From Hysterium pulicare CBS 123377 (taxonomy: Eukaryota; Ascomycota; Dothideomycetes; Hysteriales; Hysteriaceae), in contig AJFK01000280.1 of NCBI GenBank assembly GCA_000467715.1, positions 1 to 46,402 of the forward strand: 46,402 nt of DNA, read 5' to 3'. Position 1 is the stretch's first letter. Every line of letters starts with the position of its first letter. This document shows, piece by piece, positions 1 to 46,402 of the stretch. The notes under the pieces were generated by a model that saw only the letters and a program-made list of their open reading frames with translations, did not search any database and was not told the DNA's origin. The position numbers were made by a program, and so were the translations under genes.

Positions 1-2510
1 TTCATCAAGCTCTCAGGGTATGCTCGCTCAACGACGGCTCAACTGGCTACCACATCATTTCGTGGCGTGCATCGGAGTGGAGAGGCCCTACATCCGAGGA
101 CTCCTGTGGCTGCTATCGTTGTGTTTGATTGTGGACTGAAATGAAGGCAAAAGGACGAAGGTGAAAATGGCTTGCGAGGATGGACCGAATCCTGCTGCAG
201 AGGAGTATTTGAGATGCCGTCAAGCCATTGGCGTAGATGCAGATAGGATATGATGAGTAGCGCTCCATTTTCGACAGCGATGGGCAATGGCTAGCATAAC
301 TTTACCAGGGGTTTCATGCCCCGCTTGAATCCCACGAGCTGTTGCACGACATTGGATGACTCATGGGCCAACTCAGCCCGACGCCGCTTAGATAATCCAG
401 CTCATAGAAGTTTGGCAGTGCTGACATGCCTTCCCTCGTCCGTCTAGTTTGGCCGACGTGCATCGATGCTCGGCCCCAGTTATCCATGCCGCATGGCTGA
501 TCCTAGGCGGTTGTCGGGTTTGCAAATTGCACCACGGGGCAATACAAAAGCTATCGTCGACAACCGGTGAGAGAGGCCCACTTCTCGCTGTCGAAATGCA
601 ACCCTAGAGAGCCTATCAAACCCGAGACTCGCCCGTCTGCTTTGCATGCTCGAAACTTGGCTTGACCGGTTGCTATCGAGTCAATACTGACTCCCGTACG
701 GCAACCCCCTTGAACGTCCAGCTATTTGACTGGACGCATTGGCTAGGGGGTATACTGAGCATTTGTATTAGGATGCTTAACAGGCATGACATTGTAATTG
801 ACACTTGCCCTTGAATGACTGATCAGGGAGCCGAAAGCATTTCGCTCGGGCACCACAAGCTCTTGTTTCTGCTACCCCACTCCACCAACACAGCGCAGTA
901 CATTGCACGCACGAAGGATCAAATGTACATACTGATAGACCACATATTGTGCACGAATCCAACTAGGAGCAGGTCCGTCTTACCGACGTTGGTCCCCAAA
1001 ATGGACCCCTCACCACGAGCCCTCAACGGCGGACGATCAAAAAGTATCTTGACCTACTGATGCTCATGCAGCTCAAGGGCATTAACATGTGTCTCTTCGC
1101 TTAATTCATGTATACTAGAGCGACCACTCGATGATTAGCCATCCTGTGCTTATTTCCGTCGAGGACTTCTCTTCGTTTACTATGTCTGCTTTACTTACTT
1201 TACCTGCTTTTGTCGACGCTCATCATCATATTTCCAGTACCCAGTTCTTCGCACGAAGGCCGTACACCGATGACAGAAGGATTCATGTTTGTTTGGTCTC
1301 TCACTTGTTACTTCTTATGTTCGTGCTTCGAGCGCACATACATACAATCTTGGCAGCGCAGACCCGTGATAAGTGCAACATGTTTCGGGCCGTTTCTGCC
1401 TCCATATCCCACCCGCCTACGGATCTCTCGATACCACGTGCGTTCTTTGATCCTTACTGAATATGTTGTACAGGACACTCAACTCACCTAGATTAGCATA
1501 CTTTTGGCTAGACTAGCTCCTTTGACCCTTCAATGCAGATTCGCGCTGGAATAAACCCCTACCCAGCCGCTTCACTTATTTCAGGTCACTCGGGATTGGT
1601 CAGTTGAAGGATATGCCAGCAACTCTGCAGATTTCGGGGGAGTTGCATGGACATACGTACTATCATACCGGCCGAGGCGTTGAAGTGTAAGGCCTCCCTT
1701 CCCAACAAGCCACATGACGCCAGATAGCAACAACAACTTGTTCTGTGCAATTTATGTACTGCATGCTGCCGTGTCGGTCTGCAGACCTTGGCCACTGGTG
1801 GGATTGTAGCGAATCCAAGCTTTCCTTTCGATCTCATTGGCCGATCTCATTGGACTGAGTCCTGAACTCTGGATCGGGGTTTGGTATATTGGGGTATACT
1901 GAATGACGTGTTTAGGGTGAAGAATCTCAGACCAGGGGCATGTGGTCGGAGGTGGGGGCGAGACTTGGTATCCTCTGTGGTTTTGTACTGCGTAGAAGAT
2001 TGCTCAAGTCAATGGAGAGCTTAGTGACGGTTGCAACATGGAGGTTTGCCCACGGTGGAGAGTGGAGACATGTGGATGGCATAGAGTAGCGCGGTTAAAT
2101 TTTGCTTAAGAGGTTTTATTTTTCCATCTAGCTCTAACATTTTGTTGTTCCGAGAATCATCCCGAATACTGATGGTGTCGTTTTGACCTATCTATTCTTT
2201 CGCCTAATCAGCAAGACCCATCATGGATTAGGTTCATCTCCATAAAGCAAACCATGCAAACCTTCAAATTCCGCGAGTACCAAATGATAAAGGCAGGCTT
2301 TAAATATATGCAAGAGCCGACGAGAGCTTGAACTCCAGCTCAGACATAAACAATCCTCCAAACTTCCCTCTTTCTCCCGTTGGCCTCGTAATCATGCATG
2401 GGGTATATAAAAGTCTTCGAGGTCAACCCATCTCTCTTTTTCCGTGCTAACCCATTTTTCACTCGACAATTTCGCCCGAATAATCAGGCGAGAGCAAGGG
2501 TGAGGTCGAA
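1..2510. other. Gene-free stretch left of the bZIP gene
   Basis: About 2.5 kb without a convincing gene. Open frames are all under 110 codons, overlap each other on both strands, and match no family I recognise. A clean TATA-like element (tatataaaag) lies on the + strand near 2403-2412, downstream of the bZIP stop. It faces away from any annotated gene, so it could serve an unannotated transcript antisense to the bZIP gene or be chance. No tRNA, repeat or transposon ends were seen. Confidence 0.5.
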
Positions 2511-3627
2511 CTAAATCAGCTCATCTCCTCCACCTCTCCTACTCTCTTCAACTGCCCTCCAAACGGCTCTTTCTTCGAAGACGGGACCTTGGCCGTCACA
2601 CTTTGCCATGCCCCTTAACCGTTCGCAAACATCTGCGATATCGACTAGGCCTTGCTTGACTAAAGGATGAGATTGAATGAGGTCCCATGTCTGTTGAGCA
2701 GAATGTTCTTTGTTTCCCTTATTGTCCTTTCCATATGAGTTCGGGGAGGATTTAGAATTTGAACTGGGATAGGGTGCGAGATCGGTGATGGAGTTAGAGA
2801 TGACATTCCCTGACGTGAGGCTGTTGACACTGTACGGCGGGTCCTCCTCTCCTCCACTGCCTTCGTTGGGTAGATGCGCGCCCGGAGATGGGTAGCTCGC
2901 TGATACTGGTCTGGATGAGGTGGGCGATTGCTGGCCGGTTGTTGCGCGGAGAATGTCGTTTTCCGTCCTCGCTCGCTGTAGCGCCATCTTTAACCGCTCG
3001 TTGTCGGATTGTAGGCTGTAGGTTGAAGATTCGAGGGCTGAAAGCTTGGCCTCGAGGTCTCGCACATGGCGTTCTTTACGTTCGCGGAAGGCACGCTGTC
3101 TGTTGTCACAGAATCAGCAAAGTCTCGGAGCTATACAATCGTCAAGGCTCGGGGTAGAACTCACGCTGCTCGATTCTGTGCCTTCCTCCTACTTTGTGCC
3201 GGCGTCAATCCCGACTCTTTTTCCTCGCTGCTGCTTCGCGTCCTGCTTTGCCTCCTATCTTCCATCTCGCCTCCGATCCCGCTGTCTAAGCTGCCCACTG
3301 GCATTGGGGTCTGGGCTATCGCGTCCGGCGAGCCATGTGTCGTTGGTAGACCAGCTGAGTAGGGAAATGTATCGTAAGAAGATGGGAGGAAGGAAGACGC
3401 ATCAAGAGGTTCCTATAATTCGCAAACGAAAGGTTCAGTTCCAGTTCGAGAGTGGTGAGGTGAGATAGATGCAGCGACTTGGCGAAACCCAAGGGCGGAC
3501 TTTCTACACTTACGATGCTGCGAATCGTCTCATGGTCAACGGAATGTGAGTAAGTTGGTGTTGGCGGCAGACCAATAAATTGATATGGCTGTGCAGGGCC
3601 TGCGTTGAAATAGGCGGCGTAGTCCAT
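2511..3627 (-). CDS. bZIP transcription factor, Yap/RsmA-like
   Basis: Model: complement(join(2511..3099,3165..3412,3514..3627)), 316 aa, three exons with in-phase GT-AG junctions. The N-terminus begins MDYAAYFNAG and has the GLPPTPTYSHS stretch common to a group of fungal Yap-like bZIP proteins. The middle exon carries an acidic/Ser-rich region and then LTPAQSRRKAQNRAA. The second intron cuts the basic region, which continues QRAFRERKERHVRDLEA into a leucine zipper (DLEAKLSALESS...NERLKMALQRA). The NxxAQxxFR signature marks the Yap/Pap1 subclass, which binds TTACTAA-type sites. The C-terminus (SHPLVKQGLVDIADVCERL) resembles RsmA-type regulators of secondary metabolism and stress, but the orthology is an inference. 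A TATA-like element on the minus strand near 3783-3789 lies about 155 bp upstream of the start codon. The neighbours do not suggest a pathway. Confidence 0.93.
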
Positions 3628-6600
3628 TACTTATTAGATCAATGTGAAGATAGGCTATGGTGTTGTCCGCATGTAGTTGAAGATGGAAGTTATGTCTGAT
3701 CAGTGGTGGAGATGGTGAGAGACGAAATAGTTTCGTAGGGAGTCCAAAATACGAGGCCATGGTAAAAGCTGAGATCTGGGGCCTTATATCCCACCGAGCT
3801 GGGTGGCAGAGGGTGCACGTTCACCACGCTCCCGCCGCCAACCATGCCAAAACAGAGGCGGACGTGCAGGCGGTACCTCTGAGTCCATGCCACCCTGGCT
3901 GCATTTGCTACGGGGCGGGGTGGATGTTGAGAGAGACCGAACGCCTTGGAGCGGGCTCTTTCCAACGCTCGGGCTTAGGGCGTGGAGAGCTACCGCTCAT
4001 TCACCATGCACTCGCATGCACCCGGTGTGTCCGAGTGCATACGGTGGCTGCATGCTTGCAAGCTCCCCTCTTCTACGTTCTTGTCAAGCTTTGACTGTCT
4101 ATCAGTCTGCAGTGACAGCAGGGTACGTGCAGCATCGCGCTGGGGTCAAAATAACGCTTGGAATCAGCCCCAACAGCGTACCTTCTGACTACACGATCTC
4201 GAGGCATTCTGGAGCTTCCGCCCCCGGCCAAAAAGAAGGAAGAAACCTAACCAACTGGCATCCTGTCTCGGTGCCATCATTTCCCCCGCGGTCCACTTCC
4301 AGTTGAGTTAAGACTGGGATGTATCTTAGTTCAGGCAGGAAAGACAACCCTTCACCCCAGACGAAGTCTAATGCTCCTCATTTCCACCTGTCGGGTTGAT
4401 TCGTGTGCTGACGGCAGATGCTCCAAGCATTATCATGCTGTTCCGCTGGGTACTACTGTATGTATAGCTGCGGAGTCTATCAAAGTCCCTAATCGCCAGC
4501 GGTTTCTGGCCATGCGGAATGCCAGCTTAGCAGATCCTTACTCCCGAAGTCAGATTTCAAACCGAATTAACCTCAGAACCACCAGCCCTACTTGTGCGAA
4601 ATTGATCTAAAGCCTACGATTTCGCTGTACGTTTCTCCCGAATATTGCGTGGGAGAAGAATGTATGCATCAGGATTCACGATTCAAACGGCAAAGACATT
4701 AGGGATCAATAGAACCTTCTCCATTATTCCAAATCACAGCTTCGCAAGTCTCGAGAATGGCGACTGATGGATGTTCCCCTGACCATGTTCATTCAGATCG
4801 CCATGCCTCAGATGAAGGCTGTCAAGGAACGTAGTCAGCACTTATACATTCCGGGAAACGAAACCCCCCGTGTTGCCCAATGATCAGCTCCAACCGTAAC
4901 TTTACTCGTCAACCTCTGGCTGGATCCCAACGCACCGCCAATGCTTTCCCGTGCGTATCATTCAGTCTCAATATTCGTCCTTCTAGCTCAAATTTGGGTT
5001 TGGAACGTGCAATGCCAATCGGTGTGTAGGCCCGCTCAACCCCCCACTCCAACCCCATGGACGAGGGGCCAACATTTCGTGGACCCTGTTGTCGTTCGAA
5101 GCTGCTTCTCTGCTCACCCATATTAGCCTAACATTTCCGCTCGTACCTGTCGACAAAGGCATATCGACCCGAACTTAGAAGGCAACACTCTACGCACGTG
5201 TCGCCAGCTTGGTGTGTGGTCCAAGGCACCAGGCGAGTCCGAAACGAGTAGTTGATAAATCTATTTGTAGCCACTCAGGCGGTCTGAAATCTGCCGGGGA
5301 GAGATTGTGAGACGGGGGAGAGTCGGTCGCGTCAGCTAAGCAGATTCCCGTTGGCCGGAGCACTGGACGCTCCCGTGACAGCGGGCCTTCCAAGAAACGC
5401 TATTCGCACCTCACCGTCACAGTCAAGAGCCTCAATTTTACTTTCGTATTCCAAAGATAGACTTGTAATTTCTATTCTAAAAGCTCTATTCTGGAATCCA
5501 CCATCTCGGAAAGAGAAGTTTCCTTTCATGTCGCAAGGAGGAGCTTTCCATTCTGGTGCTAGCAAATGCATCGCCAACCCTCCCCTTCCCGCACCGAACT
5601 TGTCTCTTGGTAATAGCGCGTCCGGCAATAGTACTTGTGTTATGCGTCTCTAAATGGTGTTTGCATGCATAATCGAAATGGCCCCTCTAGCTTGTGCGTG
5701 GTTCTGGAAGCCTGCCCGTTTTGCCTACCATGCAGCGTGGCTGCTTAACACGCACCCGCTTTCTAGTAAGATCTCAATCTCATGTTCTGCAACCATTTCA
5801 TGAGCTTCATTCCTTGACCTTTTCTTTGTCTTTTGGACTGTTTAGTCGCACTGGTAGCTGTGCGCTAGCCACCCATCAAGTGGGGATGTGCAAGATTAAT
5901 TTTTAACATTAGGAGGAAATTATTTGGGTTCCACTTCCTGGATTGAAAGCCAAAAACCCGCAAGGTTCAAGGCCCGATGCCGCATGAAACTAATGGTGTG
6001 AACTTGTAGTATGGTGATGCCCCATAAAGGGGAGCAAAAGGACTGTGACCGCGTTGAATCCACATAGGAGCCCTCGCCTATCCCTGAAGCGAGACATTCT
6101 CAAGCAGCAGAAGCGGGAGCTGGCCCGCAAGGCTTCGTTCTGAGTGATAAGGGATTGTCCGTAGAACCACTTGATTCGTTGCCATAAGAAAGCTACCGTG
6201 CTTCCCGAGATTGTCCATCGGTCTGAAAATACAAATGCAACTCGCTGAACGTCCAAAAGGCGTAAAACTTGATACGGGTTGTGCAGCCCTATTCATAACC
6301 GACTGACGAACGGTCGAACTTTCATTCCGTCTCATAGTATCATCACGCCACCGCATTATCTTCGTATGCTAGAATCCAATAGATCTCCTCACGGTGCGCC
6401 CAAGACTCTTCTGAAAATTACGGTATACAATCAACCTTTTCCCACGTGTCTGCGGAGGTTTTTACGGATGACTAGCATGCCGTGCATTCTCCACAGATCA
6501 GGGGGTCCATGTGCTTGTCTTCCCTGCATGACCAGCTACCCAGCCGGCTTTGGACATAGCAAGACACGGGTGGGTCTACACCTACCATCTTCTTTACCAC

Positions 6601-6866
6601 CAATCTACAAAGCCGATTTGGACTCTGGGAAGCGCATCAAAGCCATTTGCCATCCTTCAGGTCAGTCAGAAAGTAGCTATGAAACAGCATCTGGGACGCC
6701 TTCACTGGTTATAGAACTCATTCTCACCCACTCTACGCAGCATTTCTCAAGTATCATATTGTTCGTACCATTTCCAGTTTCCATGTCGTATCGATTGATC
6801 TTTCGAGGAAGTTATAAGAGAAGAACTGGTGCGCTATTCAGCAATCCCCGTATTAAACCATTGAGC
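3628..6866. other. Gene-poor intergenic region
   Basis: About 3.2 kb between the bZIP promoter and the 3' end of SEC21. The first few hundred bases (3628-3800) must contain the bZIP promoter. The rest holds only overlapping short open frames on both strands, with no recognisable family, no tandem repeat and no transposon termini that I could see. Base composition looks ordinary rather than AT-rich, so this is not an obvious RIP-degraded transposon island. Confidence 0.45.
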
Positions 6867-9800
6867 TCACGCCACGCTGCCGATGACCAACGCCGCAACT
6901 CCCTCCTCTTCTGCCCTGACAACAATCTTCATGGTCACACCAGTCTTTGCTGAAAACGCCATCCTGACGCTCGCCGCTACCTTACCACCAGTAACAGTCT
7001 TTCCGTAAAGCTTGAGAGTATGTGTGGATGTGGACAATGCAACATCGGTTCCTTCTAGTGGCTGGAGAGATAGGGTCTTTGTGAGTTGTTCGGTGGCATC
7101 TATGGTCGCCAGTCAGTGTATGTCTTGGGGAAAAGAAGACAGATATGGTGAAGAACGGGCAGGACGGGATGGGGACATTTCGTGTGAGATACAAACATAC
7201 CAGCTATACTCTTGGTATTGCTTAACTGCAAGGTCTCGGTTGCTTCTTCTCCAGCGCCCACCTGTTCCCACACGTTGTCGAAGCTCCCTGCGTATGCGGG
7301 AACGACGTAATCCGCGCCATTGAGATCCAAATCCTCGACTTGGTATTCATCCTCATACCCCTCGCCATCCTCCGGCTCACCGGTACTCGGGTCGATCTCC
7401 TTGCTCGTGAACTTGAGCATGTTGGTAAATGACGTGGCGACGAACTGTGACTCTGTTTCGAGTCGTTTGAAGGACACGTAGACCGTGCCTGGCTCATTGG
7501 TGAGAAGTTTGGGCGCGGGAATGATAAACTCTTCCTCGAGCTGAACGTCCCCGTCGTCTTCCGGTGTAGCAACTATTGACACGTCGAGGAGCACGGTCTC
7601 TGGAAGCGTGTTCTTGATTTCGTATTGTAGAACGACATGATCCTTGAAAAGATGCTTTATGGCGGTGACCACGTACTCCGTCTCCGATTCCGTTAACTCT
7701 ACCACAGCACTGGATTTCAGTACACCGCCATATGCTGCAAGCTCTGGAATTTGCTGCAGCTGAGTAGCATACTTCTGTGCTGCTGCAGTGGCAGAAGCAG
7801 CGGCATCTGCACCACTTTTTGATGGAGGTTTCGGTCCAGTACTGGGTGCTTTGAGGGTAGGGGTTGCCGTAGTGAGTTTCTTTGTCCTGTCTTCTGCGTC
7901 TGCCTGTTCCCGCGATACTGTTGGGACCTTGGAAATGTCGAAGGCTTGTTCGAACGTGTCACGAGAATCGGAGCTGACATACATTGCCAGTTGGTGTTCT
8001 AGGACGGGTAACGAGAACATTGAGTCTGGAGCAATGAGCTACTGAGTTTTTTGAAGGAGGCTCCTTGAACATACCATTACGGATGAATTGAACGGCTAAT
8101 TCATCATCTTGATCCATGAGTCTGAGGTTTAGTGCTGCCCGGTCTCGCACTTCGTCGTCGACGTCATCCAAACAACGAGTGAGAAGGACATGCACAGATT
8201 TCTTTATTTCGGGATCTTTTTGGCTGAGAGAAGTTAGTAAGAACGATCTGAAATGTATGGATCAAAAGTAATCACTCACCCAACTCCAAATTTAGCTAAT
8301 GCAGAAGTGGCTGCGGCCCGAACAATCGCATTCTCCAGTACAACCCGATTGTAGATGTATCGGATATACTTCGTCGGATGAGGCGTCGAGGGACCCTCTC
8401 TTCCTAGTAGGAAAAGAATGCGGACTGAGAGTTTTGTAAATTCGCAGTCCTCAATGAACTCGCATAGGGTCGCAAGCGCATCCTCCTTCGCATCTGGTAC
8501 AAATCTGATCAGGTCCATGATGGCTTCCACGACCGCTCGTTTGAATTCATAGCCGCCCTCATCCCGTAGTATGCCACTGAGGAATGCCAAAAAGCCGGAC
8601 TGCTTATTTGGAAATTTTAGTGCCAAGGTCCTCACGGCTTCAACGATCGTGACTTTGAACTCGTCCGTGATTTCTGCCATGAAACCCGAAATCTGCTTCA
8701 TGAGTCGATCAACAGATGATTCATTCCCGGTTTTGAGTAATGTTGTGATAGCGAAGGTTGCGATGCTGCGGTTGGAGTTCGTGATAAGTGATTCAATATC
8801 TGGAGATCCTATCAGATTTGCTCGCCATTATAAAGAAAAGATATAGTGAACGAATCACACACCTGGATTGCAAGAGCGAACAGCGTCAGGCTTGAAAGAT
8901 GCCATCGTTGACAATATCCTTAAGGCAGCAAATTTGGTTACGGCACTGCGAAACCGGATCAACTCATGATTCAGACTTCAGACTATTAGATTACTTACCG
9001 AGGGGAGGTTAGGAAAAGCTGGAGGACGTGCACAGCTTGCACAAGCTCGCCCTCGGTCACATCGCGCATATCGCAGATGGCCTTCGCGGCTTCGAAGTTG
9101 ACCTATGACCAGATTAGGAAACCTACAAGGCATAGAAGCGGGAGAGGGAGAAGGCTATACCATCTCTGACTTGTGGCGTAACCAACCATCAAGCAGTTGC
9201 ATCATGGGCTGTGACATTTAACGTTAGTCTAATGAGTAGGATTGGTTTACTAGTAATGTCAAATGTTACCTTGCGTAAGTTGTGATCTTCTTCAGCGAGC
9301 TTAGCAGCCAGTCGAACCTGTAGACGGTTAGCAGAGCTACCAACGATATTGGCATCTTGCGAGGTACATACAAGCAAGACCGTGGCGGCTGGCGATTTCA
9401 CAACACCAGCAGCGGAATATTGTTGAACCATCTTGACTAAGGACATCCTATCAGACGAGCGCATCTGGTAAAGCAGGCCAATGGCATGGTACTGCGTCAT
9501 GTAGTTTGTTGACGCCTGTAGGTTTGAATGCGAACTACCCCCAAACCCCAGTGAGAAGCCTCCTGAAGATTTACTTCCAGAAGCAGCTTCGGCGGCCTCA
9601 GACTGCCACCTGCGCACCACGTCCCTCGCAACTGGGAGTAGGTGATATGACGAGACCAGAGCGGCGGAGGAGACCGAGGGGTTCTTGTCAACGATGCAAG
9701 TTTTCACCAAACGCTCGATTGCCTGAACAGTGGAGGCATCAATCACGCGGCAAAGGGCTCGTATAGCGTTGGGTCGATAGACAACGTCACTTCCCACGGA

Positions 9801-10326
9801 TGTATCTTTCATTATGGAGGATGTCACCATGATAACGTCGTCGGCAGAAGATGCAAGCTCTTTGATGACGAGGTAGACCATCTGGCGGAGGGAGGCATCC
9901 TTATTCTGGAACAGCTTTGATACTACGTTGGGTGAGCCTAATGACACAGCGTCGAGTGAACATGAACGCACTTCCAAAGAACAGCGTTGTAGCCTCCTGG
10001 CGTGCCCAATTTTCGCCTGTGAAAAGAAGCAAGGCCAATTTCGTAAGAATCTACGATTAGCACTCGGTGGTCAGCAAACAGCAATTGCAAGAGGAGTAGC
10101 TACAGAAACATACCACTCTACATCTCCTAGGTGAAATTGGGCTCTGATTGAAAACTCGAGCTGGTATCCGAGTCAGTTTTCATACATGGATCCAAAGTAT
10201 TCCCAGCACTAATAGGTGTCCCAATAACTTTTTCGCGATTTGTAGAATGTCCACGGTACCTTCCTGGAAGACCGAAGTCTTATCTATCTGCGCCACCATC
10301 TGTACATCCTCATGCTTCTTATCCAT
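6867..10326 (-). CDS. SEC21: Coatomer subunit gamma (gamma-COP)
   Basis: Model: complement(join(6867..7099,7201..8025,8075..8223,8280..8799,8863..8945,8999..9102,9161..9208,9270..9317,9372..9922,9972..10050,10114..10160,10260..10326)). Twelve exons give 917 aa with every junction in phase; fungal Sec21 is about this long. The protein is the gamma subunit of the COPI coat, which returns vesicles from Golgi to ER. The start [10 protein letters not shown] is followed by the family motif [15 protein letters not shown]. An adaptin/HEAT-repeat trunk fills roughly residues 20-540, with hallmarks VSSIMKD-type helices, [20 protein letters not shown] and [18 protein letters not shown]. An Ala/Pro-rich hinge follows at about 560-620, then the gamma-appendage to the C-terminus ([17 protein letters not shown]). 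The intron at 9318-9371 is 54 nt and has no stop, so it can be mistaken for coding sequence; removing it restores [15 protein letters not shown]. It shares a 441-bp divergent promoter with LIP5. Confidence 0.97.
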
Positions 10327-10767
10327 ATTAGGAGCTTGTCGAAGCCCCGGCTAGAGCCAAGGCCTAGAAGAGAGGGCAAGCTGTGGACTCAGTACGGATC
10401 CCAAACGTGGCTTCTTCTATGGGCTGGGTCAAGAGCGATATGGACGGTATTGGAACTCGTTGAGTCTCTGTCGAAGAGACTGGGTGGTATATATGATCGG
10501 ACAAGGACGAGTCGAGCGAGTGGGCGGCAGAGGGTGGAATGGGAAGACGTTTGTGGTGCACTCTTTCCACATGCAGGGATGGATTTCGCAGGCAGTGTTG
10601 AGTGTTTGTCGTGTTTGTCGTGTTTGTCGTGTTTGGTCGAGAAATCTTGGCATTCGGGGATCATGCATCAGCCTTGCTCGGCCAGACGCGGATTTCACAC
10701 CATCTTTGATTCTCAACCCGCAACGTTACTCTCTCGCATCTACTCCTTTCTCCTTTGTTATTTGGCA
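10327..10767. promoter_or_regulatory. Divergent SEC21-LIP5 promoter
   Basis: The 441 bp between the two start codons must hold both promoters. It contains a small tandem repeat, described separately. An open frame runs from 10312 in frame with LIP5, but its predicted N-terminal extension has no resemblance to lipoyl synthases, and the start at 10768 gives a normal mitochondrial presequence. Confidence 0.6.
10603..10635 (+). repeat. 9-bp tandem repeat (tgtttgtcg)x3.7
   Basis: Three perfect copies of tgtttgtcg at 10603-10629, followed by a partial fourth copy to 10635. It sits in the SEC21-LIP5 divergent promoter, about 135 bp upstream of the LIP5 start codon. It could be a length-variable promoter element or simple slippage. 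Confidence 0.85.
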
Positions 10768-12059
10768 ATGGCTACCTCTATATGTCGCTGTCGATGGCTG
10801 TATGCCTCATCGATTCCAAGAACCTTTCCCTCCGCGCCCTCACATATTTCCCGCTCGTTTGCCACAGCCGTCGACCCTACATCTTCGGCCTCAAAACCTC
10901 AACGTCCTTCGACCAACTTCCGGGATAAAATAAACTCCGGCCCTTCATTCAACGACTTTGTCGGCTCTCCAGAAAAACCGCTAAGCGCGTCCGAAGCCTA
11001 CGAATTGAAGACCGCCTTTGTAGGACCAGAAGGAAAGAAGAAACAGATAACGCGGCTTCCCGAATGGCTGAAGACCCCTGTGCCCGTGGGCGATAACTTC
11101 AAGAAGATCAAGAATGATTTGCGAGGGCTGAATCTCCACACAGTATGCGAAGAAGCCCGGTGCCCCAACATCTCCGACTGCTGGGGCGGTTCCTCAAAGT
11201 CCGCGGCTACGGCTACCATCATGCTCATGGGCGATACCTGTACACGCGGCTGTCGCTTCTGTTCAGTCAAGACCTCCAAAGCCCCACCGCCGCTGGATCC
11301 ACATGAACCGGAGCACACGGCCGAGGCCTTGTCGAGGTGGGGGTTGGGATACGTTGTACTAACGTCCGTGGATCGAGACGATCTAGTTGACGGAGGTGCT
11401 AGGCATTTCGCGGAAACAATAATGAAAATCAAGCAAAAGGCTCCGACTATGCTAGTCGAAGCATTGACGGGCGATTATGCAGGAGACCTGGATATGGTGC
11501 GAATGGTTGCAACAAGCGGCCTGGATGTATATGCACACAACATCGAGACCGTGGAAGTCCTTACACCATCTGTGAGAGATCGAAGGGCAAAGTTTAGGCA
11601 GAGTCTGGAAGTCTTAAACGCGGCGAAGGAAGCAAAGGAGAACCTGATCACCAAGACTAGTATGATGTTAGGTTTAGGGGAGACCGAGGACCAGATTTGG
11701 CATGCTTTACGAGGTATATCCAGCATTCACTCTCACTTGCGCCTCGACTGATTACTGACCTTGCTTTTCCAGAACTCCGCAAAATCAACGTCGACGTGGT
11801 AACCTTTGGCCAATACATGCGGCCCACAAAGCGCCACATGCCTGTCGTCGAATACGTCACTCCGGACACTTTCGAGCTCTGGCGCCAGCGGGCTTTGGAT
11901 TTGGGATTCCTCTACTGCGCCTCCGGCCCTCTCGTCCGAAGTAGCTACAAAGCTGGAGAGGCTTTCATTGAAAATGTATTGAAGAAGAGGGCGAGAAAGA
12001 GCGAAACTGCATTAGCGGAGGCTGCGGGTGACTTCAAGGAGGTCGGCAAGGGGATATGA
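10768..12059 (+). CDS. LIP5: Lipoyl synthase, mitochondrial
   Basis: Model: join(10768..11713,11773..12059), 410 aa, with one 59-nt intron whose splice gives [12 protein letters not shown]. This radical-SAM enzyme inserts two sulfurs into octanoyl groups on the lipoyl domains of pyruvate and 2-oxoglutarate dehydrogenases and GcvH. Both cluster motifs are intact: the auxiliary cluster CX4CX5C at about residues 127, 132 and 138 ([12 protein letters not shown]), and the radical-SAM CX3CX2C at about 158, 162 and 165 (CTRGCRFC). The C-terminal region contains [11 protein letters not shown] and the RSSYKAGE motif that supplies the conserved cluster-binding serine. The N-terminal roughly 35 residues are rich in Arg/Ser without acidic residues ([12 protein letters not shown]), typical of a mitochondrial presequence, which supports this start over longer readings. 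Confidence 0.97.
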
Positions 12060-12784
12060 GAAGATGAGGTGCTATTAATGTTATGGAGACCGATGGCTAA
12101 CAGTGGAGTATCTCTCAAACCTTGAATTTCGTTCTGTCTTTCTCATACCAATTGTTTGGGTAAAATTGAGCGAAAGGATTAAACGGCAACGCTGTTCTGA
12201 TTGCTGGGTTGCCACGTCTTTAGATTTGCATTGCATCATATTTGGCGTCTTACAAGGATACGATATATGCCATTGTATCGTTTGACTAGCTATGGCTTAG
12301 CATTTATAGCATTTTTAGATGGCATATATTCAACCTTGCAATACGGATCTCATTACTGTGTATCCTGATGGCCCGAGGACCTGTTAAAGTCCTCTAATTC
12401 GGGAGGTTTGGAGCTGAAAAGCTTGCTTAATGCAAATTGTACCTGGCACCAGTATTCATGGCAATCTTTTCCAACGCTGTTTACCATGATAAAACATATA
12501 GGCACCAGTAGTAATGAAGCTTGCCAACCTTGGAATGCAACTGCAGTAATGAACATGTGGATTGTTACCACTCCAATCTCTTTTTCGAAAAATGATCTTA
12601 GCAATTGCTTTGAAGGGCTTCAGGAGGGTTGACTGTATCAGTCCCGCATGGTAGTATAGTTCAGCTTCGCAATGCGAATCACTCAGCTTCATGGACATCA
12701 TAGGTATCTTCATTGAAGGGAATCAGATGCATTCATGGTATCTCGTAATAGTATAATACATTCATGGCATGAACCTACCATCAT
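12060..12784. other. LIP5 3' flank and degenerate sequence
   Basis: No intact gene. Minus-strand open frames of 83-85 codons (12353-12713) run downstream of the alpha-box relic. One (around 12670-12700) has an M-S-x6-H-C pattern in the same order as in MAT1-1-1, and another (around 12410-12470) has a W/L/L pattern vaguely like the MAT1-1-1 C-terminal part. These may be badly decayed continuations of the relic, but the similarity is too weak to annotate as such. Confidence 0.35.
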
Positions 12785-12931
12785 ACAACCAATAAACCAC
12801 GCCCTTGCCATGAAACCATAGTATTCTGGGGAGCCCATCAGTCCATAGAATGATCATTGGCTTTGATAGGAGCCTCATCGGAAAACGCCTGACTATCGGA
12901 ATGAGCACATAGTAGGCTCTGAAAGCAATGC
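12785..12931 (-). pseudogene. Intronless relic of MAT1-1-1 alpha-box gene
   Basis: On the same strand as MAT1-1-1. Positions 12841-12916 match 31506-31581 of the MAT1-1-1 second exon at 69 of 76 aligned bases by my count. The similarity continues less strongly down to about 12785. Translated, it reads [20 protein letters not shown], against MAT1-1-1 [20 protein letters not shown]. At 12916/12917 the copy passes directly from second-exon sequence (agtagg) into first-exon sequence (ctctgaaRgcaatg). The 49-nt alpha-box intron present at 31582-31630 is absent, and its removal is base-exact. The first-exon similarity fades within about 20 bp, the reading frame is lost on both sides, and many of the substitutions change amino acids, so this is a non-functional fragment. 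A processed (cDNA-derived) copy or a precise intron loss before duplication would both explain it. Confidence 0.85.
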
Positions 12932-13198
12932 AGACTAGTGCATTCCCGATCCATATTCGGACAATGTGTTATCTTTGAGAGAGTGACGACGTTGATGATC
13001 TGTCATGGTCTGACCGGGCGCAGTGGCACCAGTGACATCGCTGCCATGCTTGTGGCGAAATTCAGTTGGTGAATGCTTGGCTGCATCCGGCACGGTGTTG
13101 TTGGAACCGTCAAACCTGAAAAGTCGAAAGTGAGATGAGAAAACAATGCATTAGGAAAAGATAACAATATGGGTCGGGAGGGCTGCGGCACAGGCAAC

Positions 13199-14595
13199 CT
13201 ACTGGCCATAAGTCTTGTTGCCACCAACGGTTTTGCTCTGATCAAGATCAGAGTCAACGCGAGGATCAACCTTGTTGAGCATGTCGGACTGCAAAATATC
13301 AGTGAATGAGGTTTGATATAATGGATTATGTCCATGAGAATTAACACACCTTGTGTGGACCAGCAGTGTTAGAGGCAGGGCCTGGAAGGTTGCTGCCGAT
13401 TCCAACACCTCCGGCCTGATTATGGCCGTGTGTGCCGGCACCTTGTTGACCGTAGCCTTGATCGTAGCCTTGGCCTGTGGTAGATTGTCCTGTAAGACCC
13501 TCATTTCCATAGCCTCCAGTGGTGTTACGTCCCGTAAGACCTTCATTGCCATAACCACCTGTGGTTTGACCAGTCTGGCCAGTATGATGGCCGCTGTGAT
13601 GGCCAGTCTGGCCGAGTCCGCCAGTTTGACCGAGTCCGCCAGTGGTAGATTGGCCCGTCGAGCCTTCGTTACCATAACCTCCTGTGGTTTGACCAGTATG
13701 ATGGCCAGTGTGATGGCCTGTTTGGCCGAGTCCACCTGTTTGGCCGAGTCCGCCAGTGGTCGATTGTCCTGTCAGACCTTCGTTGCCATAACCTCCGGTG
13801 GTTTGACCGGTATAGCCGGCGTGATGTCCGGTGTGATGGCCAGTTTGGCCGAGTCCACCACCAGTCGTGTTACCTGTGGAGCCATATCCGCCAGCACCTC
13901 CACCGACCATTGGGTCAAGTTTGTTGGCTGGTAATCATTAGCTGAATCCCGTTTGATTGAGTGGATACTTACCAGTTACAGTTTCGTGAGGCCCGCCAGG
14001 TGCGTGGTGGTGGTGACCAGTGTGGCCAGTTTGACCAGAGAGTCCTTCACTGCCAAAGCCGCTCGTCGTTGAGTCTCCAGCAGAACCAGTCTTCACACTC
14101 GGGTCCAACTTGTTCAAGAGGTTGCTGTTGTGAGGTCCGCCCGTTGCGGTGTTTTGTCCTGTAAGACCTTCGTTACCATACCCTCCAGTCGTATGGCCGG
14201 TTGAGCCGAGTCCACCGGAAGCCTGTTGGCCCGTAAGGCCTTCATTGCCATAGCCACCGGTGTTGTGACCAGTTTGGCCGATTCCGCCAGTCGTTGAGTG
14301 TCCTGTAAGACCTTCATTGCCATGGCCCCCAGTCGCATGGCCGGTTGAACCTAGTCCGCCGCCCGTTGTGGAATGACCACTTGACACAGTGGGGTCGGTC
14401 ACGTTTCCTAGTTGGATTAGTTGAGGAGGCGGGTCAAGGAGTGAAGGGTTTCTCACCTGCATGGCTGGAGTGAGGACCTCCAGTGGCCGTCTCATGATGG
14501 CCGGGGTGGGAAGTACCAGTGTGGGAAGTGGTTGTATCAGTGTTAGAGGTGTCCTTGCCGAGAACCTGCTCAACCTTGGCCTTGATTTTCTCCAT
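13199..14595 (-). CDS. Dehydrin-like (DPR-motif) glycine-rich stress protein
   Basis: Model: complement(join(13199..13288,13350..13927,13973..14407,14457..14595)), 413 aa, four exons, all phases consistent. The protein is extremely hydrophilic and low in complexity. It is built from repeats of GGYGNEGLTGQSTTGG and GLGQTGHHTGHHTG and lacks a signal peptide or membrane segment. Spaced through it are Asp-Pro motifs resembling the DPR motif of fungal dehydrin-like proteins (DprA family): VTDPTVSSG, LNKLDPSVKTG, ANKLDPMVGGG and LNKVDPRVDSD, the last near the C-terminus before NKTYGQ. Such proteins protect against osmotic, oxidative or freezing stress, and that role is inferred here. Each Asp-Pro motif lies near an exon start or end, so the exons look like duplicated modules. 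A CATAAAAG TATA-like box lies at about 14739-14746 on the coding strand. The reverse strand of the repeats is open for 193 codons, which is a composition artefact. Confidence 0.88.
13400..13905 (-). repeat. In-frame coding repeats of the dehydrin-like gene
   Basis: The third exon consists of diverged copies of units coding for GQTTGGYGNEGLTGQSTTGG and GLGQTGHHTGHHTG. Unit number and order vary, and the shorter GGLGQTG block is doubled in places. This points to unequal crossing-over within the exon, and copy number is likely to vary between strains. Similar units occur more sparsely in the second exon (13973-14407). Confidence 0.85.
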
Positions 14596-15661
14596 TGTGA
14601 ATGTGGTAGAAGTTGGAAAGTTGAAGTAGGTGTGTTTGGGTGATGAGTTGGAAGAAGTAAATGAGGTGCAGTGGTGAGGTGAGTTGATTGGGGTTTGTGT
14701 TAGAGTTGGTGTTGGAGGGAGAGTCTCAGAGAGCGTGTGCTTTTATGTTGAAGAGACGAAGCAGCTACGTCATGGCAAATGACAAGCGCATACCTGCCCG
14801 CAATGAGGCAATTGAGAAGCGGTGAAACTGCTTTGGGTCACGGTCGTGCCTTCCGCCTATGCAAACGGGCACATGGCGGTTGGAAAGGCCGGCGCCGAGG
14901 AATGCGCGACGAGCTAAGTCACTCATTCTGCCAACCTTGGAAGCAAATCACTCTCGTGCTACGCAGCTTTAGCCCCGTACGGCATCAAGTGGAGCGAGTC
15001 CCTCTGTCTCGGCCTCTCGACATTGAGCAATCAAGGAACTTAGTATAGAGCGCCACGATTGAGGTCGAGAAAAACATTGCCACCAACTCAGAGCAGTTTA
15101 GTGTGTGGCTGGTGAGTGTCACCTGTGCGTCATCGTTTGCGGGGAGCATTCAGCCCGGACAAAATGCCAGCTTGTGCTTCGGGTGCGCAAGTTGTTTGTC
15201 TATTTACCCGTGTCACATGGCATTGCGTTACAATGTGCCCAGGTGTACTCCATAGCGTTGGCGAAGCTACCCATGGCACTGCAATATCGGGACTTCGTGC
15301 TTTCAGGTACGGCCGGCCGCTGAGGCAAAATGCAGATCGTCCCAGATCATTTTGGATTCTGAATGCCCAATTGGACGACCTACCTTCCCGAACGAATAGC
15401 ATAGCAGTCCACCTGGTCCAATTCTAAAAACATGTTGAATGGCGAACAGCATCACAAAATCCATACCTGAGTTCTTCAAATGTTTTCAGCTACTCTTGGC
15501 ATACGGATCTGTTCGGTGACGTCGTTCGTAGCCTGGCAGCCGAAGTGGGATGACAGAAAACACGGCACATCGCGTCAACCTCCAACCTCCAACCTTCACC
15601 ATTTCCTAAAAATATTACCCCCTACCGCATTCCGAGTTAACAAGCCCATCTACCAAACCAA
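14596..15661. promoter_or_regulatory. Divergent intergenic region, dehydrin-like gene to EI24-like gene
   Basis: 1.07 kb between two divergent start codons. The left end contains the TATA-like box of the dehydrin-like gene. The right end, just before 15662, is pyrimidine-rich and contains a direct doublet (aacctccaacctccaacct, about 15577-15595), as is common in fungal 5' leaders. No coding sequence was recognised in between. Confidence 0.5.
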
Positions 15662-16660
15662 ATGTCGGAGAAAGTCAAAGAAACTGCCGTGGAGGAGTTC
15701 GAGCATGTCAAAAGCCTCACCCAAGATGCTGTGCGCTCAGGCGCATACCTCTATCCCGCCAAGGTATGTTCCAACCCTCTAATGTAGGAATGCCATCCTA
15801 ACGAGTCGAAAGGGAATCTGGTACTTCTGCACCCACCGAAGCCTGTGGAAACCCTTGATGTCGAAAATTGTACCTACCTTATCCCTCGGGCTCGGGGTTA
15901 CCGCCTTCATGTTTGCAGTGACATATGTCCCCCAAGCCGCAGTTTTGACCGTTGTCAATGGGCCTCTTGCCATTCTGACTACCGTTCTTCTTGTTCTCAG
16001 CGAAAGCTCGACCCTTCTTTCGGTTCTCAGTAAGAATTTCTTGATCGACGATGCACTCATCGATACTTTCGATGGCGTAAGTGAACCTCGACCCCGGCGT
16101 TCTCAAGAGCTTGAAGCTGACTTCATCCTCAGACCCTTTTATCGAGGAATATGAATTCACTAGTATCCACCGAGCGGCAGATCCGTCCAGGTGGCGACCC
16201 AATTTCCAAACTTGGAAAAATCATCAAGAAACCTTTCGCAAAGTACACTCCGAAGGCTATCATCCGTTACTTCATATACCTACCCCTGAATTTGATCCCT
16301 ATTGTTGGAACCGTTCTTTTCGTTATACTACAGGGAAAGAAGTTCGGTCCGACGGCGCATACGAGGTACTTCCAGCTAAAGCAGATGAACTCCAGCCAGA
16401 AGGAGGAGTTCATTGAGAAGCGAAAAGCTGCGTATACAAGGTATTTCACGCGTCCACTGCCTTATCTTGCCATCCCATACTAAAGTGATGATAGCTTTGG
16501 TATCCTTGCTGTCCTTCTTGAAATCGTGCCCGTTGCGGGTATCTTCTTCGCCTTCACGAACACCGTCGGCGCGGCCTTGTGGGCTGCGGACTTGGAGCAG
16601 CAAAACACGACTGCTCCTAATCTGCGCAATCAAGCTGACATGGCGAAGAAGGCCGAGTGA
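15662..16660 (+). CDS. Rrt8/Lds (EI24-type) polytopic membrane protein
   Basis: Model: join(15662..15763,15813..16076,16133..16440,16495..16660), 279 aa. The sequence starts MSEKVKETAVEEFEHVKSL, then AYLYPAKGIWYFCTHRSLWK, which leads into several hydrophobic segments. Two are near residues 50-110 (PTLSLGLGVTAFMFAVTYVP and LAILTTVLLVLSESSTLLSV). One is near 160-185 (IIRYFIYLPLNLIPIVGTVL), and the last is near 230-250 (LAVLLEIVPVAGIFFAFTNT). This pattern, with the LIPIVGT and PTAHTRYFQLK motifs, is that of the fungal outer-spore-wall/lipid-droplet Rrt8-Lds1-Lds2 family related to EI24. In yeast these proteins act at lipid droplets or during spore-wall assembly; the role in this fungus is not known. 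The third splice was chosen to restore AAYTSFGILAVLL. Confidence 0.88.
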
Positions 16661-17313
16661 GAAGCAAACATCCCATCATTACTTCATCGTAGGAAGGGCG
16701 CACAGGGAAGCTTCTGCTAACGCTCGTGTTATCTAAGCCAATGTCCGGATCATCCACACTGTGCCTTTGAATGCAATTACAGATAGCCTTGGAAGCCCCT
16801 TATAAGAAAGGTAATCTGGTTGGCTGGGATTGAGCGGGGCAGCGACAGGATGCATGTGGTGCCATTACGGGGTTCATACACTTTCAACACCTGCGATGAA
16901 AGAACCGGAGTCACTGCTACAATTCCGGCACCTGCTTTTAATTTATTCAACCTTAGGAGGTTGACTAATTCTGACCATGGGGTGCATAGGACTTCACTTT
17001 TAAGCATATATCTTTAATTCATATCGTTTTCATAGTCTCTCATGAGATGTGCTCAGTCCGTGTACATGTACAACACTAAGAAAGGGACATAGCCCTGCGC
17101 TCGTTCATTTAGGTTGTGGTTCAGACTTTAAGACCTTTCTCAGCTGATACATTGGTAGGAAGTGCGGTAGCTTTTTCGGAAATGCAAAGCCTCCAAAATT
17201 ATCTTTACAATCCTTTGCATCAAACAAACGGACGGAATTCGCGAAATTACTCTCCACATTAGCCTGTCATTCTATGCGTTTAATATGTCCCTCAAAACTC
17301 CTCAAGCATTTTT
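16661..17313. other. Convergent intergenic region
   Basis: 650 bp between the 3' ends of the EI24-like gene (+) and the PNPOx-like gene (-). It should contain both 3' UTRs. No repeats, RNA genes or coding sequence were recognised. Confidence 0.5.
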
Positions 17314-18206
17314 TCATACTCCATTTGTCAACACCGCCTGGCTCTCTCCATCCCCTTGAACGACCCAATCCCTCACCTGTCCTTTCCAATCCGCTATCCT
17401 CCCATCCCTAATCCTCACTACCACGACCCTGACCTCTTCACCCTCCATATAACACTTTCTTCCTCCATCACCCTCCCGCGCCCCTTCTTCGTCTGGTTGC
17501 CCTCCCGCGGCACCGACCGCTTCGCCGTCTCCCTCACTCCGTATACCGGCCCACAACCCTCCACCAGTTGCCGGACTCGAGGAAAAGGCCTCGGCAGCGT
17601 TGGAGGGACCAAAGGTATTGTTCGCCAGATGTTGAGTCTTGTACCAAGCCTCTTCTTCCGTACTGGTAGGGACCAGACTGGCAGTACCATTTATGGTTGT
17701 ACTAATGCGGGAGAGCGACGCGGTATTCATGCCAAGCAGCAATTCGGCTAGGGAGCCTTCTCTGGGTGCTGGGCGAGTTGGAGATGGGCTTCGACCTGGC
17801 TGAGAGAGCGTGGGAGGTCGGTGTGATACCCAATCGTGAACGAGGAGAGAGACGAGAGGATTGGAGGCCAGGTTGAGTGTTTTGCGGCTTGATGGTGGCG
17901 TTGTCATTATGATTGTGGGTGTGGAGCTGTAGGGCGAAGAGGGAAGATAGGTGTAATTCATCAAAGAGATGTGGGGGACGTTGTTGCTGGAGGTTGCAAG
18001 GTGGAGCTGTAAGAAAGGGCGGGTTAGTGAGCAAATAGTACAAGAGTCTTCCTGAGGTGCCCTCGGTCCAGAGAGCTGTAAGCTGAAGAGCAACGGGAAA
18101 GAAGACATACAAACCGTGCATTCTGAAGACACGTTATGACCTCTTCAGGAAGTGTGGTTGATATCTCCGGCAATGCAGTGTGGCCCGCATGGTTTCTCTC
18201 CGGCAT
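17314..18206 (-). CDS. Pyridoxamine 5'-phosphate oxidase-like flavoprotein
   Basis: Model: complement(join(17314..18006,18111..18206)), 262 aa, with one 104-nt intron in phase 0. The first exon reads MPERNHAGHTALPEISTTLP and ends ARF. After the splice the sequence runs LHLATSSNNVPHISLMNYTY, the start of a PNPOx-type split-barrel domain in which the L-A-T-x5-P-H-x-S pattern lines the FMN site. The barrel continues through NPLVSLLVHDWVS and ends with EVRVVVVRIRDGRIADWKG. A Ser/Pro-rich insertion sits near residues 100-130. Fungal relatives (YLR456W-type) are of uncertain substrate; true PNP oxidase activity cannot be claimed. It diverges from the RhoGAP gene across 308 bp. Confidence 0.82.
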
Positions 18207-18514
18207 GTTGGAAGAACTTTAGATTGAGACGAAATGAAGATAATTGAGCAGTTAGTTTACGCTGGCGAAAGTGTATCAGCGTTGGTCGATTCGGTGGGAT
18301 GCATTGAAGAGTGATGTCTGGGAGCTCCATATCGTTCGGCGTAAAATGGTGGTCCGTGCATGTGGCTGTCCTTGTTAATGCGCGTAGCAAGCTTTCCTCC
18401 ACAATCGTCAGTCTTGATCTCGACGTCAGATCTCTCACTCCCACGTCGCAGTCTTTGAGGTGTCTATGCGCTTCGAATACTAATTGCTGGTGCTAGGTTG
18501 ATATCAAAGGAGCC
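18207..18514. promoter_or_regulatory. Divergent promoter, PNPOx-like to RhoGAP
   Basis: 308 bp separate the two start codons, so both promoters must fit here. No distinctive element was recognised. Confidence 0.5.
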
Positions 18515-20974
18515 ATGGCGTCTCTGCCGCCGACACTTCCTCCCATGGAGATGAGCAACGACAGTAGCTTCACTTCGGATACATTTGCCAATTCCACTGC
18601 TAACACCAACGGCCATTCCGTAGATGGTGCTACTTCCTCACCCGCAGATGGATCTGTTCCGGGCGTCGCTCATGCCGCACAGCCCTTCGAAACTTCGAAA
18701 TCACAAGTGGAGCATGATCCTAAGGCTCAGCAAGTTGTCAGGGATATTCTGTACTCGGATGTTGGTGCAACCTGGTGCTCACAAGGCCAAAGAAGCTAAT
18801 GTCCTGACAGATTGGGGTCAACACTTTGCTAAGTCGGCTAAAGGCGAGCCTTGCTTCTGCTAGAGTATGTTCGAGAACCCGCGCGCCTAGAAAATCGCTA
18901 ACTCCCAGTAGGATTTTGCTGGTTTCCTGAAGCGGCGCGGGGCCTTAGAGGAAGAGCAATCGAACGGCCTTAAGAAGCTCAGTCGTTTGAGCCTTGACTC
19001 GATCCGTAAACACGAAGCTCGTCATGAGAGCTACCAGCGCCAACTTGAACAGGTCATGCTGGCCAATGAACGGGTCGCGGAGAACGGTTCTCAGTTTGGA
19101 CTCTCACTACATCAGATGTACGAGGATTTGACGGGTTTGGCGAACAAGATAGAACAGAGCAGGAAAGCCCTGAAACAACAAGCTTTGGCATCGGAGAAGA
19201 AAGTTCAGGACGCCGAGACTCTGGCGGAAAAGGCTAAGGCAAAATATGATTCTTTGGCTGAAGACTATGACAGAGTCAAGACTGGAGATACTGGTGCAGG
19301 CAGGAAGTTTGGTCTCAAAGGTCCGAAATCAGCGGCGCAGCATGAAGAGGATCTACATCGGAAGGTCCAAGCCGCTGATTCTGACTATGCTTCCAAAGTT
19401 CAGGCCGCTCAAACATACCGACAAGAATTGGTGTCTACCACGCGACCACAGAATATCGAAGCGCTGCTAGACCTTGTAAAGGAGATAGATGCCGCGCTGA
19501 CCATGCAAATGCAGAAATTCGGTAAGTTGCATACGTTGTCCATCCAGCATTTGACTAAGATTCATGAACAGCTTCCTTCAATGAGAAATTGTTGGTCAAC
19601 AATGGCATGGTGATCAGTCCCCAAGAACTTAGGGATGGCCCATCTGAGTTGCCGCCAAGTATGAACCAGCTAATCTATCAAATTGATAATGATAAAGATT
19701 TCGAGCAATTCATTCTGGGACACGCTGGAAAAGTGCCAGCTAGGCGTTCAGAGCTCAAGTATGAGAAGCATCCTGTACGTAATGGACATGCCCAAAGTCA
19801 CGTACACATGACTTACAAGAAGTAGACTCTCACCCAGGTGCAAGCGCAACCCACACCTCCTGCTGCTCCTCGGCAGTCGTTGCAGTTGTCAACTTCTCAG
19901 CAACCACCACCTTCCTTCTCGACTCACCATCGAGAGTCAACTCAGTCACCCCAGCAATTCCAGCCGCCGCAACCGCGTCCGCCTTCTCAACCAGTGCAGC
20001 AGCCTAGCTTTCAAAGTTACAACACAGGTTATCAGCAACAGCACCCTCCCCAGCAATCCAGTCATTACAGTGGCCTCAATCAGAATCCTACGTATCCACC
20101 CCAAGCGAATCACTCACAATACCAAGAGCAGCCATTTTCTCGTGGCTCGGCAGGTCACCAAATGCCACAACCTTCTACGGGGATCACCCACAACAATGCC
20201 CCACCTTTGAAGCCTGTGTTCGGCGTCACCTTGGATGAGCTATTTAGGAGGGATGGTACGCCTGTTCCAATGGTCGTGTATCAGTGCATTCAGGGTGTAG
20301 ATCTTTATGGCTTGGAGGTTGAAGGTATCTACAGAATTCCCGGCACTGCGTCACATATTCAGGCGATGAAACATTTGTTTGACAGCGGTTTGTCTCTCTC
20401 TTTCCCGAAAAGCTCCGCAGTTTCCTGACCACAACTAGATGCGAACCAGGTCGACTTCCGCAATCCAGAGGCGTTCCAGCATGATGTGAATAGTGTCGCT
20501 GGGCTCCTCAAACAGTTCTTCCGCGACTTACCGGATCCGCTGTTGACCAAAGAACATTACCTAGAATTCATTACCGCGGCGCGTGAAGACGATGAAATCG
20601 TCCGCCGCGACGCGATGCACGCGACCATCAACGGACTACCTGACCCCAACTATGCCACCCTCCGAGCTCTAGTATTGGTAAGTTGATAGTAACACCTCCG
20701 ATTCACGGCTTACAAACTAATATACGGAAGCACCTGAACCGCGTAGTACAACGATCCGAGGCGAACCGCATGAGTACAAGTAACTTGAGCATCTGCTGGG
20801 CGTAAGTACCTATATCAAATCAAGTTCATCGCAAATACGCTAACTTCTCTTCCTTACGACAGGCCAACCATCATGGGCCCCCACCAAGGCGAAAATATGC
20901 AAGATGCCGGTCTCCAGGTTCGCGTTGTCCAATGCATCTTGGACAATGTGTACCAAATCTTTGATGAAGATTAA
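18515..20974 (+). CDS. RGD1: F-BAR and RhoGAP domain protein (Rgd1-type)
   Basis: Model: join(18515..18760,18811..18864,18912..19521,19572..19774,19826..20387,20439..20677,20731..20801,20863..20974), 698 aa, eight exons in phase. A Ser/Thr-rich start is followed by an F-BAR domain (about residues 75-340): LYSD|IGVNTLLSRLKASL, FAGFLKRRGALEEEQSNGLK, and long helices ending near residue 340. A Gln/Pro-rich linker spans about 380-500. The RhoGAP domain (about 515-698) starts FGVTLDELFRRDGTPVP and has the arginine finger in GLEVEGIYRIPG near residue 541. It continues with the LLKQFFRDLPDPLLT and LSICWAPTIMGP signatures. Rgd1-type proteins stimulate GTP hydrolysis by Rho3/Rho4-like GTPases at curved plasma membrane during polarised growth. 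Two details are uncertain. The first donor is GTTGGT, and exon 5 could start 12 nt later at 19838 with the frame unchanged. Confidence 0.92.
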
Positions 20975-21820
20975 GTTCCCTTATTGAAGAATATTTTTTT
21001 ATTTTGAACCAAACTTATTCAATGTGTACAGGGAGACTTGGGACAAATTCAATAGGTGCTCAAGAATTTATTTCTAACCGTCTTATCCTTCAACACTTCC
21101 ATCCGACAGGGATCCGGCAAGGCTTGAGTAGCTCCGGTCTATTGGCTTGCTCGGTCTATTAGGATATTGTCTTTGTTGGATTACGAAAGTGCACACAGAC
21201 GATACGATGTCCACTCTAAAACAGTGAATTAACTCTTTATGGGAGTTACCTTCCATGTATAATAGCTCACGTAGGGGCTCAACACCCAATCCGTACCCAA
21301 TCCTTTTTGGCCGGAAATATAGCCCTTGTTCCTCGTCTATTGGAACACTTGAACTCGAAGTGTGAAAGCCAAGGCCTCGTATCCTCTATGGGTTGGCGTG
21401 GAAGCTTACCCTAGCATGTATCAAGTGAGCGGACAAAATGCACATGAAGGTTACCCAATAGGGAATCCATTCTCAAATGAAAACCACAGCAGATCAGTCC
21501 TAACTTCAGACTTTTTTTAAATGATGCTTTTAGTTAGGTTCTAGGTTCCGTTGTCAGACATACCCAATCTCATTGAGTGGTATCACCCCCGTAGGAAAAA
21601 CGATACATACGTGGGTGGATTGCATAGTTCCTGGCATCTCTCTTAGAGCTCGTCCAAGAAGTTAGCTGGTATTCAGAGGGGAGTTTCAAAGGGAGCTTGA
21701 AATGATCGAATTGGCCTTTGGTTGTGCATGCAGCGCAGAGTTCATTGATAGCCACAACTGAAGAACCCAGACTACCAACGCCTGTGAAAACCAATAGTCA
21801 GTATGCTCCTCCTCAGACTT
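20975..21820. other. Convergent intergenic region
   Basis: 846 bp between the RhoGAP stop (+) and the SelK/SelG-like stop (-). The first part contains a T-rich run (about 20991-21003) suited to 3'-end formation. No gene, repeat or RNA feature was recognised. Confidence 0.5.
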
Positions 21821-22255
21821 TTACCCAGCACACGCTCCGCAGTTCGCCGCAACAATCAGCCTTGTTGGCCTACTCTCATCTGTTGACATTCCGCCAATTC
21901 TTTTCGGCCGATCTCCATTTCCATCGCCGGATCTTCTCCCATATCCAGCCCCACCATATCGACTCCCGGAGTTGTTTGAAGACCAGCCACTACCCAAATA
22001 CGGTCGTTGTATACTGTCGGCACGATACGGGGATCCGAGGGCGGCAGCGTATGTATCGGTGGAGAAGAGGGTCGTGAAGTAGAGCATGACGAATATGAAG
22101 ATTGAGTCTCCAAAGCTTCGAATGCGGGAGGCTAAAGGAGGAGACGGCGGGCTTAAACAGTTAGCAAGTGATCGGATTTGGCATCGGAAATGCTGTTGCG
22201 CCTACCTGGATACAACCTCACTATCCTTGATGTAGACGGCCTTTTCTTTGGTCAT
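21821..22255 (-). CDS. SelK/SelG-like small membrane protein (Cys form)
   Basis: Model: complement(join(21821..22151,22206..22255)), 126 aa. The first exon reads MTKEKAVYIKDSEVVS. The chosen intron (54 nt) has a textbook branch site (GCTAAC) just before an AAG acceptor. The second exon gives ASRIRSFGDSIF, one hydrophobic segment (IFIFVMLYFTTLF), and then a Gly/Arg/Ser-rich tail with SRYGGAGYGRRSGDGNGDRP and KRIGGM, ending AANCGACAG. The layout matches the SelK/SelG family: a short luminal start, one membrane helix, a Gly-rich basic tail, and a terminal Cys or selenocysteine motif. Animal members act in ER-associated degradation and palmitoylation. Here the position of the animal selenocysteine is occupied by cysteine, as expected for fungi, which lack selenocysteine. 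Family assignment is from layout and motifs only. Confidence 0.72.
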
Positions 22256-22568
22256 TTTGGTGGATTGTACTTTCGTTTTCCAATGTGTGAGTAGAAGCAA
22301 GATTTAGGAATTCGAGATAGAGGCGAAGGAGAAACGGTCAGGAAAGAGACGGAAGGCTCCAGCGCCGTGCTGTCTGTTCTGCTGTGCCGTCTTTTCTGCT
22401 GCGCCGTCTGAAGGACTAAAGGACTCTGGGCATCGGCTTGGCTTCGGGGTCGCGCTAATTCTGCATGTGACCCGCGTTTTTCGCCGAGTTCGCGTCAGGC
22501 TGAAATATACGCCTGAGTTCTCTCCATCGCAACTCCACTCCATCCTCGACCTAATCGCCGCCGATTTT
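22256..22568. promoter_or_regulatory. Divergent promoter, SelK-like to SPOUT
   Basis: 313 bp between the two start codons, serving both genes. No distinctive motif was recognised. Confidence 0.5.
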
Positions 22569-23993
22569 ATGGCGACCAGTACAAGGGTAATACCAAGCAC
22601 TCCCTACTCGCTAAAATTTCATCATGCTGAGAGCCTCAACAGAAGCGGAAACGAAATGTCGTCCTTCACCAGGGCTCCTCGGTCAATGGTGATTTGGATA
22701 CCTCGAAACCCTCCGCGGTTTTCCAGCCATCAAAAGGGAGACAATACACTTTAAGTGTAGCTTTACCAGGCAGCATCATTGCAAAGTATGTCAATCCCAT
22801 CACCTTCTTTAGAGACCCTCACTTCGGTTCATCCTCCCAATCCTAGGTGAAGCTAATGCGGTAATGCTAGTGTCATGACATATGACTTGAAAATGGTGTT
22901 GGCCGGTCGAATTGCACGCGCTTGCGCTATGTTTTGTGTTGATGAAGTCATTGTTTTCGATGACGGTCAATTTCAACCAGATCCCGCGAAACTGATGAAC
23001 GCCCTCAGCGACAAATCTTACAAAGGTAATGCGACCGATTACTGGAGTAAGCTTGTAATCAAGCAGAAAGCACAAATCGCCGAGAACGATGAGCCTTGGC
23101 AGAATCCGGATCAATTCTTATACCACATCCTCAGTTATCTGGACATGCCTCCACACCTGAGAAGACAGCTCTTCCCGCAGCATCCAAATTTAAGAGGAGC
23201 GGGCATGTTGCCGAGTTTGGACATGCCACATCACATGCGACCGGATGAATGGTGTCAATATCGAGAAGGTGTCACCATTGATAAAGACTTTGCGGAAGCT
23301 TCTTCGAATGCTTCATCACCACCTGGCCACCATTCTAAGAAAGCCAAGGGGAAAAGCGGGGCTAAGATGAAAGCAAATACACCTGCCTCATCTCTAGTAG
23401 ATTGCGGCTTGCCTCATCCAATTCGGATTCCACAGAGCATTCCACCATTTACGCGCGTGACGCTCAAATTCTCGACAAACGACACCCCTCCTTCATTTCC
23501 CTCCTTATCTGCCGCGGATACCGACAGATTAGATGCAGAAGCAGTGAACCCATCAGCACCAAGGGAAGAAGCTGGGTATTATTGGGGATACACAACTCGA
23601 CGGTGCACATCTCTATCTGATGTCTTTACCGAATCTCTTTACGAGGATGGCTACGATGTCTGTATCGGGACCAGCGAACGGGGCGTTCCTCTATCTACAG
23701 TTCTCCCCGACAAGAGCACAGCCTCTGCGCCTTCCCTCAAACCTTCGGCCAGACTACCTAAAGAATTCAAACACCTTCTTGTAGTCTTCGGTGGGGTTGC
23801 CGGACTTGAGGCAGCCGTCGCTGCCGATCCCGAATTGGCGAAAAGAAGTATCGGCAAGCATAATACGAGCGAGGCCTTTGATGCGTGGGTCAATTTGGTT
23901 CCTCGACAAGGAAGTAGGACAATCCGGACAGAGGAAGCTGTGCTGGCGGGCCTAATGGGGCTGAAGGAATATGTGGACAGCATGGAAGATTAG
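22569..23993 (+). CDS. SPOUT-class RNA methyltransferase (C9orf114/SPOUT1-like)
   Basis: Model: join(22569..22586,22643..22785,22871..23993), 427 aa. The last exon is secure; the first, 18-nt exon (MATSTR) is inferred because an in-frame stop lies upstream of the KRKRNVVL segment. The domain opens with YTLSVALPGSIIAN, then LKMVLAGRIARACAMFCVDEV IVFDDG, the signature of this family. It continues with FLYHILSYLDMPPHLRRQLFP and GMLPSLDMPHH. The C-terminal trefoil-knot part contains KHLLVVFGGVAGLEAA, where the S-adenosylmethionine site is expected. A lysine/alanine-rich insertion lies near residues 205-225. Family members are linked to RNA methylation and, in animals, to kinetochore/centrosome functions; the substrate here is unknown. 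Confidence 0.9.
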
Positions 23994-25970
23994 AGTCCAT
24001 CTTCACCTTCAACTTCTCTTTGTTCAACTCTTTGACATTTCGCAACCGTACACACCCTTGGATGCTTGGGTTGGGGTACTCTGATGTATGTAGCGGGTTT
24101 TGGGATCGGAGTGTCTACGTAAACCTTGTCAATGAACTGAGCATTATGGTATTTCATACACGTCCTCAGACGGGTCCCACTCATTAATAGCTTTTCGTGG
24201 CAAAAACGTGCCTTTAAACCCTGTTACCGTACTGTCATCAAATTGTTGCGGAGCAGGCCCATATTAGTAATTGCACCCTACTCTCCTAGATGCCTTCCCC
24301 TCTACTCAACGCTCATTGGTTTCGACAGAAGTTCTATCAGGGAGCCTTTCAATATCTGAATGAATACATAGCAAGACACGTTGATCAGGCAAGGCATGAG
24401 AGATTACTAAAGCTAGGTTCTGTGCTTTCTTTTTAAGACAATGAGACATAGCCCATGCCCCGCCTTCTATCCTCATTACTCTCGATCCCTCACTTCGACC
24501 CCTCGTGCCTCTTATTACGAGCTCAAAACAGCTCTTATTGTCACTCTTCCGCTACGTCGATCGTCTTACCGATCTGTCCCTCGACGCTCTATCTTCTCTC
24601 CGCATTGTCGTAGACTGTACTTGCAAGATCCGCACGCCCGGCGATCCTCCCTAGCTGCATATCTTCTCACCTATTATGGAGAGATGTTCCGTGATCCAGT
24701 TATAAGCACGATTTCAGTTCTACTTACCACGGAGGGGTGTTGCGTGTCCCCCGTTGAACGAATTGTTTCCTTCCCCTGATTGTCTTGGGCAGTACCTCTA
24801 ATTCAGGTACATTATGTTTGCTTCCTTGGTTGCATTCGCTTTCTCTTTCTACTCATCATGAAATGGGGTTGTAAGTCTCCTTTGGATGCGACGGGTTCCT
24901 TCTTTTGGTTGATCTGCGCAGAGAAGTCCTCATTTATAGGTGGTAGCGTTGCTTACTAAGGCCAGTTAGTGGGCAGCAAACCAGGAAGAAGGCTTGCTGA
25001 ACTATCATACCGAAGCAGAATTTGGTAATTGTTTCCTGGTAAGTACCTACCCGAGTTAGTAATTGTCATCAAATGTAACTTTATTATATCTTGGTTGAAA
25101 AGGCACATAACAAGTCACTTGATTAGTGGCGTTGTCTTGGCTCGGTGCAACGCTTCCCCGTGTCGTCATTTGCCTACCCATGCCTTTATGTAAAACTTTT
25201 TAGTAGGGGGAACAGGTCTAGCAAAGAGCATGATGTTTTGTTGAAGGCAGAGGGCAGATGTGTGCTGAATCCGAAGAGCTTTGTCGCGGGTGTCGTCAAC
25301 CCGATCTTGTAAAGTCTCACTAGGTTGAGATCGCTATTAGTTACAAGAGTTTCACATAAGGCTTCAAGAAAGTAATTGATCTTATATCTTTCTCTAAACC
25401 TAACCCGTAATTGGAGACCGCCAGCGGCGAAATGTTTATAATTTGGCCAGTGTCTCGGCGGGAAGAAATAAGACATTGTGGTTTGATGAACTTCTATCGC
25501 AAGCTTAGCTAAAGGCTCTGAACTTAAACGGCTAAAGCTAAAGGTGACGTGGAAGTGATGAATAAATGCTGGCTATGATCACACAATGTTGATTCTCTTG
25601 GTGTAGGAGCCGCAGAATCGATCTCCTTTTTAAAAGAGAGGGCGTGTGTCCACATGCTGTGGCTCGTCGCAGTCACAATAGCACTGAAGTACTGTGATCG
25701 TGGAATGCTTATAAAAGGCACCAGAGGTACGCATACAACGATTATTAGGATTCGTAGAAGAGCCAAAATGGCCATAGATTACTTCCAAACAGAGATAACA
25801 AGAGAATTTCGATGCGCCAGTCTGGAGCTCAGAGCAATATCCCAGAGTCTTGAGGTGTATACATGGAGTTTGCCGAAGAATAGAATAGAGCCTGGGCTTA
25901 TTCTGACAAGCGAATTTGCTCTTAGCAGATCTCATTGATTCTCGATCTGGGGATGAGAAGCTGCGAAAAG
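23994..25970. other. Gene-free convergent region
   Basis: Nearly 2 kb between the SPOUT gene (+) and the SSF symporter (-), both pointing inward. Only short overlapping open frames occur. No repeats, tRNA or transposon remains were recognised, and the composition looks ordinary. It may mark the left edge of MAT-linked sequence, but nothing in the sequence proves this. Confidence 0.45.
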
Positions 25971-28435
25971 CTAAAAGAATTTACCAGTGCTTTTCACGTC
26001 TGAAGTAGACCCCGTGATCATGTCGCGGTCAACGTCGTCTATTTCCCCATCTATTCCGGCCTCGTTTGAGTAAGTAGCAGGGCGATCAAATGCATCAAAA
26101 CGATGTCCTTTGATCCGAGCGACGCTAAATTGGACGATGATTCGGAATATGAAGGCTGCGGAAGCCCATAGGATTCCACCGACAGGTGCAGCGACGAAGG
26201 CACCTAATTCGAGTGAGTAAATGCATTTTTCTAATTTGATGTGGTTCCTCAAGATACTTACCGAACGCACTCCAGTCGTTAGCGTAGAGTCCACCTTCCA
26301 ATAGGATCAATTTTCCAGCTTCATCCGCGTCTCCGTGATAGTAGACCAAGCCGAAGAGAAAAACCGTAAGAATGCCTCCCAAGCCACCAACCACAACTTC
26401 AAAGCCTCGCAACCAATAGAAACGGTCCGATAGTCCGAGTACCAATACAGGAACAAGTGCGGCACTCACTAGGTCGCTAATGAGATAAATCTGCAGTATA
26501 TCCGGGCTCTTCAATGCAACCACAACGACAGGGAATATGATGAGCACCACAAAGCCTCGGATTATCCACAGGTTGATCTTGTTCCGGAATATATCATTGC
26601 TGCCAGTACTGATCATAGCGCTCTGGAAGCTGTCGAAGGCAGCGGTGCTAAGAGAGACCACCATGACAAGCACGATGCCCACTACCCAAGCAGGAAGCTG
26701 CCCAAGAAGAAGAAAGAAAGAGAGGTATCCATCGTCAGCATCATTTAGTGACCAAGCGCCTGACCATGCCGCGAGAAGGCCTGTGCTCCCAACAAGAGTG
26801 AGAATGATTGTGACGGCAACAGTGGCGATGATAACACCGATCCAGAGATCTTTATCAGTGCGGGAGGCAAATGTTCGAAGCCAAAATCCCTGGCCTCATG
26901 TTAGTGATATCGCGCACTGACTGCGAAGGGATACTTCATCGCAAGAATCGAGATTACTTACAGAAATGAAAAAGTCGTTAGTCAGAATGGCCACAGGTAG
27001 AATATATACAAGCTGCCACCCCAGCAAACTTGATTTGAGGAAGCCGGACTTGTCAATCAAACTCCGATCGATATGCGTCTCAACTCCAACACTGATCACT
27101 CCCAGGATGATTAGACCAACGACCATCGCGCCTTGAATATTGTCCGTCACGAACGACACTCGAAAACCGCCAATTGCTAAGCGCCTTTAGTAATTGTAGC
27201 TGGACAGGAAGTGAAAATTCTCATACCGGTGTAAATGCTGGTAACAGCACATTCCACAATGACGGCGGGTAGCCCATTCAATCCCGTCAGCGCATTCACA
27301 ATTTGCTGCAATGCTGAAAGCTCCGCGACCATGTACAGAAAAAGAGTAATAAGTCTGATCTTATCAGTATCGACTTACTATTCTGGTTGGTCAAGTCAAT
27401 TACTTACGTACAAAAGCTAAGAAATAAAGCGGTAATCGCTCCATATCTTTGTCGAGTCCACTCCGTAAGAACAAAACCTTGTGGGCATTTGCGCCTGATA
27501 ATAGGGCCAAGAAAGCCGAATACCAGAAGCGGCAAAGACGATGAAAGTGCATACACTACCAAGCCTTGTACTCCGCAGATGGTTGCTATCTCGGGGTAGG
27601 AGAACAAAATACCAGAGCCGAGAGCTGTTGGGTGATGAAAATCTGTGTCAGCTTCTAAACCGTGAGAAAGGATGAATGGTAACAAGGAAAAGCGCGGCAG
27701 CACGTTCCTCACGCAAGCATTATCTTGATCGAGTCTTTACGGTGCTTCTCAGCTTCGCCCAACGAGGGTCTGGAAAAACATTGCAATCTTTTATGCATGC
27801 TCATTCCAAGATCCATGTAGGCTCAGCGCCCGTAGTGTAGCCGCACAGAATTGCTCATTCACGTTTCTGCCATGCGCACGATCTCGTGAACGCATGGCAT
27901 CAGCCGTCGACGAGTCCTATCCTGTGAGAGATCGAATACGAACCTGGTAGACGAACTTGCCCAAATTACACATAGAGGTACCTCCAATGCTCGGTGCGGT
28001 TGCCTTTCCGGCCTTCCCTCTGTGAGGGTGCTGATGTGATTCCGCTGCTGCCGCTGCCGCTGGTATTGAGTTTGGTGGTTTTATTCGACTACTCACCGGA
28101 CGCTATGAAGTTAAGAGCGAGCGGAACACCTATTTCCAATTAGTCAACACTCCTTCGAGCTCAAATTAGACTTGAGTTTGAGATGAAAGGGCTAAGCGTT
28201 TGAACGCCGCCCTTTCTAGAGGCTGACCCTTTTGTGACTTATTGCTTGATAAGTACTCCAATTTCGATTGCTTGCGCAGACGCCACGCTATAAGGATACC
28301 TGTGATCCTGCAATCTCATGATGTTAGCTTTCAGTCTTCATTAGGTCCATACTTTCAGAAGCGTGCGACAGACAGGAATGCCCCATAGGTCAGGTAGATG
28401 ATAGCATTTGAAGCTTGGGTCGATGGCACACCCAT
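25971..28435 (-). CDS. Sodium:solute symporter (SSF/SLC5) family transporter
   Basis: Model: complement(join(25971..26203,26262..26889,26962..27176,27227..27354,27408..27624,28097..28129,28228..28307,28374..28435)), 531 aa, eight exons in phase. The first membrane helix is YLTYGAFLITGILIAWRLR. It is followed by SNKSQKG|VPLALNFIAS|ALGSGILFSYPE, which joins three small exons. Further helices include LVVYALSSSLPLLVFGFLGP, the TLITLFLYMVAELSAL segment, IQGAMVVGLIILGVISVG and LGWQLVYILPVAILTNDFFI. The core helix motif VMVVSLSTAAFDSFQSAM matches the conserved SSF region. The C-terminal tail is acidic and cytosolic. The substrate cannot be told from sequence. The fifth junction removes an unusually long intron (472 nt, 27625-28096). 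The gene immediately borders the unrecognised MAT1-1 gene, 478 bp away. Confidence 0.9.
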
Positions 28436-28912
28436 TATGAAATATCTCGAAGAATAGTTTGAGGCGAGCCGAATAATCCTGGAATTATTAAGTGAGGTGA
28501 AGATGTTAATGTGTACGTGATCGTGAGTGCGGGGACTCCGAGGTGTCTAAAAGTTTCTTCAGATGACGCACGGACCCTCGGCTACAGGCGCTTTCATCAA
28601 TTTTTTGCTTTTTGAATTAGTCCGGGTGTAGGAAGCGTTTAGAGAAAGCTTGTTGATGATTACTGTATCATCAGGGACCTTGGAGTTCTGGTGATAGACT
28701 GGTACTGCATATTAGGGTGGGGCACGGCGTCCTTTAGCAGCATATACCTGGGAAGTACTATTCCATATAGTATTTTCTGATCAACCTCAAGGACGGCAAC
28801 TTGATTTGATGCCTTTCCCAGAGCCCAAATCGGTTTTGTAGGCTGATGGTAAAGAAAATGGTTAGCTCAAACCTACCCTCCGAAAACGACAATATCATAG
28901 CCCAAATAGCCC
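28436..28912. promoter_or_regulatory. SSF promoter and 3' flank of the MAT1-1 gene
   Basis: 477 bp between the start codon of the SSF transporter and the stop of the upstream minus-strand gene. It must contain the transporter promoter. No specific element was identified. Confidence 0.45.
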
Positions 28913-30261
28913 TCATTGAATCGCCGCCCAATCCTCGAACATCTCTGAGAAGTCAAATTTATGGGTTGGAGATCTTGAAGGCTTGATTTCAGATCTATAT
29001 TCCCACAAATTAAATTTGCCATCACCACCCGGATACACAACTTCTTCCTCATCCCTCATTTGGTCTGCGCAGGCATTAGCATTATAGTGTCGCGTACTGT
29101 ACTACTAGATTTGACTTACGAGCTCCTCTGTTCAAGTAGAAGAGGGGTATTCCAGCAAGGATACCCTCCTCATGGCGCTTATCACTCAAGAAGTCATTCG
29201 GAAGGGGCCTTTTTGGAGCATATACCTTACGCGCATTAACAGCAAAATCACCAAAGAACGTGAGGATAGCTTACACTCCGGACAATAGTACGGTTACCAC
29301 GGACTGAGTTATATGTATAGGCTCCGCCAATCTTAGGGCACTAGAATAAACGTATTAGATACATCCCCCAAGAAGGTGTTGTTATGGCTTACGTTTTCCT
29401 CAAATTCTTGGAGGAGTTTCTCTGCCTCCTCTTTTTGACCTTCCATCTCAATCTCCTTCTCAAGAAAACAAGGATTAATATTGAATGCCGTAGGGGTTTA
29501 TAGTTCTCACATACCTCTGCGACTTCTTCAGCAATCTTCTGATCACGAGCAAGGTGCCTCTGGATTATTGCCAGAGCACCCTTCGGTAGGTATTGCACAA
29601 TGGCCGGATCGCTGGACTCGTCTTCCCCCGCTGTACGCTTGAACTCGAGGGCTGGATGCATCTTGGTTGGGTAGATCTTGTCCAGAGGCTTGTTTGAGAG
29701 GAACTGTTGCCATGGTTTAATGCCGGGTCGGAAGCCAGCTCGAATAGACGCGACATCCTCAGCCCGACTACGGGTCCCTTTGATGGCCATGCTGATGGAT
29801 CTAACGGTATATTTTGTCTGTTTGCAGAACATTTCGGCTTCAGCCTCTGTCTTGAAGAGCTCTTCTCCATGCTTCAGAGCATGACACGTGCGCAACACCT
29901 TGTCGAGTGCAGAAAGGGCCAGGAAGCTCTCATGTGAAGATGGATCATCATCGTCTGAAGTAGACTGGAAGTATCCACAAAGCAGACCAAGGCACTCGTG
30001 TATAGTATTGAGAAAACTCTGGTCGACGTTGCGCACGACACGTTTGTTCGAGCCTAGGTTTCATTAGCTAGGTAAAGTCATCAGCAAGATTCTTGTCTGC
30101 TTACGATCGTACAGAGCACGACCTGGGTGTTTGCTGAGCTTTCCGACGCTTTCGATGATTGAGCTGATTCGAGGATCTGGTTGTGCAGAAAAAGTCATCT
30201 CCTCGACAATGACTGGAGGGTGCTCACTCCAATTTTCGACCAAGATCATTGGTGTCGCCAT
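28913..30261 (-). CDS. Unrecognised MAT1-1 locus protein (MAT1-1-5-like candidate)
   Basis: Model: complement(join(28913..29064,29120..29225,29275..29340,29393..29458,29515..30053,30105..30261)), 361 aa. Six exons, two of them only 66 nt, are all in phase, so the gene looks intact. The start MATPMILVENWSEHPP was chosen; an in-frame ATG at 30384 would add 41 residues. Visible segments: SKHPGRALYDR near residues 41-51, a helical middle part (LNTIHECLGLLCGYF, ALDKVLRTCHALKHGEELF), a charged helix KEIEMEGQKEEAEKLLQEFE, and CPKIGGAYTYNSVRGNRTIV. The C-terminus is FSEMFEDWAAIQ. It has no HMG box, alpha box, signal peptide or membrane span. It lies 373 bp downstream of MAT1-1-1 on the same strand, where leotiomycete MAT1-1 idiomorphs carry accessory genes such as MAT1-1-3, -5 or -6. 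It is not MAT1-1-3. The HPG tripeptide recalls MAT1-1-2, but I cannot establish homology. The first residue of exon 4 and the third acceptor (29458 or 29455) are the weakest junctions. Confidence 0.75.
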
Positions 30262-30634
30262 CCTGTCGGATAAGGGAATGAAGTTTAGAGGGATCCAGTG
30301 GGGGGAGAATTCGAGAGTGTTTACGCAACGAATCCCAAAGGCGGTGAAAATGCTTCGGTAAATACCTGTTATGAACGTGCACATGCCATTTTACCAAGTG
30401 TCATTCATCACCTCGATGAAACTTCACGACCCCTCACCTTGGATACCTTCACCTCCAGTAGTTAAAGCGTACCAATGATAATATGCTACCGAGAATACGT
30501 CAACAAGATGCCCCCACCACAAGTAAGTAATAGAAGCAAGTATGTATGGTAGACGTGATCAATTTTGAAATTTATTACGATACAAGAGAATCCATCCATT
30601 CATCCATCCATCCATCCATCCATCCATCCATCCA
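30262..30634. promoter_or_regulatory. MAT1-1-1 3' flank and downstream gene promoter
   Basis: 373 bp between two co-directional MAT-locus genes. It contains the microsatellite next to the MAT1-1-1 stop (annotated separately) and presumably the promoter of the downstream gene. If the downstream gene starts at 30384 instead, only 250 bp remain. Confidence 0.45.
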
Positions 30635-30636
30635 TC
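30591..30636 (+). repeat. (ATCC)n microsatellite
   Basis: About eleven tetranucleotide units of tccatcca type with one interruption (catt near 30598-30601). On the coding (minus) strand it reads (GGAT)n and begins inside the MAT1-1-1 stop codon, so it forms the start of the 3' UTR. Length variation would alter the UTR and potentially the last codons. Confidence 0.95.
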
Positions 30637-31844
30637 AGTACATATCCTGGCTTCCATTCCAGTCCACCATATCAGAGAAGTCTTCATTCGTAGGCCGGAA
30701 CCATTGCTGCTCAAGAGCAGCAGCGAGGTCTAACTCTGACTCCTGTGGAGGCATTTGTTGAGTTGGCAGATTCTGTGTCATTTGATCAGTAGCATCGTCT
30801 TGGTTCGATGCGAGATAATTGCCGAGTGTCCACCTGAGCTCATTGTAGAAATCGTTGTTGTCGTCTGCCGGCCCAGACTCTTGGGTAGAGCTCTGCTCTG
30901 GTTGGGGCAACGGGTCTGGCAAGGGGGCTGATGCTTCGTCGAAGGCAGTTGGCATGTTGAAGTCGAAGAACTGGTCGTGCGTGTCTTCAATCTGCTCTTG
31001 CAAGGCCACGATGGGCTGAGGCTCTTCTCGATTCTGTCGCTTGGCTCGGCGTTGCTTTCGCGCAGCAACGCGCGCATCGTGAATTGGATCTGCAGCCTGC
31101 GTCATGGTCTCGATTGCTGAGCTCGTTCCGACGACCATGCTGAGAGATTCTCCAGAAGGCACCATCGGGGATTGAGACACTGCGCCGAAGACGTATCCCA
31201 CAGCATAGCCAACTGACTGGCAATGACGGATGATGTCGTCAACAGACATGGTTGTAGTCGCGGATGAAAGTCCAAGAGATTCCGGTGTAGGTGTGAATAC
31301 GCGTGCGAGACTTGGGACGTCATTCTCGTCGACAGTGACTTCCCATCCCATGAGCTCAAGGTATTCCTCTGGAGTAGGAATTCCGAGAAGTGGACAGGTG
31401 ATTGCGAGGAATCGGTCAAGCGGCGCCGCATCCCTACCGAGCTGGTCTCGAATGCTGGACCACGTCTTCGCCACGAGAAACCATAGTGCTCTGGAGAGGT
31501 CATGATTCCATAGAATGCTCATTGGCTTTGATAGGAGCTTCATCGGGAAACGTCTGAGTATCGGAATGAGCACGTAGTAGGCTGCACAGATTAGCCGAGT
31601 TCAAGTGAGACATTGCGAGCTGAACTTTACCTCTGAAGGCAATGTAGGCATTGAGGGCCTTCTTGCCCTTTGCAGAAATGATTGCACGACCGCTGACAAT
31701 TGGAGGTGCGTGTAGGAGGTGTGAGGTCAAACGTCTTCGAGCCTCCAGGTCTTGGATGGCGCTCAATAGTTGGCTCATCTGAGCACCAGTGCGGGTGGCC
31801 AGGAAGTATTCAACCTCCCAAGGTTTGAATTTGGGTGGTGCCAT
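30635..31844 (-). CDS. MAT1-1-1: Mating-type protein MAT1-1-1 (alpha-box)
   Basis: Model: complement(join(30635..31581,31631..31844)), 386 aa. One 49-nt intron falls inside the alpha box, the position conserved across Pezizomycotina. MAT1-1-1 is the transcription factor that sets mating type and drives pheromone and sexual-development genes. The alpha-box region spans about residues 55-200: [19 protein letters not shown], then [52 protein letters not shown] and LMGWEV. This order (KxxLNAxxAFRxYY, the W of the ILW segment, RDQLG, FL...CP..GI, LGW-like) is that of known alpha-box proteins. The C-terminal half is Ser/Gln/Pro-rich and ends [18 protein letters not shown] element at about 31976-31985 lies some 130 bp upstream of the start. 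Its neighbours APN2, COX13 and APC5 are the standard MAT flank. Confidence 0.95.
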
Positions 31845-32399
31845 TGTGGAAGTGACTCGAGTTCTTTGTTTTCAAAAGTTGAAAGGGGGTGTACGGTTGC
31901 GAAATGTCAAAGAGTTGAACAAAGAGAAGTTGAAGGTGAGGTGTCTTAGAGCTCGGACAAAGAGAGCGGAGGAAGAATATATAGGGTGGGTGGCTGGGCA
32001 ACTGAGCGCCAAGCCTTACTATCAATTCACTTGCGATATACACATTCACCGCCAAGACTTGAAAAGTTTGCGGCTGATACCAACTGAGTAGGAACAATAT
32101 TAGAACCATTATCTTCTTACAATGCAGTCTATACGAGACTGGTAACCGTAAAATTTCCTATCCTTACCTATCCCTATTTGGTCAACGACTGTGGTGGTGA
32201 CATACCTAATAACTCACTGCTCAACAGCCAGCAGCTACGCTACTGTGCGTAGGAAAAAGGATGCTGTTGGATTATATAGTAACTTATCGTTCTTCAAATT
32301 CACCTCTCTTTCCCTCACTTGAAGTCTCGAATCCAGCTCCGTTCTCGCGTTGGTGGAGGTGCTTGATCCCTGGCGATGAATAATATCCCTCGGCGCTCT
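31845..32399. promoter_or_regulatory. MAT1-1-1 promoter region
   Basis: The 550 bp upstream of MAT1-1-1 before the repeat array begins. It holds the TATA-like element near 31976-31985 on the minus strand. Open frames of about 100 codons on both strands (31789-32109) overlap this promoter and show no recognisable family. Confidence 0.5.
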
Positions 32400-33905
32400 A
32401 TAACAACCTACATGGAGGACTATATCAGTTAATTCAAGTTGTTTTATATGACTTTTAGCGTCTTGTTGCGAGATTTGGTTGGATTCTGTCGAGAAGTTTT
32501 GGAGTTATCATCTGTTGTGCTTCCATCCAATGTAATTCCAAAAGACTTCGCTATAACTCTATCAGTTCTGAAGCAAATCAAATACCACTTACCTCAATCG
32601 AAAGTACTTAACATTTGAAATGTGAACTAACCTAGTCAAAGCAGTTTTGGGCTTGCTGAAACGATATCACCTCTGCTGTACCCAAACCCCCGTACGACGT
32701 TGCCATAACTCCACTGATACTGATTCCAACCAGCTTCCACCTATCCCATTCAATGTACCTTAGCAAAGTAACTTAGAAGTAGTCTCCTCAGGGCTGGTTT
32801 GGGCGTTGTCCATTGTATTCCTGTCGTCGAACCCGGAGCAATCCAAAGACCTCGACGGCGTTCATCAGGAACCCATGTGGAACGTTACAGGCGCTGCGCA
32901 GATCTCATTCTTTCCTTATGCTTTACAACATACTTGAATTTGGAGCGATTCTGCCGAGACGTTTTGGAGATCACCTGCAAAATGCGCCAACCCCTGGCGA
33001 ACACGTATTCCATCATAAATTTACCAATTCTGAAGCAAAGCAAACAAAATTTGCAGCATTTGACTCCTATAGTATTGGGCTATCGAAAGCGGCTTGATAC
33101 GGGGTGATTTAGAGTTCTCTTGTTGGCCAACTACGCGTAATCCCACATCGCTCCCGACAGTTCGACGGCGCTTGCGAACAACCCACATGGAGCTTTACCG
33201 GAGGTATGCGAATCTCATCTTAACCCTTTGATCTACTTCCTGGCTGGATTTGGAAGGATTCTGTCGAGACGTTTTGGAGTTCTGATATAGCCCCTTTTCC
33301 GGACGACTTCGGCGAACATCAGCATAACTCCACGAAACACAAGCAAATGTAACGAAAGTTACAGATTTGAGAGTGTTGGACTCAAGCACTGAATTCTGCC
33401 TAAATTGAGGACATTCAGAGACACACCTTTGGATCTCCATGCTCAGCCTCTACTGCGGCAGACACCTTAACGGTGTTCACGAAGGACCCACTTGGAGCTT
33501 TACCAGACGTATACAGAACCAATCAATAGGCCAATGGCTAATAGCTCGTTGAGTTTGGGACGATTCTGCCGAGACGTTTTGGAGATCTACCGTACCTCGT
33601 TTTCGATACCCCGGAGCACTTCAGCATATCTCCATGAAACAGCAATTCAATACTGCAAAATTACAAGTATTGAGTCTTATCGAATAGCTCTATCATTTTA
33701 AGCTGTTTTCAAGCAGTTTGGGCGTATTCATCTGAACCCCTATGGCGATAGGGGCTCGGGGGCAAACACCTCGCTAGCACTCATCAACGACCCATGTGGA
33801 GCGCTACCACACCTATCCCAAGTCATTTCCAATACATTGGAAAGCATCCGTGGAAAGTTTGGGGGGATTCGGCCCAGACGTTTTCGAGTTCTAAGATAGT
33901 ACCTG
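32400..33905 (-). repeat. Left arm of the ~155-bp degenerate repeat array
   Basis: Two short cores recur at fixed spacing. Core 1 (acccatgtggagc-like, preceded by a cgacggcg...-like stretch) starts near 32406, 32871, 33181, 33486 and 33790. Core 2 (gattctgccgagacgtttt-like) starts near 32481, 32946, 33256, 33561 and 33866. Each core 2 follows its core 1 by about 75 bp. Distances between successive units are about 465, 310, 305 and 304 bp, that is about three, two, two and two times 152-155 bp. The intervening monomers appear to have decayed beyond recognition. The cores are reverse complements of those in the right arm. Nothing in the arm is convincingly coding. Confidence 0.85.
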
Positions 33906-33942
33906 GATTCGGACGACTGGTGTCACGTGACCAAATGTCTTT

Positions 33943-34127
33943 CCATCATAACACGATGGACCGTAAAGATTCCCAATAACCCATCAATAAGATGGATCGG
34001 AAGTGATCTCAATGTCCCATTCCAGTGAGATGGATTGCAAGTATCCTCGATACCCATAACAATACGATGAATCGCAAAGATCCCCGATGCCCCATCACAA
34101 TGTGATGGATCAAAAAGAACCTTGATA
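33943..34127 (+). repeat. 37-bp minisatellite, five units
   Basis: Five head-to-tail units starting near 33943, 33980, 34016, 34053 and 34090, ending near 34127. Each unit has the form cccatnn-aa-n-gatggat-cgnaaagatccccgat, and units diverge by several bases. It lies between the two inverted arms of the larger repeat array, so it marks the hinge of the palindrome. Confidence 0.88.
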
Positions 34128-34379
34128 CCCTTCCAATCCTTGCCATTGCCCTTCTGCCAAAACCATTCGTAGATTCTAGATAGATATTTTTCGAGACATC
34201 CAATGTATTCAACTAGCCTGTTCGGGTTTCCAATTGGGTATTTCTAAAGCGTCATCATGGCATCGGCTGCGGTATGGTTCGGCGACCAACAAATCGAAAA
34301 TCTCCAAAATGTGTGGGCGAATTGTTTCAAAAATGAAGTATATTATATATTTTAGAGTAATAACAAGCTCGAGATAGCT

Positions 34380-36060
34380 GCTATAAAGCTCCACATGGGT
34401 CGGTGCCGAGCAATGTTGAAATGTTTGCTGGAATAGGGGTTTTAGATGGGACGGTGGATATCGAAAACGGCAGGACAAAAACTTCCTGAAATCTGGGATA
34501 GGGTAGTCTTAGGCGTATGATTTTGTTTCGCACACCTCTAGTGGAGCTCCACATAGGTCGCTTCGGAGCAATGTTGATGTGTTTGCCGGATAGGGGGTTT
34601 GGACGGGACGGTGGATATCGAAACCGGCAGGGCAGAATCATCCTGATTTCTGGAAATGGATAGTCTTAGATGCATGCTTTTGTTTTGCATACATCCAGTA
34701 GAGCTCCACATAGGTTGTTCACGAGTGTCGTTGATGTGTTTGACAGAAAAGGGGGTTTGGTGGTGACAGATGATAAATCGAAAACGGCAGGGCAAATTTT
34801 CCCTAAACTCGAGTAAAGGATAGTCCTAAACATCAGTTGAAGTTTGTGACAGCTGTGGTAATGCTCCATGTGGGTTGTTGACAAGCTGTGGTCCCGTGTT
34901 CTCCGGAATAGGGGTTACAGGTGGAACGGTCGATCTCGAAAATCGCAGGGTGGAATCTCTCCATAATTTATGGGCTGATTGTCTTGGAGGTATAGATCAG
35001 TTCTTAATGGTGGCTTTTGCGCTCCACGTGGGTCCTTCATGAGCGCCGGTGAGGTGTGTGGAGGGACGCGGATAAAGGATATGTTGGATGATCTCGAAAA
35101 CGGCAGGACGAAATCTCTTGAAATTCCATACATCTATAGTTCATATAGTATGTATCCGTTCTAGATAGCGGTAGCCGAGCTCCAGGTGGGTCGTTCGTGC
35201 TCTGCTGAACTGGTTGCCGATTTTTCGTCGCACGGCAAAGTGGACGCCTTTTCTCCAAAACGTCTTGGTAGAATCTTTCCAAAATCGACGAGGGGATGGT
35301 ACAGGATGTATAAACCATTTCTGTACACCAGTGACAGAGCTACATGCGGGTCCTTCGTGATCACAAGCGAGGTGTAGGTAATCCAGGTTCCCCAGGGCCT
35401 TGGAGTTGAAGTTGAAAACGGCGGGACAGAATCCTCTAAAACTGCACCGAAAGATACTTTATAGTATTTTAAACAAGTGACACCCAGCCCTTTAGCGCCG
35501 CACATGGGTCATTCGTAAGCGCCACCGAGGAGTAGGTCATGCAGGGTGCGGTGGAGCCCCTTACACTAGAACTCGAAAACCTCTCCGCAGAAACCCGTCA
35601 TACTGCGGAGAAAGATGGTTTATAATAAGCGCAATAAGTCGCAATGCGTTTTATAATGCTTCACTTGTGACCATCGCAAGCGCAGCCGACTTATGCCGGG
35701 GCTAGGGCCTAGTACCACCCGCATCGAAAATCTCCAAAACGTCTCGGCAGGATTGCCTCAAACTGCGCATACTGATTGTTCATAGTACCAGTAATGAGCT
35801 GTAATAGGTCTTGTCCCGCTCCACGTGGGTTGTTCGTGAGCGCCAGCTCGATATAGTGAATATCAACCCCTTGGCGGCCCATTGAGCGATCTCGAAAACG
35901 TCTCGGCGGATTCTTCTAAAATTCGACACAGAGACGCTTCATAGTACTAGTAACTATTCTGTATGAGTGGCTTGTGGCTCCAAGTAGCTTTTGAGTCAGA
36001 TATGTTGAGGTGTAGGGGTTTCTGGGCCAGGGGGCGGCCCTATGGTAGATCTTGAGAGGT
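34380..36060 (+). repeat. Right arm: 11 units of a ~159-bp degenerate tandem repeat
   Basis: The core gctccacgtgggtc, often followed by cttcgtgagcgcc, starts near 34388, 34546, 34702, 34863, 35021, 35179, 35339, 35497, 35658, 35819 and 35976. The steps are 158, 156, 161, 158, 158, 160, 158, 161, 161 and 157 bp. About 70 bp after each core comes the second core gatctcgaaaacgtctcggcagaatc (diverged forms include gaaaacggcaggac). Other sub-motifs recur between, for example catagtaccagtaat near 35782 and catagtactagtaac near 35940. Period lengths are not multiples of three, and minus-strand open frames here change frame from unit to unit, so the array is non-coding. Orientation is opposite to that of the left arm. 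Confidence 0.92.
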
Positions 36061-36875
36061 GCCTGACAGAACCGAGTGGGATTAAGCGTGCTGGGTCGGG
36101 ATAATGTAGGGATCATTGTGGGATGGGCTTTGAGTCTATGTAAAGCCGTCCGATCGGCAACTACCCGACGGCTCTGTTGGGGATGGTGACTCCAGGGGAC
36201 AAGCATTTATGGGCAGTTCTGAAGAGCAAGGAAGGCCAGTAGGTAGATAATAACAGGCTCTTGAAGAAGCTCTGGAGCAAACAGACGCAAGGACAAAGTT
36301 ATCTAAGGCTTCATTGCCGTTTTCTTCGGGGCGGAAAAGTATGGGCGGATCCTGTCGGGTATCTTCTGATGCGTATTGAAGCGGTTGGATCTGGCCCAAC
36401 TAAAGGGACCCTCTAATTTCAGCACGTCTAATCTATTGCTGATGTGAGCTGGAAGGTATATATATATCTATTGTCTGCATCACATCGAGATAGCAGCTAT
36501 TGCTCCGTACACGGTTTATTCGAGGCTGAGAACGGTCTTTTCTTACTATCCAGCTCTTGAGACGACCTTCAATACGACCCTCAGTGTCTTTTTGTATAAC
36601 TCTTCCAAACGATACCTCATATCCTGCAATATCCCAATATCCCGTACTTCATGCGGTTCAGTCTTGGCACTGCTCACGATAGTGGTCCGTGCGCTGGATG
36701 GGATTGCACCATCGTTTGTGTGATGCCCAGCCACAAAATCGAAATTAGGGGCATTTCCGGGGTGCACGGACGTTAAGTTCGTTGAGTATTGTAGACTAAT
36801 ACAAATTCTCGGCCGAGGTAAGTTTAGATGGGTTGGTAGTTAACCACTCTTGTGCTGCACATGCATACTGTCTGC
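36061..36875. other. Region between the repeat array and APN2
   Basis: About 800 bp with no recognised gene. A minus-strand open frame of 73 codons (36546-36767) ends MRYRLEELYKKTLRVVLKVV and could be a decayed gene end. It has no family resemblance I can name. A short tatatatatcta run lies near 36458-36470. Confidence 0.4.
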
Positions 36876-39056
36876 TTACGATGCGCTTGGACTAGCCCAA
36901 TCGCTTGCCCAGATGAATGTGCCACATCGCCATTGCGTTCCGCGTTCTTTCTGACCGGATGGACCTAGAGGTCTGTGACGTAGAATTAGTGCCAGCAGAA
37001 CAAACCGGTGGACATAGTAAGGCCCAGCAACCACATCGCTGATGGAAGGAACTTACCTCGGACAGATCCAGAACTGCCTTCCACAATTGGCTCCCGGCTT
37101 TTTCGTGGTAAGGCTGATGCATGGTTCTTCATGTCCCTCACAGCGAGGAGGCGGTTTTTTGGTAAACAACTTCGTCCAGGACTCTTTCGAGACAATAGGG
37201 TCGACAAACTTCGTGTCTGATTCCTCAGATGTAAGTGAACTGACGCGACGAAATGGTGATCGAGAGACCTTGGTTTCAGGTGTGCCGGAAACTGGGGATG
37301 AATTGTTCATCCCGAAAGAAACCTGGGAAGCATTGAGCACGCTTGATATAGGCGTGGATTGTTCAAGGCTAGCCCTGGTATTATTCGATTGGGTCTCGAG
37401 GGTCTGAGAAATGCTTGTGTTAGATGGCTGTGAAAGTGCTGGACCGGCTTGTTCATCAATGGCATCTCCTTTGCTCGCCGTGCCATCGGTATTTGAAGAA
37501 GCAGTCTTTGTTTGGAAAAAGCCTTTCAAGGACTGCTGACCTTTCGATAGCGTAGGCACGTTGGAAGTCTTTGAAGCACTTTTGCTCCGCTTTGCTGGTG
37601 CTCCAGTCGATGAATCTTTCGCTCGACGCTTCTCCGGAGACGCTAGGGAACTAACGTCTGAACGTGCTGTAGAGGGCGCGAAAGAACCTACTTCCTTTGT
37701 GGCATCACTGGCATCCAGAGCGTTCGTCACTCCTATACTCCCCTTTTGAGAAGACTCTACGGAAGTCGCAAGCGAGCTCTTGCTAGCAGGGAGAGAAGGC
37801 TTTCTGGTGAACATATCTTTGATACTTCGCCTTTTGTCGAACTCTGGGAGTAGCTTCCCAGAGAAAGAGGGCAGATCCCTTGTGCTGTATTCTCTCTGTC
37901 GGACCCCATCCTTGAACATGCCTGGAGGATTCATGATGTCTAGAATGTTGACGCGCTCTCCTCGCACATCTACTTCCTCCTTCATGGTAGCGTAGACTGG
38001 GCAATGATCAGATCCCTACATCTGATGTTAGAATCGGATAGTGAAAGAAGTAGTCAATCCAACGTACCATTAATCCTTCTTGAATATTCGACTCTGAGAT
38101 CCAGCTCTTCATTTCGATACTGCAGAGGACATAATCAATCCTAGATCCAAAATTTCCGGGACGAGCATTGATCTTCTGCTCCCAGTGAGTATACATTCCA
38201 GTTCTTCCTTCGTGGAATCCTCTGCAAATGTCCCATAGGACCGGTTTTTCTCTTTCTTCGTCCCTCTCACCGTAGACCTTGCCTCCTTCCAGCAATTGGT
38301 TGAAGAGCCTTCGATTAGGGGAGTTGAAATACTCTTCACGAGTTATGCCCTCTTTCGCCATGTGATCTTCCGCTTTGGCGGTATCGATCTCTTCTCTAGA
38401 CACATTCAAGTCTCCCGTCAATATGACCCTTTTCCCCATCTTCTCCAAATTCCGTATTCGGGTATCAAGAGCGGTGATGAATCCGTATCGAAAGTCATCC
38501 CTCAAACCGTTACTATTTGCAGGGCTATAGACTCCCAAAATAACGAAAGCCGGAAACTCCAGTACTACACATCGTCCTTCTGCATCAAGTACCGCTGGAT
38601 CAACTCCAAGATCCGCTATTTGCAGAGTAGATGGGTATCCACCAATGCAGGCATTTTCTGGAAGATCACGATAGGGAGTGGAAGAATCGGGTGGACATAG
38701 AACGCCCAGTAGGCCCTCTTCAGCGCGGATAGGTGCACACACGGATTGGCGGGTGTATATTCCAACACCGGAGTATCCTATGACGAACTGTTAGTATGAT
38801 GAGAAACGCTATTTGTTGGAATTGAGAAGTTTGTACCCTTTTTGTGTTTGGGAAGGCTGAAATAGCAATCCCATCCGGGAACTAATACCATATCATCTCT
38901 CAGGTCCTTTCTCTGGATTTTAAGCTCCTGCATGACGACTATATCCGCCTCCAAGATATCGAACATGGCGTTAAAGGTCTTGCTTTCCCTCCATGGCTGA
39001 TAGCTAAATGGATTTCGAATGCCATTTACATTCCATGTCGTGATACGAATCCCCAT
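36876..39056 (-). CDS. APN2: AP endonuclease 2 (class II DNA-(apurinic) lyase)
   Basis: Model: complement(join(36876..36972,37057..38015,38068..38777,38837..39056)), 661 aa, four exons in phase. The ExoIII-like endonuclease/exonuclease/phosphatase domain opens MGIRITTWNVNGIRNPFSYQ. It has the metal-binding Glu in VVMQELKIQRKDL, then GYSGVGIYTR and the GDLNVSREEID motif. The sequence NFGSRIDYVLCS follows, and the catalytic SDHCPVYA is restored by the 52-nt third intron. A long, Ser-rich, low-complexity linker (about residues 340-590) contains a PCNA-interaction box QQSLKGFF. The C-terminus is a GRF zinc finger: PRCEGHEEPC...GRQFWICPRPLGPSG...QWRCGTFIWASDW. It repairs abasic sites and 3'-blocked ends. 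APN2 is a standard MAT-locus neighbour in ascomycetes. Confidence 0.97.
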
Positions 39057-39424
39057 TGTTGCCGTTGTCTAAGTTTTATGCCGCTTCATGCTGTGAATAT
39101 CGACCAAGAGTTGTGATACTCGATCTTGGGAAGAGCACGAGAGTATGAACCCCTCAAAGAGCGCGTAAACAAACCTACTACGTGAACCGACAATTCTCCA
39201 TCGCGTTGAGAATGTCGAGAATGACACGACGTCACGAGCTTCGGAGATCCGTGCACCAAACCTGTCAAACTCGCCAAGCTGTCTCCGGGAAGTGCCGAGC
39301 CGCTTCCAAACGTACGATCTCGACAACCTCACCTGCACCACACCTCCTACCTCATAGCTAGGAAGCTCACCACAACTCAATCGCCCGACTCTCCACTCCA
39401 AATTACAACGTCAATTCGAGCACC
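39057..39424. promoter_or_regulatory. Divergent APN2-COX13 promoter
   Basis: 368 bp between the two start codons. The stretch just before COX13 is pyrimidine/CA-rich (cacctgcaccacacctcctac), as in many fungal leaders. No specific element was identified. Confidence 0.5.
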
Positions 39425-40764
39425 ATGTTTCCGCAGCGTGCTATCATTCGATCGACCCAACGTCTGGGCACCAGGCCTTTGACCCGTACTGTTTTCCGAT
39501 CCCGACCATACAGCGAGAAATCCGCGGAGAAGTCCCTCGAAGGCTCAGCCAATAATGCGTTCAACAAAGAGAGGATTCATGTTAAGGAACATGCTGCTGT
39601 TAGTGCTAGTGAGTGTTATACCTTTTGATTTACGTATGGAGCTTGGTTGGGGAGGTGGGAGCTATATGTGAACCTTTGGCGAGGTGCTCTATGAGCTATT
39701 GAGTATCCCCCAAGCAAGCATATACTCCGAATCCCTAGACGTCGAATGCTATGAGCAAAAAGAGGAGGCCAATAGACTATCAATGGCTAGCTGGATGAGG
39801 TGCCGAGGATCTGTGAATTGAAGCTAATTGTCGTTCCTCTGTAGACTTCTGGCGCAAGATGTCGATCTAGTAAGCCTACACTCCACCTCATCAAAGCCCT
39901 CGGTTGTGTCCTTCTGTCGATCTTTCATCTTTGGAGCGCTCTCCGAACTCCTCATTCGCCTTTCGATTGGGGGCCGTGTTCTCAAATAATCCGGATATCC
40001 CGGCCACGGTTGAAGTAGAGCGGAGAGGAGTGATAAAGCTTCAGACAAATCTCGAGAAGGGTCCCCTCGAATGTCAAACCTATCTGCTCTGGAGATGGCG
40101 CTGCTTTACCCTCCCAACTTACATACTCGTCGTTCCGGAATCACTTCGCTAACAATTCGTTTACAGTATCGTGATCCCATCTCTCGTCCTCGCCGCGGCT
40201 AACGCCTATGTCCGATGGAATGCTCATTGGGAGCACTGGGAGCACATGCCACCTTTGGAGGAGAGACCCCAGTACGCTTATTTGAATGTCCGAACGAAGA
40301 ACTTCTGGTTTGGTGACGGTGACAAGGTGAGTCGAATTATTCTTACTATCCAAGAATATGTTGTATATTCGTGTGATGAATTGCTGTGTGGTGGCTGCTT
40401 GAGTAAGAGACGGAAGAGGCGACGACGAAAGGTGAGATTGGGGATGTTTGTAGTGAGTGAAGAAGCAGAAGAGCCTTGGTAAAGGTCCTATGTAAGAAGG
40501 TGAGAGGCAACTGAGGGTACGCTTTCCGAATACGATACTCTCAGACGGGCTTGGAACGTTGAATGATTATGCGAGAGGTGACCCACTATGCTGAAGAGAG
40601 AGGGCTTCCTGCGGAAAAGAGCTATCACACAGCAGTTCGAAACCACACACTGCACTTCATTACCTTGTCTTGAACCTTCGAACCTGCAAAAATCCGCTAA
40701 TATCTGAAAACTCTAGACGCTCTTCTGGAACGACAAGGTCAACTACCACAAGCGAGACGAGTAA
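39425..40764 (+). CDS. COX13: Cytochrome c oxidase subunit VIa, mitochondrial
   Basis: Model: join(39425..39608,39845..39869,40167..40326,40717..40764), 138 aa, all phases consistent. It encodes the Cox13/COX6A subunit of respiratory complex IV in the inner mitochondrial membrane. The Arg/Thr-rich presequence MFPQRAIIRSTQRLGTRPLT leads to a conserved FWRKMSI. A single membrane helix follows (IVIPSLVLAAANAYVRW), then the family signature HWEHWEHMPPLEERPQYAYL and the C-terminus TLFWNDKVNYHKRDE. The second exon is only 25 nt, and the introns (236, 297 and 390 nt) together exceed the coding sequence. COX13 next to APN2 is conserved at ascomycete MAT loci. Confidence 0.96.
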
Positions 40765-41094
40765 ACCAGCCTTCTGGCCTCTTTATCGTCATTCTCTTTA
40801 GACCTGGTAGATGGTGTCGGACGAGCAAACTCGAAGCAGTGCTCTTGTACAAAGATAGATTTCCGAATTGAACTAGTGGAATGGTGGATGCAGATCCAAC
40901 TCTGCTGTAGCAATTGATTTCATTTGTCTTCAAATGATCGAACTGAATTCTCGTGACTTAGCAATCAATGACTATCATCAGGCAGTTAAAACTCTTAATG
41001 CCATATCTTTTCAGCAATCTCCAAGCCTCGAATCACAAACACCATCGGCAGCATACTCCAATGCTTGCTTGCCTGACTACCCTGCCATCTCTCG
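40765..41094. other. Convergent COX13-APC5 intergenic region
   Basis: 330 bp between the 3' ends of COX13 (+) and APC5 (-), expected to contain both 3' UTRs. Nothing else was recognised. Confidence 0.5.
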
Positions 41095-44007
41095 TTAACT
41101 CTTTCCAGCCATAACATCTATATTACCACGCTCTCCTCCAGCACGCTCTCCTCCAGCACCCTCACCAATCCTCTCCTTCCCTTCCTCAAACGTCCTCATA
41201 TAATTCTCCGCCCAATCTTCCGCCAACTTCTCGTCGCCTCGGAATTTAGCTATTAGGGCTTTCTTGGAGAGCATTTCGCATTCGCCATTGATGTCTTCTA
41301 TCCTCTTATAACCTACATGATAATATGATTAGTATATTAAAAAAGAGAAAGAAGGGAGCAGGGGAAATTGTCAGGATTGAAAACTTACTTTCTCTAGCTC
41401 TATCAATGTAGAATTCGGCTTTATTGACTTTTGCTAGGCGGAGACGGAGACCGGTTGAGGTGGAGCTGTCGTCTGAGCCTGCCATGCCCATGTAAGCATC
41501 TGCTTGGTAGGAGTAGAGTGTTGCGCAGAGGTCCTGGTCGTTGAATTCGAGGGCCTGAACACCACAAGTCAGTGATCAATTCCGCAACAACCTGTCAGCT
41601 CATCACATTCCCAACACACACAAGTGAATGAAGAATAGAAAAAGAGAGGGAAAAGAGGAGGTGAATACGAGACCCTTTTCTGCTTGCTCACTCACCTGCG
41701 GTATAATAGCATCCAATAACCCCCTTCCAGCGCCATACTCTCCCAATCCAATAAGCACGTTCGCCAAACATCCCACCGCCTCCCAAAGCGACGGCATCAA
41801 TCTCGCTCTGAAACTTACACAGGCCGCTCGCAGCGCTACACTGAATCCTCGCTCCGGTTTCCCAGCTTTCGCGAATAGCTTTGCTTTGGCGATGAGGGTG
41901 AACACCCGTTGGTATAGATCTGCACCTTCTGCTTTCAGTTCGTCGGCTAGGTCTTCGATGAGATTAAAGGCGGCGGAGAAATCGCCGGAGAGGATGTGGT
42001 AGTTGATTCGGGATTGGGAGAGTAGAAAGGCGAGGTCGGGGTCGAGGGTTTGGGAAGTGGGAAGGGTTTGGAGGAGGTGCGTGGATGCTTGGAGGTCGGC
42101 ACTGTGTAGTTGATTAGATGAGACGATAACGAGACAACGTGTGGGATATTAGGGCTTACCGATGGAGGGCTCTCTTCAATTTTATGAGACCTGTGCAGCT
42201 GTAGATGTATTGATGGAATTTTAGGGTGCGGTGGTAGGAGGAATCGATGTCTTCGCGGAGGATGGTGAGAGCTTCATCGTAGCGTCCTGCGGCTGCTGCC
42301 TTTATGGCTTATTAGGCGCGGCAGAGTTTAGAGATATTGAACACGTACTGCGAATGCATAACGGCATATAGCTCTGATTTTCTCCTCGATAGAGCAATTC
42401 TCACCGAAGCAATGAAGGAGCAAGGTGCTGTATACGCCTGCCAGATGATTTAAGCCTGCCATGAGTGGTTAATTTGAGATCACGACAAGGGTAGCATTGA
42501 ACTGGCTTACCTAGTCGGGAATACAGGGTTGATTGCATCAGCATTTGCCCGCCATAGTTGCTGATATTTTCTCGTATATTGAGATGAGAAGCTTGATAGA
42601 TGTATTCAAAGGCTCGAGGTATTGACTCGCCCTAGAATGCCATTAGCATCGATGGACCCCAATATGCGGGGAATAGAAACCTTACAGTTGACAAGCTTAA
42701 TTTAGCTTCATTGAGCAGCGTTGAGCTAAGCAAACTATACATCTTAAGTTCCCTCGCCTTTGCCTTGAGGAATATGAGACCATCTCTTTCAGAGCCAATC
42801 ATTCCCATATAGCCAGCACATTTCATTTGCTTGGGATAAGCTTTGCTCATATGGTTCAACCAACTGAGGCTAAAGTTTAAACAGCTCATGTCTTGATTCT
42901 CTCTCGCTGTTGCGATAGTTTCGTTGATGGCGGCAATTGCTTCGCTATAGCAGCTAAAGTCGGCTTGCACTATGGCCATATGCAAGAGGGCGTACTGGTA
43001 ATGTATCTTTTCGCGCGTTTGCATGGCATAGTCGTAGTAACGGTGGAGATTGTCAAAGGAGGACGTGTAGTCCCCTGCTTTCCATGCATCGAGAAACCTT
43101 GGTCTGTCATTAGTGTGCTATTGATAGCTTGGTAATGATGAGCACTTACTTGACCAAATGATTTTGTCTCAGAACAGTACCGGAAGGCCCAAGTAAATCT
43201 CGGAGCTTTTCTTTGACCTCATCTGGTAGCCTGCAACCCTGTCCTTGTATGTGTCAGTATACGCAACTACGGAATGAGATTAAGGATCGTACGCTGTAGT
43301 TGATCGACGTGCATATCTAACATTCGATCCAAATCATCCAGACTAATCATAGACTCCGGCTCGTCAATATCCTCCAGTTTGCCATATGCGACTTCGTATA
43401 AGGCATCTCCTGGCTGGATGTGCATATTCATTGCCGTCACATCAGTACTTGACCCAGCAATCCCGGCAATGCGCTTATTCCAGTGAGCTGTTGGGGCGCG
43501 ATAGTTGATGAACGCATACCATAGCCTCATAGCATCGTGAAATTGCAGGCGAGTAAACTCCAGTCTTGCCCTTCGGACGAACATTCCTAGTGGTGATGTG
43601 CGAGAGAGAAAGATCTGATCAGGCGCATGTGCAATTCCTGCGGCAGCATCTCGCTCTGCCTCCTCTTGAGTTCGAACCAAGAGATCTCCGAGATTGCTGA
43701 AAAGGTCATGGAGCGTGTCGAAGGAGTTGATCTCCCACATCTTCTTCAGGAAAACGTCCATTAGAGTGCGGCCGGGCATGTTTGACATATGCTCACGGAG
43801 CACTTCATCGATGGATTCCAGTCGAAATGCAACATCTTCGAAGCTAGGAGTGCCCTGTCTGTGGGAGTGTAAAGAAGCATTAGGATTGATACGCGTGATG
43901 ATGAAAGATAGAATTGGTATTGTTGCTGATGAAGGAAGCGCGGAATCGCAGTAGAGATTGACCAGAACCAGTAGACTGATCTTTTGAGGAGTGAGATATC
44001 GAGACAT
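41095..44007 (-). CDS. APC5: Anaphase-promoting complex subunit 5
   Basis: Model: complement(join(41095..41312,41389..41554,41696..42101,42160..42299,42349..42455,42511..42631,42686..43097,43150..43243,43293..44007)). Nine exons in phase give 792 aa. Apc5 is a TPR-type scaffold of the APC/C ubiquitin ligase that triggers anaphase. The start MSRYLTPQKISLLVLVNLYC is the family N-terminus. The APC5 domain (about residues 285-360) reads HYQYALLHMAIVQADFSCYS, then EAIAAINETIATARENQDMS and CLNFSLSWL. TPR-like helices follow (AFEYIYQASHLNIRENISNY, YDEALTILREDIDSSYH, LWEAVGCLANVLIGLGEYG). The first intron used an AAG acceptor with a CTGAC branch site because other acceptors run into stops. A 15-bp tandem duplication near the C-terminus (41130-41160) doubles GERAG. 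Confidence 0.95.
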
Positions 44008-44601
44008 TTTCGCATTAATAATGTGCGCCAGTCGGATTGCTGATTTCCTTTACTCCATAATGTGCGCCCAAAATGTCTAAGGTAGAATAAAGATCTTTCC
44101 GATTGATTACAGACTCCGAAATGTAGCCCGGATTCCCAACAAGAGGTTGCGTACTTCTTGGATACCCCTTTCGAGCAGAGAGAATTTGTCTTCTTGCACA
44201 GAAAGTCGCAGTCTCTGTGGAACAGATGCTTATGTTGCCCGTGAAGTGAGGTCCGCGACGCGTCTCGCCAATCACAAATCGTACATCGCCTTTGGCAAAC
44301 CCAAACAGGAAAATCACAGTCTTGTGTTTTCAGGCACAGAAAGTCTCCATGTGATTCCTGGTTTCTTTGAAATATTTATATAGAGTATTTACACTCATGT
44401 CACATATGATCTCCTGTCGCCAAAGCACGCTCATATTGTCGGTTCATTTCACGATGATTCTCGGCCTAAGAGGATCCAGTCGAAAGTAATACATATTTAC
44501 AGACGCAAGCTCAATGAGTACATAGGTCCGGTGCAATCCTTGCTTCTAAATTCACCAATCTTCCAATTCAGATCCCAAACGCCGGACTGTCAGTATATGC
44601 A
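44008..44601. promoter_or_regulatory. APC5 promoter and CIA30 3' flank
   Basis: 594 bp between the APC5 start codon and the CIA30 stop on the same strand. It must contain the APC5 promoter. An open frame of 100 codons on the minus strand (44015-44317) shows no recognisable family. Confidence 0.45.
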
Positions 44602-45479
44602 TTATATCAGTATTTCCTCAGGCACAGGCTTTTCCTTCTCCTTATCTTGTCTCGTAACGGTACCAAATCCATCCGACGACGTCCTAAATGAGACGCCTGA
44701 AACCTCGCCCTTCACGTTCCTCAGCACATCATCATCGCGTGAAGCATTCGTAGCCCAAACTTTCGCTACACTCAAATCATAAGGTCCCGGTATCCTATCG
44801 ATCAAACCAATCCCAATCGTTCTGACCTTCTGCGTCAACATCTCCCTCTGAGGTTCAACCACCTGCCCATGATTTGTCCGCACAAATTCGCTCCATTTTA
44901 TAAGGATGGTTTCCCATTCTCCGGGGGTCTTGGAGTAAAGCCTGTGTTGGTGGATATCGGTGGGAACAATTGACTCGGTCTGAACATTTACGAAGTATTT
45001 CCTTCCATCGGATTTGAAATGAATTGCGAGGTATCGGTAAGGATCCACATCCCATAATGATTTGCCAAACAAAGTAAACTTTCGATCAAGTGTTCTCCAT
45101 GCAGCATACCCCGTTCTCTGGACTCGAGGCTGGTCTGGTGGGAGCTTGGTCGATATGCTTCCATGAAAGCGTACGTGTGAAGGCTCGGTTGCTGAGACGG
45201 GGTGATAGTCGAAGTTGACGGTGGAGAAGCCTCCGATATCTTTGTCGCTCATTTTTTTACAGGCTTCTATGGATTCGGGCTGGTCGAAAAAGATGAGAGG
45301 TCTTGGTTTGGTTGGGACTTCTAGCCCTTCGAGTTTAAGAGCTGTCGTTGGTCGCGCGTTAACATACAAGAGCTCCAATGATTACGAGAAGAGCATTTAC
45401 CGATGTTGGAGAGGCGCTTGAATTCGTCCATGGTTCTCTTCACAAAGCCTGGGGCAAGGCATCTTGGTGATGGCCGCAT
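44602..45479 (-). CDS. CIA30: Complex I intermediate-associated protein 30
   Basis: Model: complement(join(44602..45341,45401..45479)), 272 aa, with one 59-nt intron. The homologue NDUFAF1/CIA30 helps assemble the membrane arm of mitochondrial complex I. The first exon MRPSPRCLAPGFVKRTMDEF is basic and amphipathic, fitting mitochondrial import. After the splice the CIA30 domain covers most of the protein: KPRPLIFFDQPESIEACKKM, then DIGGFSTVNFDY and RTGYAAWRTLDRK. It ends with YLAIHFKSDGRKYFVNVQTE, WETILIKWSEFVRTNHG and VRTIGIGLIDRIPGPYDLSV. A start 33 nt further upstream (45512) is possible. It diverges from the carrier gene over 312 bp. Confidence 0.93.
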
Positions 45480-45791
45480 CTTGTCTGGAGGATGGCCGTG
45501 AACAATGCGCAAACATCAATGGCAAGGTATCACTGCGGAATGGCCAAATTGTGTACAATGCCAAGACATGCGGATGCATGACGCAGAGGCCTCGGTCGCC
45601 CTTGCGCTAGCTGTTTTCGAAAATGTTCCTAGAATTTGTCGACATTCTCACTACGTGCAACCCGACAACTTCACCACGGTCACTCCCATCCAATATCCCC
45701 AGCATCGAAACCCTCCTTTATTGATTTTACTCAAACTGGTTGCTGAACCTTATCCTCTTCCACCCGAGCGACTACTACTAACAAACCATAC
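45480..45791. promoter_or_regulatory. Divergent promoter, CIA30 to RIM2-type carrier
   Basis: 312 bp between the two start codons. Both genes are mitochondrial, so shared regulation is plausible. No specific element was identified. Confidence 0.5.
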
Positions 45792-46402
45792 ATGACCTTC
45801 GACCAGTCCCCTAAACCTCGAAACGTCCGAGACGATCCAGCACCCTTCAAACAATCCGTTCTGCCACAGTCGCGAGAGACCGGGGATGTATTACCACAAA
45901 AGCAACCGGATGGAACTCCGGTAGTAGCGGCGAAGTCGCCCTTTGCAAAGTCATGGGCGCATTTCATAGCTGGAGGGTAAGATGCCGTTTCTTCGTGAAT
46001 ATTTCTTCCACCTGTCGGATTCAATTGACGCCGGTGTATGTAGCCTGGGTGGTATGGCCTCAGCAACTCTCACAGCTCCCCTTGACGTCCTGAAAACCCG
46101 CCTACAATCAACCTACTACCAACAACATCTCGCCGCCTCGCGCGCAGCACGAAGTCTACCACCCATAGAAACCATGTCTTTAGGCCGCGCTTCTCTCCTC
46201 CATGTTAGAGAAACATTTCAAATCCTCTTCGAAGTGCCAAAAGCCGAGGGCTGGCGTGCTTTGTTCAAAGGCCTGGGACCAAATCTGATAGGAGTAGTCC
46301 CCGCCCGCGCAATCAACTTCTACGCGTATGGAAATGGGAAGCGGATTATAAGTTCGTATTTTAATGACGGACAGGAAGCGGCTTGGGTGCATTTATGTGC
46401 GG
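45792..46402 (+). CDS. RIM2: Mitochondrial pyrimidine nucleotide carrier (partial)
   Basis: Model: join(45792..45976,46044..>46402), with no stop before the window end, so only the first 181 or so residues are present. A hydrophilic start is followed by AKSWAHFIAGG|LGGMASATLTAPLDV, which joins across a 67-nt intron. The first mitochondrial-carrier signature PLDVLKTRLQ (Px[D/E]xx[K/R]x[R/K]) is complete. The insert YYQQHLAASRAARSLPP and the matrix segment ETFQILFEVPKAEGWRALFK GLGPN lead to VVPARAINFYAYGNGKRI. This arrangement is characteristic of Rim2-type pyrimidine nucleotide transporters, which supply the mitochondrion with pyrimidine (deoxy)nucleotides. The remaining two carrier repeats lie beyond the window. 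Confidence 0.9.

Follow-up and report, generated by a model that had tools for sequence, protein, structure and literature searches.

The window analysed here is the whole of contig C219 (46,402 bp), from an assembly of 37.2 Mb in 596 contigs. Its mating-type gene, MAT1-1-1, lies on the minus strand, where a coding region at 30635–31844 specifies 386 aa and is interrupted by a single alpha-box intron of 49 nt (31582–31630, minus strand, GTAAAG...CAG). The spliced protein matched PF04769 (the MAT alpha1 family) across the exon junction (residues 26–201, E = 1e-41). Sequence from 30606–31939 on this strand is represented among pieces dispersed through the genome, and these positions are taken as the presumed limits of the transcript. 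A second gene, at 37053–38790, gave an Exo_endo_phos match together with a sub-threshold GRF zinc-finger match, and is presumably of the APN2 type. A MAT1-1-1 gene with such a neighbour would suit a Pezizomycete, for example a Dothideomycete. A GGAT/CATC microsatellite (30594–30637) stands directly at the MAT1-1-1 stop codon and has been carried into the pieces on contigs C543, C76 and C218.

A fragment of MAT1-1-1 without its intron was found at 12796–12933, also on the minus strand. Read from 12933 to 12796, it aligned with positions 354–493 of the spliced MAT1-1-1 mRNA, that is, the end of exon 1 joined to exon 2 sequence; 119 of 140 columns were identical and there was one 2-nt deletion. 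The 49-nt intron was missing to the base. On the exon 1 side of the junction, 15 of 17 nucleotides agreed with exon 1 and 5 of 17 with the 3' end of the intron, and none of 200,000 random 17-mers equalled the former value. The intronless fragment described in the earlier note is confirmed. The BLASTN comparison with the MAT1-1-1 region that the note had suggested, performed here as a self-comparison of the window, matched 12796–12918 to 31459–31583 (84.8% over 125 bp, E = 5e-33), and the figure of about 91% over 76 bp was borne out by the best 76-bp stretch (70 of 76, or 92%). Parent and fragment do share a strand, as had been stated, and are 18.5 kb apart (31459 to 12933); the extent of the fragment required a minor correction, from 12785–12931 to about 12796–12933. 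An early local alignment had reached further into exon 1, up to mRNA position 180, but this extension was dropped, because it falls within the predicted coding end of the adjacent host gene (see below) and is probably due to chance.

Since the intron was removed exactly, a cDNA-mediated (processed) origin is the simplest reading of the fragment. It is not, however, the lone, very rare and MAT-linked retrocopy that had been envisaged. A search of the whole assembly with MAT1-1-1 returned at least 27 matches, the gene itself included, and realignment of the fetched regions to the spliced mRNA produced at least 32 alignments besides the gene. At E < 1e-3 there were at least 29, the fragment among them, and three others (E = 0.037–0.13) were left out of this count; the genome searches score the best candidates only, so that copy counts and absences alike are bounds. 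These pieces were located on nine contigs (C219, C39, C447, C543, C376, C591, C582, C218 and C76). Their identity to MAT1-1-1 was 75–98%, the exceptions being two decayed pieces in the window (about 70%) and one 20-nt match (100%), and the fragment, at 85%, was among the more diverged. An assembly artefact was rejected, given that the pieces mostly differ from the gene by 2–25% and have different flanks. PF04769 had three matches in the genome, corresponding only to MAT1-1-1 and its pieces on C582, which upholds MAT1-1-1 as the source rather than another alpha-box gene.

Among all dispersed matches found, no alignment outside the gene touched the intron (31630–31582). Similarly, when the flanks of MAT1-1-1 were used as queries (7.2 kb downstream and 5.2 kb upstream), the non-transcribed flank was not represented among the matches found. 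These queries recovered the ends of known pieces, i.e., C543 as far as 30606, and C39 and a window piece at 24003–24059 up to 31939. Their remaining hits were to C140 (one, at 73%), to local repeats and to a dispersed repeat. Two control queries, of 8.7 kb (the APN2 to CIA30 region) and 5.1 kb (the COP-gamma and lipoyl synthase region), 13.8 kb together, each matched only themselves and disclosed no dispersed copies. With matches confined to the transcript and the controls bare, the scattered DNA therefore corresponds to the MAT1-1-1 transcript, and the scattering is particular to it within this small control. An ordinary DNA duplicate of MAT1-1-1 that lost its intron through chance deletion would also be intronless; a 2-nt repeat (CT) at both intron ends makes such a deletion formally possible, and the exon junction is crossed by 12796–12933 only, which is therefore the one piece that tests splicing directly. 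Yet the removal is exact, and neither intron nor non-transcribed flank occurs in any of the matches found, and this explanation is scarcely credible. The pieces are very probably derived from mRNA, in agreement with the processed origin first proposed. We consider it likely, with rather less assurance, that the fragment at 12796–12933 is a non-coding relic of the spliced MAT1-1-1 mRNA and one tile of a genome-wide set. The earlier note thus probably identified the origin of the fragment correctly and mistook its nature, which is that of a tile of dispersed MAT1-1-1 message.

The window contains further pieces. A well-preserved part of the MAT1-1-1 5' UTR occurs at 24003–24059 on the plus strand (mRNA 62–118, 98% identical), 9 nt past the stop codon of a putative RNA methyltransferase gene on the same strand (PF02598; 22857–23993, plus strand). 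Two decayed pieces lie at 16872–16977 (plus strand; mRNA 107–205, 69%, score 188), 211 nt after a same-strand stop codon, and at 25161–25329 (minus strand; mRNA 932–1096, 67%, score 296). Scores for decayed pieces were judged against the best of 30 simulated windows (157), and two possible pieces on the minus strand are tentative on this basis: 24308–24375 (mRNA 371–438, 69%, E = 0.13), whose score of 151 is just under that value, and 25091–25148 (mRNA 1141–1198, score 137, E = 0.037). The edge of the first of these, at 24375, corresponds to the MAT1-1-1 splice junction or to a point within 1 nt of it. Pieces seem to be over-represented on the MAT contig. That the pieces here, with the decayed ones at 16.9 and 25.2–25.3 kb included, would exceed the 0.12% of the genome that the contig represents could indicate a trace of an earlier position of the MAT locus, as had been suggested for the fragment, or of an old idiomorph. 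Against this, the fragment consists solely of spliced transcript sequence and is placed at the 3' end of another gene, and equivalent pieces occur on eight other contigs; this explanation is very unlikely indeed.

Placement relative to neighbouring genes followed a pattern. The fragment at 12796–12933 adjoins the predicted last exon (12935–13115, minus strand, modelled from ORFs) of a gene for a glycine-rich repeat protein, and begins 1 nt after the predicted stop codon on the same strand (12937–12935), a position that depends on a predicted intron of 87 nt (13116–13202, minus strand, GT...AG); no Pfam match was obtained among the scanned ORFs of this gene. Eight isolated pieces were considered together: the two in the window (12933–12796 and 24003–24059), one each on C39, C447, C543, C591 and C76, and C582:58591–58472. 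The last is a MAT1-2-1-like stretch, described below, whose start is known only from a Pfam match, and the other seven derive from MAT1-1-1; the clusters on C376 and C218, the MAT1-1-1 tiles on C582 and the decayed pieces were excluded. In all eight cases a same-strand stop codon overlapped the piece or preceded it, at distances of -5, 1, 9, 14, 45, 46, 88 and 309 nt, where -5 denotes the overlap. The hosts, as modelled from ORFs and Pfam and not from transcripts, comprised a DUF7892 protein, the glycine-rich gene, the PF02598 RNA methyltransferase, a GNAT acetyltransferase, CK2 beta (PF01214), MCM2, a helicase (PF00271) and a RIO-domain kinase (RIO2), and seven of the eight had Pfam domains.

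Under an ORF-based null taken from the same loci, six of the eight pieces were no more than 100 nt from the stop codon that ends an ORF of 110 aa or longer (null 0.077, p = 5e-6). When the ORF was required to reach 150 aa, five of eight qualified (null 0.032, p = 1.6e-6). Omission of the MAT1-2-1-like piece gave five of seven (p = 5e-5) and four of seven (p = 3e-5), respectively. The window piece was not among the six because the last exon of its host is short; it qualifies only through an ORF outside the predicted host frame, and the count is therefore given as six and not seven. The excess weakened when distances of up to 320 nt were allowed, as the null then rose to 0.22 (at least 110 aa) or 0.095 (at least 150 aa). 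As an antisense control, no opposite-strand ORF of at least 110 aa had its stop within 320 nt of any of the eight, the nearest being 363 nt away (C543), and none of the eight was inside an ORF of at least 150 aa. This test was framed post hoc, with the data already seen. Furthermore, several of the sites look like gaps between converging genes, which tolerate insertion, and some enrichment is therefore to be expected without any special mechanism. Even so, we think it likely that the pattern, in which isolated pieces lie in sense orientation within the presumed 3' UTRs of host genes, is real, with exceptions.

The exceptions are three clusters that do not clearly follow the stop-codon rule. 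The pieces on C218 occur in both orientations and have no clear host gene; the region concerned (C218:23962–25491) contains internal direct and inverted duplications of MAT1-1-1 pieces and might form a weak hairpin. The two MAT1-1-1 tiles on C582 are situated 1.7 kb past the GNAT stop codon and antisense to a hexokinase gene 255 nt away, and no same-strand ORF of at least 110 aa was found within 860 nt of them. The tiles on C376 occupy one strand; they start 241 nt beyond a short ORF and extend to about 2.6 kb from it, and neither strand has an ORF of 110 aa or longer that ends within 400 nt of them. A reverse-transcriptase match (C376:4480–4806) lies on this contig, about 17 kb from the densest fragment cluster.

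The MAT1-2-1-like stretch, C582:58591–58472, resembles an HMG-box (Pfam 22.9 bits, below the cut-off) and lies roughly 14 nt beyond the GNAT acetyltransferase stop codon. The MAT locus of this genome, by comparison, carries MAT1-1-1. The DNA around it, used as a query, found only itself in the assembly. Among the other HMG matches, the translations inspected, on C376, C353 and C107, resemble ordinary HMG genes.

When the dispersed pieces were arranged along the spliced mRNA, 26 of them covered positions 62–1346, from the 5' UTR to the 3' UTR, without a gap and at a mean depth of 1.9. This analysis used 26 of the 29 pieces, omitting the decayed window pieces (16881–16971 and 25203–25312) and the 20-nt match. 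Where pieces of the same lengths were placed at random, none of 20,000 trials fully covered the region 62–820 with its 13 pieces, and cover of the whole span was reached at a frequency of 0.0001 (20,000 trials); the simulation assumes independence between pieces, an assumption that clustering may violate. The tiling was nearly single-copy in the 5' half of the mRNA, while the 3' part was present in several copies. In a chain of 14 pieces of our choosing, reaching mRNA position 1048, neighbours overlapped by 29, 42, 23, 28, 16, 124, 18, 14, 14, 9, 18, 17 and 16 nt, with the tiles on C582 and C376 accounting for overlaps of 9–18 nt. On C582, two tiles are still in order, 61 nt apart, and have an 18-nt repeat in common; on C376, the pair 804–959 and 944–1048 is separated by 227 nt and has a 16-nt repeat. 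The piece on C591, ending at 369, and one on C582, ending at 370, both stop within 1 nt of the splice junction. These edges are at C591:32808 and C582:56888, though 12796–12933 crosses the same junction spliced.

How an mRNA came to be distributed in this way may be approached through the marks that insertion leaves. Like processed pseudogenes of the LINE type, the pieces consist of spliced sequence and include parts of the UTRs; unlike them, they are internal, short and not anchored at the 3' end. The earlier note had advised a search for poly-A remnants and target-site duplications, and neither appeared in the 25-nt flanks of 18 pieces: no A-tract was seen by eye, and the longest word shared between flanks averaged 3.8, compared with 4.3 in shuffles. 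LINE-type (target-primed) retroposition is therefore not supported, although the loss of the intron would agree with it. Instead, reverse transcription of MAT1-1-1 mRNA may have yielded cDNA, pieces of which became incorporated at the 3' ends of host genes. In the likeliest route, the reverse transcriptase would have switched templates between MAT and host mRNAs, and the chimeric cDNA would then have recombined with the host locus; subsequently the pieces would have drifted, and some would have been rearranged into clusters. Template switching followed by recombination would account for sense orientation, spliced sequence, clean edges, and the absence of poly-A and of target-site duplications. 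The genome had three matches to reverse-transcriptase domains and four Argonaute-like matches above the family cut-off, so that reverse transcription and RNA interference are possible in principle. Random switching alone does not, however, predict gapless tiling, and a purely spliced source does not explain the piece ends at 369 (C591) and 370 (C582). Template switching is accordingly put forward as a tentative proposal.

Gapless tiling and short overlaps are better explained if one full-length processed copy of MAT1-1-1 landed once and was shattered, its shards being dispersed by rearrangement. In a variant, reportedly the model published for Cercospora, the ancestor would have been homothallic and the copy a fusion of MAT1-1-1 with MAT1-2-1. 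The nearly single-copy 5' half, overlaps of 9–18 nt on C582 and C376 such as staggered breaks leave, the neighbouring tiles kept in order on C582 (61 nt apart), the C376 pair 227 nt apart, and the MAT1-2-1-like HMG stretch that is also on C582 all agree with shattering. It does not predict sense placement just behind stop codons, however, and one copy would not be enough, since the 3' part of the mRNA is present several times. Shattering is a possible but doubtful explanation. If the pieces are truly spliced, tile the whole mRNA and lie in sense within host 3' UTRs, their origin becomes testable, and the pattern would favour RNA-templated insertion at gene ends over random shattering alone.

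The pieces look like non-coding relics that have changed while the gene itself was held. Over 25 pieces, coding mismatches numbered 50, 48 and 61 at codon positions 1, 2 and 3, not different from equal thirds (chi-square about 1.85), and the fragment at 12796–12933 had 6, 7 and 6. Overall, 104 mismatches were transitions and 63 transversions, and several pieces contained indels. Near-even mismatches and indels are expected in the absence of coding constraint; the piece on C76 was an exception, with five of its seven mismatches in third positions. These observations bear on whether the pieces have been kept for a function, in which sense MAT stretches in host 3' UTRs could place host mRNAs under the same RNA interference or antisense control that acts on MAT1-1-1. 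Such a function would suit the sense placement behind stop codons and the four Argonaute-like matches above the family cut-off, and fragments of this kind are termed 'expressed' in the accessible text of one citing paper. It does not suit the near-even codon positions and the indels, nor the inverted pieces on C218, whose arms are only 31–35 bp and whose duplex energy (-196.7) improved little on the best value among 20 shuffles (-185.8). Retention for function is improbable. Hairpin silencing from C218 was rejected separately, the arms being short only. A related and bolder reading combines capture with control: the MAT1-1-1 mRNA would have been taken tile by tile, in sense, into the 3' UTRs of ordinary genes through an RNA-templated process directed at the ends of transcribed genes, and the host mRNAs could be co-regulated through RNA interference or antisense RNA. 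We regard it as unlikely, but were it true, a set of host mRNAs would carry pieces of the mating-type message. Placement in host 3' UTRs, if true, would also account for fragments being reported as expressed.

Scattered mating-type fragments have precedents. In Cercospora, Bolton and colleagues are said to have described fragments at apparently random loci that can be assembled into MAT exons, and reportedly attributed them to retroposition in an ancestor that was homothallic, followed by homogenisation. The Cercospora set is reported to include fragments of both MAT1-1-1 and MAT1-2-1; the present genome has one MAT1-2-1-like stretch, below the Pfam cut-off (22.9 bits). According to the accessible text of the reports, MAT exon fragments occur in Cercospora beticola (Bolton et al. 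2014, Fungal Genet Biol 62:43-54) and MAT gene fragments in Mycosphaerellaceae and Teratosphaeriaceae (Aylward et al. 2022, Mol Phylogenet Evol 171:107456), dispersed fragments being published for Cercospora and Pseudocercospora (Bolton 2014; Aylward 2022). The likeness to C. beticola, so far as that text goes, lies in MAT exon fragments scattered through the genome of a heterothallic Dothideomycete. As in Cercospora and Pseudocercospora, the fragments occupy several places outside MAT1 (here at least 29 matches on nine contigs) and are exonic only (here with no intron match outside the gene, and with the junction crossed by one piece). Truncated MAT1-1-1 in the idiomorphs of Sclerotiniaceae (PMC10569646, accessible text) is similar in that MAT1-1-1 fragments exist besides other MAT genes, but it lies within the MAT locus, whereas the spliced-sequence pieces here are outside it. 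Dispersed MAT fragments are thus already known in related fungi, while their tiling and 3' UTR placement may be new: the titles and abstract openings of the literature searched contained no description of either. A 2026 paper, in its accessible text, calls the origin and function of dispersed MAT fragments unknown. Three published Cercospora primer sequences had no close match in the window, with 3–6 mismatches at best.

Finally, the window contains a dispersed repeat of about 175 bp, at 28730–28903 and 6584–6680. Among the matches listed for the query 23500–30700, 37 of 41 were this repeat on other contigs, at 72–85% identity. As a guess, it could be a short interspersed or introner-like element.
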